From Lentilactobacillus farraginis DSM 18382 = JCM 14108 (GTDB lineage Bacteria; Bacillota; Bacilli; Lactobacillales; Lactobacillaceae), in assembly GCF_000583655.1 (NCBI RefSeq), contig NZ_BAKI01000004.1, positions 1-64,000 on the forward strand: a DNA stretch of 64,000 nucleotides, written 5' to 3'. The notes under the pieces were generated by a model. It saw only the letters and a list, made by a program, of their open reading frames with translations, ran no database searches and was not told the DNA's origin. Shown in pieces: positions 1 through 64,000 of this stretch (the first letter of the stretch is position 1; each line of letters starts with the position of its first letter). Position numbers and translations under genes: made by a program.

Positions 1-7
1 AAAAAAA

Positions 8-388
8 CTATTCAAAAAATTCTCTTGCCTCGTTTAGCCAGTCATTTCGGTGCTTTGCGAGAGTTGAAAATCCAATATTCAGCCGATAATTTGTCCAATA
101 ATGGTTCCGAAAAGACGGCCTGGCAGCAAATTCGTTTAAAACTTCGGGATGAACTGATTTGCTTCTGGTTGATAAACTAATTTTTCCCGTGAACTCGTCA
201 ATATCGATGATCAAAGAAACAACTCGCTGGCCAACTTTAAACAGCTGATTAATATCTTTTACGTACCCGGAACGACATTCTGAAATATGAATCAAGCCTT
301 GATTCTGATCACCCAAGTCAACAAAAACACCATATGGTTGAATCCCGGTGACAACTCCCTGAACTTTCATACCGACTTTTAATTTCAT
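8..388 (-). CDS. cvfD: S1-domain RNA-binding protein (CvfD/YugI type)
   Basis: A 126-residue protein built around one S1 OB-fold RNA-binding domain at about residues 1-75. The N-terminus has the typical G-x-V-x-G-I-x-x-Y-G-V-F-V-D pattern, followed by GLIHISE and a VGQ-V segment. Family knowledge: small stand-alone S1 proteins of this type (general stress protein 13, CvfD) bind RNA or ribosomes and affect translation and virulence or cold responses in Firmicutes. The C-terminal 50 residues are outside the S1 fold and not recognised. ATG start after an AGGTTTT-like purine-poor leader; the stop lies only seven bases from the window edge. Membership is clear, the exact cellular role is inferred. 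Confidence 0.85.
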   Translation of the reverse strand: MKLKVGMKVQGVVTGIQPYGVFVDLGDQNQGLIHISECRSGYVKDINQLFKVGQRVVSLIIDIDEFTGKISLSTRSKSVHPEVLNEFAARPSFRNHYWTNYRLNIGFSTLAKHRNDWLNEAREFFE

Positions 389-660
389 TGTTTTAAAACC
401 TCCCGAGTAATAACTCCGTTAAAAATATATCGTACTTTAAAATAATGGTCAATTTTTGAATAATTTAAACTATACACCCATGACAAAGCCATACCTCAAA
501 ACTCGATTCCTTTGTTGAAACCGTGATTAGCTAGTATGTATCTTGCCAAAACCATTATTCGCGAAAAGTTGTTTTTTGTTTAAACTCCGCTCTTAATTAT
601 AAAAAGACAAATTAATTTGGTAAAATCAAATGTAAATCATTTACTGAAAGGAATGGTCTT

Positions 661-1305
661 GTGAGCACCCTAATCGATTTTATTCTCCACATCGATGATC
701 ATCTTGTTAATATCGTTAATACATTTGGTAATTCAACTTATCTAATTCTATTCGCAATCATCTTTATAGAAACAGGAATTGTTATTTTCCCATTTTTACC
801 AGGAGATTCGCTTCTGTTTGCCGCCGCCGCATTGGCCGCAAATGCCACTTATGGTTTAAACATCAAATTATTTTTGCTCCTGTTTCTGGTCGCTTCTATT
901 GCCGGCGATTCCTTAAACTTCTATTTGGGGCGAAAATTCGGTGAATTAATTCCCCGGCATAAAGTTCTTGGTAAATTTATTAAAGAAAAAGATTTAAACA
1001 AAGCCCGGGCATTTTTTAATAAATATGGTGCCATGGCTATCTTCCTTGGCAGATTTATGCCGATCATCAGAACACTAATCCCATTTGTTTCCGCAACCAG
1101 TGATTTCCCTTACCGCAAATTTATTAAATATAATGTTTCTGCCTGCATTACTTGGGTGGCCATCTGCTGCGGTGCTGGCTACTTCTTCGGTAATATTCCA
1201 ATCGTAAAAGAAAACTTTTCAATGGTTATCATCGGCATCGTTGTCATCTCCCTAATTCCGGCTTTGATCGGGGTTGTAAAAGCAAAGATCACGCCAGAAA
1301 AATAG
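661..1305 (+). CDS. DedA family integral membrane protein
   Basis: A 214-residue polytopic membrane protein of the DedA/SNARE-associated (VTT) family. Visible signatures are the E-T-G near residue 38, F-P-F-L-P-G-D-S near 44-51, the GDS-NFYLGRKFG stretch around 82-94, and F-x-x-Y-G-x-x-A-I-F-L-G-R-F-x-P-I-I-R-T near 119-139. Family members are half-transporters or scramblases linked to undecaprenyl-phosphate or phospholipid recycling and to membrane potential. The start is GTG, chosen because AAAGGA lies about eight bases upstream and the protein begins in register with homologues. Monocistronic, followed by a hairpin terminator. Substrate unknown. Confidence 0.88.
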   Translation: MSTLIDFILHIDDHLVNIVNTFGNSTYLILFAIIFIETGIVIFPFLPGDSLLFAAAALAANATYGLNIKLFLLLFLVASIAGDSLNFYLGRKFGELIPRHKVLGKFIKEKDLNKARAFFNKYGAMAIFLGRFMPIIRTLIPFVSATSDFPYRKFIKYNVSACITWVAICCGAGYFFGNIPIVKENFSMVIIGIVVISLIPALIGVVKAKITPEK

Positions 1306-1365
1306 CCGTTTACAAATAAGTCGAACTATCTAAAAAGTCAGTATTAAAAAGTATTAAATTAAAAC

Positions 1366-1419
1366 AGACCCCTGGCAGAAATTGATGAGTTTAATTGTCT
1401 TCTGCAGGGGTCCTTTCTG
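1366..1419 (+). terminator. Terminator after dedA
   Basis: Inverted repeat GACCCCTGGCAGAA / TTCTGCAGGGGTC separated by about 20 bases, followed by a weak CTTTCT tract. The opposite strand has a TTTT tract after the stem, so it may act in both directions. Confidence 0.65.
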
Positions 1420-1559
1420 AAAAAAAGTGATCTTAACAAAATTAAAATCATTTCATTAACCTTACCAGCAAATACCTTTTAGGGATCCATATCCCCCAAT
1501 CAATAAATGCTATCTCGATTATTAATTGGACAAACTAACTAATATACCCAAATTAACAA

Positions 1560-1588
1560 TTTACATCCGACGTAACAATTGATATAAT
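1560..1588 (+). promoter_or_regulatory. Promoter of tRNA-Ser
   Basis: A -35 element TTTACA at 1560-1565 and a perfect TATAAT at 1583-1588 with a 17-base spacer. The tRNA begins 12 bases after the -10 box, so the transcript would start a few bases before the tRNA 5' end. Confidence 0.75.
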
Positions 1589-1600
1589 GTTATCTGTTGT

Positions 1601-1689
1601 GGAGAGTTGGCAGAGTGGTAATGCACCGGACTCGAAATCCGGCGAACCGGTTTTGCGCCGGCGCGCAGGTTCAAATCCTGTACTCTCCT
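1601..1689 (+). tRNA. tRNA-Ser (anticodon CGA)
   Basis: Seven-base acceptor stem GGAGAGT / ACTCTCC, D-arm, anticodon stem CCGGA-CTCGAAA-TCCGG giving anticodon CGA (reads UCG), a long class II variable arm CCGG...CCGG, and T-arm GCAGG-TTCAAAT-CCTGT. The long variable arm and identity bases fit serine. No encoded CCA. It is flanked on the 3' side by its own terminator and then by mobile-element debris, so the gene may have served as an integration site. Confidence 0.95.
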
Positions 1690-1705
1690 TACCGTAGTAA
1701 ACACT

Positions 1706-1752
1706 GCACCGCACAGTAAGCTAAACACTTGCTATGCGGTGCCTTTTTATTT
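1706..1752 (+). terminator. Terminator after tRNA-Ser
   Basis: Hairpin GCACCGCA-CAGTAAG ... CTTGCTATGCGGTGC followed by CTTTTTATTT. A strong intrinsic terminator directly behind the tRNA. Confidence 0.85.
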
Positions 1753-1793
1753 CATTGGAGCGACACAAGATTCCATAGATAGGAATTTATCTA

Positions 1794-1990
1794 ATGGTTT
1801 TTCTAATGGTTTTTTTCGCGTCTAATGGTCAAAATATCTTTAGTAATCAGAAAATTTTAAAACTCGTCAACAATCAATCGAAGTGGTTTATGATTTGGTA
1901 CAGTTCCGGCTGGTAGCGTCTTCAAACTGCAAACCCTAAACGCCCCATCACGTTCTTTGATCTGATAGGCCAAAACTAAAAAACTGAAGA
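1794..1990 (-). pseudogene. Unidentified gene remnant beside tRNA-Ser
   Basis: On the minus strand one frame reads an uninterrupted protein-like tail of about 40 residues, containing AYQIKERDGAF and PNHKPLRLIVDEF, then a stop near 1860. It has no start and no ribosome binding site. Further towards the tRNA, three copies of TCTAATGGT (1790, 1802, 1821) read as a KTIRKTIR-like peptide on the minus strand. I do not recognise the family. The position between a tRNA and a dead transposase suggests leftover mobile-element sequence, but this is inference. Confidence 0.3.
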
Positions 1991-1992
1991 TT

Positions 1993-2540
1993 ATGGAAAA
2001 ATACCGTTATCAATTGAGCGATGACCAATAGCGTCAAATTAAACCACTTCTTTAAAGTATCACATTGGCCGCCCAACCCGCCACGATAATCATACGATGT
2101 TCAATGCCTTATTATATATTGTCTGCAGTGGCTCGTCTTGACACGATCTACCCGATTATTATCCCCCCGTGGCAAAGTGTTTATACCAAATCTTTTCGTT
2201 GGCGTGACAGCAGTCTGTTAGAACAGGTTTTTCACACTATATAATGATGAATCCCGACTTAGAGAATTTAATGATTGATTCAACCATTGCCCCGGCTCAC
2301 CAACACAATGTGGGGCGCTAAAAAAGAACCGATTCACAAATTGGGCACAACCGGGATATTAAAGCCATCAAAAGCCACACCTTAGTTGATACTTAGGCAA
2401 TCTGGTTTATTTTATGTTAACCGATAGCTAACGTCATGGTGACCACCCGGCGCTTGAACGCTTAAAGATAGTGGATTTATAAGACGTGAATATCAGCGAC
2501 GCCCGCGCTTATACTTCGTTTTAAAACGCGACATCATAAT
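1993..2540 (+). pseudogene. Decayed IS5-family transposase
   Basis: Translating across frames gives the order of an IS5-type DDE transposase: an N-terminal MEKYRYQLSDDQ segment, a PWQSVYTKSFRWRDSSLLEQ segment corresponding to the usual PWxTVYxRFxRW region, then LENLMIDSTIAPAHQH, which carries the first catalytic Asp of the DST-AHQH motif. Stops occur at codons 13 and 21, with several later stops and at least two frame changes. The region with the last catalytic Glu is missing. No intact terminal inverted repeats were recognised. This is an old, non-functional copy next to tRNA-Ser; it is much more degraded than the single-frameshift genes elsewhere in the window. Confidence 0.8.
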
Positions 2541-2545
2541 TAAAA

Positions 2546-2597
2546 AGCCGGATGATTGAATCAATCATTATAACGATCAATCCAATCATCCAGCCTT
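2546..2597 (-). terminator. Terminator after apt
   Basis: Minus-strand stem AGGCTGGATGATTGG ... TCAATCATCCGGCT followed by TTTTTAAT. It ends the lapA-like/recJ/apt transcript. Confidence 0.8.
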
Positions 2598-2602
2598 AAA
2601 AA

Positions 2603-3121
2603 TTAATATTTAAGCAGCGTAAAGAAATCATAATCCTTGATTTTTTCACGCCCTTTAAGTTCTGTCAATTCAATTAGGAAAGCAGTTCCTACCACAATTC
2701 CGCCCAGTTTTTCAACCAGCCGAATAGTCGCGTCAATAGTGCCTCCTGTAGCGAGTAGGTCATCGGTAACCAAAACCCTTTGGCCGGGCTTAACAGCGTT
2801 TGTACGCAAATACAGCGACGATTTTCCGTACTCTAAGCCATAACTTTCTTCGATCGTTTCACCAGGAAGTTTGTTTTTCTTTCGGGCAGGTGAAAAACCC
2901 ACACCTAATTTATAAGCGACCGGACAACCAACAATAAAGCCGCGGGCTTCCGGGCCGACAATCATTTCAACGTTTCTATCTTTGGCAAACTGAACAATTT
3001 GATCTGTAGCTGCCCGATAAACTTCACCATTTTCCAACATTGGCGAAATGTCTCGAAACAAGATACCTGGTTCGGGAAAGTCGGGATAGGATGCAATATA
3101 CTTAGAAAAATCGATTGACAT
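2603..3121 (-). CDS. apt: Adenine phosphoribosyltransferase
   Basis: 172 residues, the usual length for Apt. It converts adenine and PRPP to AMP in cytosolic purine salvage. The PRPP-binding loop reads [13 protein letters not shown] (about residues 116-128), the adenine-side EARGF motif lies near 58-62, and [11 protein letters not shown] near residue 15-25 is typical. ATG start with AAGGAAGAAAG upstream. It lies 18 bases after recJ, so it is the last gene of a lapA-like, recJ, apt transcript ending at the hairpin just downstream. No sign of truncation. Confidence 0.96.
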
Positions 3122-3138
3122 ATTCTTTCTTCCTTTCG

Positions 3139-5469
3139 TCAGCTCTTTAAATAATCTTCAACAAAACTGACTAATTCTTTCGTACTAGAGACCAATAGTT
3201 TCTCCTCGGCCTTTAGTTGTTCTTGCCTCAAATGGTAACTGGGTGCCGATTTCAAATCTTTGGAAAGATAATGCGGATTTAAATTAATTATCTTATCGCG
3301 GATCGTTATAAAATCTAATTCCAAGAAAACTTGAATCATAAAGACAAGCATTCGAGGAGCCAGATTCAAATGCCTGGCCAGTTGCTGCAACTGAGTGCCA
3401 ATATTTAAATTGGGATTGTTTTTAACGAACCTAAATAGTTTAGCATAAGAATTCCGATCTGGCATCCCCAATTTTGAGATCAACCGTTTTTTATAAAGAT
3501 ATAAAACGGTTATCTGCGGGTGACAATTATGCAAAACCGTCTCTAAGTCATCCACCACATCCGGACAGTCAACGATAAACAGCTTCCGGCCAGCCATTTT
3601 CTCCGGATCCAGATGATTATACATAAAGGCCGCTGAATCAGCATTAACGTATTTTTTTAACTGTGTATAAACATTCTCATGAAAAAAGACATAGGTTCCG
3701 GCTTGGTTAAACATTTGCTTGTGAAGCTGTTGGGTTCTTTCATCAACAATCGGCAATACTTTTTGTTTCATGTCAGAAACCATTAACTGAATCGTCGTTT
3801 GATGATGCCAAGTGTTCTCAGACAGTTCCCCAATAATCGCCAATTGAACTGACGGTTTGGTCAGCTGACCAGCAAGTTGTCCCTGACCAAAAGCAACAGC
3901 TGCTAGTTGGGTACCGTTTTTTTCCAAACCAAGCCGCAGGTGATCACCAGTCTTTCCCATTGTTTTGACGTTTACCAGCTGATCATAAGTAACTTCAAAA
4001 ACCGGTTTGGGATTATCCTGTCCAAAAGGTGCGAGTACAGACAGCGTTTTTAAAAACTGATCATTAATTTTATCGGCGGAAATCTTAGCGGTCACTGCAA
4101 GGATTGGCTTTTGCTTCAGATCCAAATGCTGTTGATCGGCTGCCTGCTCCAGCTGCGTTTTCAAAACCGTTACTTTATCCTGTGTGATTGTTAAACCAAC
4201 CGCCGAATGATGGCCACCAAAGCCAACGGTCTGATCACGAATTGGATCAATCGCAGCAAACAAGTCAAATGAATCGATGCTTCTACCAGATCCTTTTAAC
4301 TCATCGGTCCCATCTTGGGAGGTCAATACAATCGTTGGCCGCCCATACTTTTCCACCAGCTTACTGGCAACAATTCCTAAAACACCCTGGTGCCACTTAT
4401 CGCCGACGACAACCAGCGTTTTTTTGCCTGCTTCGTCGCCTGAAGCAGCCACCATTTCAACTGCCTGCTGATAAAATTGTGCAACCAGCGTTTTGCGAAC
4501 CTCGTTTTGATGATCGGCAAACTTTGCCAATTCATCCGCCCGCTGATCATCAAAAGTCGACAACAGTTCGACACCAACCTTGGCATCATCAATGCGGCCA
4601 AGTGAATTGAGTCTGGGGGCAATTCCAAAGCCGATATCCTGTTCATCCAGCTTGGCCAAATCAATTTTAGCCGCTTGAATCAGCGACATCAAGCCCGGTC
4701 GTTGTGTATTTCGAATCGCGTTTAACCCAAACTTGACGATTGCCCGGTTCTCATCTCTAAGAGAAACGACATCCGCAACCGTTCCAATCGACGCGATATC
4801 AATCAGATCAATCGGCAAATCTTCCATTAGTGCCTGGGCAACCTTAAAAGCAACTCCGGCACCCGAAAGATCACCAAACGGATACGCGTTTCCCTGATCA
4901 TCCTTAACCCGTGGATGAATGATACCAAATGCATTTGGCAGCGTATCGGGCAGGGAGTGATGATCTGTTACCAGAACATCGCAATGTAACGAATTAGCGG
5001 CATCAATAGCTTCGTTGCCGGCAACCCCGTTATCAACGGTAATGATTAGCGTAGTCCCTTTCTCAATAATCCGTTTAAATGCTGCGACATTAGGCCCATA
5101 ACCATCCGTAAACCGGTTGGGAATGTAGTAGTCAACATTGGCCCCCAAATCATTAAGTACCTCATACATGATAGTCGTACTGGTAATACCATCGGCATCA
5201 TAATCGCCATAGACCGTCACTTGTTCTCCGTTTTCAACGGCCTGTCGAATTCGCTTCACCCCTTTTTCCATATCGTGCATCAGATAGGGATTATGAAAAT
5301 CCTTGGCAGAGGGGGTTAAAAATTTCTTGGCAGCTGCTGGTGTATCGATTCCTCTTTGAATTAAAATTGACGCGATCAACGGTTCAATCTGTAATGCGTC
5401 ACTGAGTTCATCAACTTTTTGAGAGTCCGTATCCTGATGGATCTGCCATTTAAACTTTGATTCAATCAT
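3139..5469 (-). CDS. recJ: Single-strand DNA 5'-3' exonuclease RecJ
   Basis: 776 residues, the long Lactobacillaceae form. The DHH phosphoesterase core is visible: [12 protein letters not shown] near residue 84, VDNGVAG near 145, LVTDHHS with the DHH triad near 168, and the DHHA1 motif GGHHSAVGL near 420. An OB-fold region and a family-specific C-terminal extension follow. The enzyme digests single-stranded DNA in recombination and mismatch or base excision repair using Mn2+ or Mg2+. ATG start; 16 bases separate it from the upstream lapA-like gene, and the short gap to apt points to one operon. All catalytic aspartates and histidines that I can identify are present. Confidence 0.96.
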
Positions 5470-5485
5470 ATAAAAACACGCTACC

Positions 5486-5899
5486 TTACTTTTGAGATGA
5501 CAACTTCTGATTCAACTTTTCAATTTCCGACTTTAATTTGTCGATCTGTTGATCCTTGGCACCGATCTCCTGTTTGCCGGATGAATTTTTCAAGCGTGTA
5601 TCAAGCGTCTTAAGACTTTCTTTTAGCTGGTCAATCTCAGCAGTCAACGCCTGCTGACGCTCATCGCTTTCACGTTGCAGGTCACGGTACTCCCGGTTTT
5701 TTCGAATATTTTGCGTCGATGAAAATAGAAAAATAATTAATGCACCGATTAATAAACAAAAAAGGATCAACAGGATCAATGGCATTTCAACAGATGTAAA
5801 ACCAAAACTAACATTTACTTTTTCAAGATTCAGCATTGCAAAAATCGCAATTAAGATAATTAAAACAATGCTGATAATTGTCGTAACTTGCTTTTTCAA
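5486..5899 (-). CDS. LapA-domain membrane protein with coiled coil
   Basis: 137 residues. Two hydrophobic helices (about residues 7-27 and 40-60) are separated by a short loop with NLEKVNVSFGF, the hallmark of the lipopolysaccharide assembly protein A (LapA/DUF1049) fold. A charged cytoplasmic tail follows, rich in Glu, Lys and Gln with heptad spacing, likely a coiled coil. The start is TTG behind GGGGGAG. Gram-positive members are of unknown function. It is first in the transcript leading to recJ and apt, but no functional link to them is implied by the sequence. Confidence 0.75.
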   Translation of the reverse strand: MKKQVTTIISIVLIILIAIFAMLNLEKVNVSFGFTSVEMPLILLILFCLLIGALIIFLFSSTQNIRKNREYRDLQRESDERQQALTAEIDQLKESLKTLDTRLKNSSGKQEIGAKDQQIDKLKSEIEKLNQKLSSQK

Positions 5900-6005
5900 A
5901 TGACTCCCCCCAATTTGTAACTTTATGTGTTAAGTACCGCAAGTTCCCCAAATCAATCCGCTCACAGCACCTTAACTGTTAAACTATCGACAATTGCCGA
6001 ACCCG

Positions 6006-6947
6006 TTAAGCTTTCTTAAACGGAATATCAACAATATCAAAATCCTTAACGACTTTTGTATTCGGAAAAACCGCTTTGGCCTGTTTTTCCAGTTCATAAG
6101 CAGATTTACCGGTATATCTGGCCGAAATGTGGTTTAGCAGAAGCTTTTTGGCATGGGCCTTTTTGGCAACCTGTGCGGCCTGAATGTTTGTCGAATGGTA
6201 ATGGCTGCGGGCAAGCTTGCCTTCGCCCTTCCCCAAAGTGCTTTCATGTACCAATACGTCCGCGTTTTGCGCCAGCTTAACAGCGTTCTCCGTTTTCCTG
6301 GTATCACCAATGATTGTGACAACTCTTCCCGGCTGAGCTGGGCCAATCATTTGTTTACCATCAATAACGCGACCGTCATCCAGTGTCACCACTTCGCCTT
6401 TTTTAAGTCGGCCATAAACTGGTCCGGATGGGATATGAAGTTCAGTTAACTTATCAACCATTAATTCTCCCGGATGATCATGTTCAACAACGCGATAACC
6501 CATACTTAAAATGCCATGGTCCAGTGGTGCCGTATAAACCGAAAACTTTTTGTCTTCAAAGATGAGGCCATTATTTTGACTGGTCAACTCATGAAAGCGA
6601 AGTTTATAGGTTAGGTGACTCGAAGAAACCTTCAAACTAACCTCAACATATTCCTTAATTCCTTTTGGGCCGTATATATCAAGCGGTTCATCCCCGCCTT
6701 GAAATGACCGGCTGCTTAACAGTCCTGGTAACCCAAAAATATGATCGCCATGTAAATGACTAATAAAAATCTTATCAATTTTTCTGGGACGAATCGTCGA
6801 CCGCAGAATTTGGTGTTGCGTTCCTTCGCCAACATCAAACAGCCAAACCGAGTTGATTTCATCCAGCAGCCTAAGCGCCAGACTTGAAACATTTCGAAAC
6901 TTTCCGGGAGATCCAGCCCCGGTTCCTAAAAATTCAATTTGCATCAT
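6006..6947 (-). CDS. rnz: Ribonuclease Z (tRNA 3' endonuclease)
   Basis: 313 residues of the metallo-beta-lactamase superfamily. The zinc motif [12 protein letters not shown] lies near residues 64-75, the N-terminus has FLGTGAGSP, and further metal ligands are seen in [15 protein letters not shown] and SHYHST. It removes 3' trailers from pre-tRNAs that lack an encoded CCA, which fits the tRNA-Ser in this window that has no CCA. The start is the first of two adjacent ATG codons behind AAGGAAAC. The 105 bases between it and the lapA-like gene hold no clear terminator, so read-through is possible. Confidence 0.95.
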
Positions 6948-7062
6948 TTATCGTTTCCTTAACTCTTATAATCGATCAGTGGATTCGTACATGCCACTGA
7001 AAAGCAATTTCAATTGTATCATAATTTAGGTAAAATAATCATTAGTAAGGAGATGGTCAATC

Positions 7063-7350
7063 ATGAATCTCGATGAGTTTTATAGAGCCAGTGCAACGCT
7101 GAGCCCCCGCTTGACTCTTCTGATCTCAAAAGACGGTCATTTTGTTCCAATTAACCAACTCACAAAAGATGATGCTAATTTATTTTTGAAATCAACGGCT
7201 AAGTCCAAAAGTGGCCGAGCTACGATTACGCTGGATCAATTTCTAACACGAACCCGGATACTGTCACCAAACTTAAATTTAAGAACGTCAACCAACCACC
7301 AGTTGTTATTTGGGTTTAGAATTGTTAATAAATCAATCGTTTTTTACTAG
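7063..7350 (+). CDS. Hypothetical protein, 95 residues
   Basis: A short basic, probably soluble protein with no signal peptide or membrane segment. It contains a Ser/Thr-rich centre and two stretches beginning with LSP (LSPRLTL near 13, LSPNLNL near 68), which may be an internal duplication of a small beta-rich unit. Start supported by AAGGAGATGG upstream and a TAAAAT-like -10 box about 40 bases before the ATG. It ends 12 bases before the lipoprotein gene, so the two are probably co-transcribed. I do not recognise the family. Confidence 0.6.
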   Translation: MNLDEFYRASATLSPRLTLLISKDGHFVPINQLTKDDANLFLKSTAKSKSGRATITLDQFLTRTRILSPNLNLRTSTNHQLLFGFRIVNKSIVFY

Positions 7351-7362
7351 GGGTCGAATAAA

Positions 7363-8117
7363 ATGAAAAAATCACAGGTAATCTTAGTACTAGGCATCAC
7401 CTTAGCATTGGGCTGACGGGCTGCGGCAGTAATAAGGCCAATCATCAATCAAAAGATAAGGCCGCCCTCAATGCCAAAATGGCCAACGACCAATCTGCAA
7501 ATACCGATTCAAGCAGTGCCAGTAGTGACTTAAACCGTTATAACTATCATGTACCAAAAAAAGAAACGCAAAGTAAAAATTACGTTAAAAATGGCAAACT
7601 AACCAAGCCACACCAATTCAGCTATGATCGTTTTGGCACTAAGCAACAGTTGGCTCAGCCAAGCATTTCCCACGTTTCTGCAGTAGTAGGACAACATAAC
7701 ATTACTTATCAGATTCTAAACGTCAAAGTGCTTAAGAACTCGGCTAAAACCGCTGCCGCCAAACAGGCCGTCGCACAGGTTTTAAATTTACCCAACGTTC
7801 CGGATACCTACTATACATTTGTCATCAATTATAAAGTAACCAACGAAAGGCCGGTAAAAATTGCCTTAAATGGCGTAACAAGCGTTAAAACCAACCAGGG
7901 GCAGACACTTCAAACTTCAAATCAGTTAACGGATTCTGCCGCTGGGCAACAAATCGCCGCTGGCCAATCCCGGAAATTCGTAATGAACGGATATCTGTAT
8001 CATTATGCCAATAATCCGACCACTGAACTGTCAATTGCGTTCGGCCCTGCGTTTAATACCAAAGGAAAGCAGATTGCTAACGCACCGGACCAGCTCCTGC
8101 ACGTTAAACTATCTTAA
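7363..8117 (+). pseudogene. Secreted lipoprotein, single frameshift in the signal peptide
   Basis: The first frame starts MKKSQVILVLGITLALG and stops. Adding one base at the GGG run near 7410-7412 continues it into a lipobox LTGC, followed by a Ser/Asn/Lys-rich linker and a beta-rich domain (about residues 105-250) with VTNERPVKIALNGV and an Asn/Gln-rich end. With one base restored the span is 251 codons plus stop. The layout (type II signal peptide, flexible linker, immunoglobulin-like domain) resembles DUF4352-type telokin-like lipoproteins, but that family call is only by shape. It is probably an intact gene with an assembly error; the true state needs read-level data. Good AGGGG site upstream. 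Confidence 0.75.
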
Positions 8118-8170
8118 CGTTAGAACAGCGTTTTAAACAGTTTTCAAGCGACTGAACTTACTTTAAAATC

Positions 8171-8228
8171 AAAACAGGAAACCGATACCGTATTGGCAAC
8201 CGCCAATGCAGTGCAGGTTTCCTGTTTT
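8171..8228. terminator. Bidirectional terminator between lipoprotein and acyltransferase
   Basis: AAAACAGGAAACC at 8171 pairs with GGTTTCCTGTTTT ending at 8228. Both strands have a T run after the stem, so it can end the two converging transcripts. Confidence 0.8.
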
Positions 8229-8266
8229 AATTAGCCGGCTAATGGGACAACCGCTAATAATGATTA

Positions 8267-10209
8267 TTAATGAATCTCAATTTGAGCTAATTTTTGAGCA
8301 ATTGTTTTGGCAACCAGGTGCGTATAACGAACATTCCCCTGCGGATTTGGATGGACATTATCCTGCCAGAACCAATCCTGTTGGCCCACACTATAGCCAT
8401 GCCAATCAATTACGTAGAAATTTTTATATTTTCGGGAAGCTTTCCTAATAGTAGCATTAACTTCGGTTTCCCAATTCCGGTTGGTACATGCGTATTTACC
8501 CAGAAAATGCGATGGCCCCTGCCAATCGTTTTAACAACTTTGTCAATTTGAGCAGATGTCATTGGCGAATTGGTTCCCAAATTGATCAAAACATTTGGCG
8601 CCAATTCGCCCTGTTTTTTAAGGGCCGTCAAAACGTCGCCAGCCTGCCAAATCTGCCGGCCAACCTTCGCCGAAACGTAAGCTTGTTTAAACACCGTCTG
8701 CAGATCATGACTGTTATCAGCCATAATTGAATCTCCGACAGCTGTAATCGGCTGATGAGCGGCAATCAGATACTGTTTCTTAGTAAGATGATATTTTTTA
8801 GCAATTAAATATTGCTGTCGCGTCAGCTTTTTGTTCAATAATGCCCGCATTTTCCGTTTATTGGCAGCCAGCCGCTTCGCTTTTTTCTGCTTGGCAAGCG
8901 CAACTTTATTATGGGCATTGGCCCGACTCTGGTTTTTAACGATATTTTCCTGAAGGACGTTTTTGGGCGCCTTGGTCGGTGCAACCGCACTTCCATAAAG
9001 ACAAATACCAACTAATGCCAATGCCGGTACCAGCCATAAACGTTTAATCCCATATGATGAATTGGGTTTCACAAATTCGGCAATCGACGTTCCCAATCGC
9101 TTATAATGATAATGACGAAGCGGCCGTTCAATATACCGATACGACAACTCGCTGATAATCATAATTAAAACAACTTCGATTAATGCGTTTAAAACCGGAT
9201 GAGCCGCAATGTCGGAAATCCGCATTTCATAAAAGATCATGACTGGAAACTGATATAAATAAATCCCGTAACTTCGAGTACCAACCCATGCAAATACAGG
9301 ATTAGTCAGCCAACGGTTAATGTCCGCGCCGGGATGGGCACACGTTGCAACCAACGTCGTTGAAACGATTGCCATAATAAACATACCACCCCGGTAAGTG
9401 AAAGTATTTTGACCAGCCAGCTCAAAGAACATAACCGTCATGACGGCAATTGATAACAGCCCAATAATATTAAGTGTCCACCGAGATCCTTGCGAAATAT
9501 TCTTTCTTAAGTGGGTAGATGGCCAGATAACGGCTAACAGAGCCCCAAAAACAATTGAAAACATTCGCGTGTCGGTTCCGTAATAAACCCGGTTCAACGC
9601 ATGCGGACCAGTATACAGGATTCCCATTAAAAGGCCTGAAAAAGCTGCTAATGCCAATAAAATATAAGCAATTGTTTTTTTCTTTCTGATAATTAAAATC
9701 ATTGCCGTTAAAATCAACGGCCAAATTAAATAATACTGGCCTTCAATTGACAACGACCATAAATGGGTAAACGGTGACTCACCATTGAATCTGTCAAAAT
9801 AACTTTGACCATGGCCAACTTCCCACCAGTTGTATAAGTACAGCATGTTGGTTGTAATAATCGACCGGAGATTCGTTAAAAGTGACCGTTCAAATAGGGT
9901 TATGTACGTGCCGGTCCCAACCAGCATAAATACAAGCGCAGGATACAGCCGTTTCAACCTCCGGGCATAGAACCCCCAAAAATCAATTTTGCCGTTTTGT
10001 TCCCACTCCTGTAACAATAAATCCGTAATTAAATAACCCGATACAACGAAAAACGTTGGCACTCCAAGGTATCCACCTTGTAAATTATAAGGCAATAGGT
10101 GATAAACAATAACCCCAACTACAGCGAGTGCCCGAATGCCATCAAAACCTGTTATATATCGACTTTTTTTCAGTCTTTTTCCAGTTTGTTGTGAGCGAAC
10201 TTGTTGCAT
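8267..10209 (-). pseudogene. OatA-type membrane acyltransferase with SGNH domain, single frameshift
   Basis: N-terminal acyltransferase-3 domain (about residues 20-400): FDGIRALAVVGVIVYH with the catalytic-type His, FFVVSGYLIT, then about ten or eleven membrane helices. A basic linker (430-490) leads to an extracellular SGNH domain with block I AVGDSIMAD and block III NLGTNS. The long open frame ends early at 8410 after THVPTGIGK. Adding one base near 8475-8485 restores a frame that runs to 8267 and contains block V, WQDNVHPNPQG, with the catalytic Asp and His. Restored length is 647 residues, the usual OatA size. The family O-acetylates cell-wall muramic acid or other envelope glycans, giving lysozyme resistance. 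The frameshift is probably an assembly error. Confidence 0.85.
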
Positions 10210-10240
10210 TAAAATCTTCCCTGTCTTAATAAAATTACTT

Positions 10241-11563
10241 TTACGCTACATACGTGAACGAAAAGTCCAGAATTGTGACGGTATCACCATCTTTTGCTCC
10301 AGCCTTTTTCAATGCCTCATCAATTCCCATACCCCTCATTTGGCGTGCGAATCTCAACATACTTTGATCATGTTCAGTATTTGTCATTTTAAATAGTTTT
10401 TCAATCTTATCCCCGGAAATAACCCAGGAATCCATTTCTTTATTAAACGAAATCTTAAATGCCGGTGATGCTTTTTCCTTAAAATCATACGCTTTGGCCT
10501 GTTGATCGGCTTCAGCAGGGTGGGCCTCAGCCGCATTTAACCGAGTTTGTTCCAACAGATCCGCTGTTGCGTTAACCAGTTCGGATAAGCCGGCATGCGT
10601 AACGGCAGAAATCGCCATTACTTTTACAGCCGGGGTGTCAGCGTGTTCTCGTTTATCAGCCGCCAAGCGCTCTTTGAATTCAGCCAGATTTTTTTGGGCA
10701 TCGGGTAAATCCATTTTGGTAGCCACAACAATCTGCGGCCGTTTTAAAATATCAGGATCATATTCAACCAACTCTTTATTAATCGCCAGATAATCATCAA
10801 ATGGGTCTCGGCCTTCGATGCCGGACATATCGACCAGGTGAAGAATTACCCGGGTCCGTTCAACGTGCCGTAAAAACTGAAAGCCCAGTCCAACCCCTTT
10901 TGAAGCACCTTCAACCAGACCAGGCAGATCGGCTACGGCAAAATCCCGGCCATCATCCAATCGGACCATTCCCAGATTTGGCACCAGGGTTGTAAAATGG
11001 TAACCGGCAATTTTAGGCTTGGCACTGGTTATAACGGAGAGTAACGTTGACTTGCCGGCGGAAGGAAAACCGACCAGGCCGACATCGGCCAATACCCGCA
11101 GCTCCAAGCTCAGCGAAATTGCTTCACCCGGTTCACCATTTTCTGCTATTTCCGGCGCCGGATTGGTCGCACTGGCAAAATGAATATTGCCACGGCCACC
11201 ACGACCGCCCCTGGCAACCACCAGCTCCTGATTGGGCCTTAACAAATCACCGATAACCTCACCGGTGTCGGTATTCGTGACGGTCGTTCCCTCGGGTACC
11301 GGGACAACCAAATCATCGGCACTTTTACCGGTCATTGATTTGTTGGCACCATCGCTGCCGTTTTTGGCTTTAAACTTTCGATGATAACGGAAGTCCATTA
11401 AAGTATTCATACCGGAATCCACTTTAAAAATAACACTACCGCCACGACCGCCATCACCGCCCGCGGGTCCGCCGTTAGGAACAAATTTTTCACGCCGGAA
11501 AGCAACGATTCCGTTACCGCCCTTACCGGCCTGTACATCAATTTTTACTTGATCAACAAACAT
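10241..11563 (-). CDS. obgE: Obg/CgtA GTPase
   Basis: 440 residues with the three Obg modules: the glycine-rich Obg fold (1-158, with [14 protein letters not shown] and [10 protein letters not shown]), the GTPase domain with Walker [13 protein letters not shown] near 166, switch region DLPGLVEGA and the ATKMDLP base-recognition motif, and a C-terminal OCT domain (about 360-440). An essential ribosome-associated GTPase in large-subunit assembly and stress responses. ATG start. The OatA-type gene follows after 31 bases on the same strand, so read-through into it is possible. Confidence 0.97.
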
Positions 11564-11692
11564 CTTATCACCATTTCAAATTAATTCTTAACTTCAAACC
11601 CAACTACTTGATACCTTTTGAAGTATACCGAGTTTGTATCGGAAGGTCAAAGGAATCAGAAAAAAAGATTAAAAGATTAAGAAATCCATCGC

Positions 11693-13525
11693 TTAATTAA
11701 TGAGTTTCTTATCCTGATAATTAACAACTTTTCTTTCTTCGTCGATTTTACGCAACGAAAACTTGATCGTCTGGGCAACCGTTTCGGATATGCCCAACGT
11801 TTGTAACTCATCAACCGACGCTTCGGAAATTTTCTTCAATGAACCGAACTTTCGCAACAACTTATTTCTGGTTTTCGGACCAACACCGGCGATTGAATCC
11901 AGCCGAGAGCCAAGGGAATTTTTAGTGTGAACTTTTCGGTGGTAGGTAATGGCAAACCGGTGAACCTCATCTTGAATCCGCTGAAGCAGATAGAATCCCT
12001 GGCTTTTAGGATCCAAGTGAAGTGGTGTGTCACTATCACCAAACAGTAAATCAGCAGTTTGGTGATGTTCATTTTTAACCATCCCGCCAACCGGAATATT
12101 TAATCCCAGCTCATTAACCAAAACATCTTTAACCGCGTTCATCTGAATTGTCCCGCCATCCATTAAGATTAGATCCGGCAATTCGGCATGCTCCTTGAGT
12201 AAACGCGTGTAGCGGCGGCGGATTACCTCTCTGGTACTGGCAGCTTCATCAGCGTGATCAACTGTTTTTAGTTTGTACTTTCGATACAAATTTTTATTTG
12301 GCTGACCGTCCACAAAGACCACCATTGCCGAAACCAGATCAGCTCCCTGAATATGTGAATGATCAAATGCTTCGACCTTGTGGCCTGCGGGAATCCCCAT
12401 TGCATCGGTTAATTCCTTCATGGCACCGGTTGTTTTACTTTCATCCAATTCCAACAAACGAAATTTTTCTTCCAATACCAATTGCGCATTTTTCCCGGCC
12501 ATTTCCAATAAATCGCGTTTTTGGCCCCGTTTCGGTGTGCGCACCGGGACACCATCAACAACGGAACTGACCACGTCCGCTGGTAAACTTGCGGGCACCA
12601 GGATTTCCTTGGGCAACAGCTGATTTTTTTGCTTATAAAATTGGGAAATGAAGCTGACCATTTCTTCTTCCGGATCCGTAATAATCGGAAAGAGCCGTTT
12701 CTCTCGTTTCATTAAGCGGGATTGTCGAATAAAGAAAACTTGAATTGACAGCCAGCCCTTATCCATATAATAGTTAAAGATATCTCTTGGTGTATTATCA
12801 TGAGAAATAATTTTCTGCTTTTCAACCGTAATCTCAATATACTTAATTAAGTCACGGATCTCGGCGGCCCGTTCATATTCCATCTTGGCAGACGCGTCTT
12901 CCATCCGCTTGGTCAACATTTGTTTGGCATGCCCGACATTGCCATTTAAGAAGGACTTAATCCGCTTAATCTGCCGATCATAAACTTCTTTGGGGACCAC
13001 CTTAAAGCAGGCTCCCAGGCATTGACCCATATGATAATAGAGGCATGGCCGATTCTGAAACCCATTACAGCGCCGCAACGGGTAAACTTTTTGAAGAAAG
13101 TTTACTGTCTCTTCAGCCGCATAAACATTTGGATATGGCCCAAAGTAATAAGCTCCGTCCTTTAACAATGTATTCACAATTTTTATCTGGGGATCCCGTT
13201 CGTTTGTAATTTTAATGTATGGATAACCACTATGTCCCTGCTTTAACTTAATATTGAAGTAAGGCCGGTGTTTCTGGATTAACGTGATTTCCAGTAAAAA
13301 AGCTTCTTTATCGGTTGACGTAATAATTGTCTCAAAATCGGCAATTTCAGAAACCAGTCTGGCTGTTTTTCCTTCATGACTGCTCTTAAAATATGAGCGA
13401 ACCCGATTCTTTAAATTTTTAGCTTTTCCAACATAAATAATCTTGCCATTAATGTCTTTCATTAAATAACATCCCGGCAGACCGGGCAACAGCGATAATT
13501 TATGTTCCAAATACTCACTTGCCAA
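11693..13525 (-). CDS. uvrC: Excinuclease ABC subunit C
   Basis: 610 residues. N-terminal GIY-YIG nuclease (GCYLMKD...IIYVGKAKNLKNRVRSYF region), a Cys-rich NRPCLYYHMGQCLGAC segment that usually binds a cluster or zinc, a UVR domain near 200-235, the RNase H-like second nuclease (AFDHSHIQGADLVSAMVVF, LILMDGGTIQ), and C-terminal helix-hairpin-helix repeats (IAGVGPKTRNKLL, LQTLGIS). It makes both incisions in nucleotide excision repair with UvrA and UvrB. Start is TTG behind AAGGAGTGAAC. It stands alone; no terminator hairpin is obvious in the 129-base gap before obgE. Confidence 0.97.
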   Translation of the reverse strand: MASEYLEHKLSLLPGLPGCYLMKDINGKIIYVGKAKNLKNRVRSYFKSSHEGKTARLVSEIADFETIITSTDKEAFLLEITLIQKHRPYFNIKLKQGHSGYPYIKITNERDPQIKIVNTLLKDGAYYFGPYPNVYAAEETVNFLQKVYPLRRCNGFQNRPCLYYHMGQCLGACFKVVPKEVYDRQIKRIKSFLNGNVGHAKQMLTKRMEDASAKMEYERAAEIRDLIKYIEITVEKQKIISHDNTPRDIFNYYMDKGWLSIQVFFIRQSRLMKREKRLFPIITDPEEEMVSFISQFYKQKNQLLPKEILVPASLPADVVSSVVDGVPVRTPKRGQKRDLLEMAGKNAQLVLEEKFRLLELDESKTTGAMKELTDAMGIPAGHKVEAFDHSHIQGADLVSAMVVFVDGQPNKNLYRKYKLKTVDHADEAASTREVIRRRYTRLLKEHAELPDLILMDGGTIQMNAVKDVLVNELGLNIPVGGMVKNEHHQTADLLFGDSDTPLHLDPKSQGFYLLQRIQDEVHRFAITYHRKVHTKNSLGSRLDSIAGVGPKTRNKLLRKFGSLKKISEASVDELQTLGISETVAQTIKFSLRKIDEERKVVNYQDKKLIN

Positions 13526-13644
13526 AAATGTTCACTCCTTTACCTGATCATCATGTTAAAAGTATAACTCGAATATACGTTTGCTTCAATCGTTCAGTCT
13601 TAAATTCTCTACCAGCTGGCATTTTATCACACCCTTATTGTTTG

Positions 13645-13680
13645 AAAAAGTCACACCACTCTGACGTGATGTGACTTTTA
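13645..13680 (-). terminator. Terminator after glnQ
   Basis: AAAAGTCACATCACGTCAGA / TGGTGTGACTTTT stem with T runs on both sides. It separates glnQ from uvrC and may work in both directions. Confidence 0.75.
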
Positions 13681-13749
13681 ATAATTAACCGGCTATTTCA
13701 AATAGACCATTCGAGTTGGTCTCAATTACTCAAATTTTGGCCGTCCTTT

Positions 13750-14496
13750 TTACTTAGCCTCAATAATTTTTCCGATAAAATCTTTAGCCCGATCATTCTG
13801 TGGGTTTTCAAACATTTCATCTGGGGTACTCTTTTCAAGAATATAGCCGTCAGCCATAAACCAGACCTGGTTGGCAACTGATTTGGCAAACCCCATTTCA
13901 TGGGTAACCACCACCATTGTCATTCCTTCTTTGGCCAATTCTTTCATAACCTCAAGGACTTCCCCAACCATTTCCGGGTCAAGGGCACTGGTTGGTTCAT
14001 CAAACAGCATCACTTCCGGATTCATCGCGAGCGCCCGGGCAATCGCCACCCGCTGTTGCTGACCACCGGATAAACTGCTTGGATAAGCATCGGCTTTGTC
14101 CTGCAAACCGACTCTGGCCAATAAATGTATCGCTGTCTTTTTGGCTTCCGCCTCACTCATTTGCTTCACCCGAATCGGGGCCAACATCAAATTTCGGAGG
14201 ACGGTCATGTTTGGAAACAGATTGAAACTTTGAAAAACCATCCCCATACGTTCCCGCAAGTCCAACAGTTGTTTACCATCTACGTGTGTCAAGTCCGTTC
14301 CGTCAAACTTAACTTCGCCGGAAGTCGGCTTTTCCAATAGGTTCAGGCATCGTAAAAAGGTACTTTTTCCAGCACCCGAAGGTCCGATAACGCAGATAAC
14401 CTGTCCTGATTTAACAGTACCGTTAATATCTTTTAAAATTGTATTCTCGCCAAATTTTTTGCTTAAATGGTTCACCTCAATGACATTATCCTGCAT
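13750..14496 (-). CDS. glnQ: Polar amino-acid ABC transporter ATP-binding protein
   Basis: 248 residues. Walker [10 protein letters not shown] near 37-45, Q-loop [13 protein letters not shown] signature [15 protein letters not shown], Walker [15 protein letters not shown], and the switch His in VVTHEMGFA. The NLFPNMT segment after the Q-loop is typical of amino-acid (GlnQ/ArtP) ATPases. Its start overlaps the end of glnPH by 11 bases, so the two are translationally coupled and form one import system. Substrate is probably glutamine, or another polar amino acid. Confidence 0.93.
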
Positions 14497-15955
14497 GTTT
14501 CATCTTCCCTTCGTAATAGTTCAATAATCTGGTTAACAGGAACGTCATCAGGAAGTAGAGTACCATTGCAACGAAGATTGGCATAACTCCCCGATAAGTA
14601 TCGGCCCGGACAATGTTTAATTGATAAATCAAATCGGTAACCCCGATGATCGAAACAATTGAACTTTCCTTGATTAATGAAATAAACTCATTCCCCAAAG
14701 CCGGCCAGATATTTTTGAAGGCCTGCGGTAAAATAACGTAACGCATCATATCGCCTTTCGTTAAGCCAAGGCTTTCTGCGGCTTCGGTTTGACCTTTTTC
14801 AACTGAATTGATCCCGCCTCGAATAATTTCGGCAACGTAGGCCCCACTATTCAGTGAAACGGCAATCATCCCTGAAATCAACGCGGGAATATTAATCACC
14901 ACGCCAATCCCAAAGTAAACAAACATTACCTGAACCATCAGCGGCGTTCCCCGAATAAATTCAGTATAGCTGATTGCCAAACCGCGGAACAATTTTTGCT
15001 TACTGAACCGCATCAATGCCAGGATGACACCGATCAAAACTCCAAAGAAGGTCGCAACCAGTGAAATTAGGATTGTATATTCAACCCCCTTGGCAAAGTA
15101 GGTCCAATAATGAAACATGGACGTATTAACCGTGTTAACCTTCATGTATTTGCCGGCAGATGCCAGATACTTATCGGTAAGGTGCTGCTTTTTAATCTGC
15201 ACGATGCTCTTATTAACCGCATTAACCAAGCTGTTGGAACCTTTCTTAAACGCAATGGCGGCACCAACATCGTTTTTGTTGAGATGATAGCCGGAAGGAA
15301 TCATCTTTAACGTTGGATCATTTTTGACATAGGCCTCTGCACTTGGCTTTTCAATACCCAACGCGTCAATTTTGTTCGTTTTAAGTGCTAAAACCAAATC
15401 GGTAGATTTATCCATTCCCTTAACCGTCGCGCCGGGAATTCGCTTCTTAGCCAATCCGTACTGCAGCGTTCCTGTTTGGGCACCGATCTTAGCGCCCCGC
15501 AGATTTTTAACACTCTTAAATTTATTAACGTCTTTGGCATTAATTAGGAAACTTTGACCACCAGAATAATAAATATCTGAAAAATCAACACTTTGACGAC
15601 GCTCGTTGGTTGGATTAATCCCACCAATTGCCATATCAGCTTTTCCGGTTTGAATTGCGACCAATAACGAATCGAAATTCATACTCTTGATAACCAACTT
15701 GACGCCTAAATCCTTGGCGACCTTCTTGGCAACGTCAATATCCATTCCAACGATCCGGCTTTTGCCGCCCTTATTGACTTGAAATTCATAAGGGGGATAA
15801 TCCGGACTGGTAACCATAATCAATTCACCCCGCTGCTTTACTTTTTGAAGTGAATTATCCGCCGCTGATGCTTGACTTGCGATCGCGCCAACCGTCAACA
15901 GGGTCACAAACATGATGATGACTTGAATAATTGCTTTAACTTTCTTTTCCATCAA
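14486..15955 (-). CDS. glnPH: Fused substrate-binding protein and permease (GlnPH)
   Basis: 489 residues. N-terminal signal peptide ending near ASQASA, a family 3 extracellular solute-binding domain (about 35-270) with [26 protein letters not shown] and [19 protein letters not shown], then a permease domain (about 285-489) with [17 protein letters not shown] and the EAA loop [22 protein letters not shown]. Fusion of receptor and permease is a known arrangement in Firmicutes. Binding residues include the Arg in NERRQS. Preceded by a clear promoter at 15987-16015. Works with GlnQ as an importer; glutamine or glutamate is the likely substrate. Confidence 0.93.
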
Positions 15956-15986
15956 CTTTTCCTCTCTTAAACTGATAATACAGAAT

Positions 15987-16015
15987 ATACTACCTCATTC
16001 TTTTTGTTTATGCAA
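15987..16015 (-). promoter_or_regulatory. Promoter of glnPH-glnQ
   Basis: On the minus strand -35 TTGCAT (16010-16015), a 17-base spacer and -10 TAGTAT (15987-15992). The start codon lies about 30 bases downstream behind AGAGGAAAAG. Confidence 0.55.
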
Positions 16016-16150
16016 TAAAATTCTAAAATTAGTTGTTTTTATTCAAATAAAATCAATTTCGGTGTATATATACATCACCAACCAATGAAAGTGACTTTTA
16101 ATGATAATTTTGATATGATTGTCACGAATAGAGATAAGGAGATGAAGTAA

Positions 16151-16308
16151 ATGTCACTCAAGATTAACAGACAGGATGATTTGGACGCTATTTTCGGCAA
16201 GTTTGCGAGATGAACCTCGATGATGATAAACGCGATAAGTTCTTAAAACATAAAAAAGATGATAAAGACAAGAAAAAGAAAACTGACAAACGTCCCGAGA
16301 AAAAGTAA
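16151..16308 (+). pseudogene. Small charged protein (SPJ_0845-like), single frameshift
   Basis: ATG behind AAGGAG. The first frame encodes MSLKINRQDDLDAIFGKFA and then stops at 16211. Adding one base near 16205-16210 continues into NLDDDKRDKFLKHKK and a lysine/aspartate-rich tail, 52 residues in all. The N-terminal LKINRQDDLDAIFGKFA pattern resembles the short SPJ_0845-type proteins of lactic acid bacteria, whose function is unknown. Probably intact with one missing base. It is monocistronic and ends at a shared terminator with argH. Confidence 0.6.
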
Positions 16309-16339
16309 CCCCGGCGTTTACTTCATAATGAATCAGATC

Positions 16340-16389
16340 AAAAAGCGACTGTTGACAATGACGATCATTGTTGACAGCCGCTTTTTATT
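16340..16389. terminator. Bidirectional terminator between small protein and argH
   Basis: AAAAGCGACTGTTGACAATGA pairs with TCATTGTTGACAGCCGCTTTTT. T runs lie on both sides, serving the converging small-protein and argGH transcripts. Confidence 0.85.
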
Positions 16390-16396
16390 TGAATTC

Positions 16397-17782
16397 TCAA
16401 TCTTCGCCTAATTCCTGTTTGGCATTCTTAATTTGAAGCTTAACCTGATCGAACCCGGTTCCGCCCAATGAATGGCGTCGTTGAACAGCCACTTCGGATT
16501 TTAGATCATGATAAACATCAGCCTCAATCTTGGGTGAAGCTTCCTTGAGTTGTTCGAGCGACATATCCTGAAGGTTTTGATGCGTTTGCAGGCCCTTTAA
16601 AACTAATTGGCCGACAATTCCATGCGCTTCACGGAATGGCACCCCCTTGGCTGCCAAATAATCAGCCAATTCAGTAGCGTTTGAAAAATCATTTTCAGTT
16701 GCCTGCTTCATCCGTTCAATATTCGGCTTAGCCGTTTTGAGCATCCCATTGAAGACCTTCAAAGAAGGCAACAGCGTTTTAACAGTGTCAAAGACGCCCT
16801 CCTTATCCTCCTGAAGATCTTTATTGTAAGCCAATGGCAATGACTTCATCGTCGAAAGCAGCGCCATTAAATGGCCATAGACACGGCCACTCTTGCCACG
16901 GATCAATTCAGCCATGTCGGGATTCTTTTTCTGAGGCATAATCGAGCTGCCGGTGGTATACGCGTCACTCAGCTCCAGATACTTGAATTCATGGCTGACC
17001 CACATACTGATCTCTTCACAAAAGCGTGATAAATGCAACATTAAAATCGCGCTATTACTTAAAAACTCCAACGCAAAGTCTCGGTCCGAAACGGCGTCCA
17101 GAGAATTGGCATAAACCTGACCAAAGCCCAATTCCTTAGCGGTATATTCCCGGTCAATTGGAAAAGTAGTTCCGGCCAAAGCAGCTGCGCCCAGTGGCAT
17201 TATGTCGGTATGCGTCATATTAAACGTAAACCGTTCCTTATCCCGTTTTAACATTTGATAGTAAGCCATCAGATAATGCCCATATGAAATCGGTTGGGCG
17301 TGTTGGAGATGCGTATAACCCGGCATGACCGTTTCAACGTTTTTCTCCGCCATGGCGACCAATGTTTTTTGAAGCGTCGTAATTTCATTCACGATTTTAG
17401 GTAACCGGTTTTTTAAATAAAGATGAAAATCAGTTGCTACCTGGTCGTTTCGGGAACGGGCAGTATGCAGCTTGCCGGCAACCGGCCCAATTTTCTCGGT
17501 TAATAAGGCCTCCAGATTCATGTGGATGTCCTCATTTTCAACCGTAAAATGAAGTTTGCCTTCATGAAGTTCCTGCTGGAGTGCTTCCAGCCCGGCCACG
17601 ATTTTCTTAACATCTGCCGCGTCCAAAATCTTAGTATGCCCCAACATTTTTACATGGGCCAGTGAGCCTTCAATATCTTCATCAGCCATTTGCTGATCAA
17701 ATGAAATTGATGCACCGAATTCATCAACCCATTTGGAAGCCTGCTGTTGAAACCGACCACCCCAAAGTTTCTTCGTACTCAT
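16397..17782 (-). CDS. argH: Argininosuccinate lyase
   Basis: 461 residues, the usual length. The fumarase/aspartase signature [12 protein letters not shown] lies near residues 280-291, with [13 protein letters not shown] near 105 and [15 protein letters not shown] near 155. It splits argininosuccinate to arginine and fumarate, the last step of arginine synthesis, as a cytosolic homotetramer. Its ATG overlaps the argG stop by one base, so the pair is translationally coupled. No truncation. Confidence 0.96.
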
Positions 17783-19076
17783 TATTTCTTAGCTCCATTT
17801 TGAGAAGCGTAGTGCCCCTGAACGGCCACTTTATCTTCGGCGTGTGATTTCGTGACCGCTTTAACAAATTGTGATTGCTTGTTTTTTAATTGAACCTGTG
17901 AATAAACCTGAGTTGGTAATCCCCAAAGCTTGATGAAGCCCTTGGCAGCTTCCTGATCAAACGAATCGGCAGCAGTATAGGTTGCCAAATCTTTATCATA
18001 CAATGAAGAAGCTGATTTACGTCCAAGAATGGTGACATTTCCCTTAAACAGCTGCGCTTTAATCGTACCGCTGACAACTTCCTGAGACTTGTCAATGAAA
18101 GCATTTAAAGCGTCCATTAACGGCGAGAACCAAAGTGCGTTATAAACCAATTCGCTTAACTGTTTTTCAATCGTTGGTTTAAAGTGTGCCAAATCACGCT
18201 CAAAGGTTAAGTCTTCCAACTCTTTATGGGCTTTCAGCAAAACAGTTGCTGCCGGTGCTTCGTAAACTTCACGGGATTTGATGCCAACCAAACGATTTTC
18301 AATGTGGTCGATTCGACCAATCCCGTGCTCGCCGGCCAATGTATTCAACTGCTGAATAATTTCGGAAAATTTCATTGGCTGACCATTCAACTCAGTCGGA
18401 ATTCCTTTAACAAAAGTTAATTCGATAACTGATGGGGTATCCGGCGTTTCCGTTAAGGCGTTTGTAATTGCAAACGCATCTTCCGGGGCACTGTGCATGG
18501 ATCTTCCAAGACACCCGCTTCATTAGCTCGACCCCAAATATTGGCATCAATTGAATATGGTGAATCCAGATCAATTGGAATTGGAATATTGTGTTCCTTA
18601 GCATATTCAATCTCCTGTTCACGGGACCAGTGCCAGTCACGAACCGGGCTTAAAACTTCCAATTGCGGATCCAAGCTGTGAATGGCAACTTCAAAACGAA
18701 CCTGATCATTTCCTTTACCCGTGCAACCATGGGCAACTGCTTGGGCGTGTTCTTGATGCGCAAGATCAACCAGGGCCTTGGAAATTAAAGGACGTGAGAG
18801 TGCTGAAATCAGCGGATACGAGCCTTCGTACATTGCATTGGCCTTCAAAGCGACTGCCGCGTAATTATCGGCAAAGTCGTCTAATGCGTCAATAACATAA
18901 GCTTCAACGGCACCAACATTCAACGCCTTTTGTTTAATGAAATTCAGGTCTTTTCCCTCACCAACGTTAATGCAGCAAGCAACAACGTCGTAGCCCTTAT
19001 CATTGAGCCAAGCAATTGCAACGGATGTATCAAGACCACCTGAATAAGCTAAAATTACCTTTTTGTTTTCTGTCAT
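17782..19076 (-). pseudogene. argG: Argininosuccinate synthase, single frameshift
   Basis: Two overlapping frames cover one gene. The upstream part (19076 to about 18490) has the PP-loop [23 protein letters not shown] and [14 protein letters not shown]. The downstream part (to 17782) begins in the [12 protein letters not shown] region and carries [21 protein letters not shown]-like sequence. Adding one base near 18487-18495 joins DPCT to SAPEDAF exactly as in the family. Restored length is 431 residues. The enzyme makes argininosuccinate from citrulline, aspartate and ATP. It heads the argGH operon. Because argH is intact and coupled, an assembly deletion is more likely than a true arginine auxotrophy mutation. 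Confidence 0.88.
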
Positions 19077-19128
19077 ATTTTTATACCTCGAATTTCTTAA
19101 TTATCAATTAGTAACGAGGTTAACACCA

Positions 19129-19167
19129 ATATTCATAAATTGCAACCATTTTTGCGTTTTATTCATT
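19129..19167 (-). promoter_or_regulatory. Possible ArgR operator region before argG
   Basis: The AT-rich leader about 55-90 bases before argG contains AATGAATAAAACGCAA on the minus strand and CATAAATTGCAAC on the plus strand, each resembling one half of the ARG-box pattern (TGAATAAAAATKCA). TTGAAC and TAATGA lie just upstream at promoter-like spacing. The matches are imperfect and such AT-rich motifs arise easily by chance. No T-box or riboswitch fold was recognised here. Confidence 0.3.
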
Positions 19168-19297
19168 ATTTTTCAAAATATTAAGTTCAATATACATTTT
19201 CGGCAATTCAGATCGCTATTTTGAAACTGCCATTTAGACCTGTTTCCTTAAAAAATAATAAGAAAATTGGCTAATTGCACCTCCTTTTTTAGCAACT

Positions 19298-19331
19298 AAA
19301 AAAGCGCCCGGATGTTATTATCCTGGGCGCG
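19298..19331 (-). terminator. Terminator after mazG-like gene
   Basis: Minus-strand stem GCGCCCAGGAT / ATCCGGGCGC followed by TTTTTTAG. It ends the clpX-proximal engB-mazG transcript. Confidence 0.85.
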
Positions 19332-19393
19332 TGCTATAAAATATGACAATTGTCCGCCATTACCTCATTTGCAATTAATCAATCAGTGGATGA

Positions 19394-19702
19394 TTAATTA
19401 ACCTGATTTAAATGATTGCTTGGAGTTGGGTAACGTTTTTCAAGCCGACTAATGTTCTCGGAAGCAACCTGATCGAAAGAAATATCGGCCCACTCAGCAA
19501 TTTGAGAAAGATACCAGAGAACATCCCCCATTTCCTTGGTCAGCTGCTGCTTATTAAGTTTGGCACTTTGAAACGTATATTTTCGAACCAGATCCGCAAC
19601 TTCGCCGGACTCACCGGTTAATCCCAGTGCACAATTTGTTAAAACCTGTTCCTTGCCCATCAATGTTCGATTGGCTGCTTTTTGATACTCATCAAAATTC
19701 AT
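19394..19702 (-). CDS. MazG-like nucleotide pyrophosphohydrolase
   Basis: 102 residues, a single all-alpha NTP-PPase domain. Metal-binding pattern E-S-G-E at about 31-34 and E-M-G-D at about 58-61 fits the ExxE...ExxD signature of the MazG superfamily. Such short proteins hydrolyse non-canonical or excess nucleoside triphosphates. The start overlaps the stop of engB by four bases (ATGA), so it is translationally coupled to that GTPase gene. The exact nucleotide substrate cannot be told from sequence. Confidence 0.82.
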
Positions 19703-20289
19703 CGTGACATTCTCCCTTCAATCCATTGCCAGACTTCGGCCTTCCCCTGTTTAGTCAGCGCTGAAAATAAGACTAACGGTTCATCTTGTCCCAAAGCCAA
19801 CGTCTTTCGAATTAACGAAGCCTGTTTATTCCACTTGCCACGGACTATTTTATCCATCTTGGTTGCAACGGTTAAAATATCGATGCCATAGTACTTCAGC
19901 CATTCATGCATCGTAATATCGTTGCTGGTCGGCGCGTGTCGACCATCGACCAATGCAATAACGCCTTTTAACTGCTGACGCTGAGTCAAATAGTTTTCAA
20001 TCATTTGCCCCCACTTTTCCCGATTGGCTTTAGAAGTTTTGGCATAGCCATATCCGGGGACATCAACAAAGAACAGCTTATCTTCGATATTGTAAAAATT
20101 CAGTGTCTGGGTTTTCCCAGGTTGACTGGAAGTTCTGGCGTAACCGTTTCGATTAATTAAAACGTTGGTTAAAGACGACTTGCCAACATTTGAACGACCA
20201 ACAAATGCAATTTCAGGGAATTGGGTATTGGGGTACTGTTTTTCTGCAACGGCACTAATAGTCAGTTCAACATTGTGGACCTCCATCAA
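19699..20289 (-). CDS. ysxC: Ribosome biogenesis GTPase EngB/YsxC
   Basis: 196 residues, typical TRAFAC GTPase of the EngB family: G1 [10 protein letters not shown] near residues 31-40, G3 DVPGYGYA near 75, G4 TKMD near 142, and the G5-like SALTKQG near 178. Essential in Firmicutes for large-subunit assembly. Two adjacent ATGs; either could be used, with AAAGGAATGG upstream. Gene order clpX-ysxC is conserved in Firmicutes. Coupled to the mazG-like gene downstream. Confidence 0.95.
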
Positions 20290-20330
20290 GTCACCATTCC
20301 TTTCTATGAAACCCTTTTAATTTTTAGACA

Positions 20331-20376
20331 AAAAAAGAGTCTGACGGTAAACTGATTAAAGTTTACATCAGACTCC
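20331..20376 (-). terminator. Terminator after clpX
   Basis: Minus-strand GAGTCTGATGTAAACTTT / AGTTTACCGTCAGACTC stem followed by TTTTTTTGTC. It lies between clpX and ysxC, so ysxC needs its own promoter or read-through. Confidence 0.88.
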
Positions 20377-20382
20377 CTTGGA

Positions 20383-21642
20383 TTACGATGCTTTTTTCAA
20401 CACCAATTCCGGTTCCGTGTGATCCGTAACCGTCTCTGGTGTAATAATCACTTTAGAAACATCGTTCCTGCTTGGCAGGTCAAACATAATGTCACGCATA
20501 ACGTCTTCAATAATTGAACGAAGGCCTCGTGCGCCGGTATTTCTGGCGATTGCTAACTGAGCCATCTTCTGAAGGGCCGCCGGCTGGAACTCAAGCTCGG
20601 CACCATCAAGTTCAATCAGCTTCTTATATTGCTTAACAAGCGCGTTCTTTGGTTCGGTTAAAATTCGAACCAAATCGTGTTCATCAAGTTTGTCCAATGC
20701 AGTTAAAATTGGTAATCGACCGATAAATTCAGGAATTAAGCCAAATTTCAACATATCTTCCGGAATAACCGATTGCATGATATTTTTGGAATTAACGTTT
20801 TTAGCCTCGTCAGAGTCGGTTCCAAAACCGATGGTCTTATCACCAAGGCGACTCTTAACAATGCCTTCAATCCCATCAAAGGCCCCGCCAACAATAAAGA
20901 GAATGTTGGTCGTATCAATTTGAATAAATTCTTGTTGCGGGTGCTTCCGACCACCCTGAGGTGGTACATTTGCAATTGTCCCTTCAAGAATCTTCAAAAG
21001 CGCCTGTTGGACACCTTCACCGGAAACGTCCCGCGTGATCGACACGTTTTCAGATTTCTTGGCAATTTTATCGATTTCATCGATATAAATAATGCCCTTT
21101 TCAGCTCTGTCAACGTCATAATCAGCATTTTGCAACAGCTTTAAAAGAATATTTTCGACATCTTCACCAACATAGCCGGCTTCCGTTAGCGTTGTCGCAT
21201 CAGCGATCGCAAACGGTACGTTTAAAATTTTGGCTAATGTTTGGGCTAAATAGGTTTTACCGGAACCGGTAGGACCAATAACACAAATATTACTCTTTTG
21301 AAGTTCCAAATCATCATTTGGATCGCTAACCATTTCATTGACACGCTTGTAATGGTTGTACACCGCAACTGCCAGCGTACGTTTAGCGTTCTCCTGGCCG
21401 ATGACATATTGGTTTAACTTATCGAGAATTTGTGCGGGGGTTAACACTTTCAAAAGATCGTCACCAGACGTCTTTTCAGGTGCTAATTCCTCGTCAATAA
21501 TTTCTTTACATAAGTCGATACATTCGTTACAAATGTAAACACCCGGCCCAGCAACGATTTTTTTAACCTGATCCTGTGTTTTACCACAAAAAGAACAGGT
21601 AATTGGGCCATTTGATTCGTTATCTTCGAACAATATATTCAC
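20383..21642 (-). CDS. clpX: ATP-dependent protease ATPase subunit ClpX
   Basis: 419 residues. N-terminal four-Cys zinc domain (CSFCGK near 17-22, CNECIDLC near 38-45), AAA+ module with Walker [12 protein letters not shown] near 120, Walker [11 protein letters not shown] near 184, pore-loop region [11 protein letters not shown], and the [15 protein letters not shown]-terminal small domain. Also carries the IGF-like tripeptide (KTIGFGT) that docks ClpP. Unfolds substrates for ClpP. GGAGGAGTGA precedes the ATG. Trigger factor lies immediately upstream, the usual Firmicute order. Confidence 0.97.
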
Positions 21643-21785
21643 TCCTCCATCAAGAGTTGGAAGTTAATGCTGGTCAAACAATGGAGAACAGGAATAAGGC
21701 AACCAACTTGGGCTGTCATATTTATTCTCCAACTATACGTAACTTTAACATATAATAGTTAAATTGCAATCAGAAGGATCTACTT

Positions 21786-21820
21786 CAAAAAAAGACCCGT
21801 TATTAAAAACGGATCTTTTA
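21786..21820 (-). terminator. Terminator after tig
   Basis: Minus-strand AAAAGATCCGTTTTT / AACGGGTCTTTTTTT hairpin with a long T run. Confidence 0.85.
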
Positions 21821-21835
21821 ACGAAGAGACGGTTA

Positions 21836-23170
21836 CTACTTGGAGCTGTCTTCTTTAGCTTTGTCGTTTTTTGCTTCCGTTGACTTGGCTTCTTGCTTTG
21901 AAGAATCAACAATCAAGTCAATCGCTTTTTTAATGCCGATATCGTGCTTCAGCATATCATCAGTCAAGGCACTGCGAACAGCGTCTTCTTTCATGCCATA
22001 CTGAGTAGCCAAATCCTTTACCTCAGCTTTGATATCATCTTCGGTTGGGTTGATATTCTCAGCATCAACAATTGCTTCCAATACTAAATTGGTTTTTACA
22101 CGACGTTCAGCACCATCAGCAAACTGTTTCTTCAAATCTTCCGGCTTCGTACCAGTCAACTGGAAGTACATTTGTTGATTAATGCCTTGTTGCTGCATTC
22201 CTGCAAGATACTGATCCATCTGACGTTGAATATCTTCATCAAGCATTGCTTGTGGCACATCCTTGACTTCTGAATTATCAACAGCTTGGTTAATCGCAGC
22301 ATCTTCAATTGCTTCACGCGCTTCGTTCTTCTTTTGAGTCTTCAGATCTTCCTTGATCTTTTCTTTCAACTCATCAAGTGAATCAACGTCTTCATCAACG
22401 TCTTTAGCAAAGTCATCATCTAACTTAGGTAATTCCTTTGTTTTAACTTCATGAATCGTTGTCTTGAAAACGGCTTCTTTACCTTGAAGATCTTTTGCCT
22501 GGTAATCATCCGGGAAGGTAACCTTTACGTCAACTTCGTCACCAGCCTTGTGGCCGATTAACTGATCTTCGAAGCCGGGAATGAATGAATTTGAGCCCAA
22601 TTCTAATGAATGGTTCTTGGCACTGCCGCCTTCAAACGGCTTACCATCAACCGTACCATCAAAATCAATCACGACGGTATCGCCCTTTTCAGCAGCTTTA
22701 CCTTCTTTAAGCACTAATTCTGCTTCATTTTGCCGTTTCTTTTCAAGTTCGGCATCAATATCTTTCTGGTAAACTCGGGTATTTTGCTTTGGAACACTTA
22801 ATCCCTTGTAATTGCCTAACTTAACTTCCGGCTTAACAGTCACATTGGCTTTAATAACCCAAGGCTTGCCTTTTTCCATTGATTCAACGTCAATCTTTGG
22901 TTGATCAACCGGTTCAATTTTAGCTTCCTCAACGGCCTTTGCGTATTCGTCTGGCAATAGAATGTTCAGCGCATCCTCATATAATGCTTCTTCACCATAC
23001 ATCTGGTTGAAGATTGCCCGAGGCACTTTTCCTTTACGGAATCCAGGAACTCGAATACTGTTTTTATTTTTCTTAAATGCACGGTCTAAACCGCTTTTAA
23101 TAGAATCAGTACCAATTTCGAAAGTTAATTCACCATCGTTGGTACCTTTCTTTTCCCATTTTGCAGACAT
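21836..23170 (-). CDS. tig: Trigger factor chaperone
   Basis: 444 residues. N-terminal ribosome-binding domain with the GFRKGKVPR signature near residues 44-52, FKBP-type peptidyl-prolyl isomerase domain (about 160-245, [15 protein letters not shown] and the [14 protein letters not shown] motif), and a long helical C-terminal chaperone domain ending in a Lys/Glu/Ser-rich tail. It sits at the ribosome exit and shields nascent chains. ATG behind GGAGGAAAAAAG. Between tuf and clpX, each with its own terminator. Confidence 0.97.
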
Positions 23171-23301
23171 CTTTTTTCCTCCGAGACGACAAACTTATTT
23201 TTTACAATTCACAATTGCATAACATTGTTATTTTAACGTATTCACAGCAAAATGTAAAATGCAAAATAAATTTCCAATTAACCAAATCTTGCCTAAAAAG
23301 C

Positions 23302-23338
23302 AAAAAAGCCACAAGGATCACTCCTCACGGCTTTTTCA
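23302..23338 (-). terminator. Terminator after tuf
   Basis: Minus-strand AAAAGCCGTGAGGA / TCCTTGTGGCTTTTTT; every stem position pairs if G-T pairs are allowed. Strong T run. Confidence 0.85.
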
Positions 23339-23354
23339 ATATTAATTAGCGAAA

Positions 23355-24542
23355 TTAGTCTTTAACGTCACTAACAATACCGGCACCAACAGTATGGCCA
23401 CCTTCACGGATGGTAAACTTAGTACCCTTTTCAATGGCAACTGGCTTCGTTAATTCAACGTTGAATGTAACGTTATCACCAGGCATAACCATTTCAACGC
23501 CCTTTTCCAATTCGATAACACCGGTAACATCGGTAGTATGGAAGTAGAATTGTGGACGATAGTTTGAGAAGAATGGCGTATGACGGCCACCTTCTTCTTT
23601 AGTCAAGATATATACTTGGCCTTCAAACTGCTTGTGGGTTTGAATTGAACCAGGTGCGGCAAGAACTTGGCCACGAACAACTTGGTCACGATCGATACCA
23701 CGAAGAAGGACACCAACGTTATCGCCGGCTTGACCTTCGTCAAGTGTCTTACGGAACATTTCCAAACCAGTAACAGTTGATTTCAAAACATCGTCAACCA
23801 AACCAACGATTTCAACTTCGTCACCAATCTTAACAACACCACGATCAATACGACCTGAAGCAACAGTACCACGACCAGTGATCGTAAATACGTCTTCAAC
23901 CGGCATTAAGAATGGCTTGCTGTCATCACGTTCTGGAGTTGGGATATATTCATCAACGATATCCATTAAGTCAAGGATAACTTGTTCTTGTTCCTTGTCG
24001 CCTTCAAGTGCCTTAAGAGCAGATCCACGGACAACAGGAACATCGTCACCAGGATAATCGTATTCAGAAAGTAACTCACGAACTTCCATTTCAACCAAGT
24101 CAATTAATTCGTCATCGTCAACCAAATCAGTCTTGTTCAAGAAGACAACGATGTAGTCAACACCAACTTGGTGGGCAAGCAAAATATGCTCACGAGTTTG
24201 TGGCATAGGACCATCAGTTGCAGCAACAACCAAGATGGCACCATCCATTTGAGCGGCACCGGTAATCATGTTCTTGATGTAATCAGCATGTCCTGGGGCA
24301 TCAATATGCGCATAGTGACGCTTTTCAGTTTCGTACTCAACGTGGGCAGTGTTGATAGTAATACCACGTTCACGTTCCTCTGGTGCTGCATCGATATCAG
24401 CATAATCTTCAGCCTTTGCCAGACCTTTAGAAGCTAATACCTTCGTAATTGCAGCAGTCAAAGTAGTTTTCCCATGATCAATATGGCCAATAGTACCAAT
24501 ATTTACATGGGGTTTTGTTCTTTCATAATGTTCTTTTGCCAT
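23355..24542 (-). CDS. tuf: Elongation factor Tu
   Basis: 395 residues, full length. GTPase motifs [10 protein letters not shown] near residue 19, [12 protein letters not shown] near 81, NKTD near 136 (NKCD in many species, NKTD here) and SALK near 174. Domains II and III follow with the [12 protein letters not shown] and [14 protein letters not shown] segments. Delivers aminoacyl-tRNA to the ribosome. Two good promoters lie upstream, as expected for a heavily expressed gene. Not in a str operon here; it stands alone between the TPR-like gene and tig. Confidence 0.98.
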
Positions 24543-24605
24543 TAATGAAACCTCCTGTTGTTTTCAAGAATTACATCAATTCGCATCAATGCATTTCTAA
24601 ATGAT

Positions 24606-24691
24606 ATTATACTACATCTTCTTGAAAAGACAAAGCAGTCTAATTTCGAAGAATCCTTAAGTATTATATCGATACTTAAATTGTTTGTAAA
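24606..24691 (-). promoter_or_regulatory. Tandem promoters of tuf
   Basis: Two sigma-A type promoters on the minus strand: distal TTTACA (24686-24691) with a 17-base spacer to TATAAT (24663-24668), and proximal TTGTCT (24628-24633) with a 16-base spacer to TATAAT (24606-24611). Both -10 boxes are perfect. Confidence 0.78.
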
Positions 24692-24724
24692 CAGATTATT
24701 ATCGTTTTCTCGAAATATTTTTCT

Positions 24725-25654
24725 TTAAACGAATTTCATAAAACTTTCTGCTTGGTGAATTTGCTTAATCCATGCCATCATTTCCTGTTGAAACGGCTTT
24801 GGATGGGTCAAATGGCTGCCAAACAAATCAGCTGCTATTATTTGAACCCAAAAAGCTGAATCTTGAATTACCTTGTCGAAGAACGGATAAATATAACTGC
24901 TTTGCGTAAAAAGCTCTTTTTCCATCAACTGGTACTTGATTGGATCATCGGCCGCGTATAATCGGTCAATTTCCCGAAGTGCGTCAGTTAAAGCCGCATA
25001 ATCAGCCAACGATTTTAATTTCGGAATCGAAATCTGATAATTCTGTTTATCAAGCCAATTAAGCGTGACCGTTTTCTCACTGGCCATAGCCTGTAGTTGT
25101 AATAACACCTGCGTTTTGGACACCTGCCAGCCAAACGGATCGGTTAGCATTGTTTCAGCTGCTGTCAAATACTCATCAAATGGTAGTTTCAGAGCCGCAG
25201 TCACCACCTGAACCTGCTGATAGGCGGCCAGTGACCCTAGATGGGCAAACCGACTGGCTGCTTGTCTCAGCACTGATTGATTCTCAGTTCGATAAGCAGT
25301 CTCTTGTTTGATAATTTCAGCTTTCCAAGCGCTTTGCCTTGATCCCGAAACGTGGCTTAAAATTTCTCGTGCCAAAATAAACGCGTGATTTTGTAACGTA
25401 ATTTTAAAAATCCCCGGTAAATAATCAGGTTTATCAAAAAGGTGATCGCGATAATCAAACACAATTTGATAAGCGTCTTCAATCCGCTTTAAATTGGATA
25501 AGGCTTGGGCCATTAATAAATGGATTTGACTGTCTTCCGGGTACTTTTTCTCCAAGTGTTCGGTTTTATTTAAAACCTGATGAAATTTATGATCGCGTAG
25601 ATCTGCCTCAGCACTCCAAAAGATGACCCGATCATTTTTTGAAAGTGTGCTCAT
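24725..25654 (-). CDS. TPR-like helical protein of unknown function
   Basis: 309 residues from the ATG placed behind GGGGAGATAGCG; a longer reading to 25708 has no better site. All-helical, with tetratricopeptide-like pairs in the first half (LRDHKFHQVLNK...EKKYPEDSQIHLLMAQALSNLKR region). The second half has no recognised motif. No signal peptide or membrane segment, so it is probably a cytosolic scaffold. Homologues are commonly found near rnjB/tuf in lactobacilli, but the role is unknown. Read-through from rnjB-side transcription is not expected since its upstream neighbour on this strand is tuf's 5' side; rather it follows rnjB by 129 bases on the same strand. Confidence 0.7.
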   Translation of the reverse strand: MSTLSKNDRVIFWSAEADLRDHKFHQVLNKTEHLEKKYPEDSQIHLLMAQALSNLKRIEDAYQIVFDYRDHLFDKPDYLPGIFKITLQNHAFILAREILSHVSGSRQSAWKAEIIKQETAYRTENQSVLRQAASRFAHLGSLAAYQQVQVVTAALKLPFDEYLTAAETMLTDPFGWQVSKTQVLLQLQAMASEKTVTLNWLDKQNYQISIPKLKSLADYAALTDALREIDRLYAADDPIKYQLMEKELFTQSSYIYPFFDKVIQDSAFWVQIIAADLFGSHLTHPKPFQQEMMAWIKQIHQAESFMKFV

Positions 25655-25783
25655 CGCTATCTCCCCATTTGCCGTTTTTGGCATAAACAGATTTAATCTT
25701 GGTATCACAATAAAGCAGTGGCCGAACCCAACTCAAAAATGGCTGTTTTTGCCCGACCCCTGCTTTTATAAATTGTTAAAAGT

Positions 25784-27520
25784 TTATTTTTGTTCTTTAA
25801 CTGCGGATTTGGCCGTTCTCTTGGCGTGCTTTTTATTAACCCGCTTATGATGCTGATTAACTTCCATGATAACCGGCAGAATCACCGGCCGGCGCTTGGT
25901 CTGCTTATAAAGGTAATCGCTCAGCGTCTCCCGGACATCCTGCTTCAAATTACTCCAGTCAAATTCTTTGTGATCTAAATTGCTCCGAACCGTCTTTTCA
26001 ATAATGCCGGCAGCTTCTGCCATGAGGTTCTTATTAGCCTTAACATATACAAAGCCTCTTGAAGTCAGTTTGGGCTGAGAAACAATTCGTTTTTTCTTTC
26101 GGTCGATCGTTACAACAGCAACAAAAATGCCATCTTCAGACAAAACCTTCCGATCACGCAGAACAATATTACCGATGTCGCCAATACCGATACCGTCAAT
26201 CATCGTGTCAGCAACTGGTGCACTGCCGCTGATCCACATTTCATCTTTATTAACCGAAACAATGTCGCCTTTATCCGGAATAAAGATTCGATCATCGGTA
26301 AAGCCAACCTGTTTGGCCAATTGTGCATGGGCTTCCAATAGACGATATTCACCGGAAACCGGAATTAAAAACTTCGGCTTTAATAAATTCATTATTAATT
26401 GCAGATCGGTTTGACTGGCATCACCAGATGAATTCATCTGGTCGGAAATCATTTCAACCTCACCATCGGCCCGGTAAACCATATCCCGGGTTTTGGCAAC
26501 GGTTGTTTCCATTGCCGTTGAAGGGGTCGTCGTGATAAATACCAAGTCATTGGGTTCAATATTGATATCCCCCTGCTCCTTATTGGCCATTCTTTGAATT
26601 GCCTTAATCGGCTCACCCATTTTACCGGTTTGGATGATAACAACTTTATCAGCCGGTAATTGGTTCAGTTCCTTCACGGAATCGATCAGTAAATCATCTA
26701 CCGGCAGCTTTAACGTATGCAGCCGTAGGGCCGTTTTAACAATTCGTTCAAGATCATGACCGGTTAGAAAAACCCGTCTACCGGTTTCCGCAGCCGCATT
26801 AAAGACCTGCTGCATCCGCAAAATGTTTGAAGCAACACTGGCTACCACGATTCGGCTGTCATGATAGTGAAAGGTCTCTGTAATGTAAGCACCGATTTTT
26901 TTCTCAGACGCACTGGCTGCTGGATTTTCCGCATTTCCGGAGTCACTTAGCAGCGCCAAAACACCTTCATCACCTAACCGGGTCAATGCGGAATAATTTG
27001 TCTGATACAGCGGCGCCGCCGTTTGGTCAAATTTAAAATCGCCAGTATAAACAACCACACCTTCTGCGGTATGCAGCGCGATTCCCAAAGAGCCCGGAAT
27101 TGAATGCGTTGTTTTGAAAAATGTTACCTTAACATCATCAAAATCAATTTCCGATCGTTCACTAACAATATGGAAATCATCAAAATCATGAAGCTGCTCA
27201 GAGTCGGCAACGTTGAGTTTGGCCAATTCAATCGTCATTTGAGAGCCAAACACCGGCACATCAAACTCACTTAAAAAGTAAGAAATTGCACCAATTGCAT
27301 CTGCATGTCCGTGCGTTAGAAAGACGCCGACAATTCGATCTTTATTTTCTTTCAAATAACTAAAATCAGGAATAACTACATCAATTCCCAACAATTCATT
27401 TTCGGGATATTTTAGACCACAGTCCAAAATATAAATCCCGCCATTGATGTCAATCGCGTACATGTTTTTTCCATTTTCGCGAACACCACCAATAGCCATA
27501 ATCTTTACTTCGTTTTTCAT
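25784..27520 (-). CDS. rnjB: Ribonuclease J2
   Basis: 578 residues: metallo-beta-lactamase fold, beta-CASP insertion and C-terminal domain. The zinc motif reads HGHADAIGA instead of the HGHEDHIGG found in the second RNase J of this window (47.3 kb), so the DH pair is replaced. That is the known pattern of the weakly active J2 partner. Later motifs GDFKFDQT, SDSGNAE, SGDASQTD and PVSGEYR are present. J1 and J2 form a complex for 5'-3' decay and endonucleolytic processing of RNA. ATG start behind GAGGTGAAAC. Downstream of rpsO, a common Firmicute neighbourhood. Confidence 0.92.
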   Translation of the reverse strand: MKNEVKIMAIGGVRENGKNMYAIDINGGIYILDCGLKYPENELLGIDVVIPDFSYLKENKDRIVGVFLTHGHADAIGAISYFLSEFDVPVFGSQMTIELAKLNVADSEQLHDFDDFHIVSERSEIDFDDVKVTFFKTTHSIPGSLGIALHTAEGVVVYTGDFKFDQTAAPLYQTNYSALTRLGDEGVLALLSDSGNAENPAASASEKKIGAYITETFHYHDSRIVVASVASNILRMQQVFNAAAETGRRVFLTGHDLERIVKTALRLHTLKLPVDDLLIDSVKELNQLPADKVVIIQTGKMGEPIKAIQRMANKEQGDINIEPNDLVFITTTPSTAMETTVAKTRDMVYRADGEVEMISDQMNSSGDASQTDLQLIMNLLKPKFLIPVSGEYRLLEAHAQLAKQVGFTDDRIFIPDKGDIVSVNKDEMWISGSAPVADTMIDGIGIGDIGNIVLRDRKVLSEDGIFVAVVTIDRKKKRIVSQPKLTSRGFVYVKANKNLMAEAAGIIEKTVRSNLDHKEFDWSNLKQDVRETLSDYLYKQTKRRPVILPVIMEVNQHHKRVNKKHAKRTAKSAVKEQK

Positions 27521-27629
27521 GTTTCACCTCAAAAATAATATTATGCTTTTTTTAACGTTCGAATTCAGCTTCTTTTAGTTTACCATATTTTCGCAAAACA
27601 ACCGAATTTTTCCGCCAGAAAGCAAGCAC

Positions 27630-27673
27630 AAAAAGTCGTGGTCAAGCCAAAAAGGCCCAACCACGACTTTTGA
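27630..27673 (-). terminator. Terminator after rpsO
   Basis: AAAAGTCGTGGTTGGGCC / AAGCCACGACTTTT-type stem (AAAAGTCGTGGT with ACCACGACTTTT), T runs on both sides. Lies between rpsO and rnjB. Confidence 0.85.
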
Positions 27674-27709
27674 AAAACAAATAATTGATTTGTTTTAATT
27701 TTAAAAATA

Positions 27710-27979
27710 TTAACGACGCAATCCCAAACTCTTAATCAAATCACGATAACGGGTAACATCCTTATTACGCAGGTATGCCAACAAGTTACGGCGATGACCA
27801 ATCTTCTTCATAAGACCACGTTGTGAATGATAATCCTTACGGTGGTTCTTCATGTGAATGTTGATTTCATTGATATCTGCTGTTAAAATTGCAATTTGAA
27901 CCTCTGCAGAACCGGTGTCACCTTCATGACGCGCGTATTTCTTGATAAGTTCATTTTTTTCTGCTTGTGTAACTGCCAT
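27710..27979 (-). CDS. rpsO: 30S ribosomal protein S15
   Basis: 89 residues, full length. Conserved [13 protein letters not shown] near 18-30, [11 protein letters not shown] near 46-56 and the [13 protein letters not shown]-binding stretch near 61-70. Primary binder of the 16S rRNA central domain. AAAAGGTGG upstream of the ATG. Preceded by a roughly 95-base leader from a good promoter, which could hold an autoregulatory fold. Confidence 0.98.
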
Positions 27980-28104
27980 AATTATATTTCCACCTTTTCT
28001 TAAAATGATCCGACGACTGAGTCAGCGGCAGTGGTACCGACAAACTAAGTCGAAGGTCTGTAGCACACAAAGAACAGTATACCTAAATTACGCAATAAAC
28101 ACAA
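27980..28104 (-). promoter_or_regulatory. rpsO promoter and structured leader
   Basis: Minus-strand promoter TTGTGT (28099-28104), 17-base spacer, TATACT (28076-28081). The leader that follows contains complementary segments CGAC...GTCG and CTGACTCAG/CGACTTAG-like stretches before the AAGGTGG site. S15 leaders in several phyla bind S15 and shut off translation. Whether this one does is inference; the sequence only shows that paired segments exist. Confidence 0.5.
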
Positions 28105-28135
28105 GCAAATCTTTTCGATTCAAGTTTAGTTGTGC

Positions 28136-28164
28136 TTGCAATCCCCCCGCCAGTTTTGTATAAT
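28136..28164 (+). promoter_or_regulatory. Promoter of rpsT
   Basis: TTGCAA at 28136-28141, 17-base spacer, perfect TATAAT at 28159-28164. Divergent from the rpsO promoter, the two -35 boxes being about 30 bases apart. Confidence 0.8.
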
Positions 28165-28218
28165 GGTGCTTGTTGAAATTTAATATTTTTACCAAGAATT
28201 CCCTCGGAGGTGAATCCA

Positions 28219-28473
28219 ATGCCAATTATCAAATCAGCTATCGAACGCGTAAAGACTAACGAAAAAGCTCAAAAACGAAACGCAGCGCAATTGAGTACTT
28301 ATCGGACAGCTGTTAAGAAGTTTGAAAAAGCGCAACTTAACGGTTCAGACGATGCTAAAGAACTTTACATTAACGCAATTAGCGCTATTGATCGTGCCAA
28401 GTCAAAAGGATTGATCAAGGCCAACAAAGCTGCTCGTGACAAGTCACGGTTAACAGCCCGTTTAGCTAAATAA
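28219..28473 (+). CDS. rpsT: 30S ribosomal protein S20
   Basis: 84 residues starting [17 protein letters not shown], the standard S20 N-terminus; GGAGG lies eight bases before this ATG, which excludes the in-frame GTG at 28210. Basic helical bundle with [16 protein letters not shown] at the C-terminus. Binds 16S rRNA in the body of the small subunit. Stands alone with its own promoter and terminator, as in other Firmicutes. Confidence 0.97.
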
Positions 28474-28482
28474 TCAAATTGA

Positions 28483-28517
28483 GTTGTTAGTCACTTACAT
28501 ACTAGCAACTTTTTTAT
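28483..28517 (+). terminator. Terminator after rpsT
   Basis: GTTGTTAG ... CTAGCAAC stem followed by TTTTTTATT. Confidence 0.7.
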
Positions 28518-28536
28518 TACACATCGACTATGTCAC

Positions 28537-28590
28537 AAAAGGTCTGATTTTAAGAACCCCGTTGGGGATATCTTAAAATCAGACCTTTTT
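28537..28590. terminator. Strong bidirectional terminator between rpsT and holA
   Basis: AAAAGGTCTGATTTTAAGA pairs with TCTTAAAATCAGACCTTTTT around a CCCCGTTGGGG apex. Ends the com-holA transcript on the minus strand and backs up the rpsT terminator. Confidence 0.88.
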
Positions 28591-28595
28591 AATAG

Positions 28596-29624
28596 CTAAG
28601 CATGGTTCGGTCGCATAAACTTTAACAGGAAAAGCTCAAACAATAGTTCCGGTGATCGATTTGACGACTTCATTTCCCGTTCGGTCTCGACCAATCCCAG
28701 ATAAGCGTCCTTAAGTTCCTGATAATTAAAATGACGAACCGTTTGTAAAGCCAGTTTAACCCGGTATGGGTGAACCTTTAAGCTGGCTGCCAGATTTCCT
28801 TGTGAGTATCCGTGCTTTTGAAGAATCATGACTTGGATTAACAATCGAAATTGTTGAATCAAAACCGCATTAATACCAATCGGCTCTTGGCTTTCCAAAA
28901 TTAAGTTTCGATAAATGTCCATTGATTCTTTGGCATTCTTTTTCAAAACACTATTAACCAAATCAAAGACACTCTGCTCAACCGAAGGGCTCACAAGACC
29001 ATTTACAGCAGTCAACGTTATTTTCTTGGTATCTTTATTGTATAAAAATAGTTTTGGCAGATCATTCATCATCGTTGTCAATTGCCCGGAAGTCAACTGC
29101 ATCATTCGTTCGAGCGCACTTTCATCAATTGTGTAACCTGCTTCTGTTATTCGCTTTTTTACCGTTGACTTAATTTCGCTTTCCCTAAGCTTGCCAATTT
29201 CAACCGTCGTTGCAACTTTCTTCAACGCCTTGGTAATCTTTTTTCTCGAATCAAGCTTTTCATAGGGGGCAAAAATCACCATGATTGTTGAACTTTCGGG
29301 GCGCTGCAGGTAATTCAAAAAGTCATCCACATGATGCTCGACTTTTGCTTTCACCCGCAATCCGGTTAAAAAGTACGGCCGATTAATCATAACCAACCGG
29401 CGGTCACCAAAAAAAGGAACCGAAACCGCGTCTTCTACGGCACTGGAAATTGGCGTTTCCTCCATATCGTAGCTCCCGATGTTCATCGATCGCTCCTCTT
29501 GGGGAATTAGCGCAGTAAACGCCCGTTTAATTTGATCCGACAGGTAAGCTTGGTCACCGAGAATTAAATAAACGCTGTCGGTTTTATTTTGTTTTAACTG
29601 ACTTATTAATTGTGAAAAATTCAT
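28596..29624 (-). CDS. holA: DNA polymerase III subunit delta
   Basis: 342 residues. Clamp-loader delta subunit: N-terminal YLILGDQAYLSDQIKRA, IGSYDMEE, then the degenerate AAA+ region and the helical collar with QFRLLIQVMILQKHG and VHPYRVKLALQTVR. It opens the beta clamp. The ATG overlaps the stop of comEC by four bases, so it is coupled to the competence gene, a conserved Firmicute arrangement. Confidence 0.93.
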   Translation of the reverse strand: MNFSQLISQLKQNKTDSVYLILGDQAYLSDQIKRAFTALIPQEERSMNIGSYDMEETPISSAVEDAVSVPFFGDRRLVMINRPYFLTGLRVKAKVEHHVDDFLNYLQRPESSTIMVIFAPYEKLDSRKKITKALKKVATTVEIGKLRESEIKSTVKKRITEAGYTIDESALERMMQLTSGQLTTMMNDLPKLFLYNKDTKKITLTAVNGLVSPSVEQSVFDLVNSVLKKNAKESMDIYRNLILESQEPIGINAVLIQQFRLLIQVMILQKHGYSQGNLAASLKVHPYRVKLALQTVRHFNYQELKDAYLGLVETEREMKSSNRSPELLFELFLLKFMRPNHA

Positions 29625-31774
29625 TTACTTTCCCCTTTAAGTTCCAACTTGGTTTGAAAACAGCCGGTGTTGTTTCGATATACATATCTTACCATACCCG
29701 ATTTCTGGGTATTTAAAATTTTTACGTGGGCCTTACTTAGTGTCACCAACGTTTCTTCATTCGGGTGGTGATACCGATTGTTTCGTCCGGCCGAAATCAA
29801 TGCCAGCCGTGGTTGAATCTGAGAAATAAACTGTGGATTCGAAGATGTCCGACTGCCATGATGCCCAACTTTAATAACGTCGGCTTTTAACCCGGGGTGT
29901 CGTTGGAGGGTTGCCATCTCACCCGGTTGGTCCAAATCACCCATAAAAAGCCAATTAAGGCCGCCAAATCGGCCGCTGAGAACTTCTGAATCACCGTTTT
30001 CACCCTTTCCTGACAGATAGGGATGCAAAACCGTCAGTGGTAAACCGGAAACCCGGGATTCATCATTAACCGGTAAAACCAGCGTTTCGGGGGTTTTTCC
30101 CGCTAAGCGTTTCATAAAGTTGGTATTTTGCTGCATGCCGAGTGGAATAACGATTTGCTTAATCCGCATTTCTCGGATAAAGGCCTGTAAATCCCCGCAA
30201 TGGTCTGCATCCTGATGGCTAATACAAATTGAGTCAATTTGTGAAATTCCGATGCTTTTAAGATAATTGATGGAAATTCGCGCTGCCTGGTAGTTTTCAG
30301 TTCCCCGCTGCCATTTCTGTTGGTTAAAAATCGGCTTGCCGCCCGTGTCGATTAAAGTGACCGAGCGGTTAAACGGTGTTCGAATCAGGAAACTGTCACC
30401 TTGGCCAACGTCAAACATCGTCACTTCGCCATGAAGTGGATAATGAATCCAAATAAACGTTCCCAAATATAAGCCAATCAAAGCAGCCCAGCAGATTTTC
30501 AGCTTTTTTCCTAAATGAATGATCACAATTAGCGTTAATCCAAACATCAGTAAAGCAATCAGCACCGGTGGTTTACCAAATAAAATCATACCAGGTAGGC
30601 GACCAACGAGATTTAAACCATCATTAAAGGTCCGAAGAAGCCATTCTACCGGACCAGTTAACTGTGGGTTAATCAACCCCAAGCCCAATCCCAGCAAGAC
30701 CAGTGGAAAAATGGTACTACCAAAAAGCGGCAGGACCATCAAATTGACCGCCAAGCTTAAAACGTGCCACTCATATAAATGAAATAATAGAATCGGCAGC
30801 GATAATAGATTCAGTAAAACCGTCTGTTTGAGAAAGGATCGCTTCGAAACGGCAATTAGACCAAATGCCAACCCATAACTAAGCTGCACACTCATCATAA
30901 ACATTGCCTCAGGTAATAGGAATAAATGAATCATTAAGGTCAAGCTGAGTGCTGCCAAAGGTGAAACTTTAATTTCAACCAGCTGTCCCAACATGACGAT
31001 TGCTGCGGTTAAAACTGCCCGAAGCAAGCTGGGCGTCCCACCGGAAAAAAGGTAGTAACCAGCCAGACAAGCTAATTTAATGACTATTTTAAATTTCTTT
31101 CCTAATCCCAGCATTGTTAATAAACGGTCAATTACTGTTAGAAAATAATAAACGTGCATCCCTGAGATACTAAAGATATGCAGTAATCCCAACTGCTGAG
31201 CACCTGTCATCTCTTCAAAAAAATTACTTTCCCGATTGCCGCTGATTAAGCCCATCGCATAAATCCGCAGCATTTTAGGTAATCCTCGGCAGTAGTGGTT
31301 AAACCGGGAGCGAAAATCATGAATTCGGTCAGCTATCGATTCATGCATAAGCGGTCGCAGCGATTCAATCTCGGATACTGAAAACATGTCATAAACCTTT
31401 TGGTGATGATAAAAAGCCCGCATATCAAATTGATTGATATTTGTTGCTTCGTTAATTGCCTGCTGCTCGCCGGTTACCGTTAAGATTAATGGCCGGGAAC
31501 TACCGGTTATCCGCTGTTTTTGTTCTAAAGATTGAAAGCGGGCATAGTAAACGGTTTTGCGACCGGTATCCGGCGAAACAGCCAGCGTATGAAAGCGATC
31601 GCCATCACTTACAATCATATCCGGATATATTTTAATACTTTCATGACAATTGGCCTTTTCAATCGGCAAATCATTTGCAACAGTTAATTTCACGGTAATT
31701 ATAAATAATAGTCCTGCTCCAAGCACCACGATTATTAATTTAATATTTTGAAGCAATCCCAGCCGGATAGCCAA
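29621..31774 (-). CDS. comEC: Competence DNA channel protein ComEC/Rec2
   Basis: 717 residues from an internal TTG. N-terminal DUF4131-type region, the multi-helix competence domain (about 170-430, with LLHIFSISGMHVYYF) and a C-terminal metallo-beta-lactamase-like domain with MFDVGQGDSFLIRTP and SHQDADHCGDL. Forms the inner-membrane channel for single-stranded DNA uptake. The same frame continues upstream to 31868 as a very hydrophobic stretch without ATG, so the true start is probably upstream, possibly the TTG at about 31863 if one base is missing in the T5 run near 31850. Otherwise intact. Confidence 0.88.
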   Translation of the reverse strand: MAIRLGLLQNIKLIIVVLGAGLLFIITVKLTVANDLPIEKANCHESIKIYPDMIVSDGDRFHTLAVSPDTGRKTVYYARFQSLEQKQRITGSSRPLILTVTGEQQAINEATNINQFDMRAFYHHQKVYDMFSVSEIESLRPLMHESIADRIHDFRSRFNHYCRGLPKMLRIYAMGLISGNRESNFFEEMTGAQQLGLLHIFSISGMHVYYFLTVIDRLLTMLGLGKKFKIVIKLACLAGYYLFSGGTPSLLRAVLTAAIVMLGQLVEIKVSPLAALSLTLMIHLFLLPEAMFMMSVQLSYGLAFGLIAVSKRSFLKQTVLLNLLSLPILLFHLYEWHVLSLAVNLMVLPLFGSTIFPLVLLGLGLGLINPQLTGPVEWLLRTFNDGLNLVGRLPGMILFGKPPVLIALLMFGLTLIVIIHLGKKLKICWAALIGLYLGTFIWIHYPLHGEVTMFDVGQGDSFLIRTPFNRSVTLIDTGGKPIFNQQKWQRGTENYQAARISINYLKSIGISQIDSICISHQDADHCGDLQAFIREMRIKQIVIPLGMQQNTNFMKRLAGKTPETLVLPVNDESRVSGLPLTVLHPYLSGKGENGDSEVLSGRFGGLNWLFMGDLDQPGEMATLQRHPGLKADVIKVGHHGSRTSSNPQFISQIQPRLALISAGRNNRYHHPNEETLVTLSKAHVKILNTQKSGMVRYVYRNNTGCFQTKLELKGESK

Positions 31775-31872
31775 AAGCCCCAGCAGAAGTGCGCCAATTA
31801 ACAGATTTCCAAATAGGAAAACACTTAAAAATAATAAACCTGCCGCCGGAAAAATAAGCCAATTTCCAATAA

Positions 31873-32349
31873 TTAATCAGATAAATAGGAGTTGAATGGC
31901 ACCCTGTCCATGTCGGAATGAGTGAGTTTAATTTTATTTAACGCAACATTTTTTAATTGAATTAGTTTCTGGGCGTAATCATCATTGTGATAATTGCGTA
32001 AATAGTTAATTTTTTTAATGCCTGCCTGCAACAACATCTTTGTACACTGTAAACAAGGAAAATCCGTTACATAGATTTCCGCACCGTCAGTCGATTCACC
32101 AAATTTGGCACATTGCAAAATGGCATTCATTTCCGCGTGAATCGTTCGCACACAATGACCGTCTACCAAGTAACAGCCAACGTCAATACAATGATCATCA
32201 CCGGCCACCGAGCCGTTATAGCCCCCGGCAATAATCCGCTTGTCACGGACAATAACCGCCCCGACCGATAAGCGTTCACACGTACTTCTTGAAGCTAATA
32301 GGACTGCCTGCATCATAAAATACTGGTCCCACTTAATTCGATTATCCAT
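31873..32349 (-). CDS. comEB: dCMP deaminase family protein ComEB
   Basis: 158 residues from the ATG behind GGAAGGTGAAAAA. Zinc cytidine/deoxycytidylate deaminase motifs HAEMNAILQC (catalytic Glu) and PCLQCTK near the middle, with an additional His/Cys cluster DDHCIDVGC typical of dCMP deaminases. Converts dCMP to dUMP; in the com operon it is not required for DNA uptake. Lies between comEA and comEC. An alternative start at 32376 would add MIYFMEGEK but lacks a binding site. Confidence 0.93.
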   Translation of the reverse strand: MDNRIKWDQYFMMQAVLLASRSTCERLSVGAVIVRDKRIIAGGYNGSVAGDDHCIDVGCYLVDGHCVRTIHAEMNAILQCAKFGESTDGAEIYVTDFPCLQCTKMLLQAGIKKINYLRNYHNDDYAQKLIQLKNVALNKIKLTHSDMDRVPFNSYLSD

Positions 32350-32397
32350 TTTTTCACCTTCCATGAAATAAATCATATCTCAATTTTAGGTTTAGGG

Positions 32398-33153
32398 CTA
32401 CACACAAATTGACGATTTTAAATTATCAAACGTTTTATCACCAAATCCCGGTACGTCTTTAAGCTCTTCAATTCGCTTAAATTGCCCATGAGCTTGACGA
32501 TAAGCAATAATCTGATCTGCCTTTTTATCGCCGATGCCGTTTAATTCTTGAAGCTTGGTCTTATCAGCAGTATTCAAATTAATTTTTCCCGTTTGATCAC
32601 TTGAACCGGTCGGCCCAGCTGACGCCTGAGCGGCCGAATCAACAGCGGCACTGTCAGAGCTAGCTGCCGGTGCTGATTGGCTTGGCGTCGCATTTAACGA
32701 CCGATTACCTTTAATTTCACCCTTGATTGGAATATAAATAACCTGCTGATCGGCCAGCTTCTGGGCGAGATTGATCTGTTTCTTGTCGGCCGATCGATTG
32801 AAACCGCCAGCCAAGTCAATCGCGTCAACTACCCGCATATTTGCGCCAACCTGGTAAACCCCAGGATTTTTAACCGCTCCCTTCACATCAACGTAGAATT
32901 GCTGATTGGTGCTTTGCGAGGCGCTGGTGGCTGCCGTCGAAGCAGTACCTGCACTTGTTGCCTGTGATTGACTTGCACCGGTACTCGTCGATGTCGCCAC
33001 CGTGGCGGCCATTTCTTGACTTTGAGGATGATCCTTTGCAGGATGATTGAATGCCAACATAAAAATCCCAATTACCAAAACGCCAATCACAACGACCACG
33101 CCAACCAAAACCTGATAAAAATACGTCTCAATAAACTCGTGAATCCTATTCAT
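32398..33153 (-). CDS. comEA: Competence DNA receptor ComEA
   Basis: 251 residues from the ATG behind AGGGAGGAACAG. One membrane anchor (about residues 14-38), a low-complexity Ser/Ala/Thr/Gln linker, a SLBB-like domain (YVDVKGAVKNPGVY, GANMRVVDAIDLAGGF) and a C-terminal helix-hairpin-helix pair (INLNTADKTKLQELNGIG, IEELKDVPGFG) that binds DNA. It receives double-stranded DNA at the surface for ComEC. First of comEA-comEB-comEC-holA. Intact, so at least this part of the uptake machine is encoded. Confidence 0.94.
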   Translation of the reverse strand: MNRIHEFIETYFYQVLVGVVVVIGVLVIGIFMLAFNHPAKDHPQSQEMAATVATSTSTGASQSQATSAGTASTAATSASQSTNQQFYVDVKGAVKNPGVYQVGANMRVVDAIDLAGGFNRSADKKQINLAQKLADQQVIYIPIKGEIKGNRSLNATPSQSAPAASSDSAAVDSAAQASAGPTGSSDQTGKINLNTADKTKLQELNGIGDKKADQIIAYRQAHGQFKRIEELKDVPGFGDKTFDNLKSSICV

Positions 33154-33181
33154 ACTGTTCCTCCCTTCTATCATTAGATAC

Positions 33182-33213
33182 GAAAAAAGGATTAGCAGTT
33201 TTCTAATCCTTTG
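33182..33213 (-). terminator. Terminator after sepM
   Basis: Minus-strand CCAAAGGATTAGAAAAC / GCTAATCCTTTTTTCG hairpin with T run. Separates the sepM transcript from the com operon. Confidence 0.85.
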
Positions 33214-33223
33214 GACCCATTAC

Positions 33224-34264
33224 TTATTTATTTTTTTGAAGTGCCGTGACCGCTTGAGAAAAGGTCTCAACGGGGATGACTTTCATATTAGGCGCGTACT
33301 TTTTGGCCGTCTGTTTAGCAAGTTGATAATTCGTCAAGTGGCCGGGTTCATATTTCAAAATTGTTTTGGTTGGTTTAAGGTAAGGTGCCAAGAAAATCTT
33401 AGCGCCATTCTTTTTGGCCGCAATAATTTTTTTATCAATTCCCCCAATTTCACCAACTTGACCATAGGAATTAATAGTTCCGGTTCCAGCAACTTTTTGG
33501 CCATGTCGCAGATCCTGATTTGTCAGCTGGCCGTATATTTGCAGTGAAAACATTAACCCACCAGATGGACCGCCAACTTGGCCGGGGTTTACCTTAATCG
33601 GCACACTCGTGTGGACTTTAACATCATCCGTCAGCGTAATCCCAATTCCCGGTCGATGGTTGGCAATTTCAATCAACGGCTGGGTAACCCGGTGCATTTT
33701 CCCACTTCGCTTATAATCAATCGTTAATTTCTGGCCAACTTTTTGCTTTCGAACGTAATTAACGAAACCATCTGCGTTTTTAAATTGATGGCCATCAATT
33801 TTAACAACTACATCGCCCACCCGCAGATGATGATAAAACTTGGATTTCTTTTCAATACTTAGAATATAAATCCCATTATACGTTCGTTTAACCTGCCGGT
33901 GAGCATGCTTATATGCCGTATAAATTGCCTCACCAATTGAGCTTTCCATGTAAAAATGCTGAACTTTGTCGTATTCCTTCATATTCTGGCCGTCAGTCAC
34001 GCTATCATCCGATTCAACAGAGTAATATGGGCTTAGCTTAGCATACAGATAGGTTAGTGGCCTGGCCTGCGCAATACTGACGGAAGTCAACATAAACATG
34101 CCTTTCTGTTTATCCGGATGGTTCTTGATTGATACAATTTGACTCAGATCCGAGGCATCGCCGGGGCCCTCAATATAATTCGGCAGCGGCCAAAAAAGGG
34201 CTGCCAGTATGATAATCGCAGCGATGACGCCCAGAACATATTTTTTGATTCCCTTCTTTTGCAT
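33224..34264 (-). CDS. SepM-type PDZ/Lon-fold membrane protease
   Basis: 346 residues. One N-terminal membrane helix (about 7-27), a PDZ domain (about 130-205, with GDVVVKIDGHQF) and a C-terminal Lon-type serine protease domain with the catalytic Ser in GGPSGGLMFSL and the catalytic Lys in IDKKIIAAKKNGAKIFLAP. Homologues (YlbL in bacilli, SepM in streptococci) cleave extracytoplasmic peptides, in streptococci the competence pheromone. Placed between coaD and the com operon, as in many Firmicutes. Substrate here is unknown. Confidence 0.9.
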   Translation of the reverse strand: MQKKGIKKYVLGVIAAIIILAALFWPLPNYIEGPGDASDLSQIVSIKNHPDKQKGMFMLTSVSIAQARPLTYLYAKLSPYYSVESDDSVTDGQNMKEYDKVQHFYMESSIGEAIYTAYKHAHRQVKRTYNGIYILSIEKKSKFYHHLRVGDVVVKIDGHQFKNADGFVNYVRKQKVGQKLTIDYKRSGKMHRVTQPLIEIANHRPGIGITLTDDVKVHTSVPIKVNPGQVGGPSGGLMFSLQIYGQLTNQDLRHGQKVAGTGTINSYGQVGEIGGIDKKIIAAKKNGAKIFLAPYLKPTKTILKYEPGHLTNYQLAKQTAKKYAPNMKVIPVETFSQAVTALQKNK

Positions 34265-34279
34265 TAATTATTCACTCTT

Positions 34280-34755
34280 CTATCGAAATTTATTTTGAAG
34301 TGCCTGAGAAACAATTGGCGGCACAAATTTTGAAACGTCACCATGAAATTTAGCGATTTCCTTGATCATACTCGACGACAAATCCCGATACTGCCCCGCA
34401 GTTGGAATAAAAACGGTTTGAATCGTCGGCGCCAAGCGTTATTTAATCCGGCAATTGACATTTCAGCATCAAGATCAGCACTCCCCCGCACACCGCGTAC
34501 TAAAACGGATGCTCCGATTTCTTCAGCCAAATGAACGGTTAATTCTTGAGAGGTCAATACCTCAACTCGCTCATTTGATTGAAAAACCGCCTTGACAAAC
34601 CCAGCGCGTTCTTCAGGCGTAAAGAGCGCCTTTTTATGCGTATTGATGCTAATTGCGACAAATAATTTATCAAAAATAGTGCTGGCCCGTCGAATAACAT
34701 CGATATGGCCAAACGTAATCGGGTCAAAACTACCAGCATATAATGCATTTACCAT
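34280..34755 (-). pseudogene. coaD: Phosphopantetheine adenylyltransferase, single frameshift
   Basis: The first frame carries the nucleotidyltransferase start YAGSFDPITFGHIDVI and VRGVRGSADLDAEM, then runs out of frame. Adding one base near 34433-34437 gives NNALAPTIQTVFIP and the C-terminal SSSMIKEIAKFHGDV motif, ending at 34280 with 158 residues, the normal size. It makes dephospho-CoA from phosphopantetheine and ATP. Because this step is normally essential, a real disruption is improbable; this is the best single argument that the frameshifts in this window are assembly errors. Confidence 0.92.
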
Positions 34756-34756
34756 A

Positions 34757-35320
34757 TTATTTACTCTCCATTTGATACGTATAAATTGTTAAATTGGTCA
34801 AACCATAGTTTTTCTGCTTCACTACCGTAAAACGATCAAGCTTATCCGGTAATTGGGTCTGATTATCAGTTTCACAAATCACAACAGCATCAGCCGCCAA
34901 TAATTTCAAAGTTGCCAAAGCCGTCAGTGTTTCAACAATCCGCTGCGCTTTATACGGTGGATCCAAATAGACCATGTTAAATTGCCAATTGGCCTTTGCC
35001 AATGACAATAACACCTTATCTGCCGTGCCTTTAATGACTTCAAAACGGTCAGCTTCATGAATCTTATCAATGTTATCTTTAATGGTCTTAATCGCTTGAT
35101 ATTGCCTGTCAACCAATACGGCCCTTGCCATTCCTCTTGAAACCGCTTCGATGCCCACTGCACCGGAACCGGCAAATAGATCCAAGAAAGTGCCGCCATC
35201 AAAGTATGGTCCCGTCATACTGAAAAGGGACTCCTTAACTTTGTCGGTCGTCGGTCTGGTTTGGTCACTCTTGACCGGATTTAAGCGAATTCCGCCAAAT
35301 TTTCCTGATGTAATTCTCAT
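34757..35320 (-). CDS. rsmD: 16S rRNA (guanine-N2)-methyltransferase RsmD
   Basis: 187 residues. RITSGKFGG N-terminus, DKVKESLFSM, SAM-binding motif LDLFAGSGAVGIEAVSRG near 45-62 and the catalytic DPPY motif (YLDPPYK) near 118. Methylates G966-equivalent in 16S rRNA. It ends one base before coaD begins, so the two are coupled, a very conserved pair. Confidence 0.95.
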   Translation of the reverse strand: MRITSGKFGGIRLNPVKSDQTRPTTDKVKESLFSMTGPYFDGGTFLDLFAGSGAVGIEAVSRGMARAVLVDRQYQAIKTIKDNIDKIHEADRFEVIKGTADKVLLSLAKANWQFNMVYLDPPYKAQRIVETLTALATLKLLAADAVVICETDNQTQLPDKLDRFTVVKQKNYGLTNLTIYTYQMESK

Positions 35321-35335
35321 CGTAACGATTCCCCA

Positions 35336-35623
35336 CTAGTCATTAAAGTCTTCTTCAAATTTTTCGTCCAATTCAGTTGGATCTTTCCCCTGAACTTCTT
35401 TTACCAGCTCATTTAATTTTGAGGGAACCACCTGTTTGACATAATTCAACGCAGTCAGCTTCTTAATGGTGTCCGCTTCATCATCTGCGCTAACATAAAT
35501 AATTGCATACCGCATATGCTTTGATACGTAATCCAACCGCCCGAAGGTTCGTAAATGACGAACATACTTTAGCGAGTGTAAATAAACAATTAATCCAACT
35601 GTTGCTTGAATTTCAAATGGCAA
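35336..35623 (-). CDS. ylbG: YlbG family protein (DUF2129)
   Basis: 95 residues. Conserved GLIVYLHSLKYVRHLRTFG near 11-29 and YVSKHMRYAIIYV near 32-44 identify the DUF2129/UPF0298 family. Start is TTG behind AAGGAGATG. Acidic C-terminal tail. Function unknown; usually found with rsmD and coaD, as here. Confidence 0.9.
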   Translation of the reverse strand: MPFEIQATVGLIVYLHSLKYVRHLRTFGRLDYVSKHMRYAIIYVSADDEADTIKKLTALNYVKQVVPSKLNELVKEVQGKDPTELDEKFEEDFND

Positions 35624-35641
35624 ATTAACATCTCCTTGTAA

Positions 35642-36820
35642 TTAGTTGGTCACTGTTTGATAATTGATTCGTTCAAGCCGCTGCCGGCCACTGATATTCA
35701 ACACCATACCAATACAGAGTGCCAGGGTCATCATGCTGGAACCACCATAACTGATAAACGGAAACGTCACACCGGTAATTGGCAGCAGACCAACAACGCC
35801 ACCCATATTAAACAAGGCCTGAATGGTTAAGTAAGTCGCCACCCCATAGCAAATCAGACTTTGATAAGCACTGCTGCTTCGAATGCCGATTAAAACCGTT
35901 CTAAAAATAATCAGGGCCAAGACGGCCATAACAACAATGGTTGTAAACGCGCCTAGTTCCTCCGTTAAAATAGCCATAATAAAGTCGGTATTCGGTTCAG
36001 GCAAATAACCCGTTTTTTGGATACTGTTTCCCAAACCGGATCCAAACAGGCCACCGTTACTGATGGCGTAAAAAGAATTTACAAGTTGCTGGCCAACACC
36101 GGTGGCGTGCTTAAACGGGTCGACAAACGCCGTAATTCTGCTTAATTGATAACTGTGAATCCGACCACTTTCTGACAAGGGCACCAAAACAAACATCAAA
36201 ATGGCATAAGCACTGCCCACCAGCGCAAGCAAATAAGTAACGCCCCTTTTCCAGGAAAAACCACTGGCAATCAGCATGGCAAACACGATGGTAAAATTAA
36301 TAGCCGCACCGCCCACATCTGGTTGAAGCAGAATTAAAACCAGTATCATCAACACAATTATCAGTGGATAACGTAGTGTCTGCCACCACTTTGCCGTTGA
36401 AATCGTCAACTTATCCTGATCTTTTGCGATTGCATCGGCTATTAAAATAATCAGATAAAATTTAGCAAATTCCGCCGGCTGAATATTGATTCCGCCGATG
36501 GGAATCCATCCCGCGGCACCATTGACCGTTTTTCCGACCGCCAGTAGCCCAAATAGGACCGCAACAAAAAGATACCCCAAAAAGTGCAGTAACCGCTGAT
36601 TACGAATCTTTTTAAGATTAAGGGCCGTGGTTCCAAAAACCAATCCCAGACTAACTAAAACAAAAATTACCTGCTTAATCAAATAGCTTTTAGGACTGCC
36701 GCCGTTTTGAATGCCGATGTTCGCACTGGCAGAATAGACCATAATAACTCCCAGTATACATAGAATGATGTACGGCAAAAAGATAAATAAATCCAGATGT
36801 TTCAAACGCGCCTTGGCCAT
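35642..36820 (-). CDS. ftsW: SEDS glycosyltransferase FtsW
   Basis: 392 residues from the ATG behind GTGGAGTGAAAAC. About ten membrane helices; SEDS signatures include WIPIGGINIQPAEFAK, ILLQPDVGGA and GGLFGSGLGNSIQKTGYLPEPNTDFIMAI-type sequence with GITLPFISYGG-like TFPFISYGGSSM. Polymerises lipid II with a partner class B PBP at the division septum. RodA is possible by fold, but the genome context ftsW-ylbG-rsmD supports FtsW. Confidence 0.92.
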   Translation of the reverse strand: MAKARLKHLDLFIFLPYIILCILGVIMVYSASANIGIQNGGSPKSYLIKQVIFVLVSLGLVFGTTALNLKKIRNQRLLHFLGYLFVAVLFGLLAVGKTVNGAAGWIPIGGINIQPAEFAKFYLIILIADAIAKDQDKLTISTAKWWQTLRYPLIIVLMILVLILLQPDVGGAAINFTIVFAMLIASGFSWKRGVTYLLALVGSAYAILMFVLVPLSESGRIHSYQLSRITAFVDPFKHATGVGQQLVNSFYAISNGGLFGSGLGNSIQKTGYLPEPNTDFIMAILTEELGAFTTIVVMAVLALIIFRTVLIGIRSSSAYQSLICYGVATYLTIQALFNMGGVVGLLPITGVTFPFISYGGSSMMTLALCIGMVLNISGRQRLERINYQTVTN

Positions 36821-36986
36821 AGTTTTCACTCCACTTTTCCTCAAAAATTGTTCATGAAACATTGGTCTTAATTATAGCATACCAAGAATCAGACGCCGAC
36901 TTTCAAAAGTAGACATAACCGGATTTTAAGAAGCGGCCAGCCCCCGCATCATTTTATTTCGTCACCCGGGGTTAAACCAAAACAGC

Positions 36987-37040
36987 AAAAAAGCCCCCGC
37001 TAGGAACTGGGTCATCGACCAAATTCCTACCAGGGGCTGG
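36987..37040 (-). terminator. Terminator after typA
   Basis: Minus-strand AGCCCCTGGTAGGAATTTGGTC / GACCCAGTTCCTAGCGGGGGCT followed by TTTTTTGC. Long GC-rich stem. Confidence 0.88.
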
Positions 37041-37063
37041 CTTAATTCGTCTAATTACTCAAA

Positions 37064-38911
37064 TTAAGCGTGTTTTCTTCTCTTAGCTTCTTTTTCACGT
37101 GCGTTAGTGTTCAAAATCTTCTTTCGAAGCCGAACAAAGTGAGGCGTTACTTCACACAACTCATCTTCGTTCAAAAATTCAAGCGATTCTTCAAGTGTTA
37201 AATGAGTTGGGGTTTTAATCCGCGCCATGTCATCTGAACCGGCAGCCCGGACGTTTGTTAAGTTCTTACCTTTGGTAATATTAACCGTAATATCGTTTTC
37301 ACGGTTATTTTGACCAACGATCATCCCTTCATAAACTTCCGTACCCGGATCAATCAGTAATTCACCACGACTTTCAATGCCCATCATGGCATAAGTGGTT
37401 GCTTTGCCGGCATTCATTGAAACCAAGGTTCCCTTCTTCCGGCCAGGATTCCAACCCTTGATAACCGGCAGATACTTTTCAAACGTATGGTTCATAATAC
37501 CGTAACCACGCGTTAATGACAAGAATTCAGTTGAATAACCGATTAAACCTCTTGATGGTGCCAGGAAGGTTAATCGAGTCTGGCCATTATCGTTGGTCTC
37601 CATATTTTGCATTTCTGCTTTTCGTTGTGAAAGCGTATCGATAACGGAACCAGTGTATTCATCAGGCGTATCAATTTGAACTGATTCAAACGGTTCGCAC
37701 ATTTGACCGTCAATTTCACGATAGATAACTTCCGGACGGGATGCCTGCAGCTCATAGCCTTCTCGACGAAGCGTTTCAATCAAGATTGACAAATGCAGCT
37801 CCCCACGACCGGAAACAACCCAAGATCCAGGCTGATCAGTATCCTCAACTCTTAACGAAACATCGGTATGCAATTCCCGCTTGAGTCGATCGCCCAACTG
37901 ACGGGCAGTCACAAATTTACCATCCTGACCGGCGAATGGTGATGTGTTGGTCCCAAATGTCATTTGCAAAGTTGGGGCATCGATTCGCAGAATTGGTAAA
38001 GCTTCCGGTGTATCCGGTGATACGACGGTTTCACCAACATTAATTTCTTCCATTCCGGAAACTGCAATTAAATCACCGGCTTTGGCTTCGTTGATGTCAA
38101 CTTTCTGAAGACCGATGAAGCCCATCAACTTGGTAACCCGGAAGTTTTTCTTTGAACCATCCAGCTTCATAACTGTTACGTTATCGCCAACTTTAATTCT
38201 TCCTCGGAAAATTCGACCAATTCCAATTCGGCCGACAAAATCATTATAGTCCAATAACGCCACTTGGAATTGAAGCGGTTCGTCAGAATTATCGATTGGA
38301 GCTGGGATATGCTTGATAATCGTATCAAAAATCGGTTTCATTGTATGCTCCTGAGTCGAAACGTCGGAGTCATAGCTGGATGTCCCATTCATTGCTGAAG
38401 CATAAATAACCGGGAAGTCCAATTGTTCTTCATCGGCACCTAATTCAATAAATAAATCCAATACTTCGTCCACAACTTCTTCAGGTCGAGCACCTTCCCG
38501 GTCAACCTTGTTAATCACAACAATTGGCGTCAGGTGTTGTTCCAAAGCTTTTTTCAGAACGAACCGGGTTTGCGGCATCGTACCTTCAAACGCATCAACA
38601 ACCAGTAAAACACCATCAACCATTCGCATGATTCGTTCAACTTCACCACCGAAATCGGCATGTCCCGGTGTATCCAAAATATTAATTTGCTTATCGCCGT
38701 ACTTAACTGCCGTATTCTTTGAAAGGATGGTGATGCCCCGTTCTCTTTCAATGGCGTTTGAATCAAGTGCACGATCTTCGATTTGAGTATGAGCAGCCAA
38801 AGTATCGGATTGCTTCAACATTTCATTAACCAAAGTTGTCTTACCGTGGTCAACGTGAGCAATAATAGCGATATTTCGAATGTCATCCCGTGTTTTAAGT
38901 TTTGTATCCAA
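37064..38911 (-). CDS. typA: Ribosome-associated GTPase TypA/BipA
   Basis: 615 residues. EF-G-like GTPase: G1 [10 protein letters not shown] near 19, switch [13 protein letters not shown] near 78, NKVD near 132 and SAMNG near 170; then beta-barrel, two alpha/beta domains and the BipA-specific C-terminal domain ([28 protein letters not shown] region). Assists ribosome assembly and stress growth. GAAGGGAAGC before the ATG. Upstream is the suhB-like gene; own terminator downstream. Confidence 0.96.
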
Positions 38912-38984
38912 ATTAGTTGCTTCCCTTCATTAAATAAATCAGACTCGCATGCGACACACCTGAATATAAATTATCCTATTCGCA

Positions 38985-39016
38985 TAAAAAAACTGTGACC
39001 ACTGTCAATGTCACAG
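38985..39016 (-). terminator. Terminator after suhB-like gene
   Basis: Minus-strand CTGTGACATTGACAGTGGTCACAG followed by TTTTTTTATG. Confidence 0.85.
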
Positions 39017-39025
39017 TATGATTCA

Positions 39026-39804
39026 TCACTTACCAACGATAGTAAGAACATCTCGATGTGCATTTCGCGTTGCTAATAATACCGCTGTTGATGATAACAT
39101 ACCTAATTGCTTGCCGTCAATAGTCGTGATCTTTAATCCGACCGCTTCGGCCAGAATTTTACCGGCACCAAAATCCCAAGGCTTCAGGTATGAAATATAC
39201 CCAACCAGCTCACCGCGCAGGACTGAAATAATGTCAATCCCGCGCTGCCATAGATTCGCATGCCGAGTGATTTTTCAGCAATTTCTACCATATTAAAATC
39301 ATTATTCAAAACCATCGGGCCGCTTAACCCGATTAAACCGTCTTTAAGTGCCGTATCGGCAACCTTATCCAGTGGGTGCCCATTATCAAAAACGCCTAGT
39401 TTGGGGCCACCCGACAGCAAGTGATTCCCAATTACATCCAAGATATAGCCCAATTCGCCAATACCATCCTGATAGAGGGCAATCATAATTGCAAAATGGT
39501 TGCGCTGCTTGACAAAGTTCATTGTCCCGTCAATCGGATCGACAATCCAAACCCTTCCCTGCGTGGAGTCAACCCGGTCACCAAAACCCTCTTCACCAAG
39601 TATTTTGGCATCAGGTTCAAACTCCCGAATTTTGGAAACAATGAATTTTTCGTTTTGTTTATCAATATTTGTCACAAGATCCCGACGACTGCTTTTAGTA
39701 TTAACGGTTAACCGGGTATCAATACTTCTTAAAACATTGTCCCGCGACTCACGCAGCCAGCCCTTGACGGTTTTATCAATTTTTTCAAGTTCACTAATCT
39801 CCAT
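39026..39804 (-). pseudogene. Inositol monophosphatase family protein, single frameshift
   Basis: N-terminal part has the metal motifs EEGFGDR, WIVDPIDGTMNFV and the residues before them typical of Mg2+-dependent sugar phosphatases. The first frame ends at 39184. One extra base near 39238-39243 (a CCC run) restores RIYGSAGIDIISVLRGELVGY and the second metal motif PWDFGAGKILAEAVG, ending at 39026 with 259 residues. The family dephosphorylates inositol phosphates, NADP or related compounds; the substrate is not clear here. It starts one base before UPF0223 ends, so the two are coupled. Confidence 0.88.
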
Positions 39805-39805
39805 G

Positions 39806-40090
39806 TTACGCCTCGTTCATCTTTAAATTTTTATCAACTTGTTTGGCATGTTTGATGACCTGATAAACATCATATCCGGAACGTTCTTTGAATTGTTTTT
39901 CAAGTTGTTTTTGCTCCATTTTTGAAGGAATCACGTCACGAAACTGTTGATAGGCATGATTAAACGTCTCTCGGTCAACGCCATCCGGCTTTTCGTAGGC
40001 CTCTTCAACTTTTTGAAAAAATGTAACCAGCACAACAACTTCACGGTCACTCAATCCTTCAAGTAACGGATATGCGTAATTATCGTTCAT
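39806..40090 (-). CDS. UPF0223 family protein
   Basis: 94 residues. Sequence NYAYPLLEGLSDREVVVLV at the N-terminus and FRDVIPSKMEQKQLEKQF in the middle match the UPF0223 (YktA) family. Helical, cytosolic, function unknown. GAGAGGATAC upstream. Followed directly by the phosphatase gene, the conserved order in lactobacilli. Confidence 0.9.
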   Translation of the reverse strand: MNDNYAYPLLEGLSDREVVVLVTFFQKVEEAYEKPDGVDRETFNHAYQQFRDVIPSKMEQKQLEKQFKERSGYDVYQVIKHAKQVDKNLKMNEA

Positions 40091-40224
40091 AAGTATCCTC
40101 TCCGATCAATACTTCGTGATGAAATAAATTCAAAAAAGCCGGTCTTTATTTTCAATTATAAATTATTTCAAAACTTTGTGAAATGAAAAAGTCGAAAGAA
40201 CCTTAATAACTTTAATTTCAAAAT

Positions 40225-40263
40225 TAAAAACGACCTGTCTTTTTAAAATGACAGATCGTTTTA
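40225..40263 (-). terminator. Terminator after pdh operon
   Basis: Minus-strand AAAACGATCTGTCATTTTAA / AAAAGACAGGTCGTTTTTAA. Ends pdhABCD. Confidence 0.85.
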
Positions 40264-40290
40264 ATGACTGTTTGCTTTATAACGTAATTA

Positions 40291-41715
40291 TCAGATATGA
40301 GTTGGGAAGCCCAGTGCAATATCGGCAGCTTCCTGAATCGGTTCGCTCAGTGTTGGGTGCGGATGAATTGTCAAAGCAATATCTTCAACGTTCATCCGGC
40401 CATTAACAGCCAAACTTAATTCAGCAATCAGATCACTTGCGCCGGGACCGACAACCTCGCCGCCAAGAATTGTTTTATCATCCTTGGTATAAATCAGACG
40501 AACAAATCCCTCAGCTTCGTCAAGTGAAACTGCTCGCGCATTACCGGCAAATGGGAATTTAGCTGTTGCAACTTCAATCCCTTTATCCTTGGCTTGTGAC
40601 TGAGTCAAACCAACAACAGCCATTTCAGGATCGGTAAAGCAGACCCCGGGAACGCCGACATAGTCATTGGCTGTGTTCTTACCGGCAATCGCACCGGCAG
40701 CCACTTTGGCTTGGAAAAATGCCTTATGGGCCAAGGCAGGACCCGAAGCAATATCACCAATCGCGAAAATATGCGGTGAATCGGTTCGGCCTTGATCGTC
40801 CGTTTGAACGATTCCGTGATCGTCTAATTTAACCTTGGTATACTCAAGACCCAAGTCATCCGTATTCGGTCGGCGGCCAACCGTTACCATGCAGTAATCA
40901 GCCTTAATCGTTGCTTCTTTGCCATCAGCTTCATAAGTAACACTGACACTGTCAGCATCTTGTGAAGATGATTTAGCCGTGGCACTGGTAATAATGTCAA
41001 CGCCCTTCTTCTTCAATGACTTCTCAACAATCGAAACCATGTCTTTCGAGAAGCCTGCCAAAATAGACGGCGTTCCTTCAATGATCGTAACGTGCGATCC
41101 CATATTGGCATAAGCGCCTGCCAATTCGGTTCCGACATAACCACCACCGATAACAACAAATTCTTTTGGAATTTCAGGTAAATTCAAGCCTCCGGTTGAA
41201 TCAACAACCCGACCATCAAACTTGAATCCCGGAATTTCAATTGGATGAGAACCACTTGCAATAATCAAATTGTCAAATTGAATGGTTAATCCGGTATCTG
41301 CACTCATAAATTGTTGTGGGCCAACGGGCATTACCCGAAGTTGCGTATCACTGTCCAAAACAGCTTCGCCTTGAATCACATCAACTTTGTGCTTCTTTAG
41401 CAGCATTTTGACCCCACTGGTCATTCGATCAACCACTTTTTTCTGTTTCCATTCCTGGGTCTTTTTGAAATCAATGGTTGCCGGTTGCGTAGTGATCCCA
41501 TAAGTTGAAGCATCATTTGCGTCTTGGAAACGATGGCCGGCTTGAATCAATGCTTTTGACGGAACACAGCCAACATTCAGACAAACACCGCCAAGCGTAT
41601 CTGATTTTTCAATTAACGTTACTTTTTGTCCTAATTCGGAAGCTCGGATTGCGGCAACATAGCCGCCAGGGCCGGCTCCAATAATCACGGTCTCTTTCTT
41701 TTCAACATCAGCCAT
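40291..41715 (-). CDS. pdhD: Dihydrolipoyl dehydrogenase (E3)
   Basis: 474 residues. FAD site IGAGPGGYVAAIRA near residues 11-24, redox disulfide GGVCLNVGCVPSKAL near 41-55, NAD site VIGGGYVGTELA near 186, and the C-terminal His-Glu pair HPHPTLSE near 453. Reoxidises the lipoyl arm of E2. Last gene of the pdhABCD operon, 7 bases after pdhC. ATG start. Confidence 0.97.
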   Translation of the reverse strand: MADVEKKETVIIGAGPGGYVAAIRASELGQKVTLIEKSDTLGGVCLNVGCVPSKALIQAGHRFQDANDASTYGITTQPATIDFKKTQEWKQKKVVDRMTSGVKMLLKKHKVDVIQGEAVLDSDTQLRVMPVGPQQFMSADTGLTIQFDNLIIASGSHPIEIPGFKFDGRVVDSTGGLNLPEIPKEFVVIGGGYVGTELAGAYANMGSHVTIIEGTPSILAGFSKDMVSIVEKSLKKKGVDIITSATAKSSSQDADSVSVTYEADGKEATIKADYCMVTVGRRPNTDDLGLEYTKVKLDDHGIVQTDDQGRTDSPHIFAIGDIASGPALAHKAFFQAKVAAGAIAGKNTANDYVGVPGVCFTDPEMAVVGLTQSQAKDKGIEVATAKFPFAGNARAVSLDEAEGFVRLIYTKDDKTILGGEVVGPGASDLIAELSLAVNGRMNVEDIALTIHPHPTLSEPIQEAADIALGFPTHI

Positions 41716-41722
41716 TATTCGA

Positions 41723-43045
41723 TCATCCCTCCATCAAAAGCATATCCGGATCATGAAGCAGCTTGTTCAACAGGTTCAAAGCGTTTTGAGCAAGCGCGCC
41801 ATCGATCAATCTGTGATCATAGCTTAAGGAAAGTTTCAACATGTTGCCAACTTTGATTTCGCCATCCTCAGGATCAACGTATGGTTCTTTGGCAATCTTA
41901 CCAACACCCAGAATAGCAACTTCCGGTTGATTGATAACCGGTGTGAACCAACCACCGCCAATTGAACCAACGTTACTAATCGTGATTGAACCGCCGCTCA
42001 TCTTATCGGCAGACAGCTTGTTGTCATATGCTGCTTGGGTATTTTCAGTAATTTCCTTAGCAATTTCAAACATGCCCTTGGCATCAGCATTCTTAACATT
42101 TGGAACGTAAAGGCCATCATCGGTATTCGTTGCAATGCCAATGTTGTAGTAGTGCTTGTAAACAATTTCCTGGGTGGTATCGTCAATTGATGCATTAAAC
42201 TCAGGATACTTCTTCATAACAGCTACCAATGCCTTAACAATATACGGCAGGAAGGTCAAATGAATGCCCTGATCTTTGGCAATTTCCTTATACTTCTTCC
42301 GATTTGCCATTAAAGCACTGACCTCAACATCATCAAATGACGTTACGTGCGGTGCAATATCCTTTGATTCCCGCATCGACTTGGCAATGATCTTTCTCAT
42401 CATTGACATCGGCTCACGGGTCTCAAGGTCAGGCTGAGCAGACTTGTAAGGCTTGATTGGACCACCCGTTGCCTTTGGTGCGGCTTCCTGGCCAGCAGGC
42501 GCAGCTTGAGCCGGTGCTGCTTGAGCCGGTGCAGCGGCGGGATTAAAGTTGTCAATATCAGCTTTGGTAACCTGCCCGTGATTGCCGGTAGCAGGTACTG
42601 CAGTAATATCAACGCCTTTATCACGCGCATATTGGCGAACAGATGGCATTGCCTTAACTAATTTATTTGGATTGGCAGCTGTTGGATTACCAGCAGGTGC
42701 AGGAGCAGCCGTGGCTGCTGGCGCCGGTGCGGCTTCTTTTTCAGGTTCCGGTGCCGGTGCTTCTTCCTTTGCAGGTGCAGGAGCTGAATCATCCGCTGTA
42801 TCAGGCGAACCATCATCAATGGTAATCAGGACGTCACCAACTTCGGCTGTTTCACCTTCGTCTTTATCAATACTCTTAACAGTTCCAGCTACCGGAGATG
42901 GTAGCTCTTGAACGGACTTGTCGTTTTGAATTTCGACTAATGGATCGTCCTCTTTAACTTTATCGCCAGGCTTGACCAACCATGAAGCAATTTCACCTTC
43001 GGCCATACCTTCACCCAGCTCAGGGAGTTTAAACTTATAAGCCAT
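41723..43045 (-). CDS. pdhC: Pyruvate dehydrogenase E2 (dihydrolipoyl acetyltransferase)
   Basis: 440 residues. One lipoyl domain with the modified Lys in [14 protein letters not shown] near 44, an Ala/Pro-rich linker, the subunit-binding domain ([15 protein letters not shown] near 135), a second Ala/Pro/Gln linker and the catalytic domain with [10 protein letters not shown] (His/Asp) near 413. Core of the pyruvate dehydrogenase complex, makes acetyl-CoA. The repeated [11 protein letters not shown] linker is normal for E2 and not a separate repeat element. Confidence 0.97.
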
Positions 43046-43075
43046 GGGATCTAACTTCCTTTCTTACTTAGAATT

Positions 43076-44053
43076 TTAGTAGTTTAAGATTTCACGTACT
43101 TTAGCTTCAATATCATCGGCATTTGGCAGCCAATCATTTTCAGCCATCGCAAACGGGAAGACACTGTCAGGAGCTGAAACACGGCCAATTGGGGCATCAA
43201 GTGACATAATATCATCTTCAGCAATGGCAGAGGCAACTTGAGCACCAACGCCAGCCATCTTTTGAGCTTCCTGAGCAACTACTACTTTATGAGTCTTATC
43301 AATTGAGTTAAAGATCGTTTCAGTATCGATTGGTGATAGTGAACGTAAATCGATAACTTCAACTGAAATATTCTCTTTTTCTAATTTATCAGCCACTTTC
43401 AATGCTTCATTAACTTCAGCACTGTAAGCAACAATGGTAATGTCAGATCCTTCACGAACAACTTTGGCTTTATCTAGCGGCACAGTATAATGACCATCGG
43501 GAACTTCATCTTTCATTGAACGATAAAGTTTCAAGTTTTCCATGAACAACACCGGATCGTTATTTTCAACGGCTGAAATCACCATGCCCTTTGCATCGTA
43601 TGGGTTAGCAGGTGTTACAACCCGTAATCCCGGAATGCCAACGAACAGATTTTCCAACGAATCACCGTGAAGTTCAGCAGTATGCGTCCCACCACCAAAT
43701 GGTGTTCTGATGGTAATCGGCATGGAAACATCACCCGACATTCGGAAACGATTTCGTGACATTTGACCACCGATTGAGTCAACGGCTTCCATTGTGAATC
43801 CCATAAATTGAATTTCCGGAATTGGTCGCCAGCCGGTTAATGCCAGCCCAATTGACAACCCAAGAATTCCTGATTCAGCTAACGGTGTATCGAAGACACG
43901 GTCAGTACCGTATTTATCTTGAAGGCCGACGGTTGTTCTGAAAACACCACCGTTTTTACCAACGTCTTCACCGAAAATCAATGTCTTCGGATCATCTTGC
44001 AATACTTGGTCAAGTCCATCCGTAATTGCTTTAATATACGTTAATTTAGCCAT
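43076..44053 (-). CDS. pdhB: Pyruvate dehydrogenase E1 beta
   Basis: 325 residues. TPP-dependent transketolase-like beta chain with IFGEDVGKNGGVFRTT, GLSIGLALTGWRPIPEIQF, RTPFGGGTHTAELHGDSLE and the VIDLRSLSPID segment of the C-terminal domain. Pairs with PdhA. Follows pdhA by two bases and precedes pdhC by 30. ATG start. Confidence 0.97.
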   Translation of the reverse strand: MAKLTYIKAITDGLDQVLQDDPKTLIFGEDVGKNGGVFRTTVGLQDKYGTDRVFDTPLAESGILGLSIGLALTGWRPIPEIQFMGFTMEAVDSIGGQMSRNRFRMSGDVSMPITIRTPFGGGTHTAELHGDSLENLFVGIPGLRVVTPANPYDAKGMVISAVENNDPVLFMENLKLYRSMKDEVPDGHYTVPLDKAKVVREGSDITIVAYSAEVNEALKVADKLEKENISVEVIDLRSLSPIDTETIFNSIDKTHKVVVAQEAQKMAGVGAQVASAIAEDDIMSLDAPIGRVSAPDSVFPFAMAENDWLPNADDIEAKVREILNY

Positions 44054-44055
44054 GA

Positions 44056-45177
44056 TTACTTCGACTCCTTTGCTTCAAATTCTTTGATTTGGGCCGCAAC
44101 ATCTGGGGTAGGTACTTCAAATGTGTGTTTCAGGAAGTCACTAACCTTTTGCTTAGGTGCAGCTTCAGCATCCTTCATATCCTGCTTGAATTGATCTTTA
44201 TATTGAGCGACCAATTTATCTTCTTTTTCTTGATCCCAAAGTTTTTTATCGGTTAATACTTTTCTCAGTCGAATAAGTGGATCACGATCGAACCAAGGTT
44301 TTTCTTCTTCTTTAGTTCGATAACGACTTGGATCGTCACCAGCAGAACTGTGAGCACCGAAACGATAAGTTAAGGTTTCAACTAATACCGGACCATTACC
44401 GGAAGCTGCAAAGTCACGAGCATCCTTAGCTACCAGATAAGTTGCCAGAATATCCATTCCGTCTACTTGAACGCCTGGAACACCTGAAGCAACACCCTTT
44501 TGGGCTAATGTTTCAGCGGCAGTTTGCGTCTTTCGCGGTACTGAAATTGCCCAACCATTATTTTGAACAAAGAAGACAGCTGGTGCTTGGAATGAACTGG
44601 CGAAGTTGATTCCTTCATAGAAGTCACCCTGCGAAGTACCACCGTCACCGGTAAATACATAAGCAACCGTGTCTTTTTCATCATTCTTTTTAATTCCTAA
44701 TGCGGCGCCGGCACATTGAACATATTGAGCGCCAATGATAATTTGTGGAATCCATGCACGAACACCACGTCGTACATAGTCATAGCATTGATAGTGACCC
44801 TTTGACCATAAGAAGCCTTCCTTAACGGTTGCCCCATGTTGGATCAATTGTGGTAAATCACGATATGCCGGGAACAGGTAATCTTGTTTCTTCATTGCGT
44901 GAGCAATTCCCATTTCGGAAGCTTCCTCACCGAAAGTTGGCGCATAGAAGCCTAAACGACCTTGACGCGAAAAGTTCATCGTTTGTTCGTGTAATGCACG
45001 TTCCCAAACCATCTTTTCCATCAATGTAACCAATTCATCATCACTAAAACGGTCAAATAATTCCTGATTAACAATCTTGCCATTTTCGTCAATGACTTGA
45101 ACTGGTTTCTTGTATGGATCGCTCATCGTCGATTTGATGTGCTCAAAATCAACAACATGCTTACTCTTTGCTGCCAT
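44056..45177 (-). CDS. pdhA: Pyruvate dehydrogenase E1 alpha
   Basis: 373 residues from the ATG behind GGAAAGGAAAG; a longer frame to 45258 has no site and includes promoter-region sequence. TPP motif GDGGTSQGDFYEGINFA (GDG...N) with VQNNGWAISVP, and phosphorylation-loop-like YRFGAHSSAGDDPSRYR. Decarboxylates pyruvate. First gene of pdhABCD under the promoter at 45249-45277. Its presence supports an acetyl-CoA route from pyruvate besides lactate formation. Confidence 0.97.
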   Translation of the reverse strand: MAAKSKHVVDFEHIKSTMSDPYKKPVQVIDENGKIVNQELFDRFSDDELVTLMEKMVWERALHEQTMNFSRQGRLGFYAPTFGEEASEMGIAHAMKKQDYLFPAYRDLPQLIQHGATVKEGFLWSKGHYQCYDYVRRGVRAWIPQIIIGAQYVQCAGAALGIKKNDEKDTVAYVFTGDGGTSQGDFYEGINFASSFQAPAVFFVQNNGWAISVPRKTQTAAETLAQKGVASGVPGVQVDGMDILATYLVAKDARDFAASGNGPVLVETLTYRFGAHSSAGDDPSRYRTKEEEKPWFDRDPLIRLRKVLTDKKLWDQEKEDKLVAQYKDQFKQDMKDAEAAPKQKVSDFLKHTFEVPTPDVAAQIKEFEAKESK

Positions 45178-45248
45178 AGATAACACTTTCCTTTCCTGTA
45201 AAGCCAGAATTGTGATGCACAAACACTTCACTTCTAAACCACACTTAA

Positions 45249-45277
45249 AATTTAGCATTTTTTCAGCCCATTTGCAA
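45249..45277 (-). promoter_or_regulatory. Promoter of pdhABCD
   Basis: Minus strand TTGCAA (45272-45277), 17-base spacer, TAAATT (45249-45254); the pdhA start follows after a leader of about 65 bases. Confidence 0.6.
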
Positions 45278-45551
45278 GCCCTTACATTACTTTCAAAAAG
45301 GTTTTTTCGCTTATTTCGTTTTTCTCTGTAAGCAAGTCATGAAACCGCCTGTGAGAGTAAAGATTGTGAAAATTTATATGTTCATTTGTTTAATAAATTC
45401 GCCTTCATTCATATCATAAATTAATACATTAAAATTCCAAAAACACAAATCTCACAACAATCACTCCCCTGCTTCCAGATGAAACACATAGTAATTTCCC
45501 TTAGATTAAGATAAAATGGTGCTAGTGAAAAAATATTCGGAGGTCTTTGAT

Positions 45552-46118
45552 TTGTTTTTAATGGATGATATTGTTCGAGATGGCAATCCGGTACTACGCC
45601 AGGAAGCCCGAAAAGTGACGTTCCCATTAAGTGACGCTGACAAGAAGTTGGCTCACGATTTAATGGAGTACCTTGAAATCAGCCAAAATCCGGAACTGTG
45701 TGAAAAATATAAATTGCGAGCAGGCGTTGGTTTAGCAGCCCCACAAGTTGGCGTTTCTAAAATGATGGCGTCCGTTTTGGTTCCTAATGATGATGAAAAT
45801 GAAAAAGATAAGCCCCTTTTCAAAGACGTCATTATTAACCCGGTGATCGTCTCCAACTCAGTTCAACGAGGTGCGTTAACTGAAGGTGAAGGCTGCCTTT
45901 CTGTTGATCGGGATGTTCCTGGATATGTTCCTCGTGCCGCGCGAATTACCCTTAAGTATCAAGATGTTGACGGTCAAACACATAAAATTCGATTGAAAAA
46001 CTATCCGGCAATTGTCTGCCAACACGAAATCGATCATTTACACGGTATTCTTTTTTATGATCACATCAATAAAGAAAATCCATTCCAACGTGATGACGAT
46101 GAAATTTTCATCTACTAA
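45552..46118 (+). CDS. def: Peptide deformylase
   Basis: 188 residues from the TTG that lies about eight bases behind CGGAGGT; an ATG three codons on is the alternative. Metal and active-site motifs [15 protein letters not shown] (Cys ligand) and QHEIDHLHG (HExxH-type) are complete, with the long insertion of Gram-positive type II deformylases. Removes the N-formyl group from new proteins. Monocistronic with a terminator behind. Confidence 0.95.
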
Positions 46119-46144
46119 TTACGCTTGGACCGGGAATTCCCAGA

Positions 46145-46189
46145 GAAAAAGAGACTGAAACAAAAGTAATTTTGTCCAGTCTCTTTTGT
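46145..46189 (+). terminator. Terminator after def
   Basis: AAAAAGAGACTGAAACAAAA / TTTTGTCCAGTCTCTTTTG hairpin. Shares the GACTGGAACAAAA-type core with two other terminators in this window. Confidence 0.85.
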
Positions 46190-46423
46190 GTAATCACGAT
46201 TATTACCGAGTGGACACATGTGCCGGAAGTTAACCGCCTTTCGTCCCACTCTTTATCAAGCTATTTACACGATTGGTTTTTGTAAGTGAAAAAGATTATT
46301 TCAAAGTAATGAAAATTAATTTCAATGGTCGAACCAATCCAGTCCTAACAGCCATAACTTGATTTTCAAATCAAAACGCGATGCTGCGGTGCTAAAGCCA
46401 TCACCTGATTGGTACTTTCATTA

Positions 46424-46906
46424 TTAATGCAGCCGATTCAAATCATCAATATATTCAACTGTCGTTAAATTAATTAAATACGCCACGTCAAAATGCAGGC
46501 GGTCATCCAACTGCCAAATATCAGTTACCACAAAAGCGCTGCTGCCCCTGCCATGCGCATGAATGCCATTTTTATCACTATAAACAGCTAATTCTTTGCC
46601 CAGCAGCGCCTTTAATTCCGGAATAGGGACCCTGACCCGATCAATCGGCAGATGATATTCAAAGGCCATGACCCCTCTTCCCCAAATGTTGGCTATCATT
46701 TCCGAGTGAAGTTCCGCTTCATTTATCGGTGCAAGCTTATTTGTTGAAATCAGCGTTTTAATTACTTCGATAACCGCTTTATTAACCGTCCGTTGGGAGG
46801 CCAATAATCTTTTTCGACTGGGCCGGGTCACAAACAGATAATGAATTAAATTATAAACAGCAAATGCAGCAGCCAAACCAATAATAATTTGAATGGTGAG
46901 TATCAT
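46424..46906 (-). CDS. Hypothetical membrane-anchored protein
   Basis: 160 residues from the ATG that follows GGAG by ten bases. One N-terminal membrane helix (about 2-24), then a soluble domain of about 130 residues with GVMAFEYHLPIDRVRVPIPELK and HAHGRGSSAFVVTDIW segments, likely mixed alpha/beta and cytosolic. I do not recognise the family. It stands alone, divergent from rpoY-rnjA. No clear terminator follows it; the 230 bases up to the def terminator hold nothing I can identify. Confidence 0.6.
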   Translation of the reverse strand: MILTIQIIIGLAAAFAVYNLIHYLFVTRPSRKRLLASQRTVNKAVIEVIKTLISTNKLAPINEAELHSEMIANIWGRGVMAFEYHLPIDRVRVPIPELKALLGKELAVYSDKNGIHAHGRGSSAFVVTDIWQLDDRLHFDVAYLINLTTVEYIDDLNRLH

Positions 46907-47096
46907 AGTCAATTCGCTCCATTTCGTTTCACTAAGTTAATTCTACCATGAGAATGTATCTGCGTTGGCTATCATGTTTTATATACTTATTCCTTGTATT
47001 ATGGTAAAATAACTGCATTAGTTGTGTTCTCACAACCACTTGTTCGGAAAGAAACCTAATCGTTTCGAAAAAGTACATGAATAAAGGAGTTTTTTT

Positions 47097-47317
47097 ATGA
47101 TTTTTAAAGTTTTATATCAACCGACGCCAAACAAACGCCCCGTCGGGAAACGACCCGCTCTCTGTATCTTGAGGCCGATACAGAGGTCGAAGCACGTGCT
47201 CTGGTAGAAGACAATACTGATTACGCAATCGAGTTTGTCGAACCACTTCGCGGAGAACACTTGGAATACGAACAAAAAAGTTCGAATTTCAAATTAACGG
47301 AGTTTAATAATAAATGA
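47097..47317 (+). pseudogene. rpoY: RNA polymerase epsilon subunit, single frameshift
   Basis: Starts [14 protein letters not shown] and then leaves frame. One extra base in the CCCC run at 47138-47141 restores [21 protein letters not shown] and a tail [16 protein letters not shown], 73 residues, the known size of epsilon. AAAGGAG before ATG. Its TGA overlaps the rnjA ATG, the conserved rpoY-rnjA coupling. The fit is so exact that a missing C is far likelier than decay. Confidence 0.88.
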
Positions 47318-48998
47318 GAAAGCTGAACGTCAAAAATAACGAAGCGGCTATCTATGGCGTTGGTGGACTTGGTGAAATCGGTAAGAACACCTACGGCATT
47401 CAATTTCAAGACGAAATTATTCTGATTGATGCCGGAATCAAGTTCCCGGAGGATGATCTTCTGGGTGTTGACTACGTGATTCCGGACTACAAATATTTGG
47501 TGGATAATAAAGACAAAATTAAGGCGCTTGTAATCACCCATGGGCATGAAGACCATATTGGCGGTGTTCCATACCTGATGAAGGTTCTAAACGTTCCAAT
47601 TTATGCCGGCCCATTGGCTATGGCTTTAATTAAAAACAAATTGGAAGAGCATGGCCTTTTAAATTCTGTCGAGCTCCACGAAATCAGTGATAAATCGGTA
47701 CTGAAATTTCGAAAAACCAAAGTTTCGTTTTTTAGAACCACCCACTCAATTCCCGACACGCTGGGAATTGCTGTTCATACGCCAGTTGGCGTTATCGTTG
47801 AAACCGGTGACTATAAGTTCGACCTCACACCGGTAACCAACCAGCCGCCTGATCTTCAAGAGATGGCCAGACTGGGCGCTGAAGGTGTCCTCTGTCTGAT
47901 GTCCGACAGTACCAATGCCGAAAAGCCCGTTTGGACAAAATCCGAAAAATGGGTTGGTAATTCTATATCCCATATTTTTGATCAGGTTAAAGATCGGATT
48001 ATTTTTGCGACTTTCGCATCAAATATATCCCGAATTAAAACCGCTTGTGACAATGCCCTGGCCAGGGCCGTAAAATCGCCGTCTTTGGCCGAAGCATGGA
48101 TGCAGCAATTGTTAATGGCCGGGAGCTGGGGTACTTGGATATCCCTGATGATGCATTTGTGGACGCCAATCAACTCCAGTCATTACCAGCAAATAAGACC
48201 ATGATTTTATGTACCGGATCACAGGGGGAGCCTATGGCCGCCCTTTCAAGAATTGCCAATGGCACCCACCGGCAGATTTCAATTCAGCCGGGAGATACCG
48301 TTATCTTTTCAAGTAATCCAATTCCTGGTAATACCACGAGTGTTAACGACGTGATCAACAAATTGGAAGAAGCCGGTGCAAACGTTATTCACGGTAAAGT
48401 AAACAACATTCACACTTCCGGACACGGCGGTCAGGAAGAACAAAAGTTAATGCTGCGTTTGATGAAGCCGAAGTTCTTCATGCCAATCCACGGTGAGTAT
48501 CGAATGCTGAAAATTCATACGGAACTTGCCGAACAATGTGGTGTGCCGCTTGATCACAGCTTTATCATGCAAAATGGTGACGTATTGGCACTGTCAAAGG
48601 ACAATGCCAGATTAGCCGGTCATTTCCAAGCTGGTGACGTTTATATTGATGGCAGCGGTATTGGTGATATTGGCAGCATCGTATTACGTGATCGCCAACT
48701 GCTTTCCGAAGAAGGCATTGTCGTTGTTGTTGCAACCATTAATCTGCATAATCAAGAAATTCAATCCGGTCCTGATATTCTTTCCCGTGGATTTGTTTAT
48801 ATGCGTGAGTCGGGTGAACTACTCGATGAAGGCAGACGGCGGGTATTCAAGACAATCAGAAAAGCGATGCATAATAAAAAGGCAACTGAAGCTTCGATTA
48901 GAAACGCAGTCATTGATGACTTACAAGAGTTCCTGTATGACAAAACGGAACGTCATCCAATGATTTTGCCAATGTTGATTATGAATGGCGGTCATTAA
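47314..48998 (+). pseudogene. rnjA: Ribonuclease J1, single frameshift
   Basis: First frame has [14 protein letters not shown], the intact zinc motif [21 protein letters not shown] and SDSTNAEKP. It goes out of frame at about 48060-48066; adding one base gives [20 protein letters not shown] and the beta-CASP and C-terminal parts (SGHGGQEEQKL, PIHGEYRM) to 48998. Restored length 561 residues. J1 is the active 5'-3' exonuclease and endonuclease of RNA decay and rRNA maturation. Paired with the J2 at 25.8 kb. Translationally coupled to rpoY. Confidence 0.93.
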
Positions 48999-49029
48999 TG
49001 ATCTTGGAATCACTTAATGAATTATTTTA

Positions 49030-49082
49030 GGGAGCTTGAGAATCGGATCTTTTAATCATTCGATTTTCAAGTTCCTTTTTAC
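49030..49082 (+). terminator. Terminator after rnjA
   Basis: GGAGCTTGAGAATCG / CGATTTTCAAGTTCC stem followed by TTTTTACAT. Confidence 0.85.
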
Positions 49083-49118
49083 ATATTAAACTTGTAAGTA
49101 ACGGGGGCATTTTGGCAA

Positions 49119-50089
49119 ATGGAATACTTTATAATCGTTAATCCGACAGCTGGTGGCAATAACGGTCGGAAAGTTTGGCCGCAAGTTGAACAATACCTCG
49201 ATCAAGCAGCAATTTCATACCGGACCTATTTTACAGAATACGATGGTCACGCGGTCTCAATTGCGATGCAAATTCTAAATCAGGTAACGGCAACCAACCA
49301 TCCCGACGCCATTATTGTTGCCGCGGGTGGTGACGGCACCCTTCACGAAACATTACTGGGATGCATGCGCTTTTATGCTGAACACCCACTTCTTCAAAAT
49401 CCGCGGGTACCGATCGGCGTCCTACCAATCGGTTCCGGAAACGACTTCGCGCGGGGATTAAAAATTTCCCGGCAGTGGCAGGACGCGCTTCAGGTAATCT
49501 TAACCACAAAAAAACCAGTAAATATTGAAATCGGTCACTTTGACAACCACGATTATCAAAGTGACGGTTATTTCCTTAATAATTTTGGCATCGGCTGGAT
49601 GCAACCGTGGTCCACTTTGCCAATCATTCGTTATTAAAAAGTCATCAGCAACTTAGCGGCTTCTCATACTGGGCATCCGTTCGCCATGCGATTAAGTCAT
49701 TAAAGCCTTTTAGGCTGACCGTCAGTCAACCGGATGGTACTAAGATTACCTATCCCAGAGCTTTTCTGGCAACCGTAACTAACCAGCCTTATTTCGGCGG
49801 TGGCATCAACATCGCGCCAAAAGCGTCCTTGTACCAGAAACAGTTGGATTTGATTATCGTAGAAAAGCCAACCCGGCGGCAAATCTTCTTATTTATTTTT
49901 ATGCTATTATTAAAAAGACATTTAAAATTACGATTTGTTCATCATTTTTCCGAAACCCACTTTGGCTTGGATACACAGCAAGCACGCTATGGTCAAATCG
50001 ACGGTGAAGAGCTGGGCGACAAAGTCTATCACGTCTCATATGAAACGCAAACTTATCCGTTTTGGGTTCGTCGCGCTAATCAAACATGA
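49119..50089 (+). pseudogene. Diacylglycerol/lipid kinase family protein, single frameshift
   Basis: First frame: NPTAGGNNGRKVW, AAGGDGTLHETLLG (GGDGT nucleotide site) and PIGSGNDFARGL. It leaves frame after NNFGIG near 49593-49597. One added base continues as DATVVHFANHSLLKS with YFGGGINIAPKASL and VEKPTRRQIF to 50089, 323 residues. Members phosphorylate diacylglycerol, undecaprenol or sphingoid-type lipids (DgkB/YegS/BmrU group); the exact lipid is unclear. Cytosolic face of the membrane. Precedes the ADP-ribosylglycohydrolase gene by 83 bases. Confidence 0.87.
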
Positions 50090-50172
50090 TTGCTATAACA
50101 GCCGGTGTCACTCGCCAAAGGGTTGCCGACTCATTAATATCGTTTAGAAAGTACAAGATCGAGGTAAATCTG

Positions 50173-51132
50173 ATGTATTCTACAAGCTACCTGCTATTTC
50201 AGTCCTTAACTGCTGTCGCTCTAGGTGATGCTTTAGGCGTCCCATTTCAATTTGAAAAGCGCGAAAAACTACTTGAAAACCCCGTTGATACCATGATTGG
50301 CCACCGCTCGTTTGACCTGCCCAAAGGCACTTGGTCCGACGATACGGCACTATCAATTGCCTCATTGGTCAGTCTTTCACTCGGATTCAATCTGAATGAT
50401 CTCATGACAAGATATTCTCAATGGTATCATTATGGTGAATACACGCCCTTTGGCAAAGCCTTTGGTGTTGGCAAGACAACTGAAGATGCCATTAAGCGTT
50501 TTGATCAGGGGACGAAGCCGGAACTTTGCGGCGGCGTTGATGAAATGAGCAACGGCAACGGTGCTTTAATGAAATTAATGCCTTTGGCTTTCTTTATCCT
50601 GACAAGCCACCATCAGTATCGATTTAACGATCAAATTGCGAATCTTATTCATCAATTTACGGCAACTACCCATCGGCACCCGCGAAGTCTGGTTGCTTCT
50701 GGAATCTTAACCAACGTTATTATCAGGACAATTCAGAACCCCAACAAATACGCCATGTTAAAGGCCATTCAGGAAGCTTTGACTTATTATGGGGATAAAC
50801 CCCTTTACAAGGATCAGGTGCCCTATTTCGAGCAGCTGGGCCGAATTAACTTTCTACGTCAGTCAAGCACCCAAATTAAAAGTTCACCTTATGTCGTTGA
50901 TACTTTAAACGCTGTTTTTTGGTGTCTGTTTAATTCAGAACAATACTTTGTCGCTGTTAAGCGAGCAGTTAATCTTGGCAATGACGCAGATACAATCGGG
51001 TCGATCACTTCAATGCTGGCTTCCTTACTCTACGCACCTGTGACCTTCCCGCCGAATTGGCTGAGAGACTTGAAGGGCCGTAATCAAATTAAAACGGCCG
51101 TCTCCTTTGCACTATTATCAGACTATTTTTAA
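50173..51132 (+). CDS. ADP-ribosylglycohydrolase (DraG-like)
   Basis: 319 residues from the ATG behind GAGGTAAATC. Motifs ALGDALGVPFQFEKR, GTWSDDTALSIAS (Mg2+ site), SNGNGALMKLMPL and LGNDADTIGSITS are the four metal and substrate motifs of the DraG/MacroD-unrelated ARH family, all intact. Such enzymes remove ADP-ribose from proteins, nucleic acids or small molecules. No ADP-ribosyltransferase is seen in the window, so the substrate is unknown. Probably co-transcribed with the lipid kinase gene. Confidence 0.87.
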   Translation: MYSTSYLLFQSLTAVALGDALGVPFQFEKREKLLENPVDTMIGHRSFDLPKGTWSDDTALSIASLVSLSLGFNLNDLMTRYSQWYHYGEYTPFGKAFGVGKTTEDAIKRFDQGTKPELCGGVDEMSNGNGALMKLMPLAFFILTSHHQYRFNDQIANLIHQFTATTHRHPRSLVASGILTNVIIRTIQNPNKYAMLKAIQEALTYYGDKPLYKDQVPYFEQLGRINFLRQSSTQIKSSPYVVDTLNAVFWCLFNSEQYFVAVKRAVNLGNDADTIGSITSMLASLLYAPVTFPPNWLRDLKGRNQIKTAVSFALLSDYF

Positions 51133-51196
51133 TTGAGAGTGGCAGAAAGTTGCCATTTAGCGCACGCTTTCGCTCGATAATAAGTCGTAAGTGCAT

Positions 51197-51243
51197 AAAA
51201 TGGGGCTGGAACAAAATCACTTTTGTTCCAGCCCCATTTTTCG
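51197..51243. terminator. Bidirectional terminator after ADP-ribosylglycohydrolase
   Basis: AAAATGGGGCTGGAACAAAA / TTTTGTTCCAGCCCCATTTTT, a near-perfect stem used by converging genes. Same core as the terminators at 46145 and 53994. Confidence 0.9.
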
Positions 51244-51260
51244 ATTAATTGAACAGCTGT

Positions 51261-51479
51261 CTAGTCTTCTGAAGCATCCATGGCTTCCAAAATCATATTC
51301 AACTGAACACACTCCTCATTAAGATGATTCATTTCATTACCAAATTGCGGTTTAATCACCACTGTGTTTTTATCTCCATTGTTTGCTGAACGGCAAACCT
51401 CAGCTTCTTGAGATTTCAACTGATCCAACTTGGAAGCTGCTTTTTGATATTCTTTAAGAATTTCTAACTTATTGCTCAT
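51261..51479 (-). CDS. Hypothetical small helical protein
   Basis: 72 residues, strongly helical with heptad-like spacing in LEILKEYQKAASKLDQLKSQ and NHLNEECVQLNMILEAM. Two Cys residues. No signal or membrane segment. AAAGGGG site six bases before the ATG and a terminator downstream support a real gene. Family not recognised. Confidence 0.6.
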   Translation of the reverse strand: MSNKLEILKEYQKAASKLDQLKSQEAEVCRSANNGDKNTVVIKPQFGNEMNHLNEECVQLNMILEAMDASED

Positions 51480-51671
51480 AGCTATAAACCCCTTTGAACG
51501 TATAAAATAATTTGATTACAGTCAACCGCAACTTTCCCAATGAAGACGTTACGATCATAAACTAAATTTCCTGCTAACGTCTGGTAATATTAACAGATAA
51601 AAATTAGTAAATCAATACTTTTAAAAAAAGAGTTCCCAGTCGCAGAATCGCCTAATATAAATGATAATTTT

Positions 51672-52589
51672 TTATTTATAGGTTTCTTTAATTTCTTCGG
51701 TTGTCGGAATCGAAGGCAATGCCCCCATCCGTTGAACCGTAATGGATGATGCCTGTTGCGCATAAATCAGTGCATTTTCAATATTGGAAAAATCTGGGTT
51801 AACTTTCGCACTAAACGCACCAATAAAAGTATCCCCGGCAGCCGTTGTATCCTTCGCATGAACTTTGAAAGCAGGGACAAAACCACTAGCCTTGGCGGTA
51901 TGATAATAGGCACCCCGATCACCAACCGTAATAATCACATTTTGTATTCCCATCGCCGCAAACTTGGCTGCGTTATCATCCATTGAAGCTGTGTCTGTTA
52001 CTGTAATTCCCGTTAACGTCACACTTTCAGTTTCATTTGGCACAATCAAATCGGTCACTGACAACAATCCCGGCTTAATAGTCGCTGCCGGAGCCGGATT
52101 TAAAATCGTCATCACACCATGCTGCTTAGCAAGTTTAAAGGCCGCATACGTAACTTCCTGTGGTGTTTCAAACTCCGAAATCAAGACATCGGCGTCGGCA
52201 ATTAACGTTTCACTTTTCGAAATAACGTCGGTTTGCATCGCTTGATTAGCGCCGCCATAAACCATAATACTATTTTGACCGGCTTCGTCCAATAAGATCA
52301 CAGCCGAACCGGTACCTGATTGATCGGTAACCGTCACATGATCCGTATTAATACCGTCCTTTTTTAGCGCGGCAATCATAAAATCGCCAGCGCTGTCTCG
52401 ACCAACTTGGCCGATAAAACTGGTTTGAGCATGTGAACGAGCAGCCGCAACTGCCTGATTGGCACCCTTTCCACCAGCCGAATTGGTCTTGCTCTTGGCA
52501 CTGATTGTCTCACCTGGTTTGGGCATTTGTGCAATATGCAGTGTCGTATCAACGTTTAAACTTCCAAGTACAACCACTTTGTTTGTCAT
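51672..52589 (-). CDS. rbsK: Ribokinase
   Basis: 305 residues from the ATG behind AGAGGAGC. PfkB-family: VVLGSLNVDTTLH near 4-16, NSAGGKGANQAVAAARS near 34-50 and the C-terminal DTTAAGDTFIGAFS with the catalytic Asp near 250. Phosphorylates ribose at C5. The GKGANQA motif and the adjacent LacI-type gene support ribose as substrate, though no ribose transporter is visible. Paired operator-like sites lie at its promoter. Confidence 0.92.
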   Translation of the reverse strand: MTNKVVVLGSLNVDTTLHIAQMPKPGETISAKSKTNSAGGKGANQAVAAARSHAQTSFIGQVGRDSAGDFMIAALKKDGINTDHVTVTDQSGTGSAVILLDEAGQNSIMVYGGANQAMQTDVISKSETLIADADVLISEFETPQEVTYAAFKLAKQHGVMTILNPAPAATIKPGLLSVTDLIVPNETESVTLTGITVTDTASMDDNAAKFAAMGIQNVIITVGDRGAYYHTAKASGFVPAFKVHAKDTTAAGDTFIGAFSAKVNPDFSNIENALIYAQQASSITVQRMGALPSIPTTEEIKETYK

Positions 52590-52754
52590 GTTTTTCAAAG
52601 CTCCTCTTAGCATAATGGTAGGACCTAGCCAGCAAACCAAGACTGTAGCTGGATTGCTTTTTAGTCACCCATCACTTTTAATAATCTTCTCTGTCAAAAA
52701 TATTTTATAAAGTTCCTGAATCATGGCTTTCCCGAGCCGAATGACCGGCATTAG

Positions 52755-52802
52755 GTAAAACCTTTCACTAAAGAGGATACCAGATTTGAAAAGGTTTTAC
52801 AA
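52755..52802 (-). promoter_or_regulatory. rbsK promoter with paired LacI-type operators
   Basis: Minus-strand promoter TTGTAA (52797-52802), 17-base spacer, TATCCT (52774-52779). Two copies of GTAAAACCTTT in opposite orientation lie at 52755-52768 and 52787-52800, one over the -35 and one just downstream of the -10, centres 32 bp apart (three helical turns). The motif has the imperfect dyad of LacI/GalR operators. The regulator encoded just upstream is the likely ligand-controlled repressor. Confidence 0.65.
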
Positions 52803-52811
52803 ATACTTTTT

Positions 52812-53822
52812 TTACGATCGAATATCCCTGACACTATTGCGTTCAATCAGTTCGATTGGTAAAGACACCTCCTGAAAAGCTCTCTTTTGGTCTTGAATCC
52901 GTGCCAAAATAAGCTTAGCAGCACTTTCACCCATTTCAAAAGCAGGTTGATGAATCGTTGTTAAAGTGGGCGTAACATACTCGGCTAAATCAATATCATC
53001 ATAGCCAACAACCGAAATATCATCGGGAATTCGAAGGCCGGCTTCGTGAATTCCCCGGTATAAGCCAATTGCAATTTCATCATTTAACGCGAAAATTGCC
53101 GTTGGCTTAGTTGCCAAGGCCGATTTAGCAGCGTGATAACCGCCCAATTTGGTTAAGTCAGTTTCAATGATCCGTTCATTAGGAATTGCCATTTGATGTC
53201 TTTTAAACATATCCAAAAAGCCGACCAATCGCTGATGTAAATTCAATGTCGGTTGCTTATCGGTAACCACCGTCACATCACGATGACCTTTCTTAATCAG
53301 ATAATCTGCCAACATTTCACCGCCATGATAGTTATTAACGTCCACTTTGTCTCCTTCAGTAATCGGTGCCTGGTCCGTCAGCAAGTAAGGGATGCCGTTT
53401 TGATTCAAAATATTATCAATGTAGCTGACATCTGAGATCGCAGAAGCGATTATCATGCCGTCTGCGGCTCGACGAATCGATTCAAAGAGATAATAGCTTT
53501 CCAGCTTTTGATTGTTGTTAGAGCCAAAAATAAGGGGGATATAGCCGTTATCCATTGCAACCGACTCAATCCCCCGCAAAAATCGACTAAAAAACGGGTT
53601 ATTAATATTCGGCACCAAAACGCCAATGGTGTGTCCACTTCTCCGAATCAAACTTTGGGCGTTAAAGTCTGGTGCGTACCCCATTTCTTTCTGCAGCTGG
53701 TGAACCCGCTTAACGGTTTTTTCACTAAAACGATCGTCCTTACCATTCAAAATTTGTGAAACCGTGGTAACGGAAACGTTGGCTCGTTTAGCCAAATCGG
53801 TAATGGTAACTTTTTTTGTCAT
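52812..53822 (-). CDS. rbsR: LacI/GalR family regulator (ribose operon type)
   Basis: 336 residues. N-terminal helix-turn-helix VTITDLAKRANVSVTTVSQIL with the hinge GYAPDFNAQSLIRRSGHTIGV, then a periplasmic-binding-like sensor domain with LVPNINNPFFSRFLRGIE, GYDDIDLAEYVTPTLTTIHQP. Typical length. Lies directly upstream of rbsK with the promoter and two matching operators between them, so it probably controls rbsK. The symbol is given by context, not by a specific residue. Confidence 0.82.
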   Translation of the reverse strand: MTKKVTITDLAKRANVSVTTVSQILNGKDDRFSEKTVKRVHQLQKEMGYAPDFNAQSLIRRSGHTIGVLVPNINNPFFSRFLRGIESVAMDNGYIPLIFGSNNNQKLESYYLFESIRRAADGMIIASAISDVSYIDNILNQNGIPYLLTDQAPITEGDKVDVNNYHGGEMLADYLIKKGHRDVTVVTDKQPTLNLHQRLVGFLDMFKRHQMAIPNERIIETDLTKLGGYHAAKSALATKPTAIFALNDEIAIGLYRGIHEAGLRIPDDISVVGYDDIDLAEYVTPTLTTIHQPAFEMGESAAKLILARIQDQKRAFQEVSLPIELIERNSVRDIRS

Positions 53823-53993
53823 AACGATTCTCCATTCAAGACATAATCTAATACAGATAAGTATATCATGATTGAATTAAACTGTTTTACCAAATTTGAA
53901 TTAACGCCCAGTCAATCTTTAAAAGTTGACCACATTTAACAAACCATTACTTAAGTTCATAATGTCAAACAGCCACCAAAAATGGCAGATAAC

Positions 53994-54036
53994 AAAAAAA
54001 CGGCTGAAACAATCATCAAACGATTGTCCCAACCAC
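53994..54036 (-). terminator. Terminator after aldo/keto reductase
   Basis: Minus-strand GGTTGGGACAATC / GATTGTTTCAGCC with all thirteen pairs possible including G-T, then TTTTTTTGTT. Third member of the GGCTGGRACA hairpin family here. Confidence 0.85.
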
Positions 54037-54082
54037 AAAGTTGAACGATTTTCTTTTAAGCAATCTTAATCGTTAATCAGCA

Positions 54083-55077
54083 TTAAGACTTAACAATTTT
54101 ATCAATCTGAGCTAATTCATCAGCCGTAAAATCAAGGTTATCCAAGGCTTTGAGGTTGTCTTCCAAATGGCCGACCTTTGAAGCGCCGGTGACAACACTG
54201 GCAACCGTCTTATCATGAAGCAACCAGGCTAATGCCATTTGAGCCAGATTTTGACCACGGTTTTTGGCAAGGTCATTTAACTCGTTTAGCTTTTTAACCA
54301 GTTCTTCTTTACCATGTTTAATAACGAATTGATTACTCCAGTGAACCTTTACATCATCACTCATGCCGCCAAGATACTTGTCGGTCAACAAGCCTTCAGC
54401 CAGTGGACCATAAGCAATCAACGCCTTGTTTTCATCTTTTAACGTCTTTAACAGGCCATCGTCTTCAATTTCTCGATTCAGCATATTATAGGATGCTTGA
54501 TTAACAACAAACGGCGTATGCAATTCCTTAAAGTAGCGACTGATTTCTTTGGTTTGGGCCGCGTTATAGTTGGAAATTCCAATATAAAGTGCCTTACCTG
54601 AACGAACGATGCTATCCAAAGCATTAGCGGTTTCTTCCAGACTGGTATTCGGATCAAACCGATGACTATAGTAAATATCAACATAGTCCAAGCCCATTCG
54701 CTTCAAACTGCCATCCAGGGCGTTGATCAATGTCTTTCTGGACGAGAAGTTACCGTATGGCCCGGGCCACATGTTAAAGCCGGCTTTCGTGGTGATTACC
54801 AGCTCATCTCGATACGGTTTCAAGTTGGCCCGATAAACATCTCCAAACATTCGCTCAGCTGCACCTGAAGACGGCCCATAATTATAAGCAAGGTCAAAAC
54901 TAAAGATACCTTTATCAAACGCCTTTAAAATCACTTTCTCGCTGTCACCATAGTTGCATTATCGCCAAAACTATGCCACATCCCAAATGACAAAGCAGGT
55001 ACTTGAAGTCCAGAATTCCCTGCCCGTCTTACAACTGCATGATCATAACGTCCTTCATTTGCCTTGTACATATACAT
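54083..55077 (-). pseudogene. Aldo/keto reductase (YghZ type), single frameshift
   Basis: The first frame from 55077 gives GLQVPALSFGMWHSFGDNAT and stops. One added base near 54949-54953 continues as GDSEKVILKAFDKGI, then FDLAYNYGPSSGAAE (catalytic Tyr), TTKAGFNMWPGPYG (catalytic Lys) and YSHRFDPN (catalytic His), to 331 residues. The GPSSGAAE segment and length fit the YghZ/L-glyceraldehyde-3-phosphate reductase branch. NADPH-dependent, physiological substrate uncertain. Likely an assembly deletion. Confidence 0.87.
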
Positions 55078-55105
55078 AAATCAATCCACCTTTAATAAAA
55101 ATTAA

Positions 55106-56065
55106 TTACCTGCCAAATAGTTTCCCAACTGATTGTTGATTATGAATCAATGTAATTGCTTCACCGAATAAGTCCCCCACTGAAACAACTTCCAATTTCT
55201 CAAACTGATCAGCTTGGGCAATGTTGATTGAATCCGTCACGATAACCTTCTTAATTGCTGACGCTTGGAGTCTTTCCTGAGCGTTGCCGGAGAAGACAGC
55301 GTGGGTTGCAACGGCATAAACATCGGTTGCGCCGGCCTTTTTCAAAGTCTCAGCAGCAATCGTCAGCTTAAATGCCGTATCAATCATGTCATCAACAATG
55401 ATCGCCTGTTTGCCCGTCACACTTCCAATGACTGATTCTGGAACCGTTGTTGCATCTTCCGGGGAACGATTATCAATAATGGCAATTGGGGCATCTAAAA
55501 GCTCAGCAAACTTTCTTGCCCGCGAAACCCCGGTATGATCGGGTGAAACAACCACGCTGTTGGCATCATCGTGCTTATCGGCAAAATAATTTGCCAACAA
55601 TGTGTTAGCTTTTAAATGATCAACTGGGATATTGAAGAATCCCTGAATTTGGTCGGCATGTAAATCGAGCGTCACAACCCGGTCAACACCATCCATTTCC
55701 AAAAATGAGGCAACCAACTTGGCAGTAATCGGCTCACGGGAACGCGCCTTACGATCCGCCCGTGAATACCCATAATACGGAATGACAACGTTAATTGACT
55801 TGGCACTCGCCCGCCGAACGGCATCAACCATGATCAATAATTCCATTAAAGTTGAGTTTACCGGGTCGGACACCGACTGAATAATGTAAACTTCGTCGCC
55901 CCGAATGCTTTCGTTAACGCTAATTTTTATTTCGTCATCACTAAATTTTTCAACAGTTGCATCACTAAGCGGCACGCCGACTGCTTTGCTGATTGCTTCA
56001 GCAAGCGGACGGTTGGAGTTTAAAGAAAATAATTTAACCTTAGGATGTGATTTCAATTCAGCCAT
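55106..56065 (-). CDS. prs: Ribose-phosphate pyrophosphokinase, divergent PRPP loop
   Basis: 319 residues from the ATG behind GGAGGG. Makes PRPP from ribose 5-phosphate and ATP. Visible: [16 protein letters not shown], flexible loop [35 protein letters not shown] and [12 protein letters not shown]. The PRPP-binding loop reads [12 protein letters not shown], where most Prs proteins have DTAGT, so A-F-K replaces A-G-T. That could mark a second paralogue, as many lactobacilli carry two prs genes. Activity is likely but the loop change deserves a check. Confidence 0.88.
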
Positions 56066-56191
56066 GTTACCCTCCAAGTATTCTTGTTTAATTAAATATT
56101 ACCATAATATTGGTCCAACGATACAGTGAATCACCGTGAAAAAATAAGAAGAAATCACTCATATAACGTTTTCATCACGCAAAACAGCCGA

Positions 56192-58698
56192 CTAATTTGA
56201 AACCGACTGCGGTCCTTGTTCAAATTGGGCAGGGGTAACCCCGGCCATGCCAATCATCGGATCAATCAGTTCACGCGCAATTACTTCCTCGGTCAGACGT
56301 TTCGGTAATTCATTTGGCTGACCGTCATCAGTTGAATCCCCACCTTGGACCGCCGGGGTCATATCAACTTCCGCTACCGGCGATACCGCTGATGACGTCT
56401 CGGAACTAATCCCAATAGCAGCTACCAATCGGGCAACCAGACTGGTTTTTCGATTAACCGACAAACTGCGGACACACTGCTCAAAAGCCTGCTTTTCTCC
56501 CAGCATAATCAAAAAATCACTTGCGCGAGTAACGGCCGTGTAAAGCAAATTTCGCTGCAGCATCCGTGAATATTGATGGACAATTGGTAAGATCACCATT
56601 GGGAACTCACTGCCTTGGGCTTATGAATTGAAGTACAGTAAGCCAACGTAAATTGAACCCACTCATTTTTCTCGTAAGTCACCTCGGTTTCGTCAAAATC
56701 AATTATGATTTTGGTCGGTACCGTTTGATTTTTAGGTGCCTGCATACCGACAATAATTCCCAAATCACCGTTAAAAACGTTTTGCTCCGGATTATTAACC
56801 AATTGGAGTACCTTATCACCAATCCGATAAGTATGATCTTTAATCGTTACTGATTTTCCTTCAGGATTAACCTGCCAAACATTTTGCAAAACGTTATTCA
56901 GATGATCAATTCCGGCCGTGCCCCGATACATCGGTGCCAATACTTGAACGTCCATCAAGCCGAAGTCCTTTTCCTTTGCCCGTTTGGCAACTTGTTCAAT
57001 AACTGAGGGCAGCTGCGCTTCATTACAAGCGATAAACGAACGGTCGGACTGATTTTGGTCAAAGTTGTCAGAAAGCCGACCGGCATGAATATCGTGCGCC
57101 AATTGAACGATCGAAGAACCCTTTTCCTGACGGTAGATATTATTCAAATGCATTGCCGGTAATTGTTTGGAAACCAGTAAATCATGAAATACCTGACCAG
57201 GGCCAACCGAAGGCAGCTGATCCTGATCGCCAACAAAGACAACCTGCATATGATTTGGTACCGCCCGCATCAGTAACTTAAAAAGAAAGGTATCAACCAT
57301 TGACATTTCATCAATAATCAGCAAACTGCCCTCAATATCCTTTGGGGACGTATAATCGGCAGATTCCTGGCCATTCAGCCCCAACAACCGATGAATGGTA
57401 CTTGCCGGCAGTCCCGTTGAATCAGCCATGTGCTTGGCGGCCCTACCTGTAGGAGCTGCTAAGACAATTGGAAAAGGCTTATCTTTATACTCATTCAAAT
57501 CCAGCGAATACTCATGGAGCCGGGCGTAGGTATTGACAATCCCATTAATAATCGTTGTTTTTCCGGTTCCCGGGCCGCCGGTTAAAATAAAGACCGGTGA
57601 CTTAATTGCCTTTAAGATAGCTGTACGCTGCGACTGATCATAATTAATACCAAACTTATTTTCAACTATTTGAATCTGTTTTTTGATCGCATCATCCGAA
57701 AAATCAGTTTCGCCGTCATCTTTGTTTTTAATCACCCGATTGAGATGTTCGGCAATTTGGACCTCGGCATTATAAACGTAACCAAGATAAATTCGATCGT
57801 CCTCGCCAACAATTTTATGCTCTTTTGCCAGCGCAATTAATGACTCCCCCAATTTTTGGCCACTGACAGGGACAGTGCCATTATTATCGAGCAGCGAACC
57901 TGCCATTTTCAGCAAATCAGCCGTTGTTGTATAAGTATCACCGTTTTCAAAGCAAAGTTCCTGAATGGCGTAAAGCAGGCCTGCTCGAACCCGTTCGGTG
58001 GAGGTCGCGGTTATTCCCAGCTTCAATGCAATGGCATCCGCCCGCTTAAAACTGATACCGCGGATATCTTCAACCAATTGATAGGGATTTTTAGCAATTA
58101 TTTTTAGCGCGTCACCATGATATTTTTCATAAATCGCTGACGCCACCTTACTGGAAAAGCCATATGAATTCAAGCCAACGATCACTTTCTCAAGGTCGTC
58201 GTTTACATCCAAATTTTCTGAAATTGCGTTGCGCTGTTTTTGCGTAATCGGTACCCGTTCCAAAACTCGTCGGTCTGCACTGATTCGTTGAATGGCGTCA
58301 TCTCCCAGCACCTCAACTACCCGTTTGGCGGTCGCTTGACCAATACCTGGAAAACGGTCGCTGGAAAGGTATTTCACGACCCCTTCCTTGGTAGTCGCAA
58401 TCAGACTTGTATAATTGCTGGCTTGAAATTGTTTACCATAACGGGGATGGTCAATCACTTTACCAACAAAATGATAACTGTTTTCTTCAACAACATCGCC
58501 GAAACTACCGGTAACAACGATTTCACTATCCGGCCAGCTAAGATTGGTATTGGCAATTTCAATTAACAAAACCTTATAAAAGCTGTCATTGCTGGAAAAG
58601 AAAATCGCCTTTAGCCGGCCATCGACGTACATATTTTGATTTAAATTATCTTGGGGTTCAAATAATCCCATCGGTTGATCCACGTTCATTCTCCTCAT
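56192..58698 (-). pseudogene. recD2: RecD2-type DNA helicase, single frameshift
   Basis: First frame: N-terminal OB-like region, HhH repeats (FPGIGQATAKRVVE), Walker A LTGGPGTGKTTIING near 366, Walker B LLIIDEMSMVD, QLPSVGPGQ and SIHK. It leaves frame near 56617-56621; one base restores SIHKAQGSEFPMVI and NLLYTAVTRA (motif VI) to 56192, giving 835 residues. Superfamily 1B 5'-3' helicase for DNA repair, not part of RecBCD. The C-terminal about 60 residues are low complexity. First Met uncertain within MRRMNV. Confidence 0.88.
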
Positions 58699-58735
58699 AA
58701 AACAACTTTAATTCATGTCATTTTGGCCTATGCGA

Positions 58736-59485
58736 CTAATCCTGATTTGGTTTCTTTTTATTTAATTGAACAAATTTTTCAATATCTTTCAACTTTTGCT
58801 GGCCGTTCTTAAAGTATGTTGGATCATATTGCTTGGCTTTTTTAAAATAATCTTCAAAGTCTTCCCCCAATACCATGGCAACCAGGCCTCGATTAAAATT
58901 GGCCTTGCCATTTTGAGGCTCTGCCTTTAAAGTTAAATCGTAAAAATCTGCGGCTTGGGAAAAGTTTCCCAAGGCTAACAAATTATCACCAATCATTTGA
59001 TTAACGACCGGATCCTTTTGACGGGTACTCTGAGCAGAAAGGGCAAATACCATCGCCCGTTTATTATCTCCCTTTGCCATATAGCTTTGGGCCAACATAA
59101 TATAAGCTTCGGACTGCAGCTTTTGATCGTCGATTTCTTGAAAAATCTTAATCGCCTTATCATATTCTTCGGCAGCATAATAAACGTTACCAAGTCCAAA
59201 TTTCAAGGTATCCAAAACATCTTGGTCAGCTGTTTTAAAAATCCCCAAAGCCTTCATGAGAAGCTCTTCAGCCTGTTCATAAGACTTGCCCTCAACCAAT
59301 AACGTCGCCAAATCATAATAATGATGATAATTATGCGGATCGGCATCAATTTTAGCCACTAGTTGATGCGTCAATTGGGCTGCTTTTTTCTCTTCACTTT
59401 CGCGTTTCTTAATATATTTACGTTGATTTTCCTGATTCTTTTTTTGTAACTTTTTAATTTTATCTGAATTATTCTCTTTCATCAT
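58736..59485 (-). CDS. TPR-repeat protein
   Basis: 249 residues. A Lys/Glu/Gln-rich coiled-coil start (about 1-45) leads to five or so tetratricopeptide units, for example NYHHYYDLATLLVEGKSYEQAEELL, VYYAAEEYDKAIKIFQE and NRGLVAMVLGEDFEDYFKKA. Cytosolic scaffold type. Precedes recD2 with a 37-base gap, a pairing common in lactobacilli. No enzyme motif. Confidence 0.85.
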   Translation of the reverse strand: MMKENNSDKIKKLQKKNQENQRKYIKKRESEEKKAAQLTHQLVAKIDADPHNYHHYYDLATLLVEGKSYEQAEELLMKALGIFKTADQDVLDTLKFGLGNVYYAAEEYDKAIKIFQEIDDQKLQSEAYIMLAQSYMAKGDNKRAMVFALSAQSTRQKDPVVNQMIGDNLLALGNFSQAADFYDLTLKAEPQNGKANFNRGLVAMVLGEDFEDYFKKAKQYDPTYFKNGQQKLKDIEKFVQLNKKKPNQD

Positions 59486-59549
59486 TTGGCCACCTAAACT
59501 AAATCAGTTTCGTCCAATTTCTTGTTTAAATAACTGGTATCATTCCACT

Positions 59550-60149
59550 TTACAAGTGAGAACGACTGCCTTGATCACTACTATCCAAAATAGTGGTACT
59601 GGTATTCGCCAGGCCACCGCGTTTGCGCAGATCGGCCAGCGGGGTCCCCAATAAGTGGTTGATCTCGGCATTCAATGCCGCACCGTGGCTGACAATCATC
59701 ACGTTTTTTTGCGGATTGCTACGAACAATCTCGATAATTGCGGGTGTCATTCGATTAATCACATCAACAAAGCTCTCACCGCCGATTTCGGTTGGATCGT
59801 AAAGAACGGGGTGGTTCCGAAAATTCTCAAATTCTTGGGGATACTGTTCTTTGACGTCGGTAAACTTCATTCCTTCCATCTTTCCCAAATCAAATTCTTC
59901 CAGTCGGGACATCAATGAAATAACGGGATGACTTTTTAATCGTCGTGCAATCGTTCCAGCTGTGATTCTGGCTCGTTTGATCGGGCTGGCATAAATATGA
60001 TTGAAAGGTACATTTTGAAAATGATCCGCTAGTTGTTTCATTTCACGATAACTTTCAGAAAGCAGCGGTGAATCACCTCCGGCCCCCTGGTAACGGCTTT
60101 CGAGATTCCATTCGGTTTTTCCATGTCGTACAAAATATAATCGCGTCAA
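59550..60149 (-). CDS. Histidine phosphatase (phosphoglycerate mutase-like)
   Basis: 199 residues from the TTG behind GGAGG, giving the family start MTRLYFVRHGKTEWN. Catalytic RHG near 8-10, Arg in SPIKRARITAGT, Glu in EFDLGKMEG and the second His in IVSHGAALNAEI. dPGM-type fold but short, so a broad phosphatase more likely than a glycolytic mutase. Upstream in a row with the TPR gene and recD2. Confidence 0.9.
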   Translation of the reverse strand: MTRLYFVRHGKTEWNLESRYQGAGGDSPLLSESYREMKQLADHFQNVPFNHIYASPIKRARITAGTIARRLKSHPVISLMSRLEEFDLGKMEGMKFTDVKEQYPQEFENFRNHPVLYDPTEIGGESFVDVINRMTPAIIEIVRSNPQKNVMIVSHGAALNAEINHLLGTPLADLRKRGGLANTSTTILDSSDQGSRSHL

Positions 60150-60220
60150 AAGCCATTCCTCCCATATGTTAATCACTCACTATTATGACAGCATTGGCGA
60201 GGAAATTCAAAGAAATTCAG

Positions 60221-60331
60221 TGTGCGAAGCAAAACGGTTAATGTCCGGAATATAAGGCGTGAATCTTGAAAATCCTGGGCCTGGATTTTTAAGATTTATC
60301 CCTTATATGGAGCGGCATTGTTTTGCGCAGC
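60221..60331. repeat. Long imperfect palindrome (about 110 bp)
   Basis: Left arm from GTGCGAAGCAAAACG through ATATAAGG, GAATCTTGAAAATCC; right arm GGATTTTTAAGATTTATC, CCTTATAT, to TTTTGCGCAGC. The arms match over most of their length with an apex at CCTGGGCCTGG (about 60275). No gene overlaps it. Shape and size recall dispersed palindromic repeats of lactobacilli, but only one copy is in this window. Confidence 0.6.
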
Positions 60332-60473
60332 AGTCCTCAAACCAACAACCCCACTTTCCGCTTCAAATCCCAATATTACAGTGGTAAGCTTATTCTAATC
60401 AGCTTTTCTTTTAACGGGCAGCCCCCTTAGGATTGCTTGTCAAAAGAAATCCCATTGTTAGGAGGAAATGTCG

Positions 60474-61394
60474 ATGCTCCAGACGCTTTTATTTGCTTTG
60501 ATTCCAATTATCGTCACGATTGGAATTGGTTACTTTGCTGCTTATCGAAATGATTTTGACGACCATGACAGCCAGCAGTTCGTTAAACTGGTCATGAATT
60601 ACGCCTTACCTTTCAGTGTTTTTGCCGGAATTTGGGGAACGCCCAGAAAAATTATTATCGCGGATATTCCCTTAGCCGGCTGGCTTTTGGCAAGCATGGT
60701 CGGCTGCTACGTTATCTTAATGATCGCTTATCGGTTCGGCTTTCGACTGCCATTGGATTTATCGGCGCTTAGATCGTTGTCGGTCGCCGATCCATCAGTT
60801 CCCTTTATCGGGTCGGCTATTCTGCCCCTGTTATTTGGCGATCAAGTCAGCGCCATTACCATCGGCCTTTGTACTTTAATTATTAACATCCTGCTTTTAC
60901 CGGCAGTTTTCGCTTCCTTGGCAGAAGAAGGCGAAGTCACTTCTATCAGCGAACGGCTCATCAGCACGTTTAAAAAGCCGTTAGTTCTTAGTGCCCTGCT
61001 GGGATTTGTCATTGCCTTGGCTGGTTGGCAGATGCCCGCGGAACTGGAGAATACCTTTATGGTTCTTGGTAAAGTTGCCGGTGGATTGGCACTGTTTTCC
61101 ATTGGGATTGTCCTTTTTACAAGAAGAATTACAATCAGTCCCTCTATTGGGATCAGCGTTTTTGCCAAAAACGTTCTCTTTCCGTGTGTTATCTGGTTAA
61201 TCATGCTGGCAGTCCACGCACCGGCCGGTATTATCAATATCGTCGTTTTAACCTTGGCAATTCCAACAGCTACCATGCCAACAACTTTGGCCATTCAATT
61301 TAAAATCAAAGAATCGGAAATTGCCTCCATTCAATTTTGGAGCACGGTTTGCTCGTTTGTCAGCATGCCAATCTTCATGTGGTTGATCGGCTAA
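60474..61394 (+). CDS. AEC family transporter
   Basis: 306 residues. GGAGG lies eight bases before this ATG; the ATG at 60468 is only two bases from it. About ten membrane helices in the auxin efflux carrier layout: FALIPIIVTIGIGYF, MNYALPFSVFAGI, VADPSVPFIGSAILPLLF in the first half; PTATMPTTLAIQF in the second. Bacterial members export or import malate, other organic acids or related solutes. Followed by its own terminator. Substrate unknown. Confidence 0.88.
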   Translation: MLQTLLFALIPIIVTIGIGYFAAYRNDFDDHDSQQFVKLVMNYALPFSVFAGIWGTPRKIIIADIPLAGWLLASMVGCYVILMIAYRFGFRLPLDLSALRSLSVADPSVPFIGSAILPLLFGDQVSAITIGLCTLIINILLLPAVFASLAEEGEVTSISERLISTFKKPLVLSALLGFVIALAGWQMPAELENTFMVLGKVAGGLALFSIGIVLFTRRITISPSIGISVFAKNVLFPCVIWLIMLAVHAPAGIINIVVLTLAIPTATMPTTLAIQFKIKESEIASIQFWSTVCSFVSMPIFMWLIG

Positions 61395-61420
61395 CCCTAT
61401 AATATTGTAAGTTATTTCAT

Positions 61421-61460
61421 AAAAAGGAGATTCAAACCAAATCGGTTGAATCTCCTTTTT
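61421..61460. terminator. Bidirectional terminator between AEC transporter and mnmA
   Basis: AAAAAGGAGATTCAA / TTGAATCTCCTTTTT stem with T runs on both sides. Confidence 0.88.
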
Positions 61461-61482
61461 GAAGCTTTATATAAGCCAATTG

Positions 61483-62621
<1,139 letters not shown>

Positions 62622-62720
62622 TCAATTAGATTCTGGAGAATCTACGAGTGAAGGTCGTAATTTCCAGTAAAATTTATATTAACGCATTCTGGGCCGAAAT
62701 GCTACTGATGACCCCATTGA

Positions 62721-63794
62721 CTAATCATTAAAATAGTCAGCCATTAACTTTTGAACCGCCAAATTGTCTTCGGGTTTACCAATTGAAATTCGCAGCCAGC
62801 CAGTTTTTAATCCGTTTCGCACTAAATAGCCGTTTCTAAGTAGATAGTCGTGCAGCCGATCCGCATCCCCAGCCTTAAAGAAAATAAAATTGGCGGCTGA
62901 TTCATAAAACGGCAGATTTTGTTTCATCAAAAAGTGGTGCCATTTGTCGCGTTCCTGGACAACTGTTTCAACCACCCGGTTAACAAATTCCGTATCCTTA
63001 AAAGCAGCCGTTGCGGCAATTTCTGCAAACGTACTTAGATTATAAGGCAACCTGGTCGCCTGCAGATAGCTCATTAATGGCGGGTTGCAAACCGCGTAAC
63101 CAACCCGAAAGTTGGCCAGGCCATACGCCTTGGAGAAAGTCCGTAGAACAACCAGATTATTAAACTGTTTGGTTAGCTGAATTACCGAAGCTCGTTTATC
63201 ACCAACGAAATCGATATAGGCCTCATCCACAATTACCGTTACCGATTCCGGAACGGTCTCCAGGAACGATTGAATCGTGGTGGGAGCCAAGAACGTCCCG
63301 GTTGGATTATTGGGATTGCACAGCCAAATCATTTTGGTGCGAGCCGTAATCTGATCTTTGATAGCCGTTAGATTCAAAACGCCGGCATTGTCGAGCGCTA
63401 CTCGTTTTATAACAGCCCCTTCGATTTGAGAATGAAGCTGATATTCGGAAAAGGTAAGTGCCGGATCAATCACTTCGTCGCCGGGTGCCAAAATGACTCG
63501 ACATAGCAGCTCGATCACTTCATCCAACCCGTTGCCAAAAAGCAAATGATCCTCATCAATCCCAAAACGGTTTGCAATCGATTTTCGCAGAACCTCTGCA
63601 TTGCTGTCAGGATATAAATTAGCATCGCTAAAATGCCATTTATCCAGCGCCTTGGCAACCTCAGGCGAAGTCCCAAAGGCATTTTCATTAGCAGACAGTC
63701 GTACTAATTTTTTTAACCCGTATTGAGATTTTAAATCGGCTAGGGTTTGCTCAGGAACGTAGGGATTCAGATGTTTGACTGATTCTTTTACCAT
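62721..63794 (-). CDS. hisC: Histidinol-phosphate aminotransferase
   Basis: 357 residues. Class II PLP aminotransferase: LSANENAFGTSP near 32, CNPNNPTGT near 160, VDEAYIDF near 190 and the PLP Lys in TFSKAYGLANFRVGY near 217-224. Converts imidazole acetol phosphate to histidinol phosphate. It follows hisE by 27 bases, so it is probably the last gene of a histidine operon that continues beyond the window. Confidence 0.94.
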   Translation of the reverse strand: MVKESVKHLNPYVPEQTLADLKSQYGLKKLVRLSANENAFGTSPEVAKALDKWHFSDANLYPDSNAEVLRKSIANRFGIDEDHLLFGNGLDEVIELLCRVILAPGDEVIDPALTFSEYQLHSQIEGAVIKRVALDNAGVLNLTAIKDQITARTKMIWLCNPNNPTGTFLAPTTIQSFLETVPESVTVIVDEAYIDFVGDKRASVIQLTKQFNNLVVLRTFSKAYGLANFRVGYAVCNPPLMSYLQATRLPYNLSTFAEIAATAAFKDTEFVNRVVETVVQERDKWHHFLMKQNLPFYESAANFIFFKAGDADRLHDYLLRNGYLVRNGLKTGWLRISIGKPEDNLAVQKLMADYFND

Positions 63795-63821
63795 AAGCGG
63801 CCTCCACTCTTCATCATTTAA

Positions 63822-64000
63822 TTACCAATTTTTAATATCTTTTCGATCATGAATTCTGCTTTGACGGCCCTCTCGACTGGCCAGCTCTTCTTTGATCTGC
63901 TTTGGCGTAATGCCGCGCTCCGCCATCAGCACTTCCACGTGGTAAGCCAAATCGGCTACTTCCAAAATAAAGTCCGGATCCGAATCATTCTTAGCGGCTA
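63822..64000 (-). CDS. hisE: Phosphoribosyl-ATP pyrophosphatase, C-terminal part
   Basis: The last 58 codons are inside the window; the start lies beyond the right edge. It reads [19 protein letters not shown] and ends [11 protein letters not shown], the C-terminal helices of the HisE/MazG-like fold. Catalyses the second step of histidine synthesis. No frameshift in the visible part. Directly upstream of hisC on the same strand. Confidence 0.85.

Follow-up and report, generated by a model that had tools for sequence, protein, structure and literature searches.

The imperfect palindrome that lies upstream of the AEC-type transporter gene in the window (the whole 64,000-nucleotide stretch of Lentilactobacillus farraginis DNA that was analyzed) is almost certainly one unit of a repeat family. 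The family is apparently undescribed and belongs to a known kind (bacterial hairpin repeats). It occurs in numerous lactic acid bacteria, and probably in other Bacilli as well, so that it would be class-wide if the matches in those Bacilli hold. We lean toward reading it as a dispersed, nonautonomous hairpin repeat of the ERIC/BOX/REP kind that would be recognized as a folded single strand and whose new units would enter at or beside existing ones.

The repeat unit at the window site

An earlier note on this DNA had described a palindrome at positions 60221 to 60331, and we found the inverted repeat there, with the claimed arms (ATATAAGG/CCTTATAT and AATCTTGAAAATCC/GGATTTTTAAGATT) and the loop TGGGCCT. 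The full unit is slightly longer, running on the + strand from AGTG to TCCT over 119 nt (60219 to 60337), and it matches the covariance model R1 described below with 129.5 bits (alignment A1). All of its parts are given here for the + strand. The 5′ side of basal stem 1 (60223 to 60225) pairs with 60330 to 60332 (A1 columns 5-7/113-115), and T-A is swapped there for A-T or C-G in other units. Stem 2 (5′ side, 60229 to 60235) pairs with 60320 to 60326 (columns 11-17/103-109), and stem 3 (5′ side, 60240 to 60246) pairs within 60312 to 60319 (columns 22-28/94-101); each has two-sided changes in 5 of its 7 pairs. Between these two stems, the 5′ strand carries a conserved 4-nt bulge of the GGTT type (60236 to 60239, unpaired A1 columns 18-21), whose context, CGGTTAG, is present in other genera too. 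The long apical stem 4 (5′ side, 60250 to 60275) forms 25 pairs with 60283 to 60308, 14 of them with two-sided changes, includes G.U-dominated columns, and is closed by the 7-nt apical loop TGGGCCT (60276 to 60282). The 3′ half (60283 to 60337) supplies the 3′ sides of the apical stem and of stems 3, 2, and 1 and finishes in GCAGTCCT. The element had been placed between a phosphatase gene and a transporter gene, and both neighbors were confirmed: a histidine phosphatase superfamily gene (PF00300; 59550 to 60176, − strand) lies divergently to its left and an AEC-type Mem_trans gene (PF03547; 60468 to 61394, + strand) to its right.

Intergenic position, and nothing else, speaks for a plain terminator or a palindrome arisen by chance, a reading with practically no remaining probability that is refuted by the missing T run, the stability of the fold, and the covarying copies, of which there are dozens. 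As the earlier note had observed, there is no T run, and we found 0 terminator-like sites in 60100 to 60500. The 151 nt from 60200 to 60350 fold as RNA with −49.4 kcal/mol, far more stably than shuffled sequences (mean, −32.5; z = −4.93), and 0 of 200 dinucleotide shuffles fold as well. The same note had considered the palindrome too long for a plain terminator, a judgment supported by its many further copies and their strong covariation.

Structure, covariation, and strand asymmetry

The consensus is a long hairpin of 42 pairs with fixed interruptions, namely, a 3-by-3 internal loop near the base, the 4-nt GGTT-type bulge, a second internal loop, and the 7-nt apical loop. Among 63 distinct units from the window's own genome, standard pairs make up 97.9% of the pair cells, 25 of the 42 pairs have two-sided changes, and covariation scores 0.449, compared with 0.167 after shuffling and no more than 0.115 with slid partners. 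Across genera, 97.0% of cells are paired, 40 of 42 pairs have two-sided changes, and the covariation score is 0.845 versus 0.208, in an alignment (A4; 102 matches, 100 distinct) that was fitted to the R1 structure and so leans toward it. Strong covariation across units thus suggests that the element is structured, as had been proposed. Hairpin-templated correction can also match the two arms, however, so covariation alone is no proof of RNA function.

The two strands are not equivalent. G.T pairs outnumber A.C pairs by 262 to 11 in the own genome and by 167 to 28 in Lentilactobacillus hilgardii ATCC 8290 (G019; genus g1, as is the window's genome); with the four G.U-dominated columns removed, the counts are 63 to 11 and 71 to 28, respectively. 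In G094, which belongs to the same genus (g12) as Lacticaseibacillus chiayiensis (G174), they are 107 to 5. Such favoring of one strand is not expected of a purely double-stranded DNA palindrome; it fits RNA and single-stranded DNA alike and cannot tell them apart.

At least 95% of pairs are kept in 59 of the 63 real units versus 9.4% of random half-swaps, showing that the two arms travel together. Three of the 4 units that fall below 95% resemble joins of halves from different units. The unit at C127:95368 has a 5′ half 97% like a C119 unit and a 3′ half 93% like a C107 unit.

Copies and arrays

The assembly searched was the window's own Lentilactobacillus draft (2.84 Mb in 129 contigs), in which the window unit, used as a DNA query, found 53 places, itself counted. 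R1, built from 63 full units (A1; one more unit, of 114 nt, was excluded), gave at least 114 raw matches with 150 of 1,709 candidates scored. Removal of 27 opposite-strand matches at the same places left at least 87 units, some of them weak or cut (the lowest at 29 bits), in 51 arrays, comprising 25 single, 17 double, 8 triple, and 1 quadruple. The palindrome is therefore neither a single copy nor without conservation in sister strains, since there are dozens of copies and sister sites are occupied. The earlier suggestion of a nonautonomous repeat agrees with these many copies and with the occupation of the same site in a sister species.

Units in a row stand head to tail, in one orientation per array, with starts about 121 to 126 bp apart and 4 to 7 nt from TCCT to the next AGTG in the rows read. 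They are 114 to 122 nt long and usually start with AGTG, AGAG, AAGG, TGAG, or TAAG. Four draft contigs (C60, C84, C92, and C116) start or stop within a unit or array, so the arrays probably break draft assemblies. Runs of N are seen in arrays of L. hilgardii contig C113 near 744500 and 757700. With contig-edge and nearly full cases excluded, we counted 18 fragments with a preserved 5′ end against 2 with a preserved 3′ end; the count may be biased because the loci were found by similarity.

Two variants were also observed in the own genome. The sequence at C123:11986-12107 forms an almost perfect palindrome and is matched by R1 on the two strands (89.8 and 78.1 bits). Its 3′ half is similar to the 5′ half of another unit in reverse complement, so that it looks like a head-to-head join of two 5′ halves. 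A second subtype, with ends like AGAGTG...CACGTTT, has copies at C98:25807, C103:18061, C109:24081, C115:27004, C116:14692, and C116:21789; three of its copies share a tail with GGTAATAATCGTGATTA, and by eye the C98 copy lies near a TnpB-looking open reading frame.

Array form differs between genera. Lentilactobacillus repeats whole units. Printed rows of G094 and of Secundilactobacillus mixtipabuli (G180) have a complete unit that is often followed by repeats without the 5′ arm, which retain the apical hairpin and the 3′ arm and carry a tail of the type GGGCGTAAAG; some rows in these two genomes consist of complete units only. The loss of the 5′ arm from these later repeats is the opposite of the 5′ fragments found in Lentilactobacillus.

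Docking on stop codons and gene orientation

Genes were taken from a simple longest-ORF caller, whose starts and short ORFs are unreliable, and an array was counted as docked when the upstream sense gene ends −3 to +6 nt from its 5′ end. Among arrays with a sense gene upstream, 19 of 32 were docked in the own genome (51 arrays), 10 of 12 in L. hilgardii (20 arrays in 1.2 Mb after removal of weaker ones), and 17 of 20 in G180 (23 arrays in 20 regions chosen from the best matches). The pooled figure is 46 of 64, versus 3 of 39 in a mirror control in which an antisense downstream gene ends at the array's 3′ end (Fisher P = 5e-11). Where the available space could be computed, we observed 11, 6, and 13 docked arrays against 2.1, 2.0, and 2.4 expected under uniform placement. 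In most of the exactly docked G180 cases, elements starting with AG complete a TAG codon and those starting with AA complete TAA. At C122:20528, the element-free gene of L. hilgardii stops at the same codon, which shows that docking is more than truncation. At C127:95368, the own gene stops five codons before its relative, and there the element may have truncated it.

Some REP elements have been proposed to protect mRNA or to slow ribosomes. By analogy, the unit could be a 3′-untranslated-region RNA element under selection, a hairpin after the stop codon that would protect the mRNA from 3′-to-5′ decay or slow the terminating ribosome. The docking itself, in which TAG or TAA is completed by the first bases of the element, argues for such a role, as do the predominance of sense upstream genes (32 of 49, 12 of 20, and 20 of 23 in the own genome, L. 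hilgardii, and G180, respectively, counting arrays for which an upstream gene was called) and the covariation and G.U bias of that strand. In G094, however, 32 of 41 arrays (with 3 weaker ones set aside) have an antisense gene on their left, yet the same strand keeps its G.U bias; 17 of the 49 arrays in the own genome do not follow a sense gene; and the unit content of a site mostly changes (see below). The window's array is among those 17, its unit being flanked by a divergent gene pair and not docked on a stop codon. We consider this explanation rather unlikely, although it is the strongest of the alternatives weighed here.

Of the other 9 arrays in G094, 3 are docked on a stop codon. By eye, CCTCC (the reverse complement of a ribosome-binding site) occurs within the last 24 nt before the array in 9 of the 41, a weaker form of it occurs in 3 more, and several arrays begin directly after a T run. 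Given the antisense majority in this genome, no single rule of insertion or function holds. We detected no replication-strand bias in G094 among the 93 of 135 raw matches that were listed and typed, with the origin assumed at base 1 (first half, 23 + and 25 −; second half, 28 + and 17 −; P = 0.21, or P = 0.51 when counted as 83 arrays).

Window site in relatives and turnover of units

In G003, a sister genome with flanks about 78% identical, the window site is occupied by two full units plus a third that is cut at GCTTCAAATCC, the sequence that comes after the right flank of our unit (60338 to 60359, + strand). The left flank of our unit (60192 to 60218, + strand) meets it at a junction of AAAGAAATTC with AGTGTGC that is identical in L. 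hilgardii, where it is followed by an unrecognizable decayed stump; the sole R1 match in the 8-kb locus of that genome (11.7 bits) lies at a different place. In the sister genome G012, the left flank reaches GGAATTC and no element follows. The site is thus common to three of the four genomes compared, and its content is different in each.

We then compared the own array sites with 1.2 Mb of L. hilgardii. Some were occupied in both genomes by unequal numbers of units; others were cut short in L. hilgardii (C118:20256 and C127:68878) or had no recognizable unit there (C122:20528, C127:51437, and C127:93189), and two were masked by N runs. At ten shared sites, the best same-site identity averaged 0.762 versus 0.730 (standard deviation, 0.018) with sites shuffled, a value reached by 3.8% of the shuffles, and site C99 retains a unit pair at 0.89. 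Same-site units are therefore slightly more alike than chance, indicating that the content is in part inherited at its site. On this comparison, sites mostly outlive the unit sequences that they carry.

Units on different contigs of the own genome are up to 98.3% alike, and none are identical; homologous exchange could by itself be the source of the turnover. Within rows, the outermost ends are more alike than when shuffled (0.903 versus 0.873; 0.06% of 5,000 shuffles as high), and the cores are not (0.711 versus 0.737; 1.6% as low, or 7.5% for adjacent units alone). Plain tandem duplication was rejected as the source of rows, as cores within an array are no more alike than shuffled ones.

A further alternative is a classical MITE whose imperfect terminal repeats would be recognized by a DDE transposase that belongs to a resident insertion sequence and cross-mobilizes it. 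The element's small size, its location between genes, its imperfect inverted ends, and its carriage on plasmids (see below) are all compatible with this alternative. We nevertheless judge it improbable, since no clear target duplication was visible by eye in the sites compared, whose flanks are only about 70 to 85% alike, and since, from general knowledge, DDE transposition does not require conservation of a whole hairpin with fixed bulges.

Distribution across genomes and plasmids

Of 151 genomes sampled from the family, 40 had R1 matches, the own genome included, and these fall in 16 of 40 genera (24 candidates scored per genome). Copy numbers can be high, with raw matches numbering at least 135 in G094, 58 in G021, 50 in G180, and 41 in G060 (150 candidates scored per genome, opposite-strand matches kept). 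A family-wide model, R2, with 12 candidates scored in each genome, found matches across the order in 48 of 295 genomes and 26 of 74 genera; of these 48 genomes, 30 come from families other than that of the window, and 8 of those 30 have at least 6 matches. At the class level, R2 matched 6 of 200 genomes, the own genome and five outside the order. The best matches in these five (48 to 65 bits) are weaker yet full length and have in common GCGGA, a (C)CGNTTAG-type bulge, and GCTGGA-type 3′ ends; in the loci read, neighboring units stand about 122 to 125 bp apart in three of the five genomes. On sequence likeness, they are probable relatives of the repeat family. One such Bacilli array (L382:1426-1618) starts three bases past a tRNA-Gln gene. 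Repeats of the form GAAAAGCGGA...GGAGCTGGAC are common in Bacillus genomes.

One nearly identical copy of 91 bits is carried on 83 plasmid records and is the sole copy in some R1-matching genomes. In the two inspected records, from Pediococcus and Listeria, the copy is found 3′ of a gene for a copY-type copper repressor and on the opposite strand; the 5′ end of the Pediococcus copy precedes the start of a P-type ATPase gene by about 20 nt. It was also present in 6 of 12 genome contigs tested, three of the six being titled Bifidobacterium. This nearly identical unit (loci L228 and L229 and the plasmids) has traveled between genera. Two Lacticaseibacillus paracasei plasmids (L230 and L231) differ between their PTS IID and DUF956 genes, where one has a single R1 match and the other has two. 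The window unit itself matched no plasmid, the plasmid copies being detected only when units of other genera served as queries, and neither phage records (queried with one unit) nor viral contigs (queried with one pattern) gave a match.

Known families and candidate enzymes

At the Rfam gathering score, there were 0 matches in 4 own loci, and permissive scans of 9 and 6 loci placed no repeat unit at that score. About 1.3 kb from a unit, L090:2912-3039 matches the Lacto-3 RNA of Rfam (Ref68) with 88.9 bits. The repeat family is not named in the open-license literature searched. Letters of a unit in a paper on virus-like particles were taken as a chance 13-letter match, and the papers containing letters of the Bacilli-type unit appear unrelated from their titles, among the matches listed.

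Neither a Y1 transposase nor a reverse transcriptase is retained as a partner, as the presence of neither tracks carriage: Y1_Tnp (PF01797) occurs in 8 of 21 carriers versus 7 of 19 genomes with no R1 match, and RVT_1 (PF00078) in 5 of 21 versus 6 of 19, noncarriers being defined by R1 (three of them, G027, G034, and G064, match R2). The high-copy genome G094 has no match to either domain. The 13 carriers with no Y1_Tnp match are G094, G021, G022, G008, G153, G157, G180, G169, G087, G066, G102, G132, and G019. A REP- or REPIN-like element moved by a RAYT (Y1) transposase would share with our units dispersed, imperfect intergenic hairpins. We hold it to be very improbable, as those 13 of 21 carriers have no PF01797 match and as units of 114 to 122 nt (about 119 nt at the window) differ from a palindrome with a GTAG or CGTC tag whose length is 20 to 40 bp, the size given for REPs in PMC3733652, which adds that REP termini often supply TAG stop codons. 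The same paper groups bcr1 (Bacillus cereus group), RUP, NEMIS, and EFAR, all noncoding and dispersed, as bacterial MITEs. Our units resemble these by description, have imperfect inverted ends, and have no Rfam match.

ERIC/IRU elements of enterobacteria are described in PMC2267715 as imperfect palindromes of 127 bp, intergenic, present in many copies, and able to form one long stem-loop. The likeness of the 119-nt unit to them is one of form, and it differs from them in its head-to-tail rows of near-constant period and its spread over many Gram-positive genera. Two further comparisons concern modular form and folding. BOX of Streptococcus pneumoniae is a modular intergenic repeat with tandem inner modules, boxA-(boxB)n-boxC. 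Our arrays do not have that make-up. Rows in Lentilactobacillus consist of repeated whole units; those in G094 and G180, with a complete unit followed by repeats of the apical hairpin and 3′ arm, are a partial likeness. The attC sites of integrons are imperfect hairpins with retained bulges that are recognized as one folded strand, and our units are likewise imperfect hairpins with retained bulges, but no gene stands between tandem units.

Discussion

We infer that movement by recognition of a single strand is the best-supported mechanism for this repeat. New units, copied from other arrays, would enter at or beside existing units by trans-acting insertion, by homologous exchange, or by both, and the machinery would recognize the folded top strand as single-stranded DNA or RNA. 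Recognition of the top strand would account for the persistence of the bulges, for the G.U bias, and for the coevolution of the arms. In Lentilactobacillus, the units furthest 3′ would decay, leaving 5′ fragments. Several observations weigh against this reading: the sites inspected gave no convincing target-site duplication, same-site units are slightly more alike than chance, left genes in G094 are mostly antisense, and the later repeats of G094 and G180 have lost the 5′ arm instead of keeping it. A bolder form of the proposal, which we advance tentatively as possible but doubtful, is a Bacilli-wide mobile hairpin that is recognized in its folded single-stranded form by an enzyme of neither the Y1 nor the reverse transcriptase type, that docks at the edges of functional elements, and that builds modular arrays by inserting next to itself. 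In this proposal, stop codons would be its main targets, with the element supplying their last two letters. As a secondary effect, hairpins in 3′ or intergenic leaders may influence neighboring mRNAs.

The repeat forms a large structured family of food and gut bacteria that was not found in Rfam or in the literature searched. Its position could alter the mRNA ends of many genes, and the number of units, which varies between relatives, is a possible strain marker. Together, stop codon docking and strand-specific covariation open the long-standing question of the multiplication of ERIC, BOX, and similar hairpin repeats to experiment in laboratory lactobacilli, which are safe to handle.
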